NCBI GenBank assembly: GCA_947470895.1
Contig: CANIVF010000001.1
Location: forward strand, 1-64,000
Reading direction: 5' to 3'
DNA: 64,000 bases
Source: Bacteroidota bacterium
Lineage (GTDB): Bacteria; Bacteroidota; Bacteroidia; Cytophagales; Cyclobacteriaceae
Positions 1-64,000 of this stretch are shown in pieces. The notes beneath the pieces are model-generated. The model was not told where the DNA came from. It saw nothing but the letters and a program-made list of their open reading frames with translations, and ran no database searches. The position numbers and the translations under genes were made by a program. Position 1 is the first letter of the stretch. Every line of letters starts with the position of its first letter.

Positions 1-63
1 AATAGAATTCGATATAACTCTATGAAAATCAGGCTCTTTGAGCAAGTATTATTCCAAACCATC

Positions 64-80
64 CTAATGCTATGCATTAG
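64..80. repeat. Short perfect hairpin downstream of the first gene
   Basis: A 7-base stem CTAATGC with a 3-base TAT loop lies just past the end of the secreted Cys/His protein gene. The motif CTAATGCAT recurs at 127–135, inside the end of that gene. There is no T-tract after the stem on the minus strand, so it is a poor intrinsic terminator. The rest of 1–113 shows nothing else I can name. Confidence 0.35.
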
Positions 81-113
81 AAACTAACTGATTGATTCTC
101 ATAGAGAAAGAAG

Positions 114-1343
114 TTATCCACAAACTCTAATGCATAATCTAGGTTTATCATAAAGTTTTGCTGTAAAGATCTCATTAGTGTATTCTGGCGAAGATACATT
201 GAGTGATTCATCTGAAATTATTAAATCGATCTGTGACAATTCAATTATAAGATCAGTAGAGGCTGGATTAGGGTATATCGCAACCATCTGCTGCTGGCCT
301 CCACCGCCAATGTTGATTGTCAAACTATGAGTCCAAGCAGGGCCGCAAACGTTCCAAGGGGAGCAGTTAAGAATATAGGTTCCATTTCCTGTTGCTGTCT
401 TTATGCCTGGTGTCGCGGAATTTCTGCCACTTACAAATGAAAAACCTGCTGGCAATACCCATGTATAAGAAGTAGCACCAGGCACAAAATCAACTGAAAA
501 ATTATAAGTGCAACCAGCACACAACGAAACCGGGTTAACACCTCTATACCCATTTGGATAAATTAATGTTGTATTATCTGCAGTTGGTGGGCCAACAGGC
601 AAGCTAACTGTTGGTGAAGTAGCCGGTGCACTAGCGCAAGCAGTATTTATTTGTACTTGAATGGTTCCTACTCCATTGTTACTACTATTTCTTTGAACGA
701 CAATTTGACTTGTTCCTTGACCCGAAACGATTTGTAAAGCACTATTGATTGACCAAATGTAAGTTGCTCCTGTGATATTCTGTACAGAAAAGGATCGTGT
801 ACCAGAACATAGAGGACTAGCATCTCCATTGATTTTAGTGCTAACATAATATTTTAGATTTGTCGTGCCATACGGAGTATCATTCCAAGCATGTTGCATT
901 AATGGATATTTATTCCACTTCGAAATCCATATACCAGATGTTGATGTTGTGACCGCAGTGTGGTCACCTGATCCCCAAGAAACTTTAGCTGGATATGTCT
1001 CTGAACACACCTGAACATAGCCCCCATCGGTAATGTAAATATCCTCATCCGTATCATAATAATAACCTATCCAACGAGTGGGTCCACCTTCCGCAATACT
1101 CCATGCGTAACCGTGACAATTGAACGTTTGAGATGAACTGTAATTATTTGAAGTTATAATTTCCGGACGTCCGGGGGTACTCCAGTAAGTATCCCAATAG
1201 GAACGCTCTGAGTTAGACATTTCAGGGACAATATAGGCTGTTACAGAACTGCCTTTGAGAGCGTATAAGTTAGATTGTGACTGGGCAAAACATAAATTTA
1301 TGATACCCAACATAAAAAATAGAGAGATGGAAATATTTTTCAT
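114..1343 (-). CDS. Secreted Cys/His hydrolase-like protein with PKD-like domains and incomplete sorting tail
   Basis: A 409-residue exported protein. Residues 1–20 form a signal peptide ending FA before QSQ. Residues 71–155 hold a compact domain with FNCHGYAW (Cys76, His77), SGDHTAV (His128) and an SKW…PLMQHAW stretch (His151). The Cys-then-His order is what papain-like or CHAP-like amidases show, so a Cys hydrolase is my inference. Residues ~165–345 look like two PKD/Ig-like modules of the kind common in type IX secretion cargo. A Gly-rich linker and YPNPAS begin a type A sorting domain, but the tail then runs into KPRLCIRVCG and stops, lacking the usual final strands. It lies 12 bases after a lipoprotein gene on the same strand and probably shares its transcript. 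Activity is unproven. Confidence 0.7.
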   Translation of the reverse strand: MKNISISLFFMLGIINLCFAQSQSNLYALKGSSVTAYIVPEMSNSERSYWDTYWSTPGRPEIITSNNYSSSQTFNCHGYAWSIAEGGPTRWIGYYYDTDEDIYITDGGYVQVCSETYPAKVSWGSGDHTAVTTSTSGIWISKWNKYPLMQHAWNDTPYGTTNLKYYVSTKINGDASPLCSGTRSFSVQNITGATYIWSINSALQIVSGQGTSQIVVQRNSSNNGVGTIQVQINTACASAPATSPTVSLPVGPPTADNTTLIYPNGYRGVNPVSLCAGCTYNFSVDFVPGATSYTWVLPAGFSFVSGRNSATPGIKTATGNGTYILNCSPWNVCGPAWTHSLTINIGGGGQQQMVAIYPNPASTDLIIELSQIDLIISDESLNVSSPEYTNEIFTAKLYDKPRLCIRVCG

Positions 1344-1355
1344 TTAGTTTCAAAA

Positions 1356-1748
1356 TTAAATAGGAACATTTAAATAATTAATATTGATCTTTTTAATTGA
1401 ATTGAAAAATGATTCTACTTCCTTAGGGTCATTATTAAATTCTTCCCTGGTGCCATCGCAATGAAATACATGGCCAGCTATTCCACCACTATACATGGCC
1501 ATGTCACAGAGAAAAACAGAATTGTCTTTATATGTTTCTAAATAAATTTTTCCCATGTAATTACCTTGATAAGTCCGAAAGGCTTTATCTTGCTCTGCTT
1601 TGTTAATTATATCTTTTAACCAAGGCAAATCCTTTGAGGGATCATTAACACCGCAAATTGCTGAAGTGAAATCCTTTGCTGTTTCCGGCCCACTGTTGCA
1701 ACTGGGCCAAAGGATAAAAATCAATAAGACTCCAAATAAAGTTTTCAT
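1356..1748 (-). CDS. Small lipoprotein of unknown function
   Basis: A 130-residue protein whose N terminus (MKTLFGVLLIFILWPSC) is a short hydrophobic stretch ending in Cys, fitting a lipoprotein signal with Cys17 as the lipidated residue. The mature part has an Asp-Leu-Pro-Trp-Leu-Lys stretch near residues 41–46 followed by a mixed sequence suited to a small beta-rich fold. I recall similar PWLK lipoproteins from other Bacteroidota but cannot name a function. It ends 12 bases before the secreted Cys/His protein, so the two are probably co-expressed. A role in protecting or partnering that protein is possible but rests only on proximity. Confidence 0.65.
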   Translation of the reverse strand: MKTLFGVLLIFILWPSCNSGPETAKDFTSAICGVNDPSKDLPWLKDIINKAEQDKAFRTYQGNYMGKIYLETYKDNSVFLCDMAMYSGGIAGHVFHCDGTREEFNNDPKEVESFFNSIKKININYLNVPI

Positions 1749-1811
1749 ATTTATTTAATTTTTTGATAAGAAAGATTTACCATAGAGTAAAATATCATGT
1801 ATTAGATTTTC

Positions 1812-2507
1812 TTATGGATGTAGGCCCTCATCTATAAAAAGAGATTTGGGATCCTTTTCTATTAAAAGTTCAAAATGATAATTCTCTAATTTTAAAATCC
1901 TAACGATAAGCCAAGCAGAAATATATTGTGAATTAAGACCATAAAGATCATAATTAGTTTGTTTATCAATTAAATGATTGACGGCAACTTGCATGAGTTC
2001 TTTTCTCTCAGTTACATTTAATGAGCGTAGGATTTCTATTTGCGAAAACAATATTTCAATGGCCTGCATTTTGAATGAATATTCACCTCTTGAAAAATTG
2101 GGTGAGCCTTCTAATAACATTGCTTTCATACTATTGTATTTTTTCAGCAATGTTACTCCGATATCATTTCTCAATAGCATTTCGGCAACTCCGTTAAAAT
2201 TAATTTTCAGTTTATTGAACCCTTCTTGCGGGGTACGAAATACCATTAGATCACCAAGTAGTGGATATGCTAAATATGTCTCTACTAAAGCAATAGTATT
2301 AATTGATTTTAATACTGAATCTGGAATTTGACAAGCTTTTCTTTTATCCTCATAACTTTTTAAAGAAGACCATTCATTAGAGCTTGGTTTAAATGGGAAA
2401 TCGTACGGATTAGTTCTTATCTGGGCATAAGAAAAAGAACACTGCAAGAACAATAGTATTAATAGTTCAGCAAATGCCTTTTTAGTTTTGGATAATTTTA
2501 TGTTCAT
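1812..2507 (-). CDS. Exported protein of unknown function
   Basis: I place the start at the ATG at 2507, giving 231 residues; a TTG 42 bases upstream stays open but puts residues ahead of the signal peptide. Residues ~1–29 (MNIKLSKTKK… ending SYAQ) are a signal peptide. The mature protein begins RTNPYDFPFKP and is rich in Leu and amphipathic segments, suggesting an all-helical fold. Its NPY-and-FNG pattern (FNGVAEML near residue 109) resembles proteins of unknown role that I recall from other Bacteroidota. It is 63 bases upstream of the lipoprotein gene on the same strand and may head a three-gene group. No catalytic motif is visible. Confidence 0.65.
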   Translation of the reverse strand: MNIKLSKTKKAFAELLILLFLQCSFSYAQIRTNPYDFPFKPSSNEWSSLKSYEDKRKACQIPDSVLKSINTIALVETYLAYPLLGDLMVFRTPQEGFNKLKINFNGVAEMLLRNDIGVTLLKKYNSMKAMLLEGSPNFSRGEYSFKMQAIEILFSQIEILRSLNVTERKELMQVAVNHLIDKQTNYDLYGLNSQYISAWLIVRILKLENYHFELLIEKDPKSLFIDEGLHP

Positions 2508-2549
2508 GTCTTTGGGCTTTGGTTTGGAATTGCTAAATAAAGATAGCAA

Positions 2550-2844
2550 ATAGTTATTTTGTTCACTATCAAAATTAGAAAGGTCTTATCATTGATTATT
2601 GCTGTAGGCGGGTTCAACTTTTTTCATCAATCCATTTCTAATCTTTTAAACTTATAGGCGGTTTTTTGAGTCAGTGAGATTTTTTTTGTGCTACTTATTC
2701 TGAATACTGCGGGCAATTTTTGAACTCTACCATACCTTCAATGATTGGAAAGAGCCTATTAATAAATCTTCTAAGATGATGTTTGGTCAGATATGTCTGA
2801 GCTCAGCTTGAAATCTTCATGAAATTTATTGCTTAACAAGAGCC
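2550..2844. other. Gene-free stretch
   Basis: About 295 AT-rich bases lie between the exported-protein gene and the thiamine-pyrophosphokinase-like gene. All frames I checked are interrupted often. It probably holds the promoter of the 1.8–2.5 kb gene and the 3' end of the amidoligase-cluster transcript. I see no convincing terminator, RNA gene or repeat. Confidence 0.5.
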
Positions 2845-3432
2845 TTAGATCAACTCTTCGCCAACCCAAAAAGAACGAGCTGAGGTAAAACGCACTATTC
2901 CATCTTTTTCAACAAGATAACTTCCGGAAGCAAACTCAGTAAATTCCGTTTTCATTTCTTCGGGTAAAAGATACAATGTTGCCTTTGCGGGCAACCATTT
3001 TTCAAAGTGACCTTTTTTAATACAAATCCACAACTTATTATCGGCAAAGGCTTCTATATCCAAATTAGAAAATGATTCTATTTTATTTAGATCATGATGG
3101 CTACTTAACAAACAATTTACTGCACCGGCCAGTGATGCGATCAGGAAGTAAAAAGCAGTTTCGAGTGGTTCGTCATCTGGATTGTATGAGATAAACCGAA
3201 TTGGAGTTTGCTCAGCTAATTTTTCTCTCCAATAAGTCATCTCAGCAATAGGCGTGATCACGACATCTACTTTTATACCCCAGGCAGTCACCACCTCAAC
3301 CTCTTGAGCAAGCACAACCACCGTGGGCATCTATTCCAGTAGTTCCTGAATTTTTTCGAAGGAAATGGCATGAGCATCAGCAATCAACAAAGCTGGCTCC
3401 TGATTTTCGCGTACGATGTGATGACTGGACAT
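2845..3432 (-). pseudogene. Thiamine-pyrophosphokinase-like gene interrupted by in-frame TAG
   Basis: One frame runs from ATG at 3432 to the stop at 2845 but holds a TAG at 3333–3331 after 33 codons. The first part (MSSHHIVRENQEPALLIADA…) and the part after the TAG (PTVVVLAQ…WGIKVDVV…) match the two halves of the N-terminal region of thiamine-pyrophosphokinase-like proteins I recall from Bacteroidota. The residues after VDVV read ITPIAE, where a true kinase has an Asp-rich GD-x-D metal motif, so catalysis looks lost as well. The TAG is followed directly by ATG, so a 161-residue protein (2845–3330) could be made by reinitiation. It is last in the amidoligase cluster, one base after the stop of the first ATP-grasp gene. 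It could be a pseudogene, a two-part gene or a sequence error. Confidence 0.65.
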
Positions 3433-4629
3433 TTACTGCTCAACGAAACAAACTGAACCGCCTACCCACGTTTTATCTTTATTGAATTTCACACCAATCA
3501 TTTCACCCCGACTGAGACGGGCTAGGTTGGTGATTAATTCAGGACGAGCTGCACCTTTATCCCATAGGAAAAGTAAACGGATTTCAGTTTTAACTAATCC
3601 ATCGGGAGCTTGTATTACAGGTTCGTAGTGAACTTTACGTTGCAGCAAGTAATTCTTTCGTTCGTGAAATGGAATGCTAAGAATGTCATTTTCCTGTATG
3701 TTGAAAACAACTCCGCTTCCTGAAAAAGAGAACAGTGGTTTCAATACATAATTTTCAAGATCGGTCGGCAACGTGGTGTAGTCACTTAGAAATTTACATT
3801 CGGGCACAGCATCACTATGTAGGAATGGCATCGTGTATTTGCTGATGTAGTAAAACCAATTGGGATGCCCAGCCCATTCCACATCAACATCTTCGGTTAG
3901 ATGAAAATTAGTTTTTAGTTCTGGCTTGCCAAGTAATTCATCAAAGATTACACGATTGTAAATGCGGTGAACCGGAATTTCGACTTCGTTCTTTTTATAG
4001 AACAGTTTTCTGTTTCGTAAAATCAAATCGCCAAGTTGTATCGCATCGATTTTTAAATGATGCTTCGTCACCAGAAAATCGATGTTTGTATTTTGTTTCA
4101 GTGGATCAATCTCCAACAAGATGACGTTCTCGGGATTGTGATCTCCTACAATTGCCTTTCTCAGCCGAATCCAATATTGTTCAGAGCTTTCACCAAAATG
4201 AAATCCTAAATGATCCGGAATCTGATAGTGCTCTTTGAACTTATTACCTAAAAAATCCTGATAGCCGAACAAAGAAGGGAATCCTTGCATTTCAATCAAT
4301 CGGGGAATTAATTCCTTGCTGCCTTCTTCGGTGCATATGGCAAAATCCAATGCTAAAAAAAGAGTGTGATCATCTTCGTTGGGAACAAATACCTGTGCAG
4401 GAATGGCACCCGACATGAGTGTTTTGAAATCGGGTCGAACTATAAAATCGATGATTTCATTCGCGGCTTTGAAAAGTTTATTTCGAAAATCTTTACCTAC
4501 AAAAACAGGACTTTCAGCAACGCGAAAAGGTATCTTATAGTTAAATGTTTTATCCAGGTCATTCAAAAAACCATAATACTTCTCTTCTGAAAACTGCTGA
4601 TTAAATAGTTGTCGGGCAGAAGTGATCAT
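3433..4629 (-). CDS. ATP-grasp-type amidoligase, unusual family
   Basis: A 398-residue cytosolic protein with no signal peptide. Near residues 294–310 is YVLKPLFSFSGSGVVF, with Lys297 in the place of the ATP-binding lysine and a Gly/Ser loop after it, as in glutathionylspermidine-synthase-like and other ATP-grasp ligases. A C-terminal block near 362–392 (ITNLARLSRGEMIGV…) holds Arg and acidic residues suited to phosphate and Mg binding. Proteins of this kind join a carboxylate to an amine through an acyl phosphate. Its start overlaps the end of the amidotransferase gene by four bases (ATGA), which implies translational coupling. The substrate is unknown. ATP-grasp membership is moderately sure, as the N-terminal 250 residues are not familiar to me. 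Confidence 0.7.
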   Translation of the reverse strand: MITSARQLFNQQFSEEKYYGFLNDLDKTFNYKIPFRVAESPVFVGKDFRNKLFKAANEIIDFIVRPDFKTLMSGAIPAQVFVPNEDDHTLFLALDFAICTEEGSKELIPRLIEMQGFPSLFGYQDFLGNKFKEHYQIPDHLGFHFGESSEQYWIRLRKAIVGDHNPENVILLEIDPLKQNTNIDFLVTKHHLKIDAIQLGDLILRNRKLFYKKNEVEIPVHRIYNRVIFDELLGKPELKTNFHLTEDVDVEWAGHPNWFYYISKYTMPFLHSDAVPECKFLSDYTTLPTDLENYVLKPLFSFSGSGVVFNIQENDILSIPFHERKNYLLQRKVHYEPVIQAPDGLVKTEIRLLFLWDKGAARPELITNLARLSRGEMIGVKFNKDKTWVGGSVCFVEQ

Positions 4630-5465
4630 ATTGCAAGGGAACTTAACCGATGCCCCAAAGCCGTCATTAAAAAGCGAGGTACCACCGTGGAGTACGTGAG
4701 CATGATCTTGTCAGGATCATTCAGATGATCGAGCATCTCCCAATATTTTCTTTCTCCGTGCTTCTCGATTACCAATTCTTTTTTGTCTTCGCGCAACAAA
4801 TACATTCGCATGCCCAATGCATCTGCTTCGGGATGAAACTGCATGCCGACAAAAGCTTCATCAAAGCGAATAGCCATCGCTGCTCTTTCTAAATCTATAT
4901 GTGGACGATATTTTTCGATGAAAAGTAATGCGCCTCCATTTTCTTCAATTTTTTCCATGTTTACTTGCGTAATCTGATAATCACGCGAATCAACAGCCCA
5001 CATCGGGTCTCCTAATGATTGAAACAAAAGATCATGATGGCCTTCAAATGTTTTATGCACAGGCATTACACCAAAGGAAGTTGACTTTCTTTTAGAAATT
5101 ATGCCATAACCGTAATACCTGCAAAAGATCTGAAAGCTATGACAAATCAATAATACATGTTTCTTTTGATCAGGATGTTGTTGATTATGGATTTTGATAT
5201 TTTCCATCAACCCAAAGAATTTACTCTCCCACAAACTTCCAGCACTATCCAACGGACTACCCGGCCCACCAGAAGAAATATAAACGTCAAAACTAAGATC
5301 GGCCACTTCGGATTTTTGTCTCACATCGAAGAATTCATAGGTCACCTTCATGTGGCAATCGACTTCAAATTTTTTGATGAGTTGGCGTAAACCGCGCATG
5401 CCTTCATTGGCGACTCCTTCGTAGAGATCGAGAATGGCAATTCGTATGTGATTTTCTGAGGACAA
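4626..5465 (-). CDS. Class I glutamine amidotransferase-like protein
   Basis: A 279-residue cytosolic protein. SSGGPGSP at 64–71 is the oxyanion-hole loop of class I glutaminase domains. LLICHSFQ holds the nucleophile Cys108, in a CHS form of the more usual GxCxGxQ. MQFHPEAD supplies His211 and Glu213. The triad is therefore complete and the enzyme should free ammonia from glutamine, or hydrolyse a gamma-glutamyl bond as the related peptidases do. About 60 residues follow the triad, a longer tail than in guaA-type domains. It sits between the GCS2-type ligase (42 bases upstream) and the ATP-grasp ligase (four-base overlap), so supplying ammonia to, or trimming a product of, these ligases is the natural reading. 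The true substrate is unknown. Confidence 0.82.
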   Translation of the reverse strand: MSSENHIRIAILDLYEGVANEGMRGLRQLIKKFEVDCHMKVTYEFFDVRQKSEVADLSFDVYISSGGPGSPLDSAGSLWESKFFGLMENIKIHNQQHPDQKKHVLLICHSFQIFCRYYGYGIISKRKSTSFGVMPVHKTFEGHHDLLFQSLGDPMWAVDSRDYQITQVNMEKIEENGGALLFIEKYRPHIDLERAAMAIRFDEAFVGMQFHPEADALGMRMYLLREDKKELVIEKHGERKYWEMLDHLNDPDKIMLTYSTVVPRFLMTALGHRLSSLAI

Positions 5466-5507
5466 CTTTCGATGGTTATGTAAGTATTCGATAATAATTA
5501 CGCAAAG

Positions 5508-6605
5508 TTAAACTCCTTCCATAGTTTCACTCAAAATAAAGTCCACTACTTTCTCAAGACTTCCTGTTTGTTGAAATACAGCAAGTTGTCTATCGGCCCC
5601 TGTGCCTCTTTCTAAAATTTTATGAACATAATTGATGGCATGGCGGCTACCAAGATCATCGACTACATCATCAATAAAATCTAATAATTCAAGAATCAGT
5701 ATGCGAGTATCCAATTCCGACAGCTTACCGAAATCAATCATTTTGCCATCCAACCCATAGCGCGATGCCCTCCATTTATTTTCGTTGATGAGGGCACGTG
5801 TATACATGATAAAACTCATGTTCTGCAATCTCAACTTATACAGTTTTACAACCAATGCCTGAAATACCGCGGTGATCGCGATGGTCTCATCAACGCGCAT
5901 GGGCACATCACAAATTCTGAATTCGATAGTATCAAAAAATGGGTGCACACGCACATCCCACCATATTTTCTTTGCATTGTCAATGCAATTGGTTTGGATG
6001 AGTAAGTTCACATAGTTTTTGAAATCATCCCAACCATTAAAATGATCAGGAATACCAGTGCGTGGAAATTTATCAAACACTTTGGTGCGAAAAGATTTGA
6101 ACCCGGTATTACGACCTTCCCAGAAAGGCGAGTTGCAGGAGAGCGCGTATACGTGTGGTAAAAAATAGCGGATCGTATTCATAATGTGTATCGCCATATT
6201 TTTATCAGCGATACCCACGTGCACATGCAAACCAAAAATTAAATTGGATCGTGCAGCCTCCTGCATCTCTTGTACGATTTCGTCATAGCGAGGATTGGGT
6301 GTAATCAATTGTTTGCTCCAGTGCGAGAACGGATGTGTACCGGCAGCACCGATACGTAGATTCAATGATCCAGCTACTTCTGAAACGACCTTTCGTAATC
6401 CCCGAATTTCCTGATTGGCCTGGTCCACATCTTTACAGATGCCCGTGCCAACCTCTACCACGGCCTGATGCATCTCCGCCTTCACACTATCTTTGATGAT
6501 ATGCGAAGCCAACTCCACTATTTTTTGATCATGAGATGTTAACTCACGGGTATGCGGGTCAACTACCATGTACTCCTCTTCAACTCCCAGTGTGAACTTT
6601 TCCAT
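5508..6605 (-). CDS. Carboxylate-amine ligase, GCS2/YbdK family
   Basis: A 365-residue protein, the usual length for the YbdK branch of glutamate-cysteine ligase type 2. GVEEEY at residues 7–12 is the family's opening acidic motif, and GLHVHVGI near 125–132 is its metal and nucleotide-binding strand. EFRICDVPM and RASRYGLDG are further conserved blocks. Family members form an amide bond between a carboxylate and an amine using ATP; weak gamma-glutamylcysteine formation is known for E. coli YbdK, but the real substrate of most members is not. It lies 15 bases after the second ATP-grasp gene and 42 bases before the amidotransferase. I infer one step in the assembly of an amide-linked small molecule. 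Confidence 0.88.
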   Translation of the reverse strand: MEKFTLGVEEEYMVVDPHTRELTSHDQKIVELASHIIKDSVKAEMHQAVVEVGTGICKDVDQANQEIRGLRKVVSEVAGSLNLRIGAAGTHPFSHWSKQLITPNPRYDEIVQEMQEAARSNLIFGLHVHVGIADKNMAIHIMNTIRYFLPHVYALSCNSPFWEGRNTGFKSFRTKVFDKFPRTGIPDHFNGWDDFKNYVNLLIQTNCIDNAKKIWWDVRVHPFFDTIEFRICDVPMRVDETIAITAVFQALVVKLYKLRLQNMSFIMYTRALINENKWRASRYGLDGKMIDFGKLSELDTRILILELLDFIDDVVDDLGSRHAINYVHKILERGTGADRQLAVFQQTGSLEKVVDFILSETMEGV

Positions 6606-6620
6606 AGACGATTTTTCTTT

Positions 6621-7646
6621 TCAGGGGACTATTTTTTTTGGAGCCTTAGGCTTTGTTACTTTTTTAACTCGTTCTTTTACTTCTCCTTTGGCAACTTTTG
6701 CATTCGCACTTACAGCATTGGTTACAAACGTGCCCCAGGTGAGGTTATCTTTTCCAGGCTTTTGTTCCTGCGCTCGTTCAACGGCAATCTTTGCGGAAGT
6801 CTCCACAACCCAGTCAAAATTTTCTTGCCCTACTGAATACACATCAGCATCGGGTGCGGGATTACAAAAATCAATGGCGTAGGGAATACCATCGCGCACG
6901 GCCATCTCAACGGTGTTAAAATCATAGCCCAATGCATAACACAGATCCAATACGTAGTCGTTCACTTTCTTTAACAACTTTTCAGAAACGGGACCATTGT
7001 TGCTTTGATATCTTAAGTGATGTGGATTGCGGGGCTCATATTGCATAATGCGCACGTGCTTTCTGCCCAGGCAATAGCAACGGAAGTAGTCATCAAAAAT
7101 AATTTCTTCCTGAAGCATCATGACTAATTGATTCGTTTCGCTGTAAGCTTTGAAGAAGTCATCCTGATTATTAAGTTTATAAACACTCTTCCAGCCGCCA
7201 CCGGAATGCGGTTTCATATAGGCTGGCCAACCAATTTGTTCAAAGATTTTTTCCCAGCTTAATGGAAACTTAAGATTGCTGAATGATGCTTCACCTGTAT
7301 CGGTGGGTCGCTCATGCGATGGAAGAAGAACCGTCTTTGGAACGGGTACATCAAGCTTTACGGCAAGTGCATTATTAAAGAATTTTTCATCAGCACTCCA
7401 CCAAAACGGATTGTTGATTACGGCCGTTCCTGAAATGGCAGCGTTCTTAAGATAAGCACGGTAGAACGGAACATCCTGCGAAATACGATCGATGATCACC
7501 GCATAATCGGTAGGCTCACCTTGTTGCACCATATCGATCAGCACAGGTTCTGCTTTGATATCTTTCAAACCCATCTTGTTAATACGGTCTACAAATGCTT
7601 CGGGGAAGGAGCGCTCCATGCCGTGCAGTATTCCTATCTTTTTCAT
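6621..7646 (-). CDS. ATP-grasp ligase with Lys-rich C-terminal tail
   Basis: A 341-residue RimK-like ATP-grasp protein. AYMKPHSGGGWKSV holds the ATP-binding Lys145 and the flexible Gly-rich loop. FNTVEMAV (Glu247) and YAIDFCNPAPD (Asp259, Asn262) are the Mg-binding residues. The first ~80 residues form an alpha/beta N-terminal domain like the pre-ATP-grasp fold. The final 25 residues are rich in Lys (KVAKGEVKERVKKV…PKKIVP) and look disordered, perhaps binding nucleic acid, membrane or an acidic partner. It lies four bases after the alpha/beta-hydrolase gene and 15 bases before the GCS2-type ligase. The family makes amide bonds; the substrate here is unknown. Confidence 0.82.
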   Translation of the reverse strand: MKKIGILHGMERSFPEAFVDRINKMGLKDIKAEPVLIDMVQQGEPTDYAVIIDRISQDVPFYRAYLKNAAISGTAVINNPFWWSADEKFFNNALAVKLDVPVPKTVLLPSHERPTDTGEASFSNLKFPLSWEKIFEQIGWPAYMKPHSGGGWKSVYKLNNQDDFFKAYSETNQLVMMLQEEIIFDDYFRCYCLGRKHVRIMQYEPRNPHHLRYQSNNGPVSEKLLKKVNDYVLDLCYALGYDFNTVEMAVRDGIPYAIDFCNPAPDADVYSVGQENFDWVVETSAKIAVERAQEQKPGKDNLTWGTFVTNAVSANAKVAKGEVKERVKKVTKPKAPKKIVP

Positions 7647-7650
7647 ATCT

Positions 7651-8580
7651 CTAGTTAGTTTGGTTCTTTATGTCAATAATAATTTTTTGAAATTTTGCAG
7701 GCTCTGTCAGATGTGGATTGTGAGCAGAATTGATAAACCAATATAGTTTTTTTTCCTGGCAATCAACCTGCTTGTAATAAGATTCGGCCAGTGAAAAATG
7801 GGTTTGATAATCGTTGCTGCCGATTAGAAAATAGATAGGACAATTTAATTCTGGAGCAAACTTGATGAAATTTGTCTTGGAAGCTTCGTTGAAAATAGAT
7901 AACCAAGTAGTTGCCCATTGATCAACTTTGGTGCGGGTCGGTGTGGATGAACCCATCAACTTACTAAGCCACTTTCTATGATAGAATAATTGCTCGCCAT
8001 TTTTGAATGGAACTTCAACCCTGCTTAGTTCGGCTATTGCTTCTGTATTATTTTCTTTCATTGCTTTGTCTTGCATCGCTTTCAATGAAAGTCTTTCGCT
8101 CTCGAGTTGGTTTATCATGGGGCTCATCGCGAAATATCCCTTCAAAAGATCTGGTCTTTCTGTGGCAACTCGCAATCCTAAAGATCCACCCCACGAATGA
8201 CCTACCAGATAAATTTTTTCTTGGGAGAATTTTGATGAAAGATAGGTAATCACCTCAATGGCATCATCGATGAAAATAGAAACAGTTAGTGGTTCGGGTG
8301 ATTTATTCAGGCTAGCAGTCTTCCCACTCTCGCGCTGGTCCCAATGCACAACGATAAAATGTTTCTGCAGTTCCTGTGTAAAACGATCGGCATAACTCAT
8401 GGCCGAATTGCCCGGGCCACCATGAAGGAAAAGTAGAACAGGAGCCTGATCGTGTTCGCCTTGAAATTTTATCCATTGTTTGATGCCTCTGATTTCTACC
8501 GCTTCACTGCCATCAATCTTGAATCCTGTCGCTATCTGTGGCAACAGGATAATTAGAATCAATAAGCAGCGTGTAATCAT
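7651..8580 (-). CDS. Exported alpha/beta-hydrolase, proline-iminopeptidase-like
   Basis: I start at the ATG at 8580, giving 309 residues and a good signal peptide (MITRCLLILIILLPQIATG); the 15 codons open upstream overlap the previous gene. LFLHGGPGNS near residue 51 is the oxyanion loop typical of proline iminopeptidases, HWDQRESGKT follows the usual DQRGxGxS strand, and VGHSWGGS holds nucleophile Ser129. GSNDYQT and INSAHNPH offer the Asp and His. The family removes an N-terminal residue (often Pro) or hydrolyses esters and amides. Its export signal sets it apart from the cytosolic ligases, suggesting it acts on an outgoing product or an imported substrate. It is two bases after the esterase gene. 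Confidence 0.8.
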   Translation of the reverse strand: MITRCLLILIILLPQIATGFKIDGSEAVEIRGIKQWIKFQGEHDQAPVLLFLHGGPGNSAMSYADRFTQELQKHFIVVHWDQRESGKTASLNKSPEPLTVSIFIDDAIEVITYLSSKFSQEKIYLVGHSWGGSLGLRVATERPDLLKGYFAMSPMINQLESERLSLKAMQDKAMKENNTEAIAELSRVEVPFKNGEQLFYHRKWLSKLMGSSTPTRTKVDQWATTWLSIFNEASKTNFIKFAPELNCPIYFLIGSNDYQTHFSLAESYYKQVDCQEKKLYWFINSAHNPHLTEPAKFQKIIIDIKNQTN

Positions 8581-8582
8581 GT

Positions 8583-9293
8583 TTATCGGATCAAAGACAA
8601 GTAATGAGGAAACATTTGTTTCCACACGGGCCAGTCGTGTTCAGCGTCATGGCGCACATCAAGCCAATGGTTGATCCTCTTGTTTCGTAAAATTTCTGCC
8701 ATTTTTTCGTTGGCACTCCAGCACATATCTTTTGTTCCCGTGCCTAGTACGACAAACATATCGTGAAAGAAATCACTTTGGGCGTTAGGTATAAAATCCA
8801 TGGGGTTATTGAAGTACACCTGGTCATCATAATAGCCATCTACTTGATCTATGATATCGAATGCAGCGCCCATGTTGAAAACATATTTCACCACATCCGG
8901 ATGCTTGAATGCAAATGTGGTGGCGTGATATCCTCCAAAACTACAGCCAGCAGTGGCCACACGGCCCACTCCGGTTTCGCGCTGTGCCAGAGGCACTAGT
9001 TCGTGATACAACATCTGATCATACCAATGGTGATTTTTTGCACGATCGGTCGGATGAATACTTTTGTTATACCAACTCACTTCATCAATGCCATCAACAC
9101 AATAAATTTTTACGAGGCCTTCATCTAAAAACCAATTGACACTATCTATTAATTTAAAGTCTTTGTTTTCATAATAATGTCCCATCGAGGTGGGAAACAA
9201 GATGACCGGATAGCCACGTGTGCCAAAGGCAAGGACTTCTATGTCGCGGTTCAAACTGGGCGAATACCATTTATGATAATGTTCGTGTGCCAT
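8583..9293 (-). CDS. Esterase-family alpha/beta-hydrolase, first gene of the cluster
   Basis: A 236-residue protein of the putative esterase family (feruloyl-esterase/antigen-85-like fold). There is no signal peptide, so it should be cytosolic. TAGCSFGGYHA holds nucleophile Ser118 in a GxSxG elbow, and a C-terminal HDAEHDWPVW supplies the His. The length is at the short end for the family. It begins the run of seven minus-strand genes down to 2845, all within 42 bases of each other or overlapping, and stands head-to-head with another esterase gene starting near 9389. It may release or trim an acyl group on the product of the neighbouring ligases; that is inference. Confidence 0.82.
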   Translation of the reverse strand: MAHEHYHKWYSPSLNRDIEVLAFGTRGYPVILFPTSMGHYYENKDFKLIDSVNWFLDEGLVKIYCVDGIDEVSWYNKSIHPTDRAKNHHWYDQMLYHELVPLAQRETGVGRVATAGCSFGGYHATTFAFKHPDVVKYVFNMGAAFDIIDQVDGYYDDQVYFNNPMDFIPNAQSDFFHDMFVVLGTGTKDMCWSANEKMAEILRNKRINHWLDVRHDAEHDWPVWKQMFPHYLSLIR

Positions 9294-9388
9294 ATCAATT
9301 CAATTTATAAACCTCTATTTTTGTCCTCTAATTCAGAGAAAAGTCGGAATAAAGCGGCTTAAAAATCAATTTATCGTTAAAAAAATTA

Positions 9389-10213
9389 TTGTCCTTGCCA
9401 TCTACCCCACATTACTATCTCGAAAAACTGACTGACATCCATTCCAAACTACTTGGAAGGGACACCGTGGTGGATATTTTTCTCCCATTTCAATATGAAA
9501 AGGAAGGCAAGCAGTATCCTTTACTTATCTTAAATGATGGTCAGGATAGTGAGGCTATTGATTTAAAATCCACCCTCGAAAAGCTAACTCTGAGCAAAGA
9601 CATTAACGATGTGATTGTGGTAGGTGTACATGCAGGTGACCGCATGCACGAGTATGGTGTTGCCAGCAAGGAGGATTATCTTGGTCGTGGCTCAAAAGCT
9701 AAAAATTATACCCGGTTTATCATGACCGAGTTGATTCCCTATCTTCAATATCGATATCCGATTTCAAGATTACCCGAGGAGAATTGTATTGCTGGCTTTT
9801 CGTTGGGTGGACTTTCCGCTTTGGATATTGCTTATCACAATCCCGATTATTTTGGAAAAGTAGGTGCCTTTAGTGGTTCATTCTGGTGGCGTAAGCGCGA
9901 TATGAAAAGTAAATTCTATTCTGATCATTATGATCGCATCATGCATCAGGCGGTGCGAAGAGGAAAATTTAAGCCGGGATTAAAATTCTGGTTTCAAACC
10001 GGACTGAAAGATGAGAATCACGACCGTAATAAAAATGGCGTGATTGATTCTATTGACGACACCCTTGATCTTATTGTGGAACTAACCAAAAAAGGATATC
10101 GCCCTTTTCATGATATTCAATATCTTGAACTCGAACACGGAGAACACAATCTTAAAACCTGGAAAGAAGCTATACCCCATTTTTTGAAATGGGCGTTTCA
10201 AAACAAGAAATGA
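9389..10213 (+). CDS. Esterase-family hydrolase with EF-hand-like insertion
   Basis: About 274 residues. No ATG is near the start; TTG at 9389 or 9395 both serve, the second removing two residues. The fold is the putative esterase family: CIAGFSLGGLSALD holds nucleophile Ser138 and LEHGEHNLKTW near the end supplies the His. Residues 212–223 (DRNKNGVIDSID) match an EF-hand calcium loop with ligands at positions 1, 3, 5, 9 and 12, inserted before the last part of the domain. No signal peptide is seen. It is divergent from the amidoligase operon, 95 bases away, and related to that operon's first gene, so it probably belongs to the same system. Confidence 0.82.
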   Translation: MSLPSTPHYYLEKLTDIHSKLLGRDTVVDIFLPFQYEKEGKQYPLLILNDGQDSEAIDLKSTLEKLTLSKDINDVIVVGVHAGDRMHEYGVASKEDYLGRGSKAKNYTRFIMTELIPYLQYRYPISRLPEENCIAGFSLGGLSALDIAYHNPDYFGKVGAFSGSFWWRKRDMKSKFYSDHYDRIMHQAVRRGKFKPGLKFWFQTGLKDENHDRNKNGVIDSIDDTLDLIVELTKKGYRPFHDIQYLELEHGEHNLKTWKEAIPHFLKWAFQNKK

Positions 10214-10383
10214 TTTGGCTAGCCAGATTGTTCCACTCAGATTCTGGTAAGTTTCTTTATTACTAATGCGAGTTAAATTCATTGTTCAAAAACGCTGAAA
10301 AGATTTCTCATGTAAGATATTGAGCAACTTAGTTTGTTTTTAGAGATTTTTTTTTCAATTTTCAAGAATCAAAGACTAAAGCG

Positions 10384-11199
10384 ATGAAATTCTTTACTTC
10401 TTATTTTTTCTGCCTGTTGCTTTCCGGCTACCTGCTTGCATAAGAAAAAACAGGTACATCATTAATACAAACCAAGCGATTTATTGATAAAGTTGAACTC
10501 TTTGCAGGCTCTAGTTTATCCTTTAATCACGGAAATAAATTTGTCGAAGACTATAATGATGGTGTTCTGCAAAACAAAAGGTTATTAAAGTCTGGCTTTG
10601 TTTCTGGTGTCGGGATTTATCATCCAATTAATAAGAAAATTGAAATAAACGCTCGAATAATGTGGGAACAGAAGGGAACCAAGGCTGAATTAAATCATCC
10701 ATTGAATTCTGTTAACGATAACACCATACAACAAATAATCACTAACTATACTTACAATTATTTAACAATTGGCATTGCACCTAAATTTTATATTGATTCT
10801 TCAAACAAGTTTTCAATTTCAGTCGGGGGCTATTACAGTATAATTAAAGGAAGTAATGGAGTCATACGTTATTCTGATCCTAAAAGTGGCATATCATCAA
10901 ACAAATTTAAGGGACGCGAGTGGAATGGGTTTAGTCCAAATGGAGGTATTTCTTCATCCACATTTATTTATGGATTACAAGCGTTCGAAAAAAATGATTT
11001 TGGAATTACTCTTGGGTTTTCATACTCTTTTCTATTGATAAAACAGAATTCACTAGTTATTCAATTAAACGACAGCTACGGGTTAAATGATGTCTATAAT
11101 AAAGCATATCCCGAGAACTTACCAGAAAGAAATCACAGCATAAATTTAATAGTTGGGTATGTCTACAACCGTAATACTTTAAGAAACAAGTCAAATTAA
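10384..11199 (+). pseudogene. Outer-membrane beta-barrel gene with in-frame TAA in the signal peptide
   Basis: An ATG at 10384 opens a signal peptide (MKFFTSYFFCLLLSGYLLA) that meets TAA at 10441–10443, precisely where a Bacteroidota signal peptidase site would have Gln (LLA-Q). The same frame then stays open to 11199, encoding about 250 residues of alternating hydrophobic strands (KVELFAGSSLSF…, …LIVGYVYNRN) typical of small outer-membrane porin-like barrels. CAA to TAA is a single C-to-T change. The first in-frame ATG after the stop is at 10660, deep in the barrel, so any protein from it would lack a signal. It lies 23 bases upstream of a second broken gene. A sequencing error is the alternative. 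Confidence 0.7.
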
Positions 11200-11222
11200 T
11201 TTTTACAAAAAAATCAAAGGTT

Positions 11223-13010
11223 ATGAATAAGAAAATTTACTTAATTTTTTGTCCCTTAATGATTTTGTATTCGACATTATCACGACTTTTCAATAATAAC
11301 GGCAAGTTCTATTTCTGGCACTGCTTGTCCTGTAATTGGAATAGAATATCAAGTAGATAAACCTTCAGCAGCGTGTGCGATAGTGTGGAAAATCACAAAC
11401 GGTCAAAAGCAATCATCAAGCGGGAATAAAATTATTATTAACTGGAATGACACTCTAGGTGCTATTGGTAAATTAGAGGCAACATTTGTTAACTGCGGGA
11501 ACAGCAATGACAATACTCTTGCAACACCTTTAGAGGAGCTTATTTTATCGGTTAAAGGTCAAGGTTGGGGTAATTACACGAATTCAGGAGATGTTGATTT
11601 TTGTACAACAACATCTGTCCATGTTTCCATACCTCGTATGTTTGTTCAAGGTACAGGAGGATTAGCGCAACCACCCCAGCTTGAGGTTGGTTATTCTTGG
11701 ACTATTCCACCCGGTTGGAAAGAATTATCTACTGGTAATATTAACTCAGTGATTACCACGACTAATGACATCTGGTTGCAACGTGTAGACGGCAATTGCT
11801 CGCTTTCGGGAAATCTAAAGGTTGAAGGAACGATCAATCATAAGTGTGGGTCAGCTGGTCTTTCAGCGGCAGCTACAATTACATTAAATGGAGCAAAATC
11901 TGTTGTGACCGTTGGCCCACAAGTAGGATATCCAGGGCCTAGTTATTGTAATATTAATCCCGTTACCTTTTATGCAACTCTCAATTTGCACTTGGGTGAA
12001 TTCAGGCGTATGAATGGCAATATCCTGCAAGTTGGAGCCTCGTAAGTCAAACAGCAAATAGTATTACTCTACGTCCATCAGGTACAAAGTTGGATGAGGG
12101 GATTATCAAAGCAACAGTTAAGTTCTCGTGCGGCACCTCAATTTCAAGTGGAAACTATATACCTAAATTTAATGATCCTTCGGTGACAGGCGCGGGTCCG
12201 GTGTGCTATAGTGGCACCACATTTAACGTTAACTATGCTCCACCAGGGTCTACAATAACATGGACTGCGCAACCTTCTAATCTGTTTAGTCCTTCCTCAG
12301 GAAGTTTTACCAGCATTGCAGGAGTAAATTCATTTGTTGTAAAAACAGGAACTTCCTATTTCAATGGATCAGCAACGATCAGCATTAATGTTGTTAATTC
12401 ATCATGTAACCTAAATTTTCCAAGTACCCCCATTACAGTCTGGGCGGGGCCACCCACGCAACCAGGCCCTATATCAGGTGAATTAAACCCATCGACAGGT
12501 GGCATCTATCAGTATGTTTCCACGTACCCTTCAACATCTGCAACTTATTATAATTGGATTACTCCCTATTGTAATAGCGGCTGCACTACTCCATGGAGTT
12601 GGTTCGGTGGAAATATTAATGGAATCGTAAACACGTTAACTCCTAATTTTATCGTGGGCAGTAGTTCTGGTAATCTTCAAGTAGCCGGTTATAATGGTTG
12701 TGGGGCAAGTTCTTTTAGCAAGCTAAGGGTCTTTCCGGTTTCAGGTGGGGGTGGAGGCATTCAATTAATTTCAATCTTCCCAAACCCAAGTAATCGTGAA
12801 GTTAAAGTGAATTGGAAAGAAAAAGATAAACTGAAGCCTTATGACTTGTTGTTATATGATAAAGATTCAAATAAAGTTTATGAAGCAAGTCAGCAGGAAG
12901 GTGATGAAATTATAATTCCAGTCAACCAGTTACAGAATGGTTATTACTACTTAGTTCTAACTCAAGGAGAATTACGTAGAACGCAAGCTATACTAGTGAA
13001 TCACAATTAA
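11223..13010 (+). pseudogene. Secreted PKD-like protein with sorting domain, twice frameshifted
   Basis: The signal peptide (MNKKIYLIFCPLMILYSTLS) starts at 11223. Near 11280–11290 the coding frame moves by +1 and continues as ITASSISGTACPVIGIEYQV… to about 12000. There the frame moves back, reading AYEWQYPASWSLVSQTANSI… through to the stop at 13010. Without these two shifts the product would be about 595 residues: signal peptide, several PKD/Ig-like modules, a Gly-rich linker near 12750 and a complete type A sorting domain (SIFPNPSN… ending QAILVNHN), so a type IX secretion cargo. The two shifts cancel, restoring the first frame. Open pieces are 11383–12045 and 12090–13010. It follows the broken barrel gene by 23 bases. 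Confidence 0.72.
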
Positions 13011-13025
13011 TCTTTAATGGTCTCT

Positions 13026-13064
13026 AATGACAATGCCACACAAATTTTGTGTGGCATTGTCATT
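13026..13064 (+). terminator. Strong intrinsic terminator
   Basis: A perfect 19-base inverted repeat (AATGACAATGCCACACAAA and its complement) with a one-base loop is followed by TTTGTT. It lies 16 bases after the stop of the frameshifted secreted-protein gene. Confidence 0.85.
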
Positions 13065-13209
13065 TTTGTTAATCAAGTAAACTTAGGTCTGGTTATTACC
13101 AAAACACTAATAAAAATGATGCAAATTTCGTTGAAAGAGTCGATTTCTTCCGTCAAAAGGCGATAATGGATGCGATTAAATTGTGATTTAATATCAACAG
13201 TTTACTGCC

Positions 13210-13217
13210 TAACTTTG
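13210..13217 (+). promoter_or_regulatory. Possible -7 promoter element for the HAD phosphatase
   Basis: TAACTTTG fits the Bacteroidota -7 consensus TAnnTTTG and lies 46 bases before the ATG at 13263. The nearest upstream TTG (13181–13183) leaves a 26-base spacer, longer than usual, so support is only partial. Confidence 0.35.
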
Positions 13218-13262
13218 AAATCATTAACTATTATTTTATTTAAAATGATATAATTTTCAAAC

Positions 13263-13886
13263 ATGACTTCAAAAGTAGACACCATCATTTTCGATTTAGG
13301 CGCAGTGCTTATTGATTGGAACCCCAGACATCTTTACAGAAAGATTTTTAAAACCGAAGAGGAGATCACCTGGTTTCTTGAAAACATTTGTACGCATGAG
13401 TGGAATGAAAAACAAGATGCCGGTAGATCATTTGAAGAAGCCACTGAGGAGATGCTTCAGAAATTTCCCGAACATGAACATGCCATTCGTGCGTGGTATG
13501 GTCGCTGGCAGGAAACCATGAATGGCCCGATACAAGGAACGGTGGATATCTTAAAGGAAATCAGAGATTCAAAAAAATATCGTTTATATGCGCTTACCAA
13601 TTGGTCGGAGCAAACATTTCCGTGGGCATTGGAGCAATTTGAATTCCTTCATTGGTTTGAGGGTATTGTGGTTTCGGGTCATGAAAAAACACGCAAACCA
13701 TTTCCTGAGTTCTTTCAGATTTTGTTTGACCGTTATAAAGTAAATCCAGCCAGTTCGTTATTTATTGACGATAGCTTACGAAACATTGAAGGAGCCAAAC
13801 TAGTAGGCTTGCCAGGAATTCACTTTCAATCACCCGAGCAATTGAAGGAAGAGTTGGAAAAGATTAAAATCATTGCAGTGAAGTAG
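13263..13886 (+). CDS. HAD-family phosphatase, YihX-like
   Basis: A 207-residue soluble haloacid-dehalogenase-family hydrolase. IIFDLGAVLIDWNP near residue 8 gives the nucleophile Asp in the FDLG form common to the YihX/epoxide-hydrolase-like subgroup. YALTNWS near 114 is motif II, GHEKTRKPFPEFF around 140 supplies the motif III Lys, and LFIDDSLRNIEGA near 173 the metal-binding Asp pair. Relatives dephosphorylate sugar phosphates such as glucose 1-phosphate; the substrate here is not known. It stands alone between a strong terminator and the WG-repeat gene. Confidence 0.85.
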   Translation: MTSKVDTIIFDLGAVLIDWNPRHLYRKIFKTEEEITWFLENICTHEWNEKQDAGRSFEEATEEMLQKFPEHEHAIRAWYGRWQETMNGPIQGTVDILKEIRDSKKYRLYALTNWSEQTFPWALEQFEFLHWFEGIVVSGHEKTRKPFPEFFQILFDRYKVNPASSLFIDDSLRNIEGAKLVGLPGIHFQSPEQLKEELEKIKIIAVK

Positions 13887-13955
13887 TTCGATAAAAAATC
13901 CGTACTGGTACGGATGAATGATAATTTTATAAGCCATTACTTTATTAAAAAAAAT

Positions 13956-14822
13956 ATGACTTCACGTATTATATTCGGATTCTGCCTCGTATTCCTATCG
14001 ATAAGTGCTTTCTCACAATTGGAAGCCAAAAAGGCAGCTAATGGAAAATTTGGGTTTACCAATGACGAAGAATGGGCCATCCAGCCGATTTATGATGAGG
14101 TCATGGAATTTTACGACTATTCCTATGCATTTGTAAAACTAAAGGGCAAGTGGGGTCTCATCGACCAACAAGGAAAAACAATACTGCCATTCGAATACAG
14201 CAAAGTACTCGAAGAAGAGTATCTATTCGGTGATGAGGAAAATAAAGTCGTTGTAAAAAAAGGTAAATATGGAATCGTTAGTCGATTTCAAGGAAAAGTA
14301 TTGGTAGAATGTGTCTATGAAAAGTCGTTCTCCTATACGGATGATATTCTACCTTACTTCGGCAACGTATCTGTGGTATATCGTAACAATAAAGCCGGGT
14401 TGCTTAATGAAAAAGGAGTAGAGGTAGTGCCTTGTATTTTTGATGGGGGCAAAGAACCTTTTAAAGACATGCATCTTGATGTTTATGTTTTGGCAAAGCA
14501 AAACAAAAAATCAGGCTTGGTCGATACGGTTGGTAATTTGGTAGTACCGTGCGCATACGATGAGATAAAGACCACCGAGAATTTTGATCTTCTGGACGTT
14601 GTGAGTAACAAGAAGCATGGACTTTTTTCATTAACAACCAGGAAGGAAATTGTTGCCCCGCTCTATGATGAACCCATCTGGTTCGATGAGGAATATGCTT
14701 ATGTTCGATTAAACAAAAAGTATGGAATAATTGATAAGAGTGGTAAAATCATTGTTCCTATCACTTATTTTGGTGATGATGACGCTTGGATAGAGTTAGA
14801 TCGAATAAAGCAGAAAAACTGA
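13956..14822 (+). CDS. Exported WG-repeat protein
   Basis: I start at the ATG at 13956, giving 288 residues and a clear signal peptide (MTSRIIFGFCLVFLSISAFSQ); 14 codons open upstream would precede it. The rest is about seven WG-type repeats of some 35–40 residues, such as KGKWGLIDQQGKTILPFEY, KGKYGIVSRFQGK, NKKSGLVDTVGN and NKKYGIIDKSGK. Such repeats form beta-sheet units and are common in Bacteroidota surface or periplasmic proteins with no known enzyme activity. It converges with the ornithine aminotransferase gene, with one base between the two stops. Confidence 0.82.
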   Translation: MTSRIIFGFCLVFLSISAFSQLEAKKAANGKFGFTNDEEWAIQPIYDEVMEFYDYSYAFVKLKGKWGLIDQQGKTILPFEYSKVLEEEYLFGDEENKVVVKKGKYGIVSRFQGKVLVECVYEKSFSYTDDILPYFGNVSVVYRNNKAGLLNEKGVEVVPCIFDGGKEPFKDMHLDVYVLAKQNKKSGLVDTVGNLVVPCAYDEIKTTENFDLLDVVSNKKHGLFSLTTRKEIVAPLYDEPIWFDEEYAYVRLNKKYGIIDKSGKIIVPITYFGDDDAWIELDRIKQKN

Positions 14823-14823
14823 C

Positions 14824-16062
14824 TCATTTCTTAAAGTTCAACACACACTTCTCGATAATATCACAACACTCATGAATTTGCTCTTCGGTAATCACTAATG
14901 GTGGAGCGAGTCGAATAATATTGCCGTGCGTGGGCTTGGCTAACAGTCCATGCTCAGCAAACTTCAAACACAGGTTCCAGGCTGTTTCGCTTTCGGGTGA
15001 ATCGTTGATTATGATTGCGTTAAGCAAACCTTTACCACGAACCAGTTTGATTAAATCTGATTTTACTTTCAGCGCATTCATCCGCTGGCGGAATACCGTC
15101 CCCAGCTTTTCGGCATTGGCTGCAAGGTTTTCATCTTTCACCACCTGCAACGCTTCCATCACCACAGCAGCGGCCATCGGATTGCCACCAAAAGTAGAAC
15201 CATGCTCACCCGGCTTGATCACTAACATAATGTCATCATCAGCCAGTACTACTGAAATTGGTAATACGCCTCCCGACAGCGCTTTACCTAAAATCAATAA
15301 ATCGGGACGTACGCCTTCATGATCGGAAGCCAACATTTTACCCGTGCGTGCAATACCAGTTTGAATCTCATCCATCATCAACAACACGTTATGCTTCTTG
15401 CATAAATCGGCTGCTGCCTTCAGGTATCCATATTTCGGAACATACACACCTGCCTCTCCTTGAATGGGTTCAATCCAAAGCCCGCATACGTTGGGATTTT
15501 TTAAAGCTTTTTCAATGGCTTCAATATTGTCGTAATCGATAATCTCAAAGCCTGGCATGAATGGACCAAAACCATTTCGGGATGATGGATCGGTTGAAGC
15601 AGAAATGATTGACGTTGTTCTGCCGTGAAAATTTTTCTTTACGGCAACAATCACCGCTTCATTATCAGGAATTCCTTTTTTGGTATAACCCCATTTACGG
15701 GCAAGTTTAATCGCGGTTTCATTTGCTTCCGCACCGCTATTCATAAACAGAGCCTTATTATATCCAAACGTTTCGCAAACGTATTTTTCAGCTATACCCA
15801 ATTTATCATTGTAGAAGGCGCGTGATGTCAGTGTTAGTTCCTTAGCTTGTTCAATCAATGCATTGATGATGCGCGGATGACAATGTCCCTGGTTAACGGC
15901 ACTATATGCAGAAAGAAAATCGAAGTAACGTTTACCCTCCACGTCCCATAAAAACACACCTTCACCTTTGTTCAATACAACTTCAAGCGGATGGTAGTTG
16001 TGGGCACCATACTTCTCTTCTAACCCGATCGCCTCGTGGCTTGATGTAATTGTGGAACCCAT
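14824..16062 (-). CDS. rocD: Ornithine–oxo-acid aminotransferase
   Basis: A 412-residue class III PLP-dependent aminotransferase, the usual length for RocD. I choose the ATG at 16062 ([20 protein letters not shown]); a TTG five codons earlier is the alternative. [44 protein letters not shown] and [13 protein letters not shown] (with the Schiff-base Lys) are diagnostic. It moves the delta-amino group of ornithine to 2-oxoglutarate, giving glutamate semialdehyde for proline or glutamate. No arginase or other arginine gene is nearby. A TAACTTTG element sits just upstream on this strand. Confidence 0.93.
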
Positions 16063-16084
16063 ATATTTGAAATTCAATGAGTTT

Positions 16085-16092
16085 CAAAGTTA
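16085..16092 (-). promoter_or_regulatory. Possible -7 promoter element for rocD
   Basis: On the minus strand this reads TAACTTTG, an exact match to TAnnTTTG, about 23 bases before the rocD ATG. I do not see a well-spaced TTG upstream, so the -33 half is unsupported. Confidence 0.4.
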
Positions 16093-16124
16093 ATCATTCT
16101 GCCATAAAGGGCCTAAGAAATCAG

Positions 16125-16154
16125 TTGCTACCAACTTGAAATGATCTAAATTTG
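16125..16154 (+). promoter_or_regulatory. Bacteroidota-type promoter for rmuC, likely near-leaderless
   Basis: TTG (16125–16127), a 19-base spacer and TAAATTTG (16147–16154) fit the -33/-7 pattern of Bacteroidota primary-sigma promoters. The ATG of rmuC is at 16160, only five bases past the -7 box, so the transcript would begin at or very near the start codon. Confidence 0.6.
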
Positions 16155-16159
16155 CCGCA

Positions 16160-17476
16160 ATGGAAATTACACTTTTGGTGGTTGGATTAGTTGCCGGTGC
16201 TTTGGCTGGTTGGTTGATAGCCCGATTTAAGTTTCAGGCTGATAACAACCAGAATTTATCCGGTATTTTGCTTGAACAGGAAAAGGTTAGAGCGGCCAAC
16301 GCGCAAGCCATTGAATTAAAGCGTGAATTAGAAATTAGCCGCAACAAGGTTATAGAATTAAACAATAGTCTTTCCACCGCCGAAGCAGATTATCGGAACC
16401 TTCAGGAAAAACTTAGCGATCAGAAAAAGGAACTCGATACTATTCAGGAAAAATTTGCAGTTCAGTTTAAAAATCTGGCCAACGACATCTTTGAAGAGAA
16501 AAGCAAGAAATTTACCGATCAGAATAAATCTAACATATTCGATTTGCTGAAACCTTTAGGTGAAAAGATTATAGAGTTTGAAAGAAGAGTGGAGGCAACA
16601 CACAAAGACACGATCGCACGCAACTCTGCTTTACGAGAACAACTTGAAAACCTGCAACGATTAAATGTGCAGATGACACGTGAAGCTGAAAATTTAACAC
16701 GAGCACTCAAAGGTGATTCTAAAACACAAGGTGCGTGGGGCGAATTCATCCTCGAAAGCATTTTGGAAAAATCGGGTTTGGAAAAGGACCGCGAGTATTT
16801 TGTGCAGGAATCATTCACTACAGCTGAGGGAAGATTCAGACCGGATGTGATCATACGCCTACCAGAGAATCGCCATGTCATCATCGACTCAAAAGTAAGT
16901 TTGACTGCATATAATAATTTTGTGAACAGCGAAAGCGAAGAACAAAAAGTAATTGCCTTAAAGGCACACTTGCTTTCTATCCGCCAGCACATGAAAGGAT
17001 TGGGCGATAAAAATTATCAGAACATCTCTGAAGCCAATCTGGATTTTATCATCATGTTTATTCCTATCGAGCCCGCATACATTCTGGCCATTCAAAGCGA
17101 TCGAAACTTGTATGAGGAGGCCCTTGAAAAACGGATTGTATTTGTGAGCCCTACACTTTTGATTCCTTCACTTCAGTTAATCAAGAATGTTTGGAAACAG
17201 GAATACCAAAACCGACATGTACTTGATATCGCCAACAAAGCGGGTGATCTGTACGATAAGTTTGTTGGCTTTACAGAAGACTTGATCATGCTCGGCAAGC
17301 ATCTCGATACTTCGAAAAAATTCTATGAAGATTCTATGAAAAAAATTTCTGTGGGAAGTGGTAATATTGTTAGACGCGTAGAGGAAATTAAAAAATTAGG
17401 AGCCAAAGCCAGCAAGGCTATTGATGCGAAACTATTAAGCCGCTCGGAAGACCAGGCGGATTTGTTTGAAAAATAA
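16160..17476 (+). CDS. rmuC: DNA recombination protein RmuC
   Basis: A 438-residue protein. Residues ~1–22 are a membrane anchor (LLVVGLVAGALAGWLIARF), followed by a long coiled coil to about 115 and the RmuC nuclease-like domain. QGAWGEFILESILEKSGLE, FRPDVIIRLPENRHVIIDSK and FIPIEPAYILAI are family blocks; the DVI…DSK pattern is that of PD-(D/E)XK-like nucleases. RmuC limits inversions at short inverted repeats in E. coli. The promoter just upstream would give a nearly leaderless message. Confidence 0.92.
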   Translation: MEITLLVVGLVAGALAGWLIARFKFQADNNQNLSGILLEQEKVRAANAQAIELKRELEISRNKVIELNNSLSTAEADYRNLQEKLSDQKKELDTIQEKFAVQFKNLANDIFEEKSKKFTDQNKSNIFDLLKPLGEKIIEFERRVEATHKDTIARNSALREQLENLQRLNVQMTREAENLTRALKGDSKTQGAWGEFILESILEKSGLEKDREYFVQESFTTAEGRFRPDVIIRLPENRHVIIDSKVSLTAYNNFVNSESEEQKVIALKAHLLSIRQHMKGLGDKNYQNISEANLDFIIMFIPIEPAYILAIQSDRNLYEEALEKRIVFVSPTLLIPSLQLIKNVWKQEYQNRHVLDIANKAGDLYDKFVGFTEDLIMLGKHLDTSKKFYEDSMKKISVGSGNIVRRVEEIKKLGAKASKAIDAKLLSRSEDQADLFEK

Positions 17477-17488
17477 ATTATACTAAAT

Positions 17489-17860
17489 ATGAAAAATCTG
17501 ATTTTTGTTTTTGTTGCTCTGCTTAGTATTTCTTGTACATCTACCAAAACAAGTAAAGGTGTAATCACTCCTTCGGGCAATTGGGATTTTACCGTGACAG
17601 GTACTCCTGACGGAAATTTTACTGGTTTGATGAGTATTGTTTCAGAAAATAATCTTTACTCTGCAAAATTGACGGCCTCGGGAAGCGAAATTATCATTTA
17701 TAAATTTACCTGGGATGAACCCACTAAAAAAGTTGGAGGTGAGTTCAACTATTCAGGCTATACGGTATTACTAAATGCCGCCATGGCGGAAGAAGAAATA
17801 ACTGGGATTATGTCTGCGGAGGGAATGAATTTCCCTTTCAAGGCCACGAAGAAGAAGTAA
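17489..17860 (+). CDS. Small lipoprotein of unknown function
   Basis: A 123-residue protein with a lipoprotein signal (MKNLIFVFVALLSISC, lipidated Cys16). The mature part alternates beta-strand-like segments (GNWDFTVTGTPDGNFTG, GEFNYSGYTVLLNAAMAEEE, EITGIMSAEGMNFPFKATKKK), suggesting a small beta-barrel or sandwich. I recall similar short proteins in Bacteroidota but no assigned role. It starts 12 bases after rmuC and may be co-transcribed with it. Confidence 0.72.
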   Translation: MKNLIFVFVALLSISCTSTKTSKGVITPSGNWDFTVTGTPDGNFTGLMSIVSENNLYSAKLTASGSEIIIYKFTWDEPTKKVGGEFNYSGYTVLLNAAMAEEEITGIMSAEGMNFPFKATKKK

Positions 17861-17916
17861 CATTTTATGGCCACGATGGCTTGATGAACAGATAACCAAC
17901 TTTCAACAATAAAAAG

Positions 17917-18297
17917 ATGGCTACCAAACTTACTGCCGACAATAAATTGAAAAAACTCATTGTAGTAGGCGACCGTGTGTTGATTCGTCCTGCCAAGGAA
18001 TCTGAAAAAACAGAGAGCGGATTATATCTGCCCCCGGGCGTTCAGGAGAAAGAAAAAATTCAAAAGGGATTTGTGATCAAAGTTGGTCCTGGCTATCCAT
18101 TGCCAATGCCTGCCGATGAAGATGATCTGTGGAAGGGAAAAGAGGAGCAAGTAAAATACTTACCACTCCAGGCTCGTGAGGGGGATCTAGCTATTTTTTT
18201 ACAGAAAGGTGCCATCGAAGTGATGTATGAAAATGAGAAGTATTTTATTGTGCCACAGGCTTCCATCCTGATGTTGGAGCGTGAAGAAGATTTGTAA
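17917..18297 (+). CDS. GroES-like co-chaperonin paralogue
   Basis: A 126-residue protein with the GroES fold: VVGDRVLIRPAKESEKTESG near residue 16, LYLPPGVQEKEKIQKGFVIK over the mobile-loop region, and an EKYFIVPQASILML C-terminal strand. It is some 30 residues longer than standard GroES, because of an insert (MPADEDDLWKGKEEQVKYL) before the final strands and an N-terminal extension. No groEL is adjacent, so this looks like a stand-alone paralogue rather than the main co-chaperonin. Its stop shares one base with the start of the next gene (TAATG), implying coupled translation. Confidence 0.8.
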   Translation: MATKLTADNKLKKLIVVGDRVLIRPAKESEKTESGLYLPPGVQEKEKIQKGFVIKVGPGYPLPMPADEDDLWKGKEEQVKYLPLQAREGDLAIFLQKGAIEVMYENEKYFIVPQASILMLEREEDL

Positions 18298-18509
18298 TGG
18301 CGGGCATATCCTTCAATGCACTTCGTGTTGGAAAAAAATATAGACTGGTAAACTATGGAGACACCTATGAGTTTCAGGTGGAGCGCATTTTGGTGAATGA
18401 TGATTTCAAGGTAAAAGATTTACACACCCTCGAACGATTTCTACTGAAAGATGTAGTGAAGTTTGGAACCGGTAAGGATTTTGAAATTAGGGAGATCAAT
18501 CAGGGATAG
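18297..18509 (+). CDS. Small conserved-looking protein
   Basis: A 70-residue soluble protein (MAGISFNALRVGKKYRLVNY…). The alternating pattern and the length suggest an SH3-like small beta-barrel. It overlaps the stop of the GroES-like gene by one base, so the two are almost certainly co-expressed. I do not recognise a named family. A role alongside the GroES-like protein is suggested only by the coupling. Confidence 0.65.
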   Translation: MAGISFNALRVGKKYRLVNYGDTYEFQVERILVNDDFKVKDLHTLERFLLKDVVKFGTGKDFEIREINQG

Positions 18510-18528
18510 TATAAATTCATTACAGATA

Positions 18529-18966
18529 ATGATATTCAAAGCGAACGTTAACAGGATATTAAAACTGGTTACGCTGGTTTTGATTCTCTTTTTAATAGAA
18601 AACTGCAAACCTTCGGAGCATGATCCATTAACTCCTGTGGTTTCTAATCCTGTAATTCCAACTCCTGAACCAGAGCCCATACCATTCACAGCTGTTGAAT
18701 ATTAAGGTGCATTGAAAGTTTCCGGGAACAAGATTGTTGAAAAAGAGGGAACTCCAGTTCAACTTAGAGGTATATCCTTATTCTGGATTCAATGGATTGG
18801 TAAATATTATTCCTTGGAAACTCATACAATGGTTGAAAATGGATTGAAGATGCAACATAGTAAGGGCAGCCATGGCTGTGGAGTAAGGTGGGTATCTTAC
18901 CAACCTGGGTTTAAAAATAAGAAAGGTGAATGTGGTGCATTCACCTTTCTTCAACTCACTAAATAG
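18529..18966 (+). pseudogene. GH5 cellulase-like lipoprotein, decayed remnant
   Basis: From ATG 18529 a hydrophobic leader ends at LFLIENC, followed by a Pro/Glu-rich linker and then VEY-TAA (18703–18705). Past the stop the same frame reads GALKVSGNKIV…TPVQLRGISLFWIQWIGKYY, which is how GH5 endoglucanase domains begin. A frame change near 18825 follows: the next frame reads IQWLKMD-TGA-RCNIVRAAMAVE-TAA-GGYLTN, again GH5-like but with two more stops. The remnant ends within about 40 codons, far short of a full GH5 domain of roughly 300 residues. Several independent lesions make true decay far more likely than a sequencing error. Confidence 0.72.
18919..18951 (+). terminator. Perfect 14-base hairpin at the end of the GH5 remnant
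   Basis: AAGAAAGGTGAATG and its exact complement flank a five-base TGGTG loop. It is followed by CAACTC, not a T-tract, so termination is possible but not certain. It could also be the scar of whatever truncated the GH5 gene. Confidence 0.5.
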
Positions 18967-19301
18967 AGCGCCCGTATGGCAGCTGAATTCAGGAGTTTGT
19001 AATAGCCAAAACTATTAGCCAGAATGGCTCGTTGTATGACCCCAATTTGTAAACCCCGAAAGAATCAAGCTATGTTGAATCAAAGGAAGAATAACCTAAA
19101 CGCACTCTTCACAATCTGCGTCATCATCCAGAAGCACTTATATCATCAAAACCAGCTAATCAGGACCTTTATTTGTTCGAGGTACATTAACCCTCATCCA
19201 TGAATGACCCTCCATAGGCTTTAACTTCCAGCCGTCATCCATTTTTTCGTTCTCACGATTATTTTCAATAAATTTATTGATCTAATAAATTAAACCGCAT
19301 T
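18967..19301. other. Gene-free stretch with traces of decayed coding sequence
   Basis: About 335 bases without an intact gene. On the minus strand, from about 19281 down to a TAG at 19158–19156, one frame reads a protein-like stretch including MDDGWKLKPMEGHSW; after that TAG and a further TAA the same frame gives a Cys-containing acidic end. It may be a remnant of a lost gene. The promoter of the D-threonine-aldolase-like gene must lie near its right end; I do not see a clear consensus. Confidence 0.4.
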
Positions 19302-20525
19302 ATGTCAAATTCACTAAACCGTAGAAATTTTTTGCAGGCCGGAGCCATTGCCGGAGTTGCATCTTTGTTGTCGCCTCTCACCTTGAAGGCCAAGAGTATT
19401 GAAGAAATTACCGACTCTGAAATTGGTAAATCAAAATGGGATCTGGATAGTCCCGCCCTTTGCGTTGATCTGGATAAGATGGAACAAAATATTAAAACGG
19501 TACATACACGATTGAAAGGCACAGGGGTGGGAGTAAGACCTCATGTGAAAACACATAAATGTCCTGCCATTGCAAAAATGCAGGTTGATGCCGGAGCAGT
19601 AGGTGTGTGCGCAGCAAAACTTTCTGAGTCGGAAATCATGCTGGATAACGGCATCAAGAATGTGTTAATGACGGGTGTGAATGTTACTGTTCCGAAGATC
19701 AAGAGGGCAATGGCCCTCCGTAAAAAATACCCTGGGTTCATTCAGGCGATAGACAACCCTCAATATGTTCAGGATATGCAAGATGCGGCCAAAGCTGCCG
19801 GTATTGTTGCTGATGTAGTAGTTGACGTTGATGTAATACAAAGATCGGGTGTAATGCCTGGTGCACCAGCACTTGCTTTGGCTCAGCTGATATCCAAAAT
19901 GCCAAACCTTAAATTTCGTGGTATACTTGCCTATGATGGTGCCGCAAACCACATCCATGGCTTCCAAAAAAGAAAGGTAGAAGTTTTGAAAAATATGGAG
20001 CCCATTGTGAAGACTTATGACATGATGAAGGCAGCCGGATTGAATATGGAGATTTTCAGTGGGGGCAGCACGGGCACGTATGATATGATGCAGGAAGTTT
20101 CTGGGTTTACTGATGTTCAAGTGGGCAGCTATTTGTTTATGGATCGACAGTATATCGAAATTGGGGGTGCAAAAAATGAAAAAGTATTTGATGATTTTGC
20201 ACCTTCACTCACGGTAATGACCACGATTATCAATATGAATTATCCAAAAAAGATCATTACCGATTCCGGTTCAAAAGCGCTTACGTTAAATCAACCACCC
20301 GCTATTGTGATTGGTGAACCTGACTTTGTTTACTCTGCCGGTTCTGATGAGTATGGAACAATCACATTTGATAATGCGAATAAGAGTTACAAAATCGGTG
20401 ATAAACTCGAATTGATCATTCCACATTGCGATCCTGCCGTTAATGAATACGATTTCATGTATGGCACGCGCAAGGATAAGGTAGTCTCTATTTTACCAAT
20501 ACTTGGCAGAGGGAAGTCGCAATAG
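19302..20525 (+). CDS. D-threonine aldolase/D-serine dehydratase-like PLP enzyme with Tat signal
   Basis: A 407-residue protein of the alanine-racemase N-terminal fold. Residues 1–32 look like a Tat signal (LNRRNFLQAGAIAGVASLLS), so it should be folded in the cytoplasm and exported to the periplasm. PALCVDLDKMEQNI begins the barrel and VRPHVKTHK holds the probable Schiff-base Lys83. SGGSTGTYDM is the phosphate-binding loop. The C-terminal beta domain contains HCDPAVNEYD, with the His and Asp typical of the metal site in D-threonine aldolases. Expected chemistry is retro-aldol cleavage or dehydration of D-3-hydroxy amino acids. It is followed by its own strong terminator. Confidence 0.85.
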   Translation: MSNSLNRRNFLQAGAIAGVASLLSPLTLKAKSIEEITDSEIGKSKWDLDSPALCVDLDKMEQNIKTVHTRLKGTGVGVRPHVKTHKCPAIAKMQVDAGAVGVCAAKLSESEIMLDNGIKNVLMTGVNVTVPKIKRAMALRKKYPGFIQAIDNPQYVQDMQDAAKAAGIVADVVVDVDVIQRSGVMPGAPALALAQLISKMPNLKFRGILAYDGAANHIHGFQKRKVEVLKNMEPIVKTYDMMKAAGLNMEIFSGGSTGTYDMMQEVSGFTDVQVGSYLFMDRQYIEIGGAKNEKVFDDFAPSLTVMTTIINMNYPKKIITDSGSKALTLNQPPAIVIGEPDFVYSAGSDEYGTITFDNANKSYKIGDKLELIIPHCDPAVNEYDFMYGTRKDKVVSILPILGRGKSQ

Positions 20526-20546
20526 AGAAAGCAATTATGTTAGTTT

Positions 20547-20586
20547 AAGAAACAGGCCAGGCATCTTTTTGCCTGGCCTGTTTCTT
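20547..20586 (+). terminator. Strong intrinsic terminator
   Basis: A perfect 17-base stem (AAGAAACAGGCCAGGCA and its complement) encloses a six-base loop. It lies 21 bases after the D-threonine-aldolase-like gene and may also serve the converging gene that ends at 20618. Confidence 0.85.
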
Positions 20587-20617
20587 GTTATGCCATGTTA
20601 TTGAAAAGCCGCAATGG

Positions 20618-22219
20618 TTATACAGCAACCTCAAAAGAGGTAGCCGAAGAACGTTTCAAATAGTCTTCATAATCAAAAGGCACATCGCCACCTTCCAGTA
20701 AGCATCCGTCAGGAATAGTAGGGTAAATTTCTTCATAAGTCTTTACCAAATTCATAAATACCCTGCGATATACGTGGGTGCGATTAATTTTATCAGGATG
20801 GTCAATGGCTGATGCGGCCAGTAACTCTACAAAACTTTCTACTGTATGCTTGTGATAATTGGCCACACGCTTGGTTTTATCCTTTACCACCAGCCCTTTC
20901 GTAAAGTATGGATCTTGTGTTGCCACACCCGTAGGGCAGGTGTTTTTGTTACATTCCAGTGCTTGAATGCATCCCAATGCCATCATCATAGCGCGGGCGC
21001 TGTTGCACGTGTCGGCACCAAGAGCCATGGCGCGTACAATGTGGAAGCCGGTGAGAATTTTTCCCGAAGCAATCAGGTTCATTTCTTGTCGAATGCCAAA
21101 ACCTCGTAGGGCATTATCTACGAAAGCGAGTGCATCCAACATAGGCATGCCTACAAAGTTGCTGAACTCTGGTGGTGCAGCACCCGTTCCTCCTTCTCCA
21201 CCATCAATAGTAATAAAATCCGGGTAGGTATTTAGTTGCACCATCGCTTTGCAGATGGAAAGAAATTCACTTTTACGCCCGATACATAATTTGAAACCTA
21301 CCGGTTTGCCACCGGATAATTCGCGCAAGCTTTTGACAAATAAAATCAATTCTGTTGGTGTTGAGAATGCGCTATGGAATGGGGGTGAAAATACAGTGGT
21401 GCCGGGTTCCACCAATCGAATCGCAGCAATTTCGGGGGTATTTTTTTTGGCAGGCAAAATACCACCGTGTCCTGGCTTGGCACCTTGTGAAAGTTTGATT
21501 TCAATCATTTTCACATTGGGCAACATAGCATTTTTTTGAAATGCTTCATCAGAAAAATTTCCGTCTTTGGTGCGCGCGCCAAAATATCCCGTTCCTATTT
21601 GCCAGATGATATCACCGCCTGGTTCAAGATGGTATGGACTCAGCCCACCTTCACCGGTATTGTGTGCAAAGCCGCCTAACTTAGCTCCAGCGTTCAATGC
21701 CAGGATTGCGTTCTGACTCAGTGAGCCAAAACTCATAGCGCTTACATTGAGTACACTCATATCATAGGGATGCTTACAGTCTTTTCCACCAAAGCGCACA
21801 CGCGGATTGTGTTCCATTTTATGAAAATCCCGAGGCACAATTGAATGCGTCATCCACTCATAGCCTTCGGCATACACATCCAGTTGTGTTCCGAATGGTA
21901 CAGTATCAACTTGCTTTTTCGCACGTTGATAAATTACTGAGCGCTCATTGCGATTGATGGGCGCACCATCGGTGTCATTTTCTACAAAGTATTGCTGAAT
22001 TTTTGGTCGCAGATCTTCAAATACATAGCGCAACCGCCCGAGAACCGGAAAATTTCTTCGTATGGATTGTTTCTTTTGAACGATGTCCTGCACACCCATA
22101 AAGACGATGGGAGCAACGATTATAAAAAGCAGTAATACATCCGTCCAGAAATAACTCCATACTAATAGAAGGGCGGTAACAACAACTGAGATAGCAATAA
22201 AAAGCTGACGAGGGGTCAT
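20618..22219 (-). CDS. FMN-binding glutamate-synthase-family protein
   Basis: A 533-residue protein, counted from the ATG at 22219 (MTPRQLFIAISVVV…); a further upstream start would only lengthen the leader. Residues ~5–45 form two membrane segments, so it is anchored. The rest is the FMN/iron-sulphur synthase domain of glutamate synthase without the amidotransferase domain: SAMSFGSLSQNAI, GEGGLSPYH, LSQGAKPGHGGILP, DGGEGGTGAAP and the cluster motif CNKNTCPTGVATQDP. Such short, membrane-tethered forms occur widely; whether they make glutamate from ammonia or act on another substrate is unsettled. It is on the opposite strand to the preceding aldolase-like gene. Confidence 0.88.
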   Translation of the reverse strand: MTPRQLFIAISVVVTALLLVWSYFWTDVLLLFIIVAPIVFMGVQDIVQKKQSIRRNFPVLGRLRYVFEDLRPKIQQYFVENDTDGAPINRNERSVIYQRAKKQVDTVPFGTQLDVYAEGYEWMTHSIVPRDFHKMEHNPRVRFGGKDCKHPYDMSVLNVSAMSFGSLSQNAILALNAGAKLGGFAHNTGEGGLSPYHLEPGGDIIWQIGTGYFGARTKDGNFSDEAFQKNAMLPNVKMIEIKLSQGAKPGHGGILPAKKNTPEIAAIRLVEPGTTVFSPPFHSAFSTPTELILFVKSLRELSGGKPVGFKLCIGRKSEFLSICKAMVQLNTYPDFITIDGGEGGTGAAPPEFSNFVGMPMLDALAFVDNALRGFGIRQEMNLIASGKILTGFHIVRAMALGADTCNSARAMMMALGCIQALECNKNTCPTGVATQDPYFTKGLVVKDKTKRVANYHKHTVESFVELLAASAIDHPDKINRTHVYRRVFMNLVKTYEEIYPTIPDGCLLEGGDVPFDYEDYLKRSSATSFEVAV

Positions 22220-22320
22220 GGTAAAAGTATTTAAATGAATGACTCGATAAATTAACAATTTGGATTGAGCTATTCAAACCGCTTGTTTAAAATGCTATCG
22301 TCCCATTCACAACACAACGG

Positions 22321-22824
22321 TTAAGCCACTTTCATTTGCACAATGCCACGGCTTTTATGAAACTTTACCTCGAAGTGCTTGAGTATAAAATGATTCATAC
22401 GGCTTTCGGCCAGATCGGTATGCCTATTTTCGGGTAAGAATACAGTAAGATCCAACACGGCTTGCAAGAACAATTCATGTTTACAGAAATCATTTGTCCA
22501 TTGTTCAAAGGTCGAGGTCCACTCATTTCTATAGATCTCCTGATGGTCTCGTCCATCCCAGGCAAACTCCAGTTGATTGTCTCCATACTTATAACGATAC
22601 ACAGCTCCAAGATTCTGGTAGAAACTATCGAGTGGTTTAAAGTTTTGGGTTTCAAAATTCCTGATCTGCCGACTAAAGGAATCATCAAGCCCAAGCGGAT
22701 TATGAATACGCTGATAATGTAGCTTTACTTTTTCAAAAAGTTGAGTAAGCAAAGCTTCCTCAAGCCCAAACTGGGCTTCTTCGAGCAGGTAGTTTTTGTC
22801 TAGCGGAAAGAATTTTCGGATCAC
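22321..22824 (-). CDS. Protein of unknown function
   Basis: A 167-residue soluble protein (MIRKFFPLDKNYLLEEAQFG…) with no signal peptide or membrane segment. It has many aromatic and charged residues and a C-terminal basic stretch (HFEVKFHKSRGIVQMKVA). No catalytic motif is visible and I do not recognise the family. The gene stands 101 bases upstream of the FMN protein on the same strand, with its own upstream region toward 23 kb. Codon pattern and clean length make it a credible gene. Confidence 0.6.
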   Translation of the reverse strand: MIRKFFPLDKNYLLEEAQFGLEEALLTQLFEKVKLHYQRIHNPLGLDDSFSRQIRNFETQNFKPLDSFYQNLGAVYRYKYGDNQLEFAWDGRDHQEIYRNEWTSTFEQWTNDFCKHELFLQAVLDLTVFLPENRHTDLAESRMNHFILKHFEVKFHKSRGIVQMKVA

Positions 22825-23073
22825 GCTCAGGCAGTGAGTTTATCAAAATTATAAATAATATTCATGTATTGCTGTTTTTGGCTGTCTTTTGTTGTTCATC
22901 GCTTACTTTAGATAAATGCATGATTTCCGTTTCAACATTCAAAAACCATATGGTGTAATCACTCAACAGCTGACTTGTAATGATGATAAGAATCATCTAT
23001 TCATCCGTGTAATTTCGGCTGCAAATGGTGAAACCGTTTTGTATCTTTAATTAGTTAATTTATCCAAGTGAAT

Positions 23074-23511
23074 ATGAAAAAGAAAATCGGTTTGGGGTTG
23101 CTGGTCGCTTTGGTAGTCATCCAATTCGTTCGCCCTACAAGAAATAGTTCGGCAAGTGAAAGTTTGAATGATATATCAAAATTCTATGACGTGCCTGACG
23201 AGGTGCATGCTGTGTTAAAGAAATCATGCTATGACTGTCACAGTAACAACACGGTATACCCATGGTATACAAATATTCAGCCAGCGGGTTTGTGGCTTCA
23301 AAGTCATGTTAATGATGGAAAGGAAGAACTCAACTTTTCAGAGTTTGGTGCTTATGATCAGAAAAGAGCAAAGCACAAATTTGAGGAAATCGGGGAAGTT
23401 GTTGGTGAAGCAGAGATGCCACTAAGTAGCTATACGCTCATTCACCGTGATGCCAAGCTTACATCGGAGCAATCATCCGCAATAGCGGCCTGGGCTAGTG
23501 CTTTAAAATAA
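23074..23511 (+). CDS. Haem-binding domain protein
   Basis: A 145-residue protein; the ATG at 23074 is preferred over a GTG two codons earlier. Residues 1–20 are a signal or anchor (MKKKIGLGLLVALVVIQFV). KKSCYDCHSNNTVYPWYTNI near residue 48 holds the CxxCH c-type haem site and the surrounding Trp/Tyr pattern of the small haem-binding family seen in Bacteroidota. GEAEMPLSSYTLIHRDAKL later supplies a Met as possible second ligand. It should be periplasmic and may carry electrons or sense haem. It converges with the barrel gene ending at 23522. Confidence 0.85.
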   Translation: MKKKIGLGLLVALVVIQFVRPTRNSSASESLNDISKFYDVPDEVHAVLKKSCYDCHSNNTVYPWYTNIQPAGLWLQSHVNDGKEELNFSEFGAYDQKRAKHKFEEIGEVVGEAEMPLSSYTLIHRDAKLTSEQSSAIAAWASALK

Positions 23512-23521
23512 TGGGACTTGA

Positions 23522-25351
23522 TCAGGGATTGAATACTGTGGAGGGTGCCGTCACCAACCCGGTAGGATATTTTATGCGCAGGTTTACGGTAAACTCGGCA
23601 CGCCACGGGGCAATTCCTACTACCGTTTTGGGATAGTAGTATACTTTTGCTTCCACCGTGTTGAAGATTAGATTTTCGTTTCGCGCTCGTAGGGCTGCAG
23701 CAAAGCCGGAATAAAAATTTTCTTTTTTCATTAGTTGTTGATATTCCTTACCCAGATAGGCTAAATCAATATTCGCTACTGGTGCTAAGTGAAAACCTAG
23801 TACTTTCCAGGAAGTAAACACCACCACCTCATTTCTTAAACGCAGTCTTTTTGAACCCAATAGACTATCGGGCTTGAAACCCCTGATGCCGTTCACGTCA
23901 TTGATGTCAAGACCGCGCTTCAAGGTTGGATTCAGTTGCGATGCAAATTCAATTTCAGCAAAGTGTCTTACTTTACTTTTCTCTATTTCATAAAGCTGGC
24001 TATACCGACTCACGCTGATTTTAGCCAGTGCATCTTGAATCAAATCTTCACTTAAATAGTTTCCAAGTTTTAATCTATACGTATAAAAGGCACCTTTTGC
24101 ATTCACGGTGCTCATCATCACCTCAGCACCGGTGTAGGCTCTCTGCATGCCACGCTCTTTTTCCCATCCGCCTGTGAATGACATTCGATAGCCATACGGA
24201 ATATCCTCAGTACGACCAAACCCCAACACATAGCGCGTCTTATAAAAATTTTGTTTGAAAAAAGACAATTGACCCAACACATCCGATCGATCAGTATAGA
24301 TGATGCTATCGTTGGATGAACGTGCTGCCTCCGGCATTTTACTAAACTCCTGATCGAAGGCACGAAGAGCAACAAAAGTTCGGTTTCTATTTTCGCCATG
24401 TGCTGGTTTATCCTGAAGTTTCTTTAAGCCAAAGGAATAACCCGCCCACATATCTTTAATATCATATTGATAACGAGCAAACACAGATTCTTCTTCTCTG
24501 AAATTATTTGTTGACCAGTTTCGACTTAACTCCAAAGCACCCGTCCACCGTGCAAACGGGTTATAGAGCGGCCTGTCCAAACGAAACAGATATCCATATT
24601 CATTTTCCTCGCCAACACTTCTACCCGTATTGATTTCTGTGTACGCCATTGAAGCATTGATGAAGCTTCCAAACAAATTCGTTTTCTGATAAAGAAATTC
24701 ATATCCAGCTTTAGGTGTACGTTCATAATCGTAAACTCCGGTTACACGCAATTTTTGTCCCATGCCACCGAGGTTTGCTTCTTGTATCCGAAACTGATAC
24801 TCATTGCTGCTGCGAGGTACAACAATAGCACCCAGACTGAATACATCGCGCGTCATGACCAGCAGATCAACAGAGTCACTGTCTTCTGATAATGGCAATA
24901 CAAAAATTCTGGAGTCAAGAATAAATTCAAGATCACGTAAGTAGCGTTCATTATCTGCAAGTCGATAGGGATTTAATGGTTTACCTTCACGGATAAATAA
25001 GTTGTTGCGGATTACCCATGTCTTTGTGTCGTTGTGTAGTCGATTTCCAACTTGTGCTGCGGTGCTTTTAATCCAATGTGAGGTATCTGGTATCGCACGT
25101 TCGAAACCAATTCGATTAATGACAATTTTACGGATGATTTTTCCTTCATAGGGCAAAAACGGCATTTCACTTTTTATGTTAATTAATGAATCAGGCGGTG
25201 TGTGCCGGATCTTATTCATGAGTTGCTGTGTTGACTTTCGGGCTGCGATGGATAGATTTTTCTTTTGACGAATGGTGTCCTGCTGATCTTGTGAAAAAAG
25301 AAAAGACCCATGAAACGAAAAAATCAAAAGTATCATGCCAATGCGCTTCAT
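23522..25351 (-). CDS. Outer-membrane barrel protein with POTRA-like N terminus
   Basis: A 609-residue exported protein. A signal peptide (MKRIGMILLIFSFHGSFLFS) is followed by a ~150-residue region with KIIRKIVINRIGFERA and a FIREGKPLNPYRLADNERYL pattern, as in POTRA domains of the BamA/TamA superfamily. From about residue 190 it alternates as a beta-barrel (QFRIQEANLGGMGQKLRVTG and so on) and ends in a terminal strand with aromatic and hydrophobic residues. A transport or assembly role for outer-membrane or secreted material is likely by family. It follows the M14 peptidase gene, separated from it by a terminator. Confidence 0.75.
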   Translation of the reverse strand: MKRIGMILLIFSFHGSFLFSQDQQDTIRQKKNLSIAARKSTQQLMNKIRHTPPDSLINIKSEMPFLPYEGKIIRKIVINRIGFERAIPDTSHWIKSTAAQVGNRLHNDTKTWVIRNNLFIREGKPLNPYRLADNERYLRDLEFILDSRIFVLPLSEDSDSVDLLVMTRDVFSLGAIVVPRSSNEYQFRIQEANLGGMGQKLRVTGVYDYERTPKAGYEFLYQKTNLFGSFINASMAYTEINTGRSVGEENEYGYLFRLDRPLYNPFARWTGALELSRNWSTNNFREEESVFARYQYDIKDMWAGYSFGLKKLQDKPAHGENRNRTFVALRAFDQEFSKMPEAARSSNDSIIYTDRSDVLGQLSFFKQNFYKTRYVLGFGRTEDIPYGYRMSFTGGWEKERGMQRAYTGAEVMMSTVNAKGAFYTYRLKLGNYLSEDLIQDALAKISVSRYSQLYEIEKSKVRHFAEIEFASQLNPTLKRGLDINDVNGIRGFKPDSLLGSKRLRLRNEVVVFTSWKVLGFHLAPVANIDLAYLGKEYQQLMKKENFYSGFAAALRARNENLIFNTVEAKVYYYPKTVVGIAPWRAEFTVNLRIKYPTGLVTAPSTVFNP

Positions 25352-25441
25352 ACTTTAAAGATATGCGATAAACCTATCAATCTGATTTTTAAAAAACACT
25401 AACCAATGTCATGTAACGAAATAATAGTTATCATAGTAAAA

Positions 25442-25473
25442 AATGGCCTTCTCACCAAGGTAAGAAGGCCATT
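25442..25473 (-). terminator. Intrinsic terminator after the M14 peptidase gene
   Basis: Arms AATGGCCTTCT and AGAAGGCCATT are perfectly complementary around a 10-base loop. On the minus strand the stem is followed by TTTTTT, and it lies 21 bases past the peptidase stop. Confidence 0.8.
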
Positions 25474-25494
25474 ATAAAATGTATTAACAAATAT

Positions 25495-28047
25495 TTAGCG
25501 ACTCGCTTCGCTGCTCACCATGGGTGCATAGAAGATTGCGTTCATCAGCATTTTATTGGTGCCAAGCCAAAACGCACGGAAGGCCATATTTTCCGTGAAT
25601 CCTACCACACGTCCTCTACCGAGAGCGGCCGTACCCATTACTGATGAATTTTTGAGTTTATCTAAATTAGGTTTGGTGATATAGCCACTGATTAAGGGAT
25701 TGCTTCCATAGACTAACGGATTGGAGTAAGCACCAATAGATTTTTGAATGAACAAATTGTTGGCTTTAAACATCGCTACTTTATTGGAAGTGTATCCATA
25801 CATAAAGGGATGTGTGAGGTCAGCTTCGGCTTCAAATATAGCTCCGCTCGTTTCTTGCGCACGAAGGTTTTCATCCAGATCCCCATAAGGTTTTGGTTTA
25901 GCGGCATCTTTTTTCTCATCCTCTTTTTTTACATCAAACTTTCCAAGGCCTGCCGCTGTGAAGAAGTTGAGAGCACGCTCAAAACCAATTAATACACCAC
26001 CAGCTTGCACCCAGCTTTTAAGTTTCTCTTTGGTGGCATCCGTAATACCCGAGTATGTTCCTTCAGGGATCAGTATTGTATTATACCTTTGAATGGAAGA
26101 TGTATTAAACACACTGATCGGTATCATCGTTACAGGAATTTGAAAACGCGTGTCTAATAAATGCCAGAGTTCACCGGCATCGGTAGGCGAAATTCCACCT
26201 TCTACCAAAATAGCAATTTCAGGTTTCCTTAACACATAGAACGAACTACTACCTAAACTCACACCGCGATAATCTAATCCGGTATTGAGTGCAAATACAT
26301 CAATGCCATCTTTCTCCGTAATTTCTTTTACCAGTGCTTTAATCTGATCAGGAGTTTTATCCTGATTGTCGATAGGAATTAAAATAGTTCCCCGCTCAAA
26401 TTTTCTTCCATCACCATAAAAAGTTTCAGTCGATACTTTGATGCGTACACCATTATCCAGCAATCGATAGGTGGTGCGAGGAACATAATATCCGTAAGGT
26501 TCGATCACGTACGCATAACTTCCCTGCCCGATGAGTTGACCTTGAGGTAATTTGCCTTCAGAAATTTTCCCCCCCAATGAAGGTGTGGTTTTTGCTTCCT
26601 CATAATCTAAACCAAAAGCAAGCGGCAATGTCCAGCTGGAGATGTCATAGAAGATACTATCCTTGAATTTTGTTTGCGTATAAAACATGCTTTGCAATAA
26701 CTTATACTGTGCCTGATTGGTAGGCAACACATAGCTCGATGATGCATCGAATGTTTTTCCGTTTATGGTTTGTGTTGACGGAAGTTTATACACATCGATC
26801 TTCTGGCGCAGGGCCATCTCTGCAAACATATTTACACGGGCTTTATCTTTTGATCCAATGATGTATGCTTTCACTGGATCTTTACCTGCATCGCTCATCG
26901 CATTTTTATAAAAGTCGCGCTGATAGGTGAGTAGCTCTTCCCGCATTTCATTTACTGCTTTCAATGAACTGAGCATAGTTACAAACTGATTGCGAATGGT
27001 AAACGAAAATTTCAACACTCCATTCACACTCTCTTGCGCGTGGCCACGTGAACTAGCCTGTTCAAATAAAATACCGATTGAACCCTGTGCATCCGGAAAG
27101 GTGGAACCCTTGCCGTAATAAAAGTCATCATATCCCTCTTGCGTGAAATATAAGGAACCTATTTGATCCAAAGCTTTCGCGTGATATTCACCCATCTTAC
27201 GGGTGAGCTCCTGATTTTTATCTGGTGTAAGCGGATTCACACGTGATGGCACACCGGGCATGAAGAAGAACGTAGCGTTCGTGCCTTGCTCATGATGATC
27301 TGTCAATACATTAGGTCTCCAGTCCTGAAATTTTTTCGCACGTGCTCTCGATTCAGGATGTTGTGCCACCAGCCAGTCGCGGTTAAGATCAAACCAATAA
27401 TGATTAAAGCGCCCACCTGGCCATGCTTCGTTATGTTCCATGTCGTTGGCATCGGACGCTATCTGCATGCTCTTGCGCGAATTCACCCAGCCCGAAAAAC
27501 GATGAAGTCCATCCGGGTTAAAACTAGGATCAAAAAGAATAACGGTATTTTCGAGATATTTTTCTATTTCTGGTCCTTTGGCGGCAGCCAGGTGATAGGC
27601 CATAAGCAATCCGGCATTAGCACCGCTGGCTTCGTTGCCGTGTATGCTGCAACCGAGATAAAAAATGGCCGGCATATTTTTCACATCGAGTGATGCTGAC
27701 TTTGAAGCATCAGTTAACTGAAGGTGTTGAGTACGAATAGCTTCAATATTTTGATGGTTTTTTGGAGAGGTAATGGTTAGCAATAATAAAGGGCGGGCTT
27801 CATAGGTCAGGCCAGTCTGCTCCAAACTGATTCTATCCGATGCTTGATCCAGTGCTTTCATATAATTCACCAGCCTGTCGTGGGTAATGTGCCATTCGCC
27901 TACGCTATGACCAATTACCGCAGGTGGAGTTGGGATTGCAGGATCATATTGGGAATTGGGTGGTAAGTAATAAGAAAGATCAGTCTGGGCTTGAATAATT
28001 AAAGCTGCTACAAAAATTAAAAGCGCCAGTAGAATGATTTTTTTCAT
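25495..28047 (-). CDS. Secreted M14-family zinc carboxypeptidase
   Basis: An 850-residue protein with a signal peptide (MKKIILLALLIFVAALIIQAQ). The M14 domain lies in residues ~60–350: GCSIHGNEASGANAG gives zinc ligands His and Glu, DPSFNPDGLHRF and FDLNRDWLVAQH are substrate-binding blocks, LTDHHEQGTN gives the third ligand, and GILFEQASSRGHA the catalytic Glu. The C-terminal half (ILVEGGISPTDAGELWHLLD… IPEGTY…) looks like a class I amidotransferase-like accessory domain, as in many large Bacteroidota M14 proteins. It should trim peptides outside the inner membrane. It is divergent from the TonB-dependent receptor, which suggests shared regulation for peptide use. Confidence 0.9.
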   Translation of the reverse strand: MKKIILLALLIFVAALIIQAQTDLSYYLPPNSQYDPAIPTPPAVIGHSVGEWHITHDRLVNYMKALDQASDRISLEQTGLTYEARPLLLLTITSPKNHQNIEAIRTQHLQLTDASKSASLDVKNMPAIFYLGCSIHGNEASGANAGLLMAYHLAAAKGPEIEKYLENTVILFDPSFNPDGLHRFSGWVNSRKSMQIASDANDMEHNEAWPGGRFNHYWFDLNRDWLVAQHPESRARAKKFQDWRPNVLTDHHEQGTNATFFFMPGVPSRVNPLTPDKNQELTRKMGEYHAKALDQIGSLYFTQEGYDDFYYGKGSTFPDAQGSIGILFEQASSRGHAQESVNGVLKFSFTIRNQFVTMLSSLKAVNEMREELLTYQRDFYKNAMSDAGKDPVKAYIIGSKDKARVNMFAEMALRQKIDVYKLPSTQTINGKTFDASSSYVLPTNQAQYKLLQSMFYTQTKFKDSIFYDISSWTLPLAFGLDYEEAKTTPSLGGKISEGKLPQGQLIGQGSYAYVIEPYGYYVPRTTYRLLDNGVRIKVSTETFYGDGRKFERGTILIPIDNQDKTPDQIKALVKEITEKDGIDVFALNTGLDYRGVSLGSSSFYVLRKPEIAILVEGGISPTDAGELWHLLDTRFQIPVTMIPISVFNTSSIQRYNTILIPEGTYSGITDATKEKLKSWVQAGGVLIGFERALNFFTAAGLGKFDVKKEDEKKDAAKPKPYGDLDENLRAQETSGAIFEAEADLTHPFMYGYTSNKVAMFKANNLFIQKSIGAYSNPLVYGSNPLISGYITKPNLDKLKNSSVMGTAALGRGRVVGFTENMAFRAFWLGTNKMLMNAIFYAPMVSSEASR

Positions 28048-28204
28048 AATAAAATTTTGATTTTTTAGAAAAGAGGGGTTAAGTAATTGCTTTTTATAGC
28101 AAACTGCAAACGATATGATATGGGTGGCTTACAGGATTATATTATTGTTAATAAAATGTTTAAAAACTTAAAATGATGAAGAGTTTAATTAATAATCAAA
28201 AGGA

Positions 28205-28212
28205 TATTTTTG
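28205..28212 (+). promoter_or_regulatory. Possible -7 promoter element of the TonB-dependent receptor
   Basis: TATTTTTG fits TAnnTTTG and lies 32 bases before the ATG at 28245. No well-placed TTG is evident upstream, so only half of the expected promoter is supported. Confidence 0.35.
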
Positions 28213-28244
28213 GGCGTCATTTCTAAAACCAAAACAATAATTAT

Positions 28245-31200
28245 ATGAGGAAAACTTTACTCACAATCAGCTTGGCGCTGCTAGCTTCTTTTGGGCTGCA
28301 TGCACAGGTTACCACGTCATCCCTTTCGGGAGTCATTTCTGATTCCAAGGGAGAAGCGTTGGTAGGTGCTACGATTGTAGCTACCCATACTCCTTCGGGA
28401 ACAACATACGGAACGGCAGCACGTGCCGATGGGCGCTATGTGATACCTGGTATGCGTATTGGCGGTCCTTACACTGTGAAAATCAGTTTTGTGGGCTACA
28501 AAGAACAAGTATTTCAGGATGTTTATCTGAGTCTTGGTGTTGCAGCAAACATCAACGCTAAATTATCCGATGAAAGCACTCAACTTGAAGAGATTGTAGT
28601 ATCTGGTGTTAAGAATGATATTTTCAGTTCAGACAGAACAGGTGCGGCCTCGTCTTTTACGAAGGATAACCTTAACAGTCTTCCAACAATTGGAAGAACC
28701 GTTAACGACATTATTAAATATAACGCATATGGCAATGGTCGTTCATTTGCCGGTCAGGATAGCCGCTTTAACAACTTCACTATTGATGGATCTGTATTCA
28801 ACAATGGTTTTGGATTAGGAAGTTCAGCGCAGGCTGGTGGTCGCACTGGTACTACAGCTGTATCGTTGGATGCTTTGGAAGAAGTTCAATTGAACGTTGC
28901 ACCTTATGATGTAACTCAGGCTGGTTTTGCGGGTGCTTCAATTAATGCAGTTACACGCTCCGGCACAAATGATATTTCAGGATCTGTTTATTATCTATTC
29001 AGAAACAGTAAGAAAAACATGGTTGGCGATAAGGCCAATGGTTTAGCATTGCCACCGGTAAACATTAATGAAAAAACTTCAGGTTTTAGAATAGGTGCCC
29101 CAATCATCAACGACAAATTGTTTTTATTTATCAATGCAGAGCAATTCACCAGTAGCTCTCCAGCGTTAGATTGGGTTGCCAATCAGCCCGGTGCTGCTGG
29201 TAACGTTTCAAGAACGACGTTGGCAGATCTTCAGGATATGAGCGATTTCATGTCAACTAAATTTGGAAGAGATTTAGGTGCACTAACCAACTATAATAAT
29301 GAGCTGACAAGTAAGAAGGCGTTGATTCGTTTGGATTATAACATCAATCAAAATCATAAACTTTCTGTTCGGTATTCTCAACACGATTCAGAATCTGATC
29401 AGAACATAAACAACAGTAATAGTAGTAACACAGCCGGTAATGGAAATCGTCAAAACCTTCCATTGGCTGTTTCGCCACAAGGAACAGGATTCAAGATAGC
29501 TGATAACACTCGCTCTTTGGCTGTCGAGTTGAACTCTAACTTTGGTGGTAAGTTCGCCAATAATTTTATTGCTACTTATAATAATCAAAACGAGGACAGA
29601 ACTTATCGCAACGATTTGTTCCCTACCATTGATATTTTAAATGCAGGAACAACCTACACCTCAATTGGTTTTGATCCCTTTACACCAAGTAATAAACTAC
29701 GTTATTCAACACTAAACATTACGAATAACTTAAACTATTTCGCTGGAAAGCATACGTTCACGTTTGGAGTTTCTTACGAGAAGTTTAATTCCGACAACTT
29801 GTTCTTCCCAACATCAAACGGAGTTTATGTTTACAACTCAATTGCTGATTTTAAGACTGCTGCCCAAGCATTTATTGACAATCCAACCGCCACCACATCT
29901 CCTGTAACTGTAAACAGGTATAACCTTCGTTATTCATTATTGCCCGGTGGTGCTGACCCATGGCAATATCTGAAAGTTTCAACGTACAGCTTCTATGTTC
30001 AAGACGAGTTTCAGTTAAGCGACAAATTGAAACTGACGGGAGGTCTTCGTGGTGACTTGTTTGCTTATGACAACTCTACGGCCACCGATTTCTATAACCC
30101 TGTTGTTGGCGGTCTGAATTTTAGAGATGAGTATGGAGCCGGTTACAGTGTCAATACAGGGGCTTTCCCTAAGAGGAGTTTATTACTTTCTCCACGTATT
30201 GGTTTTAACTATGATGTTACTGGCGACCGCAGAACGCAGATCCGTGGAGGATCTGGTATATTCGTTTCCAGAATTCCTCAGGTTTTAGTTTCCAATCAAT
30301 TGGGTAATAATGGTGTTAACACAGCCGTTATTAACGTAACCAACACCACGGCATATCCCTTTAGTACTGATCCAAGTAAATTCATTCCTGCTACTACAGA
30401 CATTACCAAATTGCCTCCTTACGTAGTGAATGCAACAGACTCAAACTTAAAGTATCCTAAAGTGTGGAAGACAAGTTTAGCGGTTGATCAAAAATTACCG
30501 TTCGGTTTGATCGGTACAGTAGAAGTAATCTACAACAAGACGTTGCAGGGTTTAAGATATATTGATGCTAACCTTAGAGATCCAAGCAGAGTATTTGCAG
30601 GTGCCGATACCCGCGATCGTTTTCCTGCTTCAGGTGTTGCCAGCTCCGGATCAGGTGCTAATAATACAGTAAACATTGCACGCTTTTTAAACACACCAGT
30701 TTCGAATGTATTCGTTCTGAAGAATACAACAAAAGGTTATGCCTACACTTTTACAGCTAAGTTAGAGAAGCCTGTAGAAAAAGGTATCAGCGGAATGTTA
30801 GGTTATACGTATGGTCAGGCCTGGGATATTCAATCTGTAGGAAGTACCGTACAGGCAAACATGCCAACCTTATATGGTCAAAATTTCCTTGCAACCAGCT
30901 TTGCCGATAACGATCTGAGACATCGCATTGTAGGTTATGCAAATTATAGATTTGAATATGGTGGTGATTTTGGTGGATCAACGATGTTCACATTAGGAAC
31001 TGTTGCTGCTAGTGGTGGTAAATTATCATATATCTATGGTAACGATATGAATGGTGACGGTCAGAATAACGACTTGATCTACGTTCCGAATAGTGCTTCT
31101 GAAATAGCCTTTGCTCCATTAACTGTTGGAACAAAAACATATACAGAGGCAGAGCAGCAAGTAGCTTTTGATTCTTATATTGATAATCATCCTTATTTGA

Positions 31201-31622
31201 AAGACAGGAGAGGTAACTATGCCGAAAGAAACGGTGGTGCTTTCCCATGGTTAACACGTTTTGATTTCACTGTAGTACAGGAATTTTATATTAAAACTGG
31301 AAAGAGAGGAAAGAGAAATACCATTCAATTCAGAGCTGATATCCTTAACTTCGGAAACATGATTAGCAATAAATACGGTGTTGGATACCAAAGCACTACG
31401 ACCAACCCGCTTAGCTTAGCCACTGGTTCTGGTGTAACAGGAAGTGTTAACCAGTCTGGAATTGATGCCAATGGTAAGCCAATCTATCGCATGGCTACTC
31501 AAAGCGTGAGATTGACTGATGGCACTTCGCAAACTGTTTTATTGAGAGATGCTTTCATTAAGAGCATTACTCTTGATAACGTATGGCAAGCACAAATTGG
31601 CTTACGTTATATCTTTAACTAA
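28245..31622 (+). CDS. TonB-dependent receptor with carboxypeptidase-regulatory-like N terminus
   Basis: A 1125-residue outer-membrane protein. Residues 1–20 are a signal peptide ([20 protein letters not shown]). Residues ~25–105 are a carboxypeptidase-regulatory-like beta-sandwich ([20 protein letters not shown]), then the plug ([15 protein letters not shown]…) and a long barrel up to the C-terminal strand ending LRYIFN. It resembles the Oar-type receptors, which in Bacteroidota import or export peptides and other large ligands. No SusD-like partner is adjacent, so glycan uptake is less likely; the divergent M14 peptidase suggests a peptide-related role. Confidence 0.92.
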
Positions 31623-31645
31623 GAACGATTTTATCAGTCATATAT

Positions 31646-31673
31646 AAAAAGAGGCACAACCGGGCCTCTTTTT
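31646..31673 (+). terminator. Intrinsic terminator after the TonB-dependent receptor gene
   Basis: AAAAAGAGGC and GCCTCTTTTT are perfectly complementary around an eight-base loop and run into TATTTTAT. Confidence 0.85.
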
Positions 31674-31703
31674 ATTTTATCCCGGAAGGTGTATCTTCCT
31701 AGT

Positions 31704-33143
31704 ATGAAAAGGAGGAAAAAAACCGGAGCTGTCATTTTCATTGCGTTTTTTTTCCTTTTTGGATGCATTCCTTCCCTTGAAGATAATTCTTTTCGAAAAG
31801 AACCTGAAATTGAACTTGACCTCGATGCTGTCCGACAACGAGGCTATCTGACCGCTGTGGTGGACAACACCTCCATTAGTTATTTCATTTATAAAGGCAG
31901 AACGATGGGGTTTGAGTATGAATTGCTTAAACGACTTACCGATCATTTAAAGGTCAGTCTTAAAATAAGATTAGTGGCAGGAATTGAGCAAGCCATTGAT
32001 TTACTTAACAAAGGTCAGGGTGACATTCTGGCTTTTCCACTGGCTATTACAGAAGAGCGAAAGGAGTATCTATCGTTTACTGATCCTCACTTTAACACAT
32101 TTCAGGTTTTGATTCAAAAGAAACCAGCCAACTGGCGCATGCAACCGCCCCAGGTGTTAGATAAAAAGTTGGTGCGCGATACCACTCAACTTATTGGCAA
32201 AGAGGTTTATGTAATGAAAGGTTCCTCTTTTAGTGAGCGCATGAAAGAGATATCAAAAAACCTTGGTGGAAGAATTAAAGTTGTAGAAGACAGTGCATCT
32301 GCCGAAACCGAATCGCTGATCAGAAAAGTAGCAACAGGAGAAATCAAATACACTGTTTCAGATAAGACCATTGCCATGGTGAACTCATCTTATTATCCTA
32401 ACCTTGATATCAATACAGTATTGAGCGATCCCCAAGAGATAGCATGGGGAGTGAGAAGTAATTCACCAAACTTACTGCAGGCTATTAATGAATGGTTGAA
32501 AGGAGCAAAACGAAAAGGTGTGTTTAATGTGATCTATAACAAGTACTTTAAAAATCCCCGGTCCTTACTTGCACGAACCACAAGTGATTACTCCTCTCAT
32601 GCAGGAACTAAACTTTCACCCTTCGATGATCAACTAAAAGCTGGTGCGAAACAGATTGGTTGGGATTGGCGACTGATTGCATCCATGGTGTATCAGGAAT
32701 CAAATTTTGATCCTAGGGTTGAATCATGGGCTGGTGCCATCGGGCTGATGCAAATTATGCCTGAGACAGGTGATTATTTTGGTGTTCAAAATTTATGGGA
32801 CCCAGCTCAGAATATTAAAGTGGGAATCAAATTTTTGAAATTCCTGGATAAGCAATGGGCTAAAACGGTACCAGATTCAATCGAGCGAACGAAGTTTGTA
32901 CTCGCTTCTTACAATGTTGGTCTCTCACATGTCATTGATGCGCAAAAACTATCCAGAAAACATGGTAAGGACCCCACCCGGTGGGAAGAGAACGTAGAGT
33001 ATTTCTTACTTAAGAAATCTGAACCAAAATACTATCGCGACCCTGTTGTTGTAGTTGGTTATTGCCGCTGCGTTGGGCCAGTTAATTATGTGAAGCAAGT
33101 GCTTCAGCGCTTTGATGAATATAAACTTCGAATTGACTCCTAG
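31704..33143 (+). CDS. MltF-like lytic transglycosylase lipoprotein
   Basis: A 479-residue protein from the ATG at 31704 (MKRRKKTGAVIFIAFFFLFGC, with the lipidated Cys at residue 21). Residues ~40–280 form a periplasmic solute-binding domain of the type 3 family (GYLTAVVDNTSISYF…, GFEYELLKRLTDHL…). Residues ~310–470 are a Slt-type transglycosylase: SMVYQESNFDPRVESWAGAI with the catalytic Glu, then GLMQIMPETGDYFG and FVLASYNVG. This two-domain plan is that of MltF, which cleaves peptidoglycan under control of a ligand-binding module. It ends four bases within reach of the converging kmo gene. Confidence 0.9.
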   Translation: MKRRKKTGAVIFIAFFFLFGCIPSLEDNSFRKEPEIELDLDAVRQRGYLTAVVDNTSISYFIYKGRTMGFEYELLKRLTDHLKVSLKIRLVAGIEQAIDLLNKGQGDILAFPLAITEERKEYLSFTDPHFNTFQVLIQKKPANWRMQPPQVLDKKLVRDTTQLIGKEVYVMKGSSFSERMKEISKNLGGRIKVVEDSASAETESLIRKVATGEIKYTVSDKTIAMVNSSYYPNLDINTVLSDPQEIAWGVRSNSPNLLQAINEWLKGAKRKGVFNVIYNKYFKNPRSLLARTTSDYSSHAGTKLSPFDDQLKAGAKQIGWDWRLIASMVYQESNFDPRVESWAGAIGLMQIMPETGDYFGVQNLWDPAQNIKVGIKFLKFLDKQWAKTVPDSIERTKFVLASYNVGLSHVIDAQKLSRKHGKDPTRWEENVEYFLLKKSEPKYYRDPVVVVGYCRCVGPVNYVKQVLQRFDEYKLRIDS

Positions 33144-34480
33144 CCATTGCTGAGCGATTCAATAATTGATTTAAAATCTAATGACTCCCAATTTTTTTCG
33201 ATGCCAGGTCTTTTCATCACCTCGTCCATGATCTTCTTTTGTTTCTGCCCGGTTTCATAAGCCATTGAATAAGGCATGTTATCATGAAAGGTTACCATAG
33301 AGTAGAGTGGTATCCATTGCGCGGGATAAAGTTGATGAAGCTTAGCTTCTATTTTTTTTCTTAGTAAGAAGTCAGCATCGGCAACCAGATCACGCATCTC
33401 TATAAAATTATCCAACGCCAGTTGGGCTATGGCATCGGCATCTTTTTTTCGTTCATGCTGAAATTGCGGAAGCACTTTTTTCCACTGATCATCATACCGG
33501 TTTAATAACTCATTTAAGATTCTACAATCTTCAAACCCGGCATTCATACCTTGGCCAAAGAAAGGCACTATAGCATGAGCCGCATCACCAAGTAATAGCG
33601 TGTTATTTTTTATCCACGGATAGCAACATACCGTTACTAATGATGAAGTTGGATTTGAGTTATAATCTTCCAATAATGAGGGCATCAACTTTACTGCATC
33701 GGGGAAAGTGCTTTCAAAAAACATACTAACCTCAGCATCGGTCTTTAATTGGTTGAAAGACGGGCTACCTTCAAAGGGAAAAAATAGAGTACAGGTAAAA
33801 CTTCCATCGGGATTGGGCAAAGCAATCATCATGAAACTTTCGCGCGGCCAGATGTGCAATGCGTTTTTCTCGAGTTGAAAAGAACCGGCAGCTCCCGGTG
33901 GAATATGAAGTTCTTTATAGCCATGATCAATATAATCCTGAGAGTAATCGAAGCGATCGGTGAATTGCAGTGCACCACGCACGGCAGAAAATGCACCATC
34001 AGCACCAATGATTAAATCATAATTTCTTACGACTGAGGACTTCCCATCATCGATTATTAAAATTGTTTTTTCAAGATCAACTTTTGTTATGCGCTGCTCA
34101 AAATGAAAATCCACACCCAACTCTTCGGCCTTGTTCATGAGAACAATATTTAAAGCACTGCGCGAAACAGAGTTTATGAATTGGCCTTCTTTTCCATATT
34201 GCAAAAATGAAAGTTCACCAGCCCTGTTGTGCATCACGCGGCCATGCATGGGGATGGCTACTTTTTTCATTTCTTCAGCTAGGCCAACTTCATCTAATGC
34301 CCGAATACCTCTGTTACTTAAAGCGAGATTAATAGAGCGGCCACCGACATAATTACTTTGTCGCATGTCGCCCCTTCGCTCGAATACGCTGATTTTGTAT
34401 CCGCGTTTGGCGAGGTAAATAGAAAGCAATGAGCCCACTAATCCGGCTCCGCAAATGGCAATATGTTTGGAAGAGTTCAT
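33140..34480 (-). CDS. kmo: Kynurenine 3-monooxygenase
   Basis: A 446-residue FAD-dependent aromatic hydroxylase. HIAICGAGLVGSLLSIYLAK is the FAD-binding GxGxxG fold, RSINLALSNRGIRALDEVGL is typical of kynurenine monooxygenases, and LLLGDAAHAIVPFFGQGMNA is the second FAD motif. It hydroxylates kynurenine to 3-hydroxykynurenine using NADPH and oxygen. It is last in a four-gene group with kynU two bases upstream, then haaO and a zinc-ribbon gene. The 3' end overlaps the converging transglycosylase gene by four bases. A C-terminal region is present as in the full-length family, probably for membrane or substrate contact. Confidence 0.93.
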   Translation of the reverse strand: MNSSKHIAICGAGLVGSLLSIYLAKRGYKISVFERRGDMRQSNYVGGRSINLALSNRGIRALDEVGLAEEMKKVAIPMHGRVMHNRAGELSFLQYGKEGQFINSVSRSALNIVLMNKAEELGVDFHFEQRITKVDLEKTILIIDDGKSSVVRNYDLIIGADGAFSAVRGALQFTDRFDYSQDYIDHGYKELHIPPGAAGSFQLEKNALHIWPRESFMMIALPNPDGSFTCTLFFPFEGSPSFNQLKTDAEVSMFFESTFPDAVKLMPSLLEDYNSNPTSSLVTVCCYPWIKNNTLLLGDAAHAIVPFFGQGMNAGFEDCRILNELLNRYDDQWKKVLPQFQHERKKDADAIAQLALDNFIEMRDLVADADFLLRKKIEAKLHQLYPAQWIPLYSMVTFHDNMPYSMAYETGQKQKKIMDEVMKRPGIEKNWESLDFKSIIESLSNG

Positions 34481-34482
34481 CT

Positions 34483-35754
34483 TTATTTTCTGAATGTGCG
34501 CTTAAAGATTTCTACAAACCGGAATACATCTTCAAATGAATTATATAATGGAACAGGAGCAATGCGAATGACAGCAGGCTCGCGCCAATCGGCTATTACG
34601 CCTCCTTTAGTGAGTGATGTGAAAGCTTTCTTTCCGTTACGCTTCATTAAGATAGACAGTTGGCATCCTCGTTCTTCAACATTTGAATTGGTAATGATGG
34701 TAAAGTATTCGGTATAATTTTCTGTCGACTTCAATAGATATTCCAGAAATCCTGTAAGCAACATGCTTTTCTTTCTAAGCGTTTTAATGCCGGCTTCTTC
34801 AAAGATTTGCAACGAAGTCAGGTGAACGGCACCGGTAATCACCGGAAAGTTGGAGAGTTGCCAGCCATCGGCACCGGGCATAGGAATAAATCCTTTCTTC
34901 ATCTGAAAGCGATCTTTCTCATGATGTCCCCACCAACCGGCCAGGCGCACGAGGTTCGGATTGTTGGCGTGCTTCTCATGAACAAAAGCACCGGCAATTC
35001 CTCCGGGGCCAGAGTTTAAATATTTATAGCTGCACCACACCGCAAAGTCAACGTTATGTTTGTGCAATGAAAGAGGCACATTACCAATGGCATGTGCCAG
35101 ATCAAATCCAACAGAAGCACCAACGCGATGACCAGCTTCCGTGATTGCTTTGATGTTGAAGAACTGACCAGAATAGTATTGCACTGCACCAAAAATGACT
35201 AACGCCAGTTGATCACCGTGGTGCCCAATCGCTTTAAGAATATCTTCTTCCCGAAGCGTATGTTCACCTGATCGTGGCTTTAATTCAATTAATCCTTCAT
35301 CTGGTTTGATGTTGTGAAGTTTAAGTTGCGACTCAAACGCATATTGATCTGAAGGAAATGCACCGGCCTCAGTCAGTATTTTAAAACGTGATGATGTAGG
35401 CCTATAGAAACTAGTCATCATCAAATGCAGGTTCACTGTAAGTTGGTTCATAGCCACCACTTCTAGTGGTTTGGCTCCCACTAAATCAGCGAGCGCCTTC
35501 TTACTATATTTATGATAATACAACCACGGATGTTTTGCATGGAAGTGACCTTCCACCCCCAATGCCGCCCAATCCGACAGTTCCTGATTGATATAAGACT
35601 TCGCTGATTTGGGTTGAAGTCCCAGCGAATTTCCTGTAAAGTAAAAAGCGGTTTTTCCTTTTACTTTCGGCAGATGGAATTTTTGACGAAATGATTTTAG
35701 CGGATCAGCTTTGTCAAGCTTCTTTGCAAAGCTCAACGAGTTTTCAAAATTCAT
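34483..35754 (-). CDS. kynU: Kynureninase
   Basis: A 423-residue PLP enzyme of the class V aminotransferase fold. GNSLGLQPKSA is the N-terminal motif of kynureninases, FDLAHAIGN gives the PLP-binding Asp and AVWCSYKYLNSGPGGIAGAF holds the Schiff-base Lys. It cleaves 3-hydroxykynurenine to 3-hydroxyanthranilate and alanine (and kynurenine to anthranilate). It lies two bases before kmo and 46 bases after haaO, giving a compact operon for the middle of the pathway. Confidence 0.94.
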   Translation of the reverse strand: MNFENSLSFAKKLDKADPLKSFRQKFHLPKVKGKTAFYFTGNSLGLQPKSAKSYINQELSDWAALGVEGHFHAKHPWLYYHKYSKKALADLVGAKPLEVVAMNQLTVNLHLMMTSFYRPTSSRFKILTEAGAFPSDQYAFESQLKLHNIKPDEGLIELKPRSGEHTLREEDILKAIGHHGDQLALVIFGAVQYYSGQFFNIKAITEAGHRVGASVGFDLAHAIGNVPLSLHKHNVDFAVWCSYKYLNSGPGGIAGAFVHEKHANNPNLVRLAGWWGHHEKDRFQMKKGFIPMPGADGWQLSNFPVITGAVHLTSLQIFEEAGIKTLRKKSMLLTGFLEYLLKSTENYTEYFTIITNSNVEERGCQLSILMKRNGKKAFTSLTKGGVIADWREPAVIRIAPVPLYNSFEDVFRFVEIFKRTFRK

Positions 35755-35800
35755 GAAGCAAGATAATCAATACGTGATAAGGTTATTACCTAAAGTAGGT

Positions 35801-36331
35801 TTAAACAAAACGCGGATCTGTTTCCATGACTGTACCGCACTTTTTGCAGGTGCGTAATTCTGTTGATCCATAGAATTCGCGGAAGCGTGGAAGAAAGTCC
35901 TTTTCGATATTATCGAGGTGAAAACGATATTCATGCAACTTGTTATTGCAGTTATCGCAATACCATTGCAAGCCATCCAATACATTTTGCAGAGGGCGTT
36001 TACATTCAATCACCAATCCGACAGATCCTGCAGGGCGCTCCGGCCGATGAGGAACATTAGCTGGCAACAAAAACATTTCACCTTCTTTGATTTCGATATC
36101 TACTGGCTTTCCATCTTCCTGGATGCGCACATTGATATTTCCTTCAAGTTGATAGAAGAGTTCTTCGGTTTCATTGAAGTGAAAATCTTTTCGTGCGTTG
36201 GGGCCGCCAACAATCATCACGATGTAGTCACCAGCATCGGCATATAAATTTTTGTTTCCGACAGGAGGCTTTAGTAAGTCTCTGTTTTCGGTGATCCAGT
36301 TTTTAAGATTGAACGGTCTGCGAATAGCCAT
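35801..36331 (-). CDS. haaO: 3-hydroxyanthranilate 3,4-dioxygenase
   Basis: A 176-residue cupin. FHFNETEELFYQLEGNINVR supplies the iron ligands His and Glu, and LPANVPHRPERP the second His. The C-terminal part has CDNCNN and CKKCGTVM, the rubredoxin-like second iron site of bacterial enzymes. It opens 3-hydroxyanthranilate to 2-amino-3-carboxymuconate semialdehyde, the branch point to quinolinate (NAD) or to further breakdown. It lies between the zinc-ribbon gene (28 bases) and kynU (46 bases). Confidence 0.95.
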   Translation of the reverse strand: MAIRRPFNLKNWITENRDLLKPPVGNKNLYADAGDYIVMIVGGPNARKDFHFNETEELFYQLEGNINVRIQEDGKPVDIEIKEGEMFLLPANVPHRPERPAGSVGLVIECKRPLQNVLDGLQWYCDNCNNKLHEYRFHLDNIEKDFLPRFREFYGSTELRTCKKCGTVMETDPRFV

Positions 36332-36359
36332 ATAAAGTGATTAAGATTAGTATAACAGA

Positions 36360-36632
36360 TTAATGGGTGTGATGTTTCCAGCGTGCCAGCTTCGGTATGT
36401 TGCGCGTAAACACTCCGGTAAGTATGCCGGGTATGCCAAATTCTTTCAGTTTTCCTTTTACTAATAATTTCATTTCATCAACGGTGATGTCCGGTTGAGT
36501 AAAATGTCCATCATGGAAGCAATAACTGCAATACATGAGCGACTTTGTTCCATCGGCATGGGTGCCACCACCATCCGGATCACGCTTTAAGGGCGTGCCG
36601 CAACTCTGACAATTTTTGTAAACTGATTCCAT
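36360..36632 (-). CDS. Small zinc-ribbon protein
   Basis: A 90-residue protein. CQSCGTPL near residue 9 and YCSYCFHDGHF near 34 give two CxxC pairs, fitting a zinc ribbon of the kind annotated as putative zinc ribbon in bacteria. The rest (MKLLVKGKLKEFGIPGILTG…) is probably helical. The gene opens the kynurenine operon, 28 bases before haaO, yet such proteins are also found elsewhere, so a pathway role is not implied. Confidence 0.82.
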   Translation of the reverse strand: MESVYKNCQSCGTPLKRDPDGGGTHADGTKSLMYCSYCFHDGHFTQPDITVDEMKLLVKGKLKEFGIPGILTGVFTRNIPKLARWKHHTH

Positions 36633-36813
36633 ACCATGGATTTGTTTGGTAAGTATTACACGGGGGTTAAGAGGTTAATTAATAAGACATGAAATGACCT
36701 TAAGCATTCTTCACCTAAATTCATGATGAATCCCATCCATCTCATGTGACCTTAACCGAAAATTATTAACACATGAAAGTTAACGTTCTTTTATATTTAC
36801 TAAAAACAATTTC

Positions 36814-37599
36814 ATGAATCTCGATTTAAGTGGAAAAACAGCCGTGGTGTGTGGTAGCACACAAGGAATAGGAAAGGCCTCAGCCATAGAACTGGCTCTG
36901 CTTGGCGCAAATATAATCCTAGTGGCCCGCAACGAAGAATCATTAAGAAGTACGATCAAAGAGTTGCATGCCGTGGCAGGACAAAAGCACGGCTATGTGG
37001 TTGCCGACTTTAGTCTGCCCTATCAATTGAAGGAAACGATCGAGCGGTTTTTGAACGGCAAAAACGTTCATATCCTGATTAACAATACCGGTGGTCCTCC
37101 TGCCGGGCAGGCCATTGATGCATCACCGGAAGAATTTATTAAAGCTTTTTCAAGCCATCTTATTTGTAATCAAATTATGGTGCAAGCTGTGGTACCTTCC
37201 ATGAAAGAAGCCGGCTATGGAAGAATCATTAACATTATTTCAACTTCAGTGAAAGTGCCTTTGCGAGGACTTGGAGTTTCAAATACCACCCGAGGGGCGG
37301 TAGCGAACTGGGCAAAAACATTGTCGTTTGAATTAGGAGCTTATGGCATAACCGTAAACAATGTGCTACCTGGCACTACGATGACAGGTAGGTTGGATTC
37401 AATCATACGAAACAAGGCTGAGAAAACAGGTAAATCATATGAGGAAGTGAAAAACGAAATGATTGCCGAAGTACCCGCAGGACGGATTTCGGAGCCTCAT
37501 GAAGTGGCTGTTGCAGTAGCTTTTTTGGCAACCCCTGCAGCCGGATATATCAATGGTGTTAACATGCCGGTAGACGGAGGAAGAACAGGAAGTTTATAG
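36814..37599 (+). CDS. SDR-family protein lacking the catalytic Tyr and Lys
   Basis: A 261-residue short-chain dehydrogenase-like protein. CGSTQGIGKA near residues 13–22 is the nucleotide-binding loop, NNTGG near 90 the next motif, and IISTS supplies the catalytic Ser near 143. Where the YxxxK pair should be the sequence is SNTTR (residues 156–160), so both are replaced. A subgroup of FabG-like proteins with the same change is known, and its activity is unclear. It is divergent from the haaO operon with 181 bases between, so it may or may not relate to the kynurenine pathway. Confidence 0.85.
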   Translation: MNLDLSGKTAVVCGSTQGIGKASAIELALLGANIILVARNEESLRSTIKELHAVAGQKHGYVVADFSLPYQLKETIERFLNGKNVHILINNTGGPPAGQAIDASPEEFIKAFSSHLICNQIMVQAVVPSMKEAGYGRIINIISTSVKVPLRGLGVSNTTRGAVANWAKTLSFELGAYGITVNNVLPGTTMTGRLDSIIRNKAEKTGKSYEEVKNEMIAEVPAGRISEPHEVAVAVAFLATPAAGYINGVNMPVDGGRTGSL

Positions 37600-37691
37600 T
37601 ACTGCGCACTGGCACGGATTAGATATACCTGTTTTATGGTATTTTACCTTACAAGGTTTTTAGATTGCTTCACGAAAATTTATAATGGGGT

Positions 37692-39767
37692 ATGAAAGGC
37701 TTAATCACAGCACTGACGTTTCTTGCTTTTTTTTCAAGTCACGCTCAATTACCGATTTTAACCAACGATGATTTCAGCAGTAACCCCAATGGCTGGTGGA
37801 CGGGCAACGGTGAAAATTATTCTATGAAAATAGAAAATGGGAAATATGTGATAACCACCACCGAAAAAGACCATGGCCGCTACATCACCATTACTCCTCA
37901 CTTTGATAAAAAAAAGGATTTCAGTCTGGAAGCTACCTTTCGGCAACAATCGGGCAGTGTTAATAATGGGTTTGGCATTCTGTGGGGCGATGATGGCGAT
38001 GGCAAGTACCAGGAGTTTTTGGCCACCACCAATGGATACTATAAAATCAAAAGCCCTGAAACAGATAGTAAGATTAATAAATGGGTGGGGTATAAATACG
38101 TTAATCCTATGGGGCAGGTCAACGTGCTGAGAGTAGAGCAGCGCAAATCAAAATGCTATTTTTATATTAATGACAAGCAGGTGGAGGTTATTGATGCGTT
38201 ACCAACTTATGGTTCGCGCATCGGGTTGATTACGTATACGGATATGATCTTAGAGATTGACAATGTCAAATTCCGACATGATGTAAAAATTAACTTACCA
38301 CTAACGTTAACGAAAGGCTTTATTAAAGAAAATCTTGGTGCGCAGATCAATACTGCGTATGACGACTTATCGCCTATCGTTTCGGCAGACGGACGCACGA
38401 TTTTCTATGGCATAGAATATGCGCCAGAAAATACTGGAGGAAAAGAAGATGGAGAAGATGTGTGGATGACGACCACAACCGATGGAAAGACATGGTCAAA
38501 AAAAACTAATATGGGTAGTCCTGTCAATGACGCTTCCGTCAACAATCTGGCCGCAGTCAGCGCAGATAATAATATGTTACTTTTTTGTAGGAACGAAGGC
38601 TTTCAGCTAAGAAGACGCACTCAGAGTGGTTGGTCGGAGCCAGAATTTTTAAATGTAAAATTTAATAACGAAGCGGACCATATGGAAGGGAATATGTCGG
38701 CTGATGGCAAAGCGATTTTGTTTACTTCTAAGTTGAAAGAAGATTTGTTTTATAAGGAAGGTGGAGATATCAGGGATATTTATGTAACCGTTCAGGATAA
38801 TAATGGTAAGTGGTCAGATGTGATTAATCTGGGCAAACAGATCAATACCGAAGGTGACGAAATTTCTCCTTTTCTCGCTGCAGACGGGCGCACACTTTAC
38901 TTTGCAACGAACTCAAGGCCTGGCTATGGCAGTTATGATGTTTTTATGAGCAAGCGAATTGGCGATGGCTGGACAAACTGGACAGAGCCCGTCAACTTAG
39001 GGCCGGAAATAAATGGTACTCACTTCGATGCGTACTATACTTTGCCAGCTTCGGCAGATTACGCGTATATGGTTAGCAATGTTAATTCATTCGGCAAGAC
39101 CGATATCATTCGTGTAAAATTACCCGAGGCGATAAAGCCCGAACCGGTTGTTATGTTGCTGGGTCGAACGTTGAATGCAAAAACAAAAATTCCGGTAAGT
39201 GCTGATATTTTATTCGAAGATCTGCTGGAGCATAAGGAAGTGGGCGAAGCTATTTCAGATCCTAAAACAGGATCATATCGCATTACTTTGGCACATGGAA
39301 AAAATTATGGTATTCGTGCCGTGGCAGAAGGATTTCTTTCTGTGAATGAAAATCTCGAGCTCATGTCGATCACAAAATATGCAGAGATTGAAAAAGATTT
39401 ATTCTTAGTGCCCATCGAAGTGGGAGAAACGATGCAGTTGAACAACGTTTTTTTTGAACAAGGTAAACCAATTTTAAAATCACAATCCTTCCCGGAGTTA
39501 GATCGCTTAGTTGAAATCATGGTTGAAAATCCATCTATCAAAATTGAGTTGGGTGGGCACACCGATAATGTAGGTAACAAAGATGCATTATTGAAATTAT
39601 CTCAGGATCGTGTTCTTGCGGTGAAAGCATACCTGGAGAAAAAGGGAATCAAAAAAGATCGTGTTGAAGGTAAAGGTTATGGATACACACAGTCCATCGC
39701 ACCAAACACTAACGAAGCAGACCGCCAACGAAACCGAAGGGTGGAGTTTAAGATTACGAAGAAGTAA
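37692..39767 (+). CDS. OmpA-family protein with N-terminal lectin-like and PD40 propeller domains
   Basis: A 691-residue exported protein. A signal peptide ends near residue 18 (…FFSSHAQ). Residues ~25–200 look like a LamG/glycanase-like sandwich (DDFSSNPNGWW…, GILWGDDGDGKYQEF…, IGLITYTDMILEIDNVKF). Residues ~215–480 contain PD40-type propeller strands (LSPIVSADGRTIFYG, ISPFLAADGRTLYFATNS, NLGPEINGTHFDAYYTLP). A carboxypeptidase-regulatory-like unit follows (LNAKTKIPVSADILFED), and the end is an OmpA domain (NNVFFEQGKPIL… IELGGHTDNVGN… NRRVEF) that binds peptidoglycan. It probably links the cell wall to the outer membrane; PorE of the type IX system shares the PD40–OmpA order, but this is not clearly PorE. 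Confidence 0.85.
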   Translation: MKGLITALTFLAFFSSHAQLPILTNDDFSSNPNGWWTGNGENYSMKIENGKYVITTTEKDHGRYITITPHFDKKKDFSLEATFRQQSGSVNNGFGILWGDDGDGKYQEFLATTNGYYKIKSPETDSKINKWVGYKYVNPMGQVNVLRVEQRKSKCYFYINDKQVEVIDALPTYGSRIGLITYTDMILEIDNVKFRHDVKINLPLTLTKGFIKENLGAQINTAYDDLSPIVSADGRTIFYGIEYAPENTGGKEDGEDVWMTTTTDGKTWSKKTNMGSPVNDASVNNLAAVSADNNMLLFCRNEGFQLRRRTQSGWSEPEFLNVKFNNEADHMEGNMSADGKAILFTSKLKEDLFYKEGGDIRDIYVTVQDNNGKWSDVINLGKQINTEGDEISPFLAADGRTLYFATNSRPGYGSYDVFMSKRIGDGWTNWTEPVNLGPEINGTHFDAYYTLPASADYAYMVSNVNSFGKTDIIRVKLPEAIKPEPVVMLLGRTLNAKTKIPVSADILFEDLLEHKEVGEAISDPKTGSYRITLAHGKNYGIRAVAEGFLSVNENLELMSITKYAEIEKDLFLVPIEVGETMQLNNVFFEQGKPILKSQSFPELDRLVEIMVENPSIKIELGGHTDNVGNKDALLKLSQDRVLAVKAYLEKKGIKKDRVEGKGYGYTQSIAPNTNEADRQRNRRVEFKITKK

Positions 39768-39774
39768 TTCATAA

Positions 39775-39812
39775 CAATTCATTTTGGTAACTTACCCCAG
39801 AATTCATTTTGG
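39775..39812 (+). repeat. Two copies of AATTCATTTTGG before the dehydrogenase
   Basis: Direct repeats at 39775–39786 (CAATTCATTTTGG on its left side) and 39801–39812 flank a 14-base spacer. The copies could act as TTG and TCATTTTG halves of a -33/-7 promoter with a 17-base gap, ending two bases before the ATG at 39814. The -7 half has one mismatch. Confidence 0.4.
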
Positions 39813-39813
39813 C

Positions 39814-41256
39814 ATGGAGAAACTATATAATTTCATTGATGGCAAACTGGTTGAGCCGGGTAAGTCCAATTATCTTCCCAATATCAATCCTGCCGAAGGA
39901 GTTGCGTATAATTTAGTTCCGGATTCTGACGCTCAGGATGTAGCAGAAGCAGTGAAGGCTGCCAGATTCGCTTTTGCATCTTGGTCTGCCATGCCACTGG
40001 ATCAACGCGCAGCAATCTTGAGTAAAATAGCGGATCTTATCGATCGTGATTTAGATCAACTTGCTTTAGCAGAAAGTATTGATCAAGGCAAACCCTTTAA
40101 GTTGGCAAAGTCAATGGATATACCTCGGGCTTCCGCTAACATGCGATTTTATGCTACCGCATCGATGCATTTCGCCTCCGAATCGCACCATATGGAAGGT
40201 GAAGCAGTCAATTATACAACGCGCACCCCAATTGGTGTTGCCGGTTGTATATCACCTTGGAATTTGCCCTTGTACTTATTTACCTGGAAGATTGCTCCCG
40301 CATTAGCGGCCGGTTGTACAGTGGTGGCTAAGCCATCTGAGCTTACACCCATGACGGCCTTTTTGTTTTCAAAACTTTGTATCGAGGCGGGCTTGCCTAA
40401 TGGTGTTTTAAATATTGTTCATGGACTTGGCCATAAAGTGGGTCAGGCCATAGTAGAGCATCCCGATGTATTGGTTATTTCATTTACCGGTGGCACGGTT
40501 ACGGGAAAAACAATTGCCGCCACCGCTGCCCCCATGTTCAAAAAATTATCGTTAGAACTAGGCGGAAAAAATCCCAATATCATTTTTGCTGATTGTGATT
40601 TTGAACAAGCGTTAAACACATCCATCCAATCTTCCTTTTCAAATCAGGGAGAAATTTGTCTGTGTGGCTCGCGTATTTTGGTGGAACGAAGTATCTATGA
40701 AAAGTTTGTGGATGAGTTTGTCAAGAGAACAAAGGAATTAGTAGTAGGTGATCCTCTGGAAGACAAGACTCGCGTTGGCGCATTGGTTTCAGAAGCGCAC
40801 ATGAAAAAGGTGTTGTCTTACATTGATCTCGCAAAAACAGAGGGAGGAAAAATTTTGTGTGGTGGAAAGCGCATCACTATGTCAGGACGATGTGAGCAGG
40901 GATATTTTGTTGAGCCAACGGTGATTATTGATCTCGATCAATATTGCCGCACTAATCAGGAAGAAATTTTTGGCCCGGTAGTTACGATCATGCCATTCGA
41001 TAAAGAAGAAGAGGCGATTGCGTATGCAAATTCTAATGCATACGGATTAAGTGCAACCATCTGGACAGAAAATCTAAAACGAGCACATCGTGTTTCACAT
41101 CAGGTGAAGAGTGGAATCATCTGGGTAAACTGTTGGTTGCTTCGCGATTTACGCACACCTTTTGGTGGAATGAAACAATCTGGTGTTGGCCGCGAAGGAG
41201 GATGGGAAGCCATCCGGTTCTTTACTGAGACTAAGAATGTTTGTATAAAATTTTAA
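39814..41256 (+). CDS. Aldehyde dehydrogenase, likely 2-aminomuconate-semialdehyde type
   Basis: A 480-residue NAD-dependent aldehyde dehydrogenase, counting from the ATG at 39814; the upstream TTG falls in a possible promoter. ISPWNLPLYLFTWK (Asn150), LELGGKNPNIIFAD (Glu248) and NQGEICLCGSR (catalytic Cys282) are all present. The GEICLCGSR form is typical of 2-hydroxymuconate and 2-aminomuconate semialdehyde dehydrogenases. With kmo, kynU and haaO close by, oxidation of 2-aminomuconate semialdehyde in tryptophan breakdown is likely. The decarboxylase that would feed it is not in this window. Confidence 0.87.
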   Translation: MEKLYNFIDGKLVEPGKSNYLPNINPAEGVAYNLVPDSDAQDVAEAVKAARFAFASWSAMPLDQRAAILSKIADLIDRDLDQLALAESIDQGKPFKLAKSMDIPRASANMRFYATASMHFASESHHMEGEAVNYTTRTPIGVAGCISPWNLPLYLFTWKIAPALAAGCTVVAKPSELTPMTAFLFSKLCIEAGLPNGVLNIVHGLGHKVGQAIVEHPDVLVISFTGGTVTGKTIAATAAPMFKKLSLELGGKNPNIIFADCDFEQALNTSIQSSFSNQGEICLCGSRILVERSIYEKFVDEFVKRTKELVVGDPLEDKTRVGALVSEAHMKKVLSYIDLAKTEGGKILCGGKRITMSGRCEQGYFVEPTVIIDLDQYCRTNQEEIFGPVVTIMPFDKEEEAIAYANSNAYGLSATIWTENLKRAHRVSHQVKSGIIWVNCWLLRDLRTPFGGMKQSGVGREGGWEAIRFFTETKNVCIKF

Positions 41257-41379
41257 GAAATAGTAGTCAAGCAACAGCGTGATAAGCAAAGGGAATTACA
41301 TCTATTACTTGTGACCTTCGACCAATGATGTGTTTTGCATCTTCGCTTGTAATTATGTTATTGCATTAGGATAATTACA

Positions 41380-42045
41380 ATGAGTTTCTTTGATATCAAT
41401 CACATTTTCTTCACGGTGCTGGGTTACTCAATGAGCTACCTGGAGTTTTTTGCAGTGATCTTTGGACTCATAGCCGTGGCGCTTTCGGCAATAGCCAATA
41501 TCTGGAGTTGGCCCATCGGCATTGTTAACGTGATTCTTTCTACCTTCTTCTATTATCAGATTCAACTTTACCCGGATATGTTCTTGATGATATTCTTCTT
41601 TGTCACCAATCTACTAGGCTGGTGGCGTTGGGCTAATCCAAAGCCGGAAGAGGAAGACAAAAAAAGGGAATTGAGAGTAAGTTTTATGGACAGAAAAAGA
41701 TTCGTCTTTTTACTGCTTGCGGGCTTTTTGGTTACTTATCTGATGGGAACACTTGCCGCCAACTTACATGAGTGGTTTCCATACTTATTTAATTTACCCA
41801 GTGCCTATCCGTTCATTGATTCATTCATTTTAGTTATGAGTGTGATCACTACATTTTTAATGGTTCAAAAGAAAATTGAATGTTGGATTATTTGGATTAT
41901 CGTAGATGTAGTAGCTACTTATCTGTATTTTTTAAAAGGAGCCAAATTCTTTGGACTGGAATATCTTGTGTTTACACTAATTGCCATTTTTGCTTTTTGG
42001 AAATGGATCAGAGAATATAAAGGCTACCATTCAAAAGCAGCATGA
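41380..42045 (+). CDS. pnuC: Nicotinamide riboside transporter PnuC
   Basis: A 221-residue membrane protein with about seven hydrophobic segments (YLEFFAVIFGLIAVALSAIA onward). IWSWPIGIVNVILSTFFYYQ and NLLGWWRWANP near residues 45–90 carry the Trp-rich motifs of PnuC carriers, with a second half from RFVFLLLAGFLV. It admits nicotinamide riboside by facilitated diffusion. Its TGA overlaps the ATG of nadR by four bases, which fixes the substrate as nicotinamide riboside rather than thiamine. No riboswitch-like element is evident upstream. Confidence 0.93.
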   Translation: MSFFDINHIFFTVLGYSMSYLEFFAVIFGLIAVALSAIANIWSWPIGIVNVILSTFFYYQIQLYPDMFLMIFFFVTNLLGWWRWANPKPEEEDKKRELRVSFMDRKRFVFLLLAGFLVTYLMGTLAANLHEWFPYLFNLPSAYPFIDSFILVMSVITTFLMVQKKIECWIIWIIVDVVATYLYFLKGAKFFGLEYLVFTLIAIFAFWKWIREYKGYHSKAA

Positions 42046-43010
42046 AGCGAGGTTTAGTCATTGGCAAATTTATGCCTGTACATGAAGGGCACATGGCATT
42101 AATTAGATTTGCGTCTACCCGGTGCGATGAACTGATTGTTTCAATGAGCTATACCGGCCTTGATCCTATTCCTTTTCATCTTAGATTTTCCTGGCTTAAG
42201 GAAATAACTAACGATGATTCTAAAATAAAACCGGAATTAATTAAGGACGATTTTGATGATGAATCTCTTCCGTGGCCGGAGCGAATAAAAATTTGGGCTT
42301 GCTTTTTAGAGAAGTGTTACGGTGTTGTTCATGTTATTGTTAGTTCAGAAGAGTATGGCCCGATGCTGGCAGCCCACATGGGTGTAGCACACATTACTTT
42401 CGATTCAAAAAGGACCAGAGTTTCTGTATCAGCATCAATGATTCGACAACAGCCATTTTCAAATTGGAAATTTATTCCACCTATCGTGAGACCTTATTTT
42501 GTAAAGAAGATCTGCCTTTATGGTCCGGAGAGTACAGGTAAATCGATGATGTCTCGTTATTTGGCTGAACTATTTCAAACGGAATATGTGCCTGAGGTGG
42601 CACGCGAAATCATTAACTCAAACGACTTCACAACTGATGATATCATTAAAATAGGTCAGGCGCAAACAGAACGAATATTGGAGAAAGCAAAAACCGCCAA
42701 TAAAATTTTGTTTTGCGATACCGATTTGATCACCACGCAAATTTACTGCAGATACTATTTAGGGGAAGTACCTCCAATGTTACAGGAGTTGGAAAAGCAA
42801 ATTACCTATGATCAATACTTCTTGTTCGATATTGATGTGCCGTGGGTGGCTGATGGTTTGAGGGACTTAAGTAATAGTCGACAGTCTATGTTTGATTTAT
42901 TCAAAAGCGAATTGGAGATCAGGCATATACCTTACTTACTTGTGAAGGGAGATTATGAGGAGCGGGAACAATTTATGAGAGGAGAAATTGAAAAAATGAT
43001 TCATGATTGA
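42042..43010 (+). CDS. nadR: Bifunctional NMN adenylyltransferase / ribosylnicotinamide kinase
   Basis: A 322-residue two-domain protein. GLVIGKFMPVHEGHMALI is the nucleotidyltransferase HxGH motif at the N terminus, with RVSVSASMIRQQPF closing the first domain near residue 140. ICLYGPESTGKSMMSRYLAE near 163 is the Walker A of the kinase domain. It phosphorylates imported nicotinamide riboside and adenylates NMN to NAD. The helix-turn-helix repressor domain of E. coli NadR is missing, as in most other bacteria. Coupled to pnuC by a four-base overlap. Confidence 0.93.
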   Translation: MKRGLVIGKFMPVHEGHMALIRFASTRCDELIVSMSYTGLDPIPFHLRFSWLKEITNDDSKIKPELIKDDFDDESLPWPERIKIWACFLEKCYGVVHVIVSSEEYGPMLAAHMGVAHITFDSKRTRVSVSASMIRQQPFSNWKFIPPIVRPYFVKKICLYGPESTGKSMMSRYLAELFQTEYVPEVAREIINSNDFTTDDIIKIGQAQTERILEKAKTANKILFCDTDLITTQIYCRYYLGEVPPMLQELEKQITYDQYFLFDIDVPWVADGLRDLSNSRQSMFDLFKSELEIRHIPYLLVKGDYEEREQFMRGEIEKMIHD

Positions 43011-43070
43011 GTGCGGTTTTTAGAAAGAAAATTTACCGAAATATATTTGTCTTTAACTATTCATCAAGGT

Positions 43071-44297
43071 ATGGTAATCAGGAAATGGATACAGCGAAAA
43101 TTTATCATTCAGACAAGTTTAATTATAATCTTTACCCTATCGATACTAATTGTTCAGGCTCAATCACTTCCGGATGCATTTACCTTCTTTTCTGGAGAGA
43201 AAGTAAAGACAAAGAGTGATTGGTATACGAAGCGCCAACCAGGAATTATTCGCTTTTTTGAAAGAGAAGTGTATGGTGAAATTCCATCAGTCGTGAACTA
43301 CACATTTCATTATCAACTTCTCGAAGAAGAAACTAAAATTTTGGGAGGCAAAGCATATCGCAAGCAGGTACGTATGTTTATCATAAATAGTTGTAAGGAT
43401 TCGATTTCGGTTGATTTGCTAACGTACTATCCGGTCATCGCTAAAAAAGTACCCGTTCCTGTTTTCACGCTATTGAATTACGGCAATCATACTTTGTCCC
43501 AAGATACACTGATTCAACTTTCGGTGAGCAAACTTTATAAGGTTGAGCAAAGTCGCGCATCGTATGGGAGAAGATTTCCAATTGAAGCAATCATGGACAG
43601 TGGTTGTGGTGTGATCACCGCTTGTTATGAGGATTTTATACCGGACAACGATTCTCTTTTCAGAAAAACAATTCAAAATTTTTATGGAATTACTCCGGAG
43701 GCATCAGGAGCAATTTCTATATGGGCATGGGCATATTCAAGAATGGTGGATTACGCATTAAAGCAAAATGTTTTTGATCTGAAAAAAGTGTCAGTACTAG
43801 GGCATTCGCGCACAGGTAAAGCTGCGCTATGGGCTGCAGCAAATGATAGTCGGATTAAGTATGCCTTCATCAATGAATCAGGAAATACTGGTGCGAAACT
43901 GAACTTTCATTACAATTCGAAAGCGGAGAGTATAGCAAAAATTAATACGAGCTTTCCTCATTGGTTCCCCGTCAACTATGAAAGGTATAATTACATGGAT
44001 AGCCTTCGCTCTCTTCCTTTCGACCAGCATTGGTTGATCGCAAGCATTGCCCCACGATCAGTTTATGTGGCTGATGCAAACCAAGATTATTGGTCTGATC
44101 CGGAAGGTGAATACTTATCCTTAAAAGAAGCCGAAAGGGTTTATCAGTTTCTTGGCTTAAATTCGCAGTTACCTTCGTCAATGCCCCAAGTGGGTGACCC
44201 AGCCACAAAGGGTGTTTGTGGTTATCATATTCGGGAAGGCTCTCACGATTTACTTCTCGAAGATTGGATTCATTTTATGAAGTTCATCAAACAATGA
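43071..44297 (+). CDS. CE15-like glucuronoyl esterase or related exported esterase
   Basis: A 408-residue exported protein; I use the ATG at 43071 (MVIRKWIQRKFIIQTSLIII…), not the earlier GTG. A signal peptide ends near VQAQ. RQPGIIRFFEREVYGEIPS opens the CE15 fold, VSVLGHSRTGKAALWAAAND holds the nucleophile Ser, FPHWFPVNYERYN and LPFDQHWLIASIAPRSVYVA are family blocks, and YHIREGSHDLLLEDW supplies the His. CE15 enzymes split ester bonds between lignin alcohols and glucuronic acid on xylan; bacterial relatives are broader. It stands alone after nadR, close enough for read-through. Confidence 0.85.
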   Translation: MVIRKWIQRKFIIQTSLIIIFTLSILIVQAQSLPDAFTFFSGEKVKTKSDWYTKRQPGIIRFFEREVYGEIPSVVNYTFHYQLLEEETKILGGKAYRKQVRMFIINSCKDSISVDLLTYYPVIAKKVPVPVFTLLNYGNHTLSQDTLIQLSVSKLYKVEQSRASYGRRFPIEAIMDSGCGVITACYEDFIPDNDSLFRKTIQNFYGITPEASGAISIWAWAYSRMVDYALKQNVFDLKKVSVLGHSRTGKAALWAAANDSRIKYAFINESGNTGAKLNFHYNSKAESIAKINTSFPHWFPVNYERYNYMDSLRSLPFDQHWLIASIAPRSVYVADANQDYWSDPEGEYLSLKEAERVYQFLGLNSQLPSSMPQVGDPATKGVCGYHIREGSHDLLLEDWIHFMKFIKQ

Positions 44298-44354
44298 AAA
44301 CTCTTTTATTAAGAGGGTATTGCTACTGATGCAACTGGATAATCGACTCCTCCA

Positions 44355-45344
44355 TTAATTTGAGCCTGGAGAAAATGAAGAAATGAAGTCTTCAATAATC
44401 GCATCACGATTAAAATTTTCCCAAATCTTGATTGTACGCGAATTGTTTGGTTGATCAATCCATGTGTTATTAATTAGTATTGGAGCAGGAATTTTTTTCA
44501 CGTGTGCCCAACTTTCATTTTTTACAATAACCACAGCAGCCATGTCAAATAAAGCACGACCATGCGAGTCGTCATGATAGTCGATGTATTCAAATAAACT
44601 TACGGAGTAATCTCCAAAGCAATAAAACTCACCGCCATGCCTGCCGGCTACCGGTGTTTTGATATGAGGTCCTAATCCCGGCATCACCTTGTTAATTTCT
44701 TTTTTTGTCATGCTAACCGCACCGGTGCCACTCGGTTTTCCATAGCGTAGGGTCACCACTTCAAAATCGATAGCGCTGTTAAGCAGATAATTCATAGCCA
44801 CAGTATCATTATCTTGATTATGTTCTCCGGGTTCAGGATAATTTGATCCTAGCCACACGAGTCTTACACGTTCAGCAAAGGAAGAATCTTTTGCCACCGC
44901 GAGTGCTGCCGTTGTCAATTTTCCTACCGCTAAGATTACTAACTTATCTTCCGATGGTTTGCGCGCTTGTTCGATCAGGAGATCAACTGCTTCTTTTCCA
45001 TCATAGGTTGCTGAATCAATCCTAGGATAAATATCACGAAAGGAGAGAACAGCACCTTTTAATACGGCAAATGTGTCGGCAGCGCATAGTTGAAGAACCC
45101 GTTTTGCTTCCTCATATTGTTTGTGGATGTTACCACCACTGGATGTTGTATTTATGGTAATGCCGTCAATTTTAAAAGTGGATTGATTGAATAATAAATA
45201 AGCTAAGGCATGTTGATCATCCAATTCGTTATTGGTGTCGGTGTCAAAGATGACATGAATTTTCTTATCCGGTTTAACTTCTTTGGTCTGACAACTCATA
45301 CTCAAGCACAACATGATTATCGATGGAGAGATCTTTAATTTCAT
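44355..45344 (-). CDS. Nucleoside hydrolase-like lipoprotein
   Basis: A 329-residue protein with a lipoprotein signal (IIMLCLSMSC, lipidated Cys18). IFDTDTNNELDDQHALAYLL near residue 33 holds the Asp cluster (Asp34, Asp36, Asp42, Asp43) of nucleoside hydrolases, but with two more residues than the usual DTDPGxDD, as in a divergent branch. The C-terminal DYHDDSHGRALFDMAAVVIV gives the catalytic His and Asp. Expected action is removal of a base from a ribonucleoside in the periplasm, giving ribose. It is last in the sugar operon, 76 bases after the transporter gene. Confidence 0.85.
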   Translation of the reverse strand: MKLKISPSIIMLCLSMSCQTKEVKPDKKIHVIFDTDTNNELDDQHALAYLLFNQSTFKIDGITINTTSSGGNIHKQYEEAKRVLQLCAADTFAVLKGAVLSFRDIYPRIDSATYDGKEAVDLLIEQARKPSEDKLVILAVGKLTTAALAVAKDSSFAERVRLVWLGSNYPEPGEHNQDNDTVAMNYLLNSAIDFEVVTLRYGKPSGTGAVSMTKKEINKVMPGLGPHIKTPVAGRHGGEFYCFGDYSVSLFEYIDYHDDSHGRALFDMAAVVIVKNESWAHVKKIPAPILINNTWIDQPNNSRTIKIWENFNRDAIIEDFISSFSPGSN

Positions 45345-45420
45345 GCATAAGTTCTTTTAGTGTGAATGAGAATCTTTATACGATAATGACGAATACTGAA
45401 ATTCAGTGATGGTTTTCAAT

Positions 45421-46416
45421 TCATCGGGAGAAAATAATAATAGCGAGCCCGAGCACATAAAGACCTAACATCGCCTTCAATATACGTACAATAGCAGGTG
45501 GTGCATTCTTAAATTCTTTCCACACATAAATACCCCAGATGGCGGCCACCACAGTAGCACCTTGCCCTAATCCATAGGAAATGGCAGGTCCTGCTTTTTC
45601 AGAAGCCAGTATACTGAACGACATACCCAGGCACCAGATGCAACCACCTAAAATTCCAACCAGGTGATTACGAAAATTTCCATTGAGGTAAGCCGAAAAT
45701 GAAACGCTATCACCACTGATGGGGAATCGCATCAGCAACGAATTGAAAATAAAATTGCTGATAAAAATGCCAACAGAAAAAATAAATAAGGCGGTGTAGG
45801 GTGTAAGCTTCAATACTTCTGGATTGGTAAAATCTGTAGTCATCGAGTTGGCTACATATGTATAAAATAGTCCCATCATGCTGCCGCTGATGATGGAGAG
45901 CGCTAATCCTGTAAAAGAAGTTTTCGCTTTTCCGGCTGATTGCTTTTGATAAGCAAATGCATTTAGACCAATGGCTACTGCAATACAAGCAACACCAGAA
46001 AACAATATGACCGGATTTCCCACAGGGGCATCGAGGTAATTGATGATAACACCAATAGCAAGGGCAAGGCCAATACCAACTGGAAAGGCTACAGACATGC
46101 CGGCTATTGCGATGGCTGCACTTAATAATATGTTGGCCGCATTGAATATCACACCACCTATAAATGCTGACCGAAGGTTTTCAAACGAACCTTGCTGAAG
46201 ATCCGCAATAAAGGCACGACCATTTTCCCCCATACTTCCCACAGTGAGAGCAAAAAGCAACGTGAATAGTACAATGCCGGAGACATAATCCCAATAAAAT
46301 AATTCAAATCTCCAGTTGCCCGCAGCCAGTTTTTGTGTGTTGGCCCATGAACCCCAGCAGAGCATCGTGATGAAACAGAAGAGCACTGCCGTGGAATAAC
46401 TTTCGATGATGAACAT
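45421..46416 (-). CDS. GRP/DMT-family sugar transporter
   Basis: A 331-residue membrane protein with about ten hydrophobic segments. ITMLCWGSWANTQKLA near residue 17 and GIGLALAIGVIINYLDAPVG near 115 are typical of the glucose/ribose porter and related DMT carriers, which use the ion gradient. It lies 12 bases after the ribokinase gene, which points to ribose or a similar pentose as cargo. It could also be a RhaT-like carrier. Confidence 0.8.
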   Translation of the reverse strand: MFIIESYSTAVLFCFITMLCWGSWANTQKLAAGNWRFELFYWDYVSGIVLFTLLFALTVGSMGENGRAFIADLQQGSFENLRSAFIGGVIFNAANILLSAAIAIAGMSVAFPVGIGLALAIGVIINYLDAPVGNPVILFSGVACIAVAIGLNAFAYQKQSAGKAKTSFTGLALSIISGSMMGLFYTYVANSMTTDFTNPEVLKLTPYTALFIFSVGIFISNFIFNSLLMRFPISGDSVSFSAYLNGNFRNHLVGILGGCIWCLGMSFSILASEKAGPAISYGLGQGATVVAAIWGIYVWKEFKNAPPAIVRILKAMLGLYVLGLAIIIFSR

Positions 46417-46428
46417 AAATTCGTAAGG

Positions 46429-47352
46429 TTAAGGATTCAAATGCAAAATGGTATCAACTTCTTTTCTGGAAGGCAAAGATGCTTGTGCCCCCATTCGTGT
46501 CACTGAAATGGATGCGGATACACTCGCAAACTTAACCGCTTGGGCTAATGATTTTTTTTCTGCCAGCGCAACTGCCAATGCACCGCTAAAACAGTCACCT
46601 GCTGCAGTAGTATCTACCACGCTAACGGATGGGGCTGCTACAAAGCCATCACTCATATTATCCGACCAATAGGCTCCTCGTTTTCCTAAAGTAATAACGA
46701 CATTTTTTATTCCTTTCTGATGAAATGCCTGTGCTGCTTTTCTCGCTGAATCATCATCGACAATCCTGATTCCTGTTAATAATTCAGCCTCGGTTTCGTT
46801 GGGTGTAATGACAAACACGTGTTTCCACACATCATCAAGAATTTTATTGGCAGGTGCTGGATTCACAATAATAGGTATAGATAGGGCTGAACATTGTTCA
46901 ATGATAAATTCAACAGTAGTGATTGGAATCTCTAACTGAACCAATACAATCGCAGGTGATGCAATGAAGTTGAAAAACGTTCGCAAGAGATCGGGTGTAA
47001 GATTTCCATTGGCACCGGGTGCAACGGCAATACAATTTTCTCCTTGCGCATCGACAGTAATCAAGGCAACACCGGATGGATGAGCTGTGTCGAATGTGAT
47101 GAAGTCGGTGTTGATACCTTCTTTATGGAATTGCGTATGAGCTTGTCGACCAAAAAGATCATCACCAAGATTGGCGATCAAAGAAACGTTACCTCCGAGT
47201 CGCGCTGCAGCTACTGCCTGATTGGCTCCCTTACCACCGGCATTCATGAAAAAGGTTCCGCCCAAAATAGTTTCACCGGGAGCGGGGAGACGCCCTGACT
47301 TAACTACCATGTCGGTATTCGAGCTACCGATAATATAAATAGGACTGGTCAT
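46429..47352 (-). CDS. rbsK: Ribokinase
   Basis: A 307-residue PfkB-family kinase. IIGSSNTDMVVKSGRLPAPG and NAGGKGANQAVAAARLGG are the N-terminal motifs specific to ribokinases. VVDTTAAGDCFSGALAVALA near residue 238 has the catalytic Asp and the anion hole. It phosphorylates ribose at O5. It lies 51 bases after the lactonase gene and 12 before the sugar transporter, so ribose from the nucleoside hydrolase can be carried in and phosphorylated. Confidence 0.94.
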   Translation of the reverse strand: MTSPIYIIGSSNTDMVVKSGRLPAPGETILGGTFFMNAGGKGANQAVAAARLGGNVSLIANLGDDLFGRQAHTQFHKEGINTDFITFDTAHPSGVALITVDAQGENCIAVAPGANGNLTPDLLRTFFNFIASPAIVLVQLEIPITTVEFIIEQCSALSIPIIVNPAPANKILDDVWKHVFVITPNETEAELLTGIRIVDDDSARKAAQAFHQKGIKNVVITLGKRGAYWSDNMSDGFVAAPSVSVVDTTAAGDCFSGALAVALAEKKSLAQAVKFASVSASISVTRMGAQASLPSRKEVDTILHLNP

Positions 47353-47403
47353 ACGACTTGAACACGACAGCGCGATGATCCGTAGTAAAGCGAGCGTGAT
47401 TAA

Positions 47404-48279
47404 TTAATAACGCTTGCCGGCTACTGCACTTTCAAATACTTCTACACACTTTCTGTCCTGGAGAGTAACAAAACAGGATTTTCCATCGGGTCCTCCGAAT
47501 GTGATGTTACTGGTAGACTTGCCTTTCATTTGAACTTCGCGAATTAACTTTCCTTCTGGAGACAAAATGGCAATGGTGCCTTTTCCGTGACGGGTCACGT
47601 AAAGATTACCAAGCTTGTCGCACTTCATCCCATCCATTCCAAAATCTTCAAACTTATAAAAGAGTCTTTTATTTGAAATATCTCCTTTGGCATTTACATC
47701 AAAGACCCAAATGTTTTTCTGAACACTTTCGTTCACATATAATTTCTTATCATCGGGGCTAAGTTCAATGCCATTGGTGGTCCCCATTTTGTCATCTAGC
47801 AATACCGATTTGCCTGGCCCATCGATGCGCCAGATTTTTCCTGTGCTTTCTTTCCAACTTGGATCGGAAGCAAAGAGTTGCCCTTTTTTATTAATACATA
47901 AATCGTTGGGCTGATTGAAAAGATCATTGTGCGCATAGATAGTAACTGCCTTTGTCTTTTTATCCAACTTCAATACGTTGTGTCCTTTCCAATCGGCCAA
48001 CAACATATTTCCTTTTTTATCAAACATGATGGCATTGGCAATGCTTGGACTGGGCAGTGTTACATATAAATCCACCTCTCCATTAGGGCGCACAAGGCCG
48101 ATGGTACCATCTTTTTGAAAGTTTACTACATATAAATTTCCCGCTTTATCCACATTAGGTCCTTCAATGTTTTCTGAAAAAATATTCTCAGCAGTGAGAT
48201 CACGCGCTTCATAATATTGCGCCTGTGAGAAGGCTACAATAGCTAAACAGGAAAGTAAAACGGGGAGGTTCTTGATCAT
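47404..48279 (-). CDS. Exported SMP-30/gluconolactonase-like protein
   Basis: A 291-residue six-bladed propeller of the SMP-30 family with a signal peptide (MIKNLPVLLSCLAIVAFSQAQ). ENIEGPNVDKAGNLYVVNF, QPNDLCINKKGQLFASDPSW and GTTNGIELSPDDKKLYVNES carry the metal-binding Glu, Asn and Asp of the family. Members hydrolyse sugar lactones. Its start overlaps the end of the FucP-like transporter gene by four bases, so the two are coupled, hinting at a lactone made from an imported sugar or used outside the cell. Confidence 0.88.
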   Translation of the reverse strand: MIKNLPVLLSCLAIVAFSQAQYYEARDLTAENIFSENIEGPNVDKAGNLYVVNFQKDGTIGLVRPNGEVDLYVTLPSPSIANAIMFDKKGNMLLADWKGHNVLKLDKKTKAVTIYAHNDLFNQPNDLCINKKGQLFASDPSWKESTGKIWRIDGPGKSVLLDDKMGTTNGIELSPDDKKLYVNESVQKNIWVFDVNAKGDISNKRLFYKFEDFGMDGMKCDKLGNLYVTRHGKGTIAILSPEGKLIREVQMKGKSTSNITFGGPDGKSCFVTLQDRKCVEVFESAVAGKRY

Positions 48280-49562
48280 ATAGTTCTTCCTACTTTATGA
48301 CCTTTGATAGCAAAATACATAATGTAGAGATAGCAAGGAAGCATCATCAGGTAAGCATCTTTGCTGTTAAATATTTCTGAAAGCTGACCATAGATGAGCG
48401 GAAGAATGGCACCTCCGGCAATGGACATAATCAGTACTGCCGAAGCAATTTTAGTGAACTTACCCAGGCCATCAATAGCCAGAGGGAAGATGGCTGGCCA
48501 CATCAGTGAGTTGGCCAGACCAAGTAGAGCGATAAAGGCAACAGAAACGTATCCATCAGTAACCACTGCACCTATGGTGAAAATTACACCAAGCCAGGTG
48601 CAGATTTTTAAAGCGGTGGATTGCGACATGTATTTTGGTATCGCCACAATGCCGACAACGTATCCGATGAGCATGAAGGCTAATGTTGCCTGAGTAAAAT
48701 AGCGTGCCGTAGATAATTCAATCCCCAGCGATTTTCCGTAACTGATGATAGTATCACCGGCAAGTACTTCTACACCTACATATAAGAAGATGGCTAAGGC
48801 ACCTAAAATCAGGTGAGGAAATTGGAATACGCTGGTCTTATTAATATTAGCTGCTGCCGATCCTTCGCTTTCAACGCTATCATCAATTTCGGGAAGCGAA
48901 GAGAATAGAATAGCGATACCAAAGAACACCAACACACCAGCAATAATCATATAAGGCCCAACAACACGCCCGGCAAGTTCATCAAGGGCTGCATTTTTAG
49001 AAACTGCATCCATGGAATTTAAACTGGCTTCCAATGCATCCACATTATTGAGTGCGATATATCCGAAAATTAAGCCGGCCAGAATTCCTGCTACTTTATT
49101 ACAAATGCCTACAATGCTAATGCGCATAGCAGCACTTTCTATTGGACCAATGATTGTAACATATGGATTAGAGGCAGTTTGCAACAGAGCCATGCCACCA
49201 CCGATGATAAAGAGTCCTATCAAAAACATATCGTAGTTGCGCGCCTCAGCGGCAGGCACAAAAAGGATAGCACCAGCAGCCATCACAAATAAACCGATCG
49301 ACATTCCTTTTTTATAACCGGTCTTTTTTAACACATATGATGAAGGAATTGCCATAACTGTATAGGCGATAAAAAATGCGGTGGCTACCAGATAGGATTG
49401 AAAATCAGTCTGTAATTCGCATGCAATTTTCAGATAAGGGATAAGCGTTCCGTTTATCCAGGTAACAAATCCAAAAATGAAAAACAGAATTCCGATAATC
49501 GTCAGTGACATCAGGTAGCTCGAGGGACGGTTTTGGGTCATGGGGTGAAGGGGTTTAGGCAT
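48276..49562 (-). CDS. FucP-like sugar:proton symporter of the MFS
   Basis: A 428-residue membrane protein with twelve predicted segments. IGILFFIFGFVTWINGTLIP near residue 18 carries the N-terminal motif of L-fucose permeases, and LQTASNPYVTIIGP near 126 the conserved Asn/Pro helix. A second ATG at 49541 (MTQNRPSSYL…) could be the true start. It is the first gene of the minus-strand sugar operon and is coupled by a four-base overlap to the SMP-30 protein. Exact sugar unknown. Confidence 0.9.
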   Translation of the reverse strand: MPKPLHPMTQNRPSSYLMSLTIIGILFFIFGFVTWINGTLIPYLKIACELQTDFQSYLVATAFFIAYTVMAIPSSYVLKKTGYKKGMSIGLFVMAAGAILFVPAAEARNYDMFLIGLFIIGGGMALLQTASNPYVTIIGPIESAAMRISIVGICNKVAGILAGLIFGYIALNNVDALEASLNSMDAVSKNAALDELAGRVVGPYMIIAGVLVFFGIAILFSSLPEIDDSVESEGSAAANINKTSVFQFPHLILGALAIFLYVGVEVLAGDTIISYGKSLGIELSTARYFTQATLAFMLIGYVVGIVAIPKYMSQSTALKICTWLGVIFTIGAVVTDGYVSVAFIALLGLANSLMWPAIFPLAIDGLGKFTKIASAVLIMSIAGGAILPLIYGQLSEIFNSKDAYLMMLPCYLYIMYFAIKGHKVGRTI

Positions 49563-49577
49563 TCAGAAGTAAACTTC

Positions 49578-49585
49578 TATTTTTG
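49578..49585 (+). promoter_or_regulatory. Possible -7 promoter element for the nucleotidyltransferase
   Basis: TATTTTTG fits TAnnTTTG. It overlaps the TTG at 49583 that could open the longest frame, which argues against that start and for the TTG at 49637. Upstream, GTTTA sits where a TTTG would be expected. Confidence 0.4.
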
Positions 49586-49636
49586 CACAGGTTTAGTTTT
49601 AACGGTAATTACTCACTTTTAATTTATTCAAACAAG

Positions 49637-50539
49637 TTGAAAAAGGATCAAAAACTTTCTTTGCTAGTAATGGCAGCCGGCATGGGTAGCCGGTATGGCG
49701 GCATCAAACAAATTGATGGCTTTGGCCCCAATGGTGAAACCATCATGGACTATTCTCTCTACGATGCCATCCGGTCGGGGTTCGATAAAATCGTATTTGT
49801 GGTGCGTGAAGAAATAAAAGAAACCGTTAAGGAGATTTTCCTTCCCAAGCTGCAGGGCAAGGCGGAGGTTCATTTTGTAGTTCAGTCGTTGGAAAAATTT
49901 GTACCGGCCCAATACCTTCCCATCGATAGAAAAAAACCGTGGGGCACTACACACGCTATGCTTTGTGGCAAAGAGGTGATCGATGGTCCTTTTGCGGTAA
50001 TCAATGCCGATGATTTTTATGGCAAAGAGGCATTTGGATCGCTGGCCAGTTTTTTTGCTACGGCACCTAAACACCATCATGCCATGGTAGGTTATACATT
50101 GAAAAACGTATTATCTGAATATGGAAGTGTTTCACGCGGAGTGGCACAGCGCGATGCGGAGGGCTACCTCAAAAGCATGAGAGAACATACTGTAATTGCG
50201 CGCGAAGGCGATAAAATCATTTCTAAAAACGAAGGCAATATCGAGTTGGATGCCGAAGTGCCTGTATCCATGAATTGCTGGGGCTTTCAGGCAGAGGCGT
50301 TTGATCTCACTGAAAAAATGTTTGTGGAGTTTGTTGAAAAAAATCACAAAAATCCTTCAGCTGAATTTTATATTGCACTGATGGTAAGCGAAATCATTAA
50401 TCAAGGTCTTGGTAAAGTACATATTCTTCCAGGAGGAAAAACCTGGTTTGGTGTCACCTATAAGGAAGATAAAGAAGAAGTTTCTCAAAAGATCAAAGAC
50501 CTCGTTCATCAAGGTGTGTATCCTTCAAAGCTTTGGTGA
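49637..50539 (+). CDS. NDP-sugar-type nucleotidyltransferase
   Basis: A 300-residue protein from the TTG at 49637 (MKKDQKLSLLVMAAG…); no ATG is available before the nucleotide-binding loop. LLVMAAGMGSRYGGIKQIDG is the signature of sugar-1-phosphate nucleotidyltransferases, AVINADDFYGKEAFG carries the Mg-binding Asp pair, and MNCWGFQAEAFDLTE follows. It should form an NDP-sugar from NTP and a sugar phosphate, or a similar activated alcohol. It is divergent from the sugar operon; 43 bases separate it from the peptidase gene downstream. Confidence 0.88.
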   Translation: MKKDQKLSLLVMAAGMGSRYGGIKQIDGFGPNGETIMDYSLYDAIRSGFDKIVFVVREEIKETVKEIFLPKLQGKAEVHFVVQSLEKFVPAQYLPIDRKKPWGTTHAMLCGKEVIDGPFAVINADDFYGKEAFGSLASFFATAPKHHHAMVGYTLKNVLSEYGSVSRGVAQRDAEGYLKSMREHTVIAREGDKIISKNEGNIELDAEVPVSMNCWGFQAEAFDLTEKMFVEFVEKNHKNPSAEFYIALMVSEIINQGLGKVHILPGGKTWFGVTYKEDKEEVSQKIKDLVHQGVYPSKLW

Positions 50540-50582
50540 TCATTCAGTATTCATTAGCCTTTAATCAAAGTAATATTCAAAA

Positions 50583-52082
50583 ATGATGATCAGAAAATAT
50601 TTAGCCGTCTCTTTCATTCTCATAGGATTCCAGGCGTATTCTCAACAGGATCCGGTAGCGGTTAAATATGCAACCACCATTACAACCGAAGATTTAAAAG
50701 AGAACTTATCCATCATCGCATCGGATGCGATGGAAGGTCGTGAAACAGGTAAGCGCGGACAGAAAATGGCAGCTGCTTTTATTGCTTCTTATTTTGAAGA
50801 GTTGGGATTGACGACTCCCGTGAACGGAAGTTTTTATCAGCCCGTACCACTCTTTAGTGCAGGTGTACCCGTGGTTACTTTAAAATCTGGCTCCATGGAA
50901 TTCACCAGGGAGGAGTATATGTATACCGGCTCGTTGGCAACCGCAGGATTGGTTGATGTTCCTTTGCTGTTTGTTGGTGAAGGAGCGGAAGAAGAAATAA
51001 AATCCGTTGACGTTAAAGGTAAGGCTGTCATGTTTTTGTTAGACCCCGGGGCATCGGTCATGAATAACCCATCGATCCGCGCCATGCGTGATCAAGGAGC
51101 GAGTATGGTTTTCGCTGTGATTGAAAAGGAAGATGACTTCAAACGAACCACCAGTATGATCAGAGGTTTTGCGGGTGGAAGACTATCTCTTACGAAGCAA
51201 CCAAATCAAACCGGTAACACGGGTGTGTTTTATCTTTCTGCTCAAGCTGCCGGAAAAATTTTCAAGACCACATATGATAAGTTGAAGAAAGCATCCACTG
51301 ATAAGAAGCTGGACAAGATTAAGCCTTCGGTAGTTTCATATTCCATTGAACAAGTTTATGGAGAGATAAAATCTGAAAACATTCTGGGCTTTATGGAAGG
51401 TTCTGACAAGAAGGATGAAGTGTTGGTGATCACCGCCCATTATGATCACATCGGTATATCATCACGAGCGGAAGGTGATAAAATTAATAATGGTGCCGAT
51501 GACGATGGATCAGGTACCGTAGCAGTATTGGCGATGGCAAAGGCATTTGTGCAGGCTAAAAAAGATGGTGAAGGGCCTCGCAGAAGTATTTTGTTTATGA
51601 CCGTTACCGGAGAAGAGAAGGGATTGCTTGGATCGCGCTATTATACCGATAACAATCCCGTGTATCCATTAAGTAGCACTATAGCGAATTTGAATATCGA
51701 TATGATAGGCCGCAGAGATCCGAATCATAAAGGCAGTGCTCCTTACGTGTATGTGATTGGCTCTGATAAGCTTTCTTCTGATTTGCACACGTTGAGTGAA
51801 TCAACCAATAAGACCTACACCAACTTGATTTTTGATTATACCTATAATGATGAGAACCATCCGGAACGCATATACTATCGTTCGGATCATTGGAACTTTG
51901 CCAAGAATAATATTCCCATCATTTTTTATTTTGATGGCGTTCATGAAGATTATCATAAGCCCAGTGATGAAGTAGATAAAATTGAATTTGATTTATTGTC
52001 ACTTCGCACGAAAGCAGTTTTTCACACCGCCTGGGAAATTGCCAATCGCGATAGCCGCTTGGCGGTGGATAGGAAGAAATGA
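50583..52082 (+). CDS. Exported M28-family aminopeptidase
   Basis: A 499-residue protein with a signal peptide (MMIRKYLAVSFILIGFQAYSQ). An inserted PA-like domain spans residues ~110–250. The zinc peptidase core then gives VLVITAHYDHIG (His and Asp ligands), NNGADDDGSGTVAVLAMAKA (Asp), MTVTGEEKGLLGSRYY (catalytic Glu and Glu ligand) and the final His in FDGVHEDYHKPSD. It should remove N-terminal residues from peptides outside the inner membrane. Confidence 0.92.
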   Translation: MMIRKYLAVSFILIGFQAYSQQDPVAVKYATTITTEDLKENLSIIASDAMEGRETGKRGQKMAAAFIASYFEELGLTTPVNGSFYQPVPLFSAGVPVVTLKSGSMEFTREEYMYTGSLATAGLVDVPLLFVGEGAEEEIKSVDVKGKAVMFLLDPGASVMNNPSIRAMRDQGASMVFAVIEKEDDFKRTTSMIRGFAGGRLSLTKQPNQTGNTGVFYLSAQAAGKIFKTTYDKLKKASTDKKLDKIKPSVVSYSIEQVYGEIKSENILGFMEGSDKKDEVLVITAHYDHIGISSRAEGDKINNGADDDGSGTVAVLAMAKAFVQAKKDGEGPRRSILFMTVTGEEKGLLGSRYYTDNNPVYPLSSTIANLNIDMIGRRDPNHKGSAPYVYVIGSDKLSSDLHTLSESTNKTYTNLIFDYTYNDENHPERIYYRSDHWNFAKNNIPIIFYFDGVHEDYHKPSDEVDKIEFDLLSLRTKAVFHTAWEIANRDSRLAVDRKK

Positions 52083-52102
52083 GATTAGTCGGTAATAAAA
52101 TT

Positions 52103-52127
52103 AAAAAGGCTCCCATGGAGCCTTTTT
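52103..52127. terminator. Bidirectional terminator between the M28 peptidase gene and lipA
   Basis: AAAAAGGCTCC and GGAGCCTTTTT pair around CAT. Both strands run into T-tracts, so it can serve both converging genes. Confidence 0.85.
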
Positions 52128-52145
52128 CTATTCTTTAGTTTCGTG

Positions 52146-53033
52146 TTATTCAAAAGGAACATGAACATGTCGCTCGGCATGATAGCTGGAGCGCACTAGC
52201 GGACCTGACTCAACATACTTCAAGCCACGCTTTAATCCTTCTTCTCTGTACATACCAAATACATCCGGATGAATAAACTCAGCTACTTCCAAATGCATTT
52301 TTGTTGGCTGAAGATATTGGCCGAGTGTGAGAATCATTAGTCCATGCTCAACTAAGTCGTCCATAGCTTTGAATACTTCTTCTTTGGTTTCGCCAACACC
52401 AAGCATGATTCCAGACTTTGTTCTCTTACCTGCTTCGCGTGTTCTCTTGATCTGCTCAAGACTACGCTCGTACTTGGCTTGCGGTCTTACCATTCGGTAC
52501 AATCTTCCAACAGTTTCCATGTTATGAGAAACCACTTCTTGTCCACCTTCAATCATGTGATACAAGGCATCCCAATTTCCTTTCGTATCAGGGATTAAGG
52601 TTTCAATGGTTGTTTGCGGACTTGCTGCTTTAGTTTGAATAACAGTCTGGTACCAGATTTCTGCACCACGATCTTTCAGTTCATCACGGTTTACAGAAGT
52701 GATCACCGCGTGTTTCACACCCATGAGTTTGATTGCTTCGGCTACACGGGTAGGTTCGTCAGCATCATATTCAGTAGGGCGGCCCGTGGCTACTGCACAA
52801 AAGGTGCAACTGCGTGTGCACACATTTCCTAAGATCATGAAGGTGGCTGTCCCCTCACCCCAGCATTCGCCCATGTTGGGGCAATTGCCACTTTCACAAA
52901 TGGTGTGAAGTTTATGTTCGTCCACCAGCTTGCGCACTTTCGCGTACTCAGGCCCAATGGGCAACTTAACCCGTAGCCAATCGGGTTTGCGTTTTTTGGT
53001 TTCTACTTTTGATAGGACGGGTAATTCAATCAT
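52146..53033 (-). CDS. lipA: Lipoyl synthase
   Basis: A 295-residue radical SAM enzyme. [12 protein letters not shown] is the auxiliary cluster motif, [10 protein letters not shown] the radical SAM CxxxCxxC, and [11 protein letters not shown] near the C terminus the conserved Arg-Ser-Ser. It inserts two sulphur atoms into the octanoyl chain on a lipoyl domain. It follows gcvH, one of its acceptor proteins, by 51 bases on the same strand. Confidence 0.96.
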
Positions 53034-53084
53034 AATAAGATATCGTTATTCGAACAACGAAATAACCATCAACTAATAAACCAA

Positions 53085-53465
53085 TTACTTACCAATAAGT
53101 TCCTTGTATTGATCTGCAGAAAGAAGATCACTTGTCTCCGTTGCATTGCTGATCAAAACCTTTACCATCCAGCCATCTCCGTAAGGATCGTTGTTTACTT
53201 TTTCAGGGGCACTTTCCAATGAATTATTGAACTCTGTTACTTTTCCGCTCACAGGCATGTATAAATCTGATACAGTCTTAACGGCTTCTACAGTGCCAAA
53301 CACTTCGTGCTGTTTCACCACCTGGCCAACATAAGAGATATCAACGTATACAATGTCACCTAATTCATTTTGGGCAAAATCGGTGATGCCAATAGTGGCA
53401 GATTCGCCTTCAATTTTGATCCATTCGTGGTCTTTGGTGTACTTGAGGTCTTGCGGGATATTCAT
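53085..53465 (-). CDS. gcvH: Glycine cleavage system H protein
   Basis: A 126-residue lipoyl protein from the ATG at 53465 ([20 protein letters not shown]); eight codons open upstream include part of the promoter region. [19 protein letters not shown] holds the lipoylated Lys. It carries the aminomethyl group between the P and T proteins of glycine cleavage. It lies between sprA and lipA; a promoter for it appears to lie across the end of sprA. Confidence 0.95.
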
Positions 53466-53486
53466 AGCATGGAATAATTTAAGGTT

Positions 53487-53520
53487 CAAAAATAGTGAAA
53501 CCCCTGCTCTATTGGGCCAA
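53487..53520 (-). promoter_or_regulatory. Bacteroidota-type promoter for gcvH
   Basis: On the minus strand, TTG (53520–53518), a 23-base spacer and TATTTTTG (53494–53487) fit the -33/-7 pattern, at the long end of the spacing range. The -33 part lies inside the last codons of sprA. The gcvH ATG is 21 bases downstream of the -7 box. Confidence 0.5.
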
Positions 53521-56500
53521 ATTAAATATGATTTTTATCCCGCCCCGGGTAGTCGATCTGCGGAACGAATTGGTCACCAGTGGTTCATTGATGGTTCGTT
53601 CCACATATCCTTGAATTCTCAATTTCTGGTTGATGAGGTAACTTACGTTCGGGCGAAGCTGGAAGTTAATGTTACCGTTGGTGATGGTATTCACCTCTTC
53701 AATTTTTCTCTGGATGGTTCGGTTGTTGGCAACACTCATATTCAATTGGAAGGTAATGTCATTCTTTAAGGTAATCACGCGACCATTGTCTTTGAAGGGA
53801 AGTTTCATGTTCGCTTTGGTGTAGCCCACATCAATGGACCAGTCTTTACTGTTTAGTTCAGTGATTTGTGAGTTTGAAATATTGAGGGCCAGATCGCGTT
53901 TTGTTTTGTATTCAAAGCGCACATTCAATTTACTTTTGGTGCGGAAGTTTACACCAACCAAGGGTGCAAATTGTTCGCTGATCATCACCTGACTGATTAC
54001 ATATACAGGAATCAATTCTCCTTTAGAATTGGTTTTTGATGCAAACTGCCCATTGTTATAATCTTCAATAGGATTGTTAATCCCTACATTCGTATATTCT
54101 AATGAGTTGGTATAGTTCACTACCGAGAAGGTAGAACTATAAGCATGATTAAGTGTGATGGATTGAAACACATCTTTCAGTGCTTCTATTTTGTTTAATC
54201 CTGAGTAATCAATTCGCCAGTTAGGAAATGGGATGGCCGGGAAAGGAGAGAGGTTCACCGTCTCTGCAGATTTTCCGGTATACGCTGCAATGAATGCAGG
54301 TATTAAAACATCTTGCGATCGGGTTTCATAAGAATTGCCAGTGATGCTTGTAAATCGTTGTTGAAGCGTACCTATGTTCTCTGAGAATTGATTGAAGACG
54401 GTAGAGTTGACACTTTCATTGTTTTTAAACGCAGTGTTTATGGAGAGAATGGAAACTTTGTAAGATCCCATTCTACTCGGGCTCAATGATTCGTATGCAT
54501 TTCCCGTAGAATCAATCCGGAAAATTTCCTGGAAGGAAGTATTAGAATTCTTTTTAATGTCGAGTTGAATTTTGAGTGAAGCGGATGGCTCTATGCTCGC
54601 TCGCATACTCAGGTCTTTTGTTTGCACTTGACTAAACGGAGTTGTCAGCTTATTGCTTTTGGTGAGCCAACCATTGGCAGCTGCTTTTTTCTGAAAGTCT
54701 GATTCTTGTTGACCAAGTACAAATCTCCAACCTGGAGCATTCCAATCTTTATCCATTCCAAAGAGACTTGGCGTTTGTGTAAAGCCAGGAAGAATCGTGC
54801 CTTGCGATATGGTATAGGTACCTGTAATATTTCGAACAGACATAATAAGACGCAACAATGATTTGACAGCTTTCAATTCGGGTGGCCGCTTCACCGTGTC
54901 GGGTTGCGTTTGTTTTTGTGTTGTCGTTATGGAACTTGGTCGCGATGGAGTATTAATTTTTTTCAGGAAGCCGATTTTATTATACAGCTTCACCATATCA
55001 ATTTTTCCATTCAAGCCTTGCTCTTGTGTGTTTTGAATAATGTTTCCCAGCCGAAGACTATCAGCTTTTTCTAATGGCCCTGCCCTCCAGTTATAACCAA
55101 CGTTGTAGCGGTATTCAGATCCCAGCCAATCAACCAATGGAATTTTTTCGAAGGGGAGTGTATAATTGGCCGTGATGTTTTGACTGAAGTTTTTCATACG
55201 ACCAAGTTTTTTCAGATTCTCCTTCACAATTTTGATGGAATCTTCATTATCCAGATCTCCATCGGGTTCATCGATAATCGCATTGGTCTGTGCACTATAA
55301 TCCAGCGTAAGCGCTTTGGTTAAACTCCATCGCACGTTGTAATTTCTATTAAAGACAAAGAATTTTTGAAAGTTAGGTATTGAACTTGCTGCATCGGTGT
55401 TGGCATTGCGATAAACCATTTTATTGAAGGATCGGTCTAAATCACCTCGTATAGAAATATTGGATGGCAATGGATTGAAGTTAAGATCCTTGATCAGTTT
55501 CCAGGCTGGTAATGACAATGCCTTTGAATCTTTAAAAGGTTCAAACCCTTTAAACTTGGGTGAGTATTGCCAGGTAACAGCACCTTTATAATTTCTCCTC
55601 GTATTTTCCTGTAGGTTGAAGTTTGTTTGAGTGGCTTCGCTGAAGGCATAGGTGAATGAAAAATTTTCGATGTCGTAAATATGTAGTTTGGCGTCCTTAT
55701 TTAATTTCACTTTTCGTACGTTCGAGAAATTTAAACTTCGCCTGACGGATTGATCCTGAATAATTTTCAGGTACGCTTCTCGCTCTGAGTCCGTATTGAA
55801 TGATTTCAACGCGGCATCCAGCCGCAAGTCGGGATTGGCCGGATCAAAGTTGGGATTGATCGTAGTATTTTCATAACTGATGAACATCGGAATTTTTAAG
55901 CCTGTCCATTGAGGCAATAACTTATCTACATTAATATTGGCCGAAACATCATACGAAGTGGTTTCACCACGGGCACGTTCAGAAATTTTTGATTGAACAC
56001 CACCATAACCAAAACTGATATGCCTCAACGATCCGGTAACGGTACCTAAATCGGCAAGCTTGGTGTTCAACACGACATTCGTTGCCCACCCTGCCGTGCG
56101 ATCAAAGTCTGTAAGGCGCAGTTCATTGGCCCATATACAAACATCAAATGCCTTGGCATCGTCACTGCGCGGATTGCGCACACCAATCATCATCATGCGC
56201 ACCTGGCTCAGGTCAGGTCTTCCTAAAATCCGAATGCCGTGTTTATCAATTTTTTTTGGTCCTTCCTGTGGAAACAAAATTCCTAAGTTAGCGCCTTCTC
56301 GATCACGTTGAGATTTTAAAGCATAAAGCTCGTTGAGGTCTAAATCAATTTGATTTTGATCTGGCCAGATGATGGAAATATCTCGTCCATTATCGCCAGC
56401 CGGAGTGATCTTTAACGGCAATTCAATTTCATAATAGTTTTCATCAAAGTCAGTGCCCAGGCGAACGAAAGCAACGAGTTGGTTGTCCTGCAAATTGTTT

Positions 56501-59500
56501 TTAAGATTGGTGCTATGGGCACTCAAAAACATTTTGAGACGACCATAGTTAAAGAAGTCCATGGATACGTTTTTGAAAATAGATCGGGCATCACCATCGG
56601 GTAATTCGTTGACGCAAAGCTGAACTGACTGTTCATTTAATCTTCGTTGCGTTACGGAAGTATTATCACGATCGCGTCTTAATGGTTCTACGTAAGCAGG
56701 CTTTACATCGTTACCCTTTCCATTTTCTTCAACGTTTACCACAGACACAGCAAAATTATCCAGGTTAGGTTCTATCGGTTCACCAAATCGTGACTCTTGC
56801 AGATTACCCGTGTAGCGCCTCCACCGGTTTCCTACCGCGCGAAATTTTGACATACGCAATACAACAGGTTGTGTAAACCCGGTTAAGTACATGCGTGCAT
56901 AGCGTATTGATTTAAATCCTTCGAGGTTTCCTACTTTTTCATCAAAGCTTCTCACCGGAATACGAAAAAGATACCACGTTACTTCATCACCATTGATGGT
57001 GTTGGATACCTTATCTACAATAAATTTATTTCCGACCTGAAGGGTATTGGGTTTTAAGTCGATGTTGTAGGTGTAGTATTCTTCAATATCACTTAGTGTA
57101 TTATCCTGATTAAGATCTTCGTTTTCAGGAATGGTGGTTCCTGATTGCGCAAAATCCTGGTTGCCGGATGATACGGGGGTGTTGTTTTCATGACCGTTAA
57201 AGTTTTTATACCGTTCAAGAACTTTGGCATCATTCTGATCAAATTCTGCGCTTAGAAAGTAGTTAAAATTATCTGCCGAAGGATCTTGTAAAGCAATGGT
57301 TTGCGCTGCCGGATCTGTGATCTTATTCAAAAAAGAATCTCTGAATTTATCAGCTTCCTTTGTGTCTCCAACACCATCCAAGCCTACATCCTGATTGGGT
57401 CTTGAACTGGCATTATTGTCAAATGCATTATTGAGGTATTGCTGATTGGTTACATAACCCCAATTGTTTTCGGTGATATTGCCTGATGAAAGATTGCCAT
57501 CCCTGGGTAAACCATTTTCAAAGGCATGCTTTCCATCGCGCATCAGATCTTCTGATAAGCTCCCTAAGTGAAATACTACTTTGCCACCGGTGGTATTGAC
57601 CTGTGATTTTTTTCCATCGTTTATTTCACCGTTTTTGGAATTGATAAATGGATCCATTAACCAGAACTCCAGATACTCCACATTGGCTTTATCAAAATCA
57701 ACTTCGGTTCGTATAGCTGTTGTGATCCCGCCCCAATTGCTGGCCGGATCTTTTAATGTGCCATCAGCGTTGAGGTCAAAGTTATAGTTGTAAGGGCCTC
57801 GTTCGGCCGGATAATAAGCCACATCAAAAATCTGTTCATAAAAATTTCCAATAAAAGGATCAAAGAAGGGGAAGATTTCTTTTGGAGCGACAGGCCTGAT
57901 GTAATGATTCTCTAAATCTTTTTCAGTTATGTTATTGGGCTTAAATCGTCCACCAGTTCTGTAAAACAAATTGTCTACCGTATACCACGCCAACTTCGCT
58001 CTTTTATATCCTGCCCGTGTGTCATTGGGTGCTCCAAGGCTTGGATCAAATCGGTTATTGTTGGTCTTCGGAGTTGTTGAAATTTTCCATGCAGCAGGAG
58101 AGAGTAAACTGTATGGAGTAGCCGTATTTTCAAAGTCATCGATAAACGAAGTGCCATCACCTTGCACAATATTTGAAGTGCCGGGAAGCAGCTGGGCAAA
58201 TTCTGCATTCAGTGTTATTGTCGATTGTTCTTTGGTTTGCAGGAAAGGTAGCGCATCAATTGCTTTCGTAAGTATCCGCGAATTTTTTCTCAGGTTCAGA
58301 TCCAATCCATACTGCAGGTTTCGGGCAGGTTCTGTTCCAATAAGATTGCGGCTGATGAGCGGTCGCTCGTTGTAGTACAGAAACGTAGAACCAATATTGA
58401 TATCATCATTGAGTTTATAATCCAGGCGGGTTCCAAGCAGTGAACGTGTTTGAAATGCGAATGGATCTTGTTGTTCATAGGTAATGTCAATGTCTTTACC
58501 CGAACTTAAAATACCTTCATTTAAAATGGTGACCTTACCGAATGTATAATCTACAGTATAATCTGTACCCTCGCGCAAAGGCGAACCACCGGCATACACT
58601 TTCACCGAACCTTGCGAAATATTAAACCCTTGGATAACGATGTCTTTACCTGAACCTGCTTTGAAAGAACCGGTCAGGTAGAATTTATTTTTTGTGGCGA
58701 ACAACTCCGCTTCCGCTTTAGTGGTGCGATAGAGGGTATCGTACACATATTTGTTGATCAGCTGATCTCGAATCGTAGGATTTGTTTCTTTAGCGAAAAG
58801 ATTTCGCAGTGCTCTATTAAAGGGTTCCAGGAATGGAAAAATGATTAAACCGGTTTCTGTATTAACCGTAATTTTTTCTACAAAGTCGAAGTTGCCATCG
58901 GGTTGTGGATCGTTATATGGATTGAGTCGATCCAAACCAAACACCTGGATCAACTGTTGTGTGCGCGCAAAATCTCCTTCTTGTAATTGCGGGTTATCAA
59001 TACCGGTGCGGTCGTCACGATAAATAACACGAAGTTGAAATCCATCGCGCGTAAGCTGACTCACATTGAGGTTATAGATGTTTTTCATCATCAGATTCCA
59101 GGTAGGATAAATTTTCCCTCTTGAATCTTTGATGCTGATCTTGCGTGGTCTTAGCATTTTCAAATAGACCACTTCATCCTCAGGCTTGGTGGAATACTCT
59201 TCGGTAAGTTCTCCAACTTTATAAACTCTTCCGTTGTAGGTATATTCGAAGGCGATGGCAAGCACTTCATCGTTTTGCAATTTGCGTTGAAGCGTGATGT
59301 AACCGAGTTCTTTGTTAAATGTAAATTCAGTGGGCGAGAGCTTTCGTGCACTGGTAATTTTTTCGAAGTCGGTCCCGTTCACCATTCCTAATCCTTCCAG
59401 CGCCTGGTTTATTCCATCGCTGTTGGCGGATATGTTTCCTAATTTATCAAATAAGGTATTGGCATTGTTTGATGTAGGTGACCGTGGAGGAACCTTGGAA

Positions 59501-60666
59501 GTGAATAAATCTTTACGGTAAATTTTATCGGATTCACCCATATCCATAAAGCCAACTACGTTGCGCATGGTTTGTGTATCGTTCTGTCGATTGAGCAAAT
59601 ACACTTCTATTCGGGTCACGTTAATGCCCGAAGTAATTTGTGGAAGCGTGCCAAGCCATGTTTCAAAATTGTCGCGAAAAAATTGACCTATAAAGAAGTG
59701 ACGGTTTTCATCATAGTTTGAACCTACAATTTCAAAAGGTCTTCCCTGTGCGGCTCCGTTTGTGCTACCGGCTACTTTGACAGAAGATTGTTTTCCTCGT
59801 TGCGTGGTGGCAATGGTGGTCACAAACAGTTTTCCGAATTGCATTTGTGCCTTCACACCAAAAAGATTTTGTGACCCCGTGATCAAACTGTTGTTCAACG
59901 GCAAACTCACATTACCGATTTCCAGTTTTTTGAGTATGTCTTCTTTGAATCCGGTGTACTCTACCTTCATGTTATTTTGAAAGTCGAATGAGTTGTTGTT
60001 ATCAAAGTTGGTGGTTACAGATAATTTTTCACCCACTTTACCCACCACACTTAAGTTGATCTGCTGATCAAATTCAAAACCTCCGTTTCGCTGTTGTCGG
60101 ATGGGGATTTGCGGGTTTTCAATCTTTTGAAATTGTGCACCAAAGTCAAGCATCACATTACCACGAGGTATCAATTCCACATAACTGCCGCCAAAGATGC
60201 GATCCAGCACAGGGCTTACATAAATTTTCGGTATCAGGTTTCTGCTGCTTACAGCACTTTCACCATCCAATGCTTTGCTTCGGCTTTGCCAATAGCTTCG
60301 TTTGATGATGCGGTCCTGTTGTTGGTTAAATTCTTCAAACGACATGCTCGTGTTCGGGCGGTAATTTACGCCACCGATCTTTTCAGAAATGGTGTAGTTT
60401 CTACCAGTATCGATAGCGATTTCAGTAGCAATGCTCTTTGGATCTTTAAGATATAGCGGAGAGAAGGTGGTGTAGTTCGAAAACGGATCACCATAGCGAT
60501 CGCGTAAACGGAACGATGGACGGTAAGGGCTTTTGATTTTGATGGTATCAGCTTTGCTGCGCACAGTATCGCTCTGCTGCCCAAAGGCTACAGGAGCGGA
60601 CCAGCCTGTAGTCAGGCAAATAACCAGTCCGAGGATGAACTTAATCTTCCGGTTAGATCTACTCAA
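53509..60666 (-). CDS. sprA: Type IX secretion outer-membrane translocon SprA/Sov
   Basis: A 2385-residue protein, the size expected for SprA, the very large barrel through which type IX cargo crosses the outer membrane and which gliding needs. The start is a TTG at 60666 ([20 protein letters not shown]…), followed by a signal peptide ending near AFGQQ. An N-terminal [20 protein letters not shown] and long stretches of alternating residues with repeated internal [14 protein letters not shown]-like segments fit the family, and the C terminus ends in a barrel strand ([12 protein letters not shown]). ruvA lies seven bases upstream and gcvH follows, the common Bacteroidota order. Confidence 0.95.
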
Positions 60667-60673
60667 TCGTGGT

Positions 60674-61264
60674 TCAGGCGTTTTTTAGTGCTTGCTTTAC
60701 CAGCTCTTCTAAACTTATTGATGTACCCATCCGTTTCAGAAGGGTATCAATACTCCTCTCCGCTGCTGGTTTGGCGATGCCAAGCGTCACCAAGGCAGTT
60801 AACGCCTCGCGTCTTACGGTATTGTGTACCATTCCGGTTTTTCCGGACTCTTCATCACCCAGATCTTTTTTCAGTTTATCCTTCAATTCAAGAATGATCC
60901 GCTGCGCAGTTTTACCGCCAATTCCTTTCACGGCCTGAAGTGAGGCTGCATCCTCGCGCACAATGGCAGATCGTAAATCGGCAGGAGGCAGATAGGAGAG
61001 TACGACCAATGCTGTGTTCGGGCCAACTCCGTTTACCGAAATCAATTGAAGAAACATTTGCTTTTCGGCCTCGCTCACAAATCCATACAAAATGTGGGCA
61101 TCTTCCCGCACATGCAGGTATGTGAATATCTTCAAGTCTTCGCGGTCTTTTATTTCCGAGAAAGTATGAAGAGAGATGCTCACCTGGTAGCCCACTCCGT
61201 TCACTTCAATCTGAACTAATGTTGGCTCCTTATGGACGAGCTTTCCTTTTAAATAGGCGATCAT
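60674..61264 (-). CDS. ruvA: Holliday junction branch migration protein RuvA
   Basis: A 196-residue protein of normal RuvA length. MIAYLKGKLVHKEPT opens the OB fold, LISVNGVGPNTALVVLSYL and LQAVKGIGGKTAQRIILEL are its two helix-hairpin-helix motifs, and the C-terminal domain (REALTALVTLGIAKPAAERS) binds RuvB. It lies seven bases before sprA on the same strand. Confidence 0.96.
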   Translation of the reverse strand: MIAYLKGKLVHKEPTLVQIEVNGVGYQVSISLHTFSEIKDREDLKIFTYLHVREDAHILYGFVSEAEKQMFLQLISVNGVGPNTALVVLSYLPPADLRSAIVREDAASLQAVKGIGGKTAQRIILELKDKLKKDLGDEESGKTGMVHNTVRREALTALVTLGIAKPAAERSIDTLLKRMGTSISLEELVKQALKNA

Positions 61265-61421
61265 GAAAAGCTTAAAAAATTCATTGCAGTTTACGAGGAT
61301 TTGGGCTTGGAAACAAGGGTTTCAAAGACTGAATGGAGCCACTAAAAGATTCCAAAATGGTCTTGGTTTACAGACTTATGATCCGTTGAATCTTTTGTTG
61401 ATGCACTTCATTAAAAAAATT

Positions 61422-61445
61422 AGCCCGGAATTTTAGCTCCGGGCT
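61422..61445 (-). terminator. Intrinsic terminator after maeB
   Basis: AGCCCGGA and TCCGGGCT pair around an eight-base loop, and on the minus strand the stem runs into ATTTTTTTAA. It lies 34 bases past the maeB stop, before ruvA. Confidence 0.8.
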
Positions 61446-61479
61446 CCAATAGATAAATCAAGGTAGGATTACACATCAA

Positions 61480-63759
61480 TCACAAGTGATCATTCTTCTC
61501 GTGCAATTGTGCATCCACCACCGCTATAGCCGCCATGTTAATGATGTCGCGGATGGAGCTGCCAAGTTGAAGAATGTGCACAGGTTTTTTCATTCCTAGC
61601 AAAATGGGTCCGATGGCTTCGGCTCCACCAATTTCCATCAACAGCTTGTAAGCAATGTTGGCTGATGCCAGATTCGGGAAGATTAATGTATTGGCACCTT
61701 TCTCGGCCAGCGCACTAAATGGATAAATCTCTTTTTGAAGTTCGGTATCAAAAGCCACATTGGCTTGAATTTCTCCATCCAAAATCAAATCAGGATATTT
61801 TGCTTTCGCCAACTTCACTGCATCGCGTGTCTTGGTTGGAATCTCACCTTTGCTTGACCCGAAGTTCGAGTAGGAAAGAACAGCAACCCGCGGTTCCATA
61901 TCAAAGAATTTAACACCACGTCCGGCTAATCCAATAATTTCCACGAGTTCATCCGTAGTTGGATCTTGATTTACAGTGCAATCTGCAAAGAAGAAAGTTC
62001 CTTTCTTGTTCATGATGATATACATGCCGGCAACCCGGTTTACTCCTTCGGCCATACCAATGATTTGCAATGATGGCAAAATGGTTTTAGGATAATCTTT
62101 GGTAAGACCAGAAACCAATGCATCGGCTTCGCCAAACTCAACCATCATAGCACCAAATGCATTACGATCATTCATTACTCTTTCAGCATCTTTAATTGTA
62201 ATGCCTTTGCGTTGCCTTTTTTGGTGATATGCTTTCGCATATCGTTGAGTAAGATCTTTTTCTTCTTTGGGGTCTACAATTTTGCAGTCATGCAATTCAA
62301 GACTATTCTCATTGCAGAGTCTTTCAATTTCTTCGCGGTTTCCTAGTAAAATAGGGTAAGCAATTTTTTCGTCTTGTAATACCTGAGCCGCTTTTAGAAT
62401 TTTCAAATGATCAGCTTCTGCAAATACAATATGTTTTGGTTTTTGCTTAGCAATGTCAATGATGCGTGAGGTAAGTTTTTGATCAATACCGATGCGCTTT
62501 AATAGTTGTTGATGGTATGCACTCCAATCGGTAATAGGATTTTTTGCGATGCCGGAATCCATCGCTGCTTTTGCCACCGCGGGCGAAACCGTAGTGATCA
62601 ATCTCGGATCTAATGGTTTTGGAATCAGATAGTCTCTTCCAAATTCAATGCGATCAATATTATAGGCTTGAAAAACCACATCAGGTACTGGATCTTTGGT
62701 CAATTCAGCCAATGCGCGAACCGCAGCGAGTTTCATCGCTTCATTGATTTCGGTGGCTCGTACATCCAATGCTCCTCTGAAAATATAAGGGAATCCTAGT
62801 ACATTATTGATTTGATTGGGATGATCTGAGCGACCCGTGCCCATGATCAAATCGGGTCTTGTCTTTTTTGCCAGATCATAAGCGATTTCCGGATTGGGGT
62901 TGGCCAATGCAAACACGATTGGATCTTTGGCCATAGAAAGGACGTCTTCCGGAGTGAGGCAATCAGCGATAGAAAGACCTACAAATACATCACAACCTCG
63001 AACAGCCTCTTGTAGAGTTTTTATTTTTCGTGTGGTGGCAAATTGTTTTTTACTTTCATCCAGATTGTCGCGCTCCATGTTAATCACACCTTTGCTGTCG
63101 CACATGATCAGGTTCTCTTTTTTTAAACCGAGTGCGAAATAAAGTTTAGTACATGACACCGCAGCAGCACCAGCGCCATTCACCACTAATACAATTTCTT
63201 CGATTTTCTTTCCAACGATTTCAAGCGCACTCAGCAAAGCGGCACTCGAAATGATAGCGGTGCCATGTTGATCATCATGCATGACAGGAATGTTCATCAG
63301 CTCACGCAGTTCTGTTTCAATTTTGAAACACTCAGGTGCTTTTATGTCTTCCAGATTTATTCCGCCAAAGGTTGGCTCCAGTGCTTTTACAATTTTGATA
63401 AATGCGTCTGGATCTTTTTCATTGATTTCAATATCAAAACTATCGATGCCTGCATACTTTTTGAAGAGTACTGCTTTCCCTTCCATCACGGGCTTCGATG
63501 CTTCGGGGCCAATGTCGCCTAATCCTAATACTGCAGTGCCATTGGTGATCACGGCAACAAGATTACCCTTGGATGTATATTTATAAACATCTTCTATGTT
63601 GGCCGCAATTTCTTTGCATGGCTCAGCCACGCCAGGCGAATAGGCTAACGCTAAATCATGCTGAGTGCTGAGCATTTTGGTCGGCACTACTTCAATTTTT
63701 CCGGGTTGCCCTTGTGTGTGATAGTTGAGGGCATCCTGCTTACGAATTTTGGTAGACAT
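61480..63759 (-). CDS. maeB: NADP-dependent malic enzyme with phosphotransacetylase-like domain
   Basis: A 759-residue protein of the MaeB plan. The malic enzyme part covers residues ~1–420: [48 protein letters not shown] and [13 protein letters not shown] (NADP loop). The rest is a phosphotransacetylase-like domain ([18 protein letters not shown]…, [18 protein letters not shown]). It converts malate to pyruvate with NADPH formation, and the second domain is usually regulatory. Monocistronic with its own terminator. Confidence 0.95.
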
Positions 63760-63863
63760 GTAATCGGTTTTAGATTATGTGATTAAAGCAAGGTAGCACC
63801 TAAGTGATAGGATTGCGAATTTTAACATGAAAATATCCTTTGTAAAAAAATGACTTTGATGAG

Positions 63864-64000
63864 CTATTTCGCAGCAGCGGTAAGCTCCGAACTGATCTTG
63901 AACGTTTGCAAAATGGTTTCCAATTCACGTATGATTTCGCGCTGATCTTTGCCGGGGCTATACGTAAATCCTTCGATGTAATACATAACTCCTGTAGGTT
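63864..64000 (-). CDS. C-terminal end of a gene cut by the window edge
   Basis: The last 44 or so codons of a minus-strand gene that starts beyond 64000. It ends with GVMYYIEGFTYSPGKDQREI…ETILQTFKISSELTAAAK. The sequence is charged and probably helical. I do not recognise it and cannot tell the function from this much. Confidence 0.6.
   Translation of the reverse strand, partial: PTGVMYYIEGFTYSPGKDQREIIRELETILQTFKISSELTAAAK

Follow-up and report, generated by a model that had tools for sequence, protein, structure and literature searches.

We strongly infer from sequence comparison that five genes of Bacteroidota take part in one small-molecule pathway. They code for two ATP-grasp ligases (GRASP341 and GRASP398), a GCS2/YbdK-type carboxylate-amine ligase (GCS2), a protein of the class I glutamine-amidotransferase fold (GAT1), and a serine hydrolase (EST236). 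Their order is conserved across the phylum and they co-occur even when dispersed, in agreement with the preliminary description of this DNA, which had taken the genes for one functional set.

Layout of the locus and families of its proteins

An ORF check of the window (the whole stretch of 64,000 nucleotides analyzed) confirms the positions of all eight open reading frames proposed previously. The core genes lie on the minus strand in the order EST236 (8583..9293), GRASP341 (6621..7646), GCS2 (5508..6605), GAT1 (4626..5465), and GRASP398 (3433..4629), often with a divergently transcribed esterase beside them, here EST274 (9389..10213, plus strand). Two more genes share the minus strand: ABH324 (7651..8580), coding for an alpha/beta hydrolase with an N-terminus that is hydrophobic by eye, and a gene resembling thiamine pyrophosphokinase (TPK-like; 2845..3432). 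Between the first six genes there are gaps of 4, 15, and 42 bases, one overlap of 4 bases, and an overlap of 43 bases between EST236 and ABH324, which vanishes when ABH324 starts at the later ATG (8580) and not at GTG 8625, also a possible start. The tight spacing initially described (gaps or overlaps of at most 42 bases) holds for these six genes but not for the TPK-like ORF, which begins 102 bases past the ligase. The first six genes of the operon leave no room for a precursor gene, which argues against a RiPP or graspetide. Seven genes had been proposed as the system; the core consists of only five, as ABH324 and the TPK-like gene are local additions, each present in 6 of 68 loci. Both are genus-level extras; ABH324 is found in 6 of 14 regions of the same genus.

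All three ligases belong to amide-bond-forming superfamilies, as had been proposed, on the basis of Pfam and NCBIfam for GCS2 and of structure models for the other two. GCS2 is a clear case: it matches PF04107 (3e-65, 220.9 bits, cut-off 21) and NF010039 (532.1 bits, cut-off 371), and is a clear homolog of the YbdK structure 1r8g (2.3e-62). The Mg/ATP motif of GCS2-type ligases, GhExE (described in PMC2588565), is present as GVEEE at residues 7–11, and G7, E9, and E11 are at least 90% conserved in an alignment of 30 rows. The ATP-grasp assignment of the other two rests on the models, sequence matches being weak or absent. GRASP341 (341 aa) has only matches below cut-off: R2K_2 (0.0054), LysX (3.2e-6), and the RimK family (1.4e-5; TIGR00768 in NCBIfam, 24.6 bits for a cut-off of 143.4). 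Its model (pLDDT 79.7) has 463 PDB matches at E ≤ 0.001, the best 50 of which are ATP-grasp ligases or synapsin, and it resembles RimK with RpsF (5zk6), LysX/ArgX with LysW (5k2m, target TM 0.75), and Ddl. As modeled, GRASP341 is an ATP-grasp protein of the Ddl/RimK/LysX fold. GRASP398 (398 aa) has no Pfam or NCBIfam match at E ≤ 0.1, and among ligases its profile matches only YgiC in the PDB (E = 0.036). Its model (pLDDT 91.8) gives 15 Foldseek matches in the PDB at E ≤ 0.001: glutathione synthetases and similar proteins, GspS-like proteins, YgiC/YjfC, and Cp1B. The yeast glutathione synthetase with gamma-Glu-Cys (1.6e-14), YgiC (4.5e-11), and GspS (7.3e-11) are among them. On this model, GRASP398 is an ATP-grasp protein of the eukaryotic glutathione synthetase/GspS fold group.

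GAT1 matches the Pfam GATase family (PF00117, 1e-8, 35.5 bits, cut-off 22.8), and its putative catalytic triad, C108, H211, and E213, is invariant in all 30 aligned GATase-fold proteins, in line with the complete triad reported earlier. The nucleophile of class I glutaminases usually lies in a GxCxG elbow. In GAT1 the motif is ICHSF, with C108-H109-S110 invariant, and its glutaminase activity is therefore doubtful. The best PDB match of its profile, 2vdj (2.2e-5), pointed to an acyltransferase like the homoserine O-succinyltransferase MetA, and GAT1 homologs score 20.7 and 24.1 bits against PF04204, short of its cut-off of 27. This assignment is weakened by the stronger profile scores of CarA (1.3e-10) and TrpG (4e-9) relative to MetA (2.1e-5), in an uneven comparison (pairwise hhalign E-values, a two-sequence profile for MetA, and single sequences named by eye for the five glutaminases). 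PyrG, GuaA, and HisH, as single sequences, gave no hhalign match, so that a MetA-like acyltransferase stays a candidate.

The two esterases belong to PF00756. In EST236 the putative catalytic residues S118, D189, and H219 are invariant in 21 of 21 rows, S118 lying within GCSFGG in most of them. EST274 matches the family at 4.3e-34; among 68 loci it is upstream in 37, has a downstream homolog in 8, and was not found in 23. The full TPK-like frame opens at 3432, directly after the stop of GRASP398, and contains an in-frame TAG at 3331–3333 (codon 34). Eight relatives have open frames of 192–200 aa, hence the copy in the window is either broken or affected by an assembly error. Its 161-aa ORF has no Pfam match, thus no TPK_catalytic, and no TPK_catalytic match is found in the window's own genome. 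The TPK-like profile compared with 3 TPKs gives 0.24 (probability 0.3%), and with 12 TPKs 8e-4 (probability 24%, 93 columns). Among 28 examined regions where EST236 is away from the ligases, 12 have a TPK gene immediately 5′ of EST236; the 28 are a part of all such regions, one of these TPK genes is confirmed with Pfam and the others with a profile built for this analysis, and in two regions (G330 and G087) the ORF picker did not label EST236.

Distribution and gene order among Bacteroidota

We analyzed co-occurrence in 395 Bacteroidota genomes, with E cut-offs that varied among searches (1e-3, 1e-20, and 1e-60) and Fisher tests that ignore phylogeny; the association of the ligases is strong and above chance. 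GRASP398 and GRASP341 are both present in 110 genomes, GRASP398 only in 5, GRASP341 only in 24, and neither in 256, so that GRASP341 occurs in 110 of the 115 genomes with GRASP398, and GRASP398 in 110 of the 134 with GRASP341. For GRASP398 and GCS2 the corresponding numbers are 109, 6, 20, and 260, and for GRASP341 and GAT1 they are 84, 50, 2, and 259. GRASP398 is found in 26 families, and GRASP341 in every one of these. In one family (f25), all four genes occur in 6 of the 7 positives, and 11 listed members have none. GCS2 and GAT1 are not indispensable, because GCS2 is absent (E ≤ 1e-60) from four genomes of family f26 that keep GRASP341, GAT1, and GRASP398, and 15 of the 26 families that carry GRASP398 lack GAT1 (E ≤ 1e-20). 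GCS2 occurs alone in 11 genomes and GRASP341 in 7; in nine families GRASP341 and GAT1 are present without GRASP398. A plasmid collection contains no tblastn match (E ≤ 1e-5) for GRASP398, GRASP341, or GAT1, which argues against spread by plasmids.

The comparison of gene order across Bacteroidota, the check named beforehand, reveals a fixed order wherever the genes are linked. The order GRASP341-GCS2-GAT1-GRASP398 is found in 36 genomes, and gene pairs within 5 kb share the strand in every genome except one (G347). Scattering, which the preliminary description held to speak against a common system, does occur: in 30 genomes GRASP341, GRASP398, and GCS2 sit on different contigs or at distances above 5 kb, as in G100, which has them on one contig at 484, 744, and 1229 kb. 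Yet all three ligases are still present in these genomes, and their co-occurrence despite dispersal therefore strongly supports a single pathway. EST236 is found in 29 of the 30 dispersed-ligase genomes, against 0 of 11 with GCS2 only and 1 of 17 without ligases.

Other neighbors vary with the lineage. An M17 aminopeptidase, an ATP-grasp-like protein, and an EST274 homolog are encoded on the strand of the cluster in G069 and on the opposite strand in 8 Flavobacterium-type loci (homology checked in 1 of the 8). An M29 peptidase lies in or beside the cluster in G149, and an S10 carboxypeptidase adjoins GCS2 in G116, with a homolog in G084. Class III and class I/II aminotransferases, an amino-acid symporter, and peptidases are lineage-level neighbors; ornithine and ArgD-like aminotransferases, in 5 and 24 of 80 loci, were set aside as lineage context. 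By eye, we identified a short-chain dehydrogenase at 10 of 80 loci, on both sides, and a comparable one in 4 dispersed genomes, as well as an acyl-CoA-reductase-like protein (10 of 80) and a Gfo/Idh-like oxidoreductase (7 of 80).

A putative glutathione-like relay and its alternatives

The ligases and hydrolases may form a full make-and-trim route for a small amide- or peptide-linked product, as was suggested earlier. To its most detailed version we give slightly less than an even chance: a cytosolic, glutathione-like relay would produce a glutamyl (possibly gamma-glutamyl) amide or oligopeptide, to be trimmed or recycled by a Cys-His-Glu enzyme and serine hydrolases. We infer its cytosolic site, order of steps, substrates, and gamma-glutamyl chemistry, and the roles of GAT1 and the esterases, as follows. 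GCS2 would activate a carboxylate and couple it to an amine or an amino acid, the gamma-carboxylate of glutamate being the likeliest; GRASP398 and GRASP341 would each attach another amino acid or amine via an acyl phosphate. GAT1 might then cleave or transfer the gamma-glutamyl group, supply of ammonia being less likely, and EST236, often with EST274, would act on the product by trimming, releasing, or recycling it. Certain lineages have M17 or M29 aminopeptidases or an S10 carboxypeptidase, and a further ATP-grasp-like protein, beside the cluster. Membership in the GCS2 and ATP-grasp families does not define the substrates.

The same set of proteins could also be read as a system for tagging proteins or peptides: ligases of the RimK/LysX-like and GspS/YgiC-like kinds would attach residues to a protein or carrier, to be taken off again by GAT1 and the esterase. 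The resemblance of GRASP341 to RimK with RpsF and to LysX/ArgX with LysW, besides Ddl, agrees with this, as does the prediction in PMC4431377 that certain ATP-grasp families modify proteins. One would then expect a small carrier or tag gene, but the window operon has no room for it (gaps of at most 42 bases, first six genes) and no carrier is found among recurrent neighbors (ORFs above 80 to 90 aa examined), so that tagging seems unlikely. A catabolic route analogous to PuuA/PuuD, where GCS2 would attach glutamate to an amine as a handle, further enzymes would work on the product, and GAT1 would later take the glutamate off, is improbable to a similar degree. It would account for a GS-fold ligase and a GATase-fold protein in one operon, and for neighbors such as aminotransferases, the symporter, peptidases, and the short-chain dehydrogenase, acyl-CoA-reductase-like, and Gfo/Idh-like proteins; however, each of these neighbors occurs in at most 29 of 80 loci, and two extra ATP-consuming ligases fit poorly in a breakdown route.

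A low-molecular-weight thiol replacing glutathione or bacillithiol would fit the layout of the glutathione pathway (GCS2 and a glutathione-synthetase fold) and the weak S-formylglutathione hydrolase matches of EST236 (0.019) and EST274 (3.1e-6), both far below cut-off. Yet BshC, our marker for bacillithiol, occurs in 39 of 40 ligase-bearing genomes and in 40 of 40 ligase-free ones. Being near-universal (79 of 80) and not complementary to the ligases, it gives no sign of bacillithiol replacement, and we regard a thiol as quite improbable. That these are unrelated housekeeping genes, kept together by shared ancestry alone, could be argued from Fisher tests uncorrected for phylogeny, but co-occurrence in the 30 genomes where the genes are dispersed and their joint absence within families make this very improbable indeed.

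Known systems and significance

The glutathione-like relay shares with glutathione and glutathionylspermidine biosynthesis a GS-fold ligase and an ATP-grasp protein of the glutathione-synthetase fold. It differs in the additional Ddl/RimK-fold ligase, GATase-fold protein, and PF00756 hydrolases, and in that GRASP398 has no counterpart among Pfam or NCBIfam models. A survey by Iyer and co-workers reportedly describes several linked peptide ligases with hydrolases, a similar kind of system. That survey of non-ribosomal amidoligase neighborhoods (Iyer et al. 2009, Mol BioSyst 5:1636, a reference in PMC4431377) may already list the present one; its text was outside our literature search, which returned no paper on the cluster among the matches listed. 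The dispersed co-occurrence in 395 genomes comes from the present analysis. Stand-alone ligases in series also make a small amide-linked product in the E-64 pathway, where the fungal ATP-grasp Cp1B is partnered with an ANL-family amide synthetase (PMC12568646). Cp1B (9cjn) shares the fold group of GRASP398 (1.0e-8), and the two are 12% identical where they align.

The ligases are present in about a third of the sampled genomes (115 to 134 of 395). A bolder and more doubtful proposal is that they make an undescribed glutathione-like pseudopeptide or cofactor typical of the phylum, in what we take to be mostly non-Bacteroidales Bacteroidota. Three ligases of different folds would act in series, the product would be recycled by a gamma-glutamyl hydrolase with a Cys-His-Glu triad, by serine esterases, and locally by aminopeptidases, and TPK genes would be linked to it in some way. 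If the ligases do make one compound, it would be a common metabolite of environmental Bacteroidota overlooked so far. The cluster occurs in culturable genera (Dyadobacter, Spirosoma, Hymenobacter, Flavobacterium, and Pedobacter), and these, together with the dispersed lineages, make the pathway open to ordinary genetics and metabolomics.

Composition of the cluster

In the window, seven genes lie on the minus strand from position 9293 down to 2845, in the order EST236 (a PF00756 serine hydrolase), ABH324 (an alpha/beta hydrolase), GRASP341 (a 341-aa ATP-grasp ligase), GCS2 (a carboxylate-amine ligase), GAT1 (a class I glutamine-amidotransferase-fold protein), GRASP398 (a 398-aa ATP-grasp ligase), and a thiamine-pyrophosphokinase-like (TPK-like) gene. 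EST274, a PF00756 esterase, diverges on the plus strand from the EST236 side. GCS2 clearly matches PF04107 in Pfam (3e-65) and, by profile comparison, YbdK 1r8g (2.3e-62). GRASP398 has no match at E ≤ 0.1 in Pfam or NCBIfam; structure comparison of its AlphaFold model (36-row alignment, pLDDT 91.8) gives 15 PDB matches at E ≤ 0.001, namely glutathione synthetases of yeast and plants with their relatives (best 1.6e-14), glutathionylspermidine synthetase-like proteins, YgiC/YjfC, and Cp1B. The GRASP341 model (24-row alignment, pLDDT 79.7) has the predicted Ddl/RimK/LysX ATP-grasp fold.

GAT1 exceeds the Pfam GATase cut-off, and its triad Cys108-His211-Glu213 is invariant across 30 aligned rows, but the nucleophile motif reads ICHSF. 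Its best PDB profile match is MetA; direct profile comparison places it nearer CarA and TrpG than MetA, three other glutaminases giving no match. In EST236, Ser118, Asp189, and His219 are invariant in 21 aligned rows.

The TPK-like frame opens at 3432, directly after the GRASP398 stop. In the window genome this gene of the genus is interrupted by an in-frame TAG at 3331–3333, the 161-aa ORF being the downstream portion, and relatives carry intact copies: the search turned up 16 related ORFs (one genome, present twice, supplying some of them), and the eight inspected are open across 192–200 aa. The family has weak profile similarity to thiamine pyrophosphokinases (0.24 against three TPKs; 8e-4, probability 24%, with 12), and TPK_catalytic has no match in the window's own genome. 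Of the 28 fetched regions where EST236 is away from the ligases, 12 have a TPK gene as its immediate upstream neighbour (L192, L193, L206, L211–L216, L218, L222, and L227; four families, f43, f51, f67, and f73); one of these 12 TPKs was confirmed with Pfam.

Conservation of order and of gene content

A scan of named genomes gave at least 592 relatives of GRASP398. In the best 80 of these loci, the genes present always follow the order EST236-(ABH324)-341-GCS2-GAT1-398, and 31 have exactly EST236-341-GCS2-GAT1-398 with divergent EST274. Reduced loci, of which some are truncated where a contig stops, contain GRASP398 alone (5), GAT1-398 (7), or GCS2-GAT1-398 (11). Among the 68 loci that have 7 kb or more of upstream sequence, GAT1 occurs in 65, GCS2 in 59, GRASP341 in 52, EST236 in 50, and EST274 in 45 (37 upstream, 8 downstream homologues). 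The preliminary description took all seven genes as one set; the order is indeed kept across Bacteroidota, but ABH324 and the TPK-like gene, each in only 6 of the 68 loci, fall outside it.

Of 35 same-genus genomes, 25 carry GRASP398, as do 6 of the 22 from the same order. The order 341-GCS2-GAT1-398 was found in 13 of 14 same-genus regions read, the other (L043) having GAT1-398 only; EST236 accompanies 12 of the 13, the contig ending before its position in L033. The TPK-like gene occurs in 10 of these 14 regions and ABH324 in 6. The full cluster occurs in one of six same-order regions (L047). The GAT1 of L037 lies in pieces across three reading frames, and a single TGA falls within the GRASP398 match there; L037 and L056 are apparently one genome (CP058703.1, isolate SSA6), and these are possibly assembly indels.

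Among 395 genomes drawn across the phylum, GRASP398 occurs in 115 (E ≤ 1e-3; G104 counted on 24 residues only), GRASP341 in 134 and GAT1 in 86 (both E ≤ 1e-20), and GCS2 in 129 (E ≤ 1e-60). GRASP398 and GRASP341 are both present in 110 genomes (398 only, 5; 341 only, 24; neither, 256), GRASP398 and GCS2 in 109 (6, 20, and 260), and GRASP341 and GAT1 in 84 (50, 2, and 259); Fisher p over the six pairs ranges from 6e-30 to 5e-68, uncorrected for phylogeny. The four genes stand together as 341-GCS2-GAT1-398 in 36 genomes, 15 have 341-GCS2-398 with GAT1 elsewhere, and in 30 the three ligase genes are all apart yet all present. In 80 chosen genomes (E ≤ 1e-10), EST236 occurs in 29 of the 30 of this dispersed type, 15 of 15 with linked 341-GAT1 lacking GRASP398, 5 of 7 with GRASP341 only, none of the 11 with GCS2 only, and 1 of 17 that lack all of these genes. 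GRASP341 is found in all 26 families with GRASP398. A strict gene set is nevertheless disfavoured, because f26 lacks GCS2, 15 of the 26 lack GAT1, and nine families have GRASP341 and GAT1 without GRASP398.

Possible substitute proteins and neighbours

Where GRASP398 is absent, another protein sits between GRASP341 and GAT1 in three genomes (G168, G278, and G070), and a homologue of the G168 protein just precedes GAT1 in a fourth (G239). This 450–480 aa protein (L197:6632–8059, minus strand; homologues in L199, L201, and L202, 56–61% identical to the G168 member) may be a substitute ligase; the single member scanned, that of G168, scores 24.3 bits for circularly permuted ATP-grasp, under the cut-off of 32. 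G069 has three genes ahead of EST236 on its strand, coding for an EST274 homologue, an M17 aminopeptidase, and an ATP-grasp-like protein whose Pfam matches stay under the cut-off. Homologues of all three are found next to the cluster, but on the other strand, in eight Flavobacterium-type loci (compared directly for one, L106). An M29 gene lies between GCS2 and GRASP398 in G149, and an S10 carboxypeptidase adjoins GCS2 in G116, the GCS2 neighbour in G084 being 65% identical to it.

In 24 of the best 80 loci a class III aminotransferase gene lies downstream of GRASP398 and shares its strand (e.g., L101:9236–10450, plus strand), immediately after it in about half of the 24; the one scanned is ArgD-like. 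Near the cluster, the window also has a gene that looks by eye like an ornithine aminotransferase (14824–16077, minus strand), with homologues similarly placed in five Cyclobacteriaceae or related loci. Kynurenine monooxygenase, kynureninase, and 3-hydroxyanthranilate dioxygenase genes were named by eye at 33140–36331 (minus strand).

Proposed role

Three ligases of different fold, all from carboxylate-activating superfamilies, are kept as a set together with an enzyme bearing a Cys-His-Glu triad and with a serine hydrolase. On the likeliest reading, the ligases would build an amide-linked small molecule step by step, and the two other enzymes would trim or recycle it. By analogy with glutathione, the pairing of GCS2 with a GSH-synthetase fold points to a putative gamma-glutamyl start. 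BshC is present in 79 of 80 genomes checked, a presence/absence pattern with no sign of bacillithiol replacement. A tagging system and a Puu-like catabolic route are less likely readings; the catabolic one gains some support from aminotransferases and, by eye, dehydrogenase-like genes neighbouring the cluster in some lineages.

Linked non-ribosomal amidoligases are an already known kind of system. A passage of PMC4431377 states, citing Iyer et al. 2009, that such linkages were observed earlier, and the window's neighbourhood may already be in the tables of that work; among the papers listed by our literature searches, none treats this amide-ligase cluster. What the present analysis adds is the co-occurrence of the genes despite their dispersal, the predicted GSH-synthetase fold of GRASP398, and the trimming of the set to its core.
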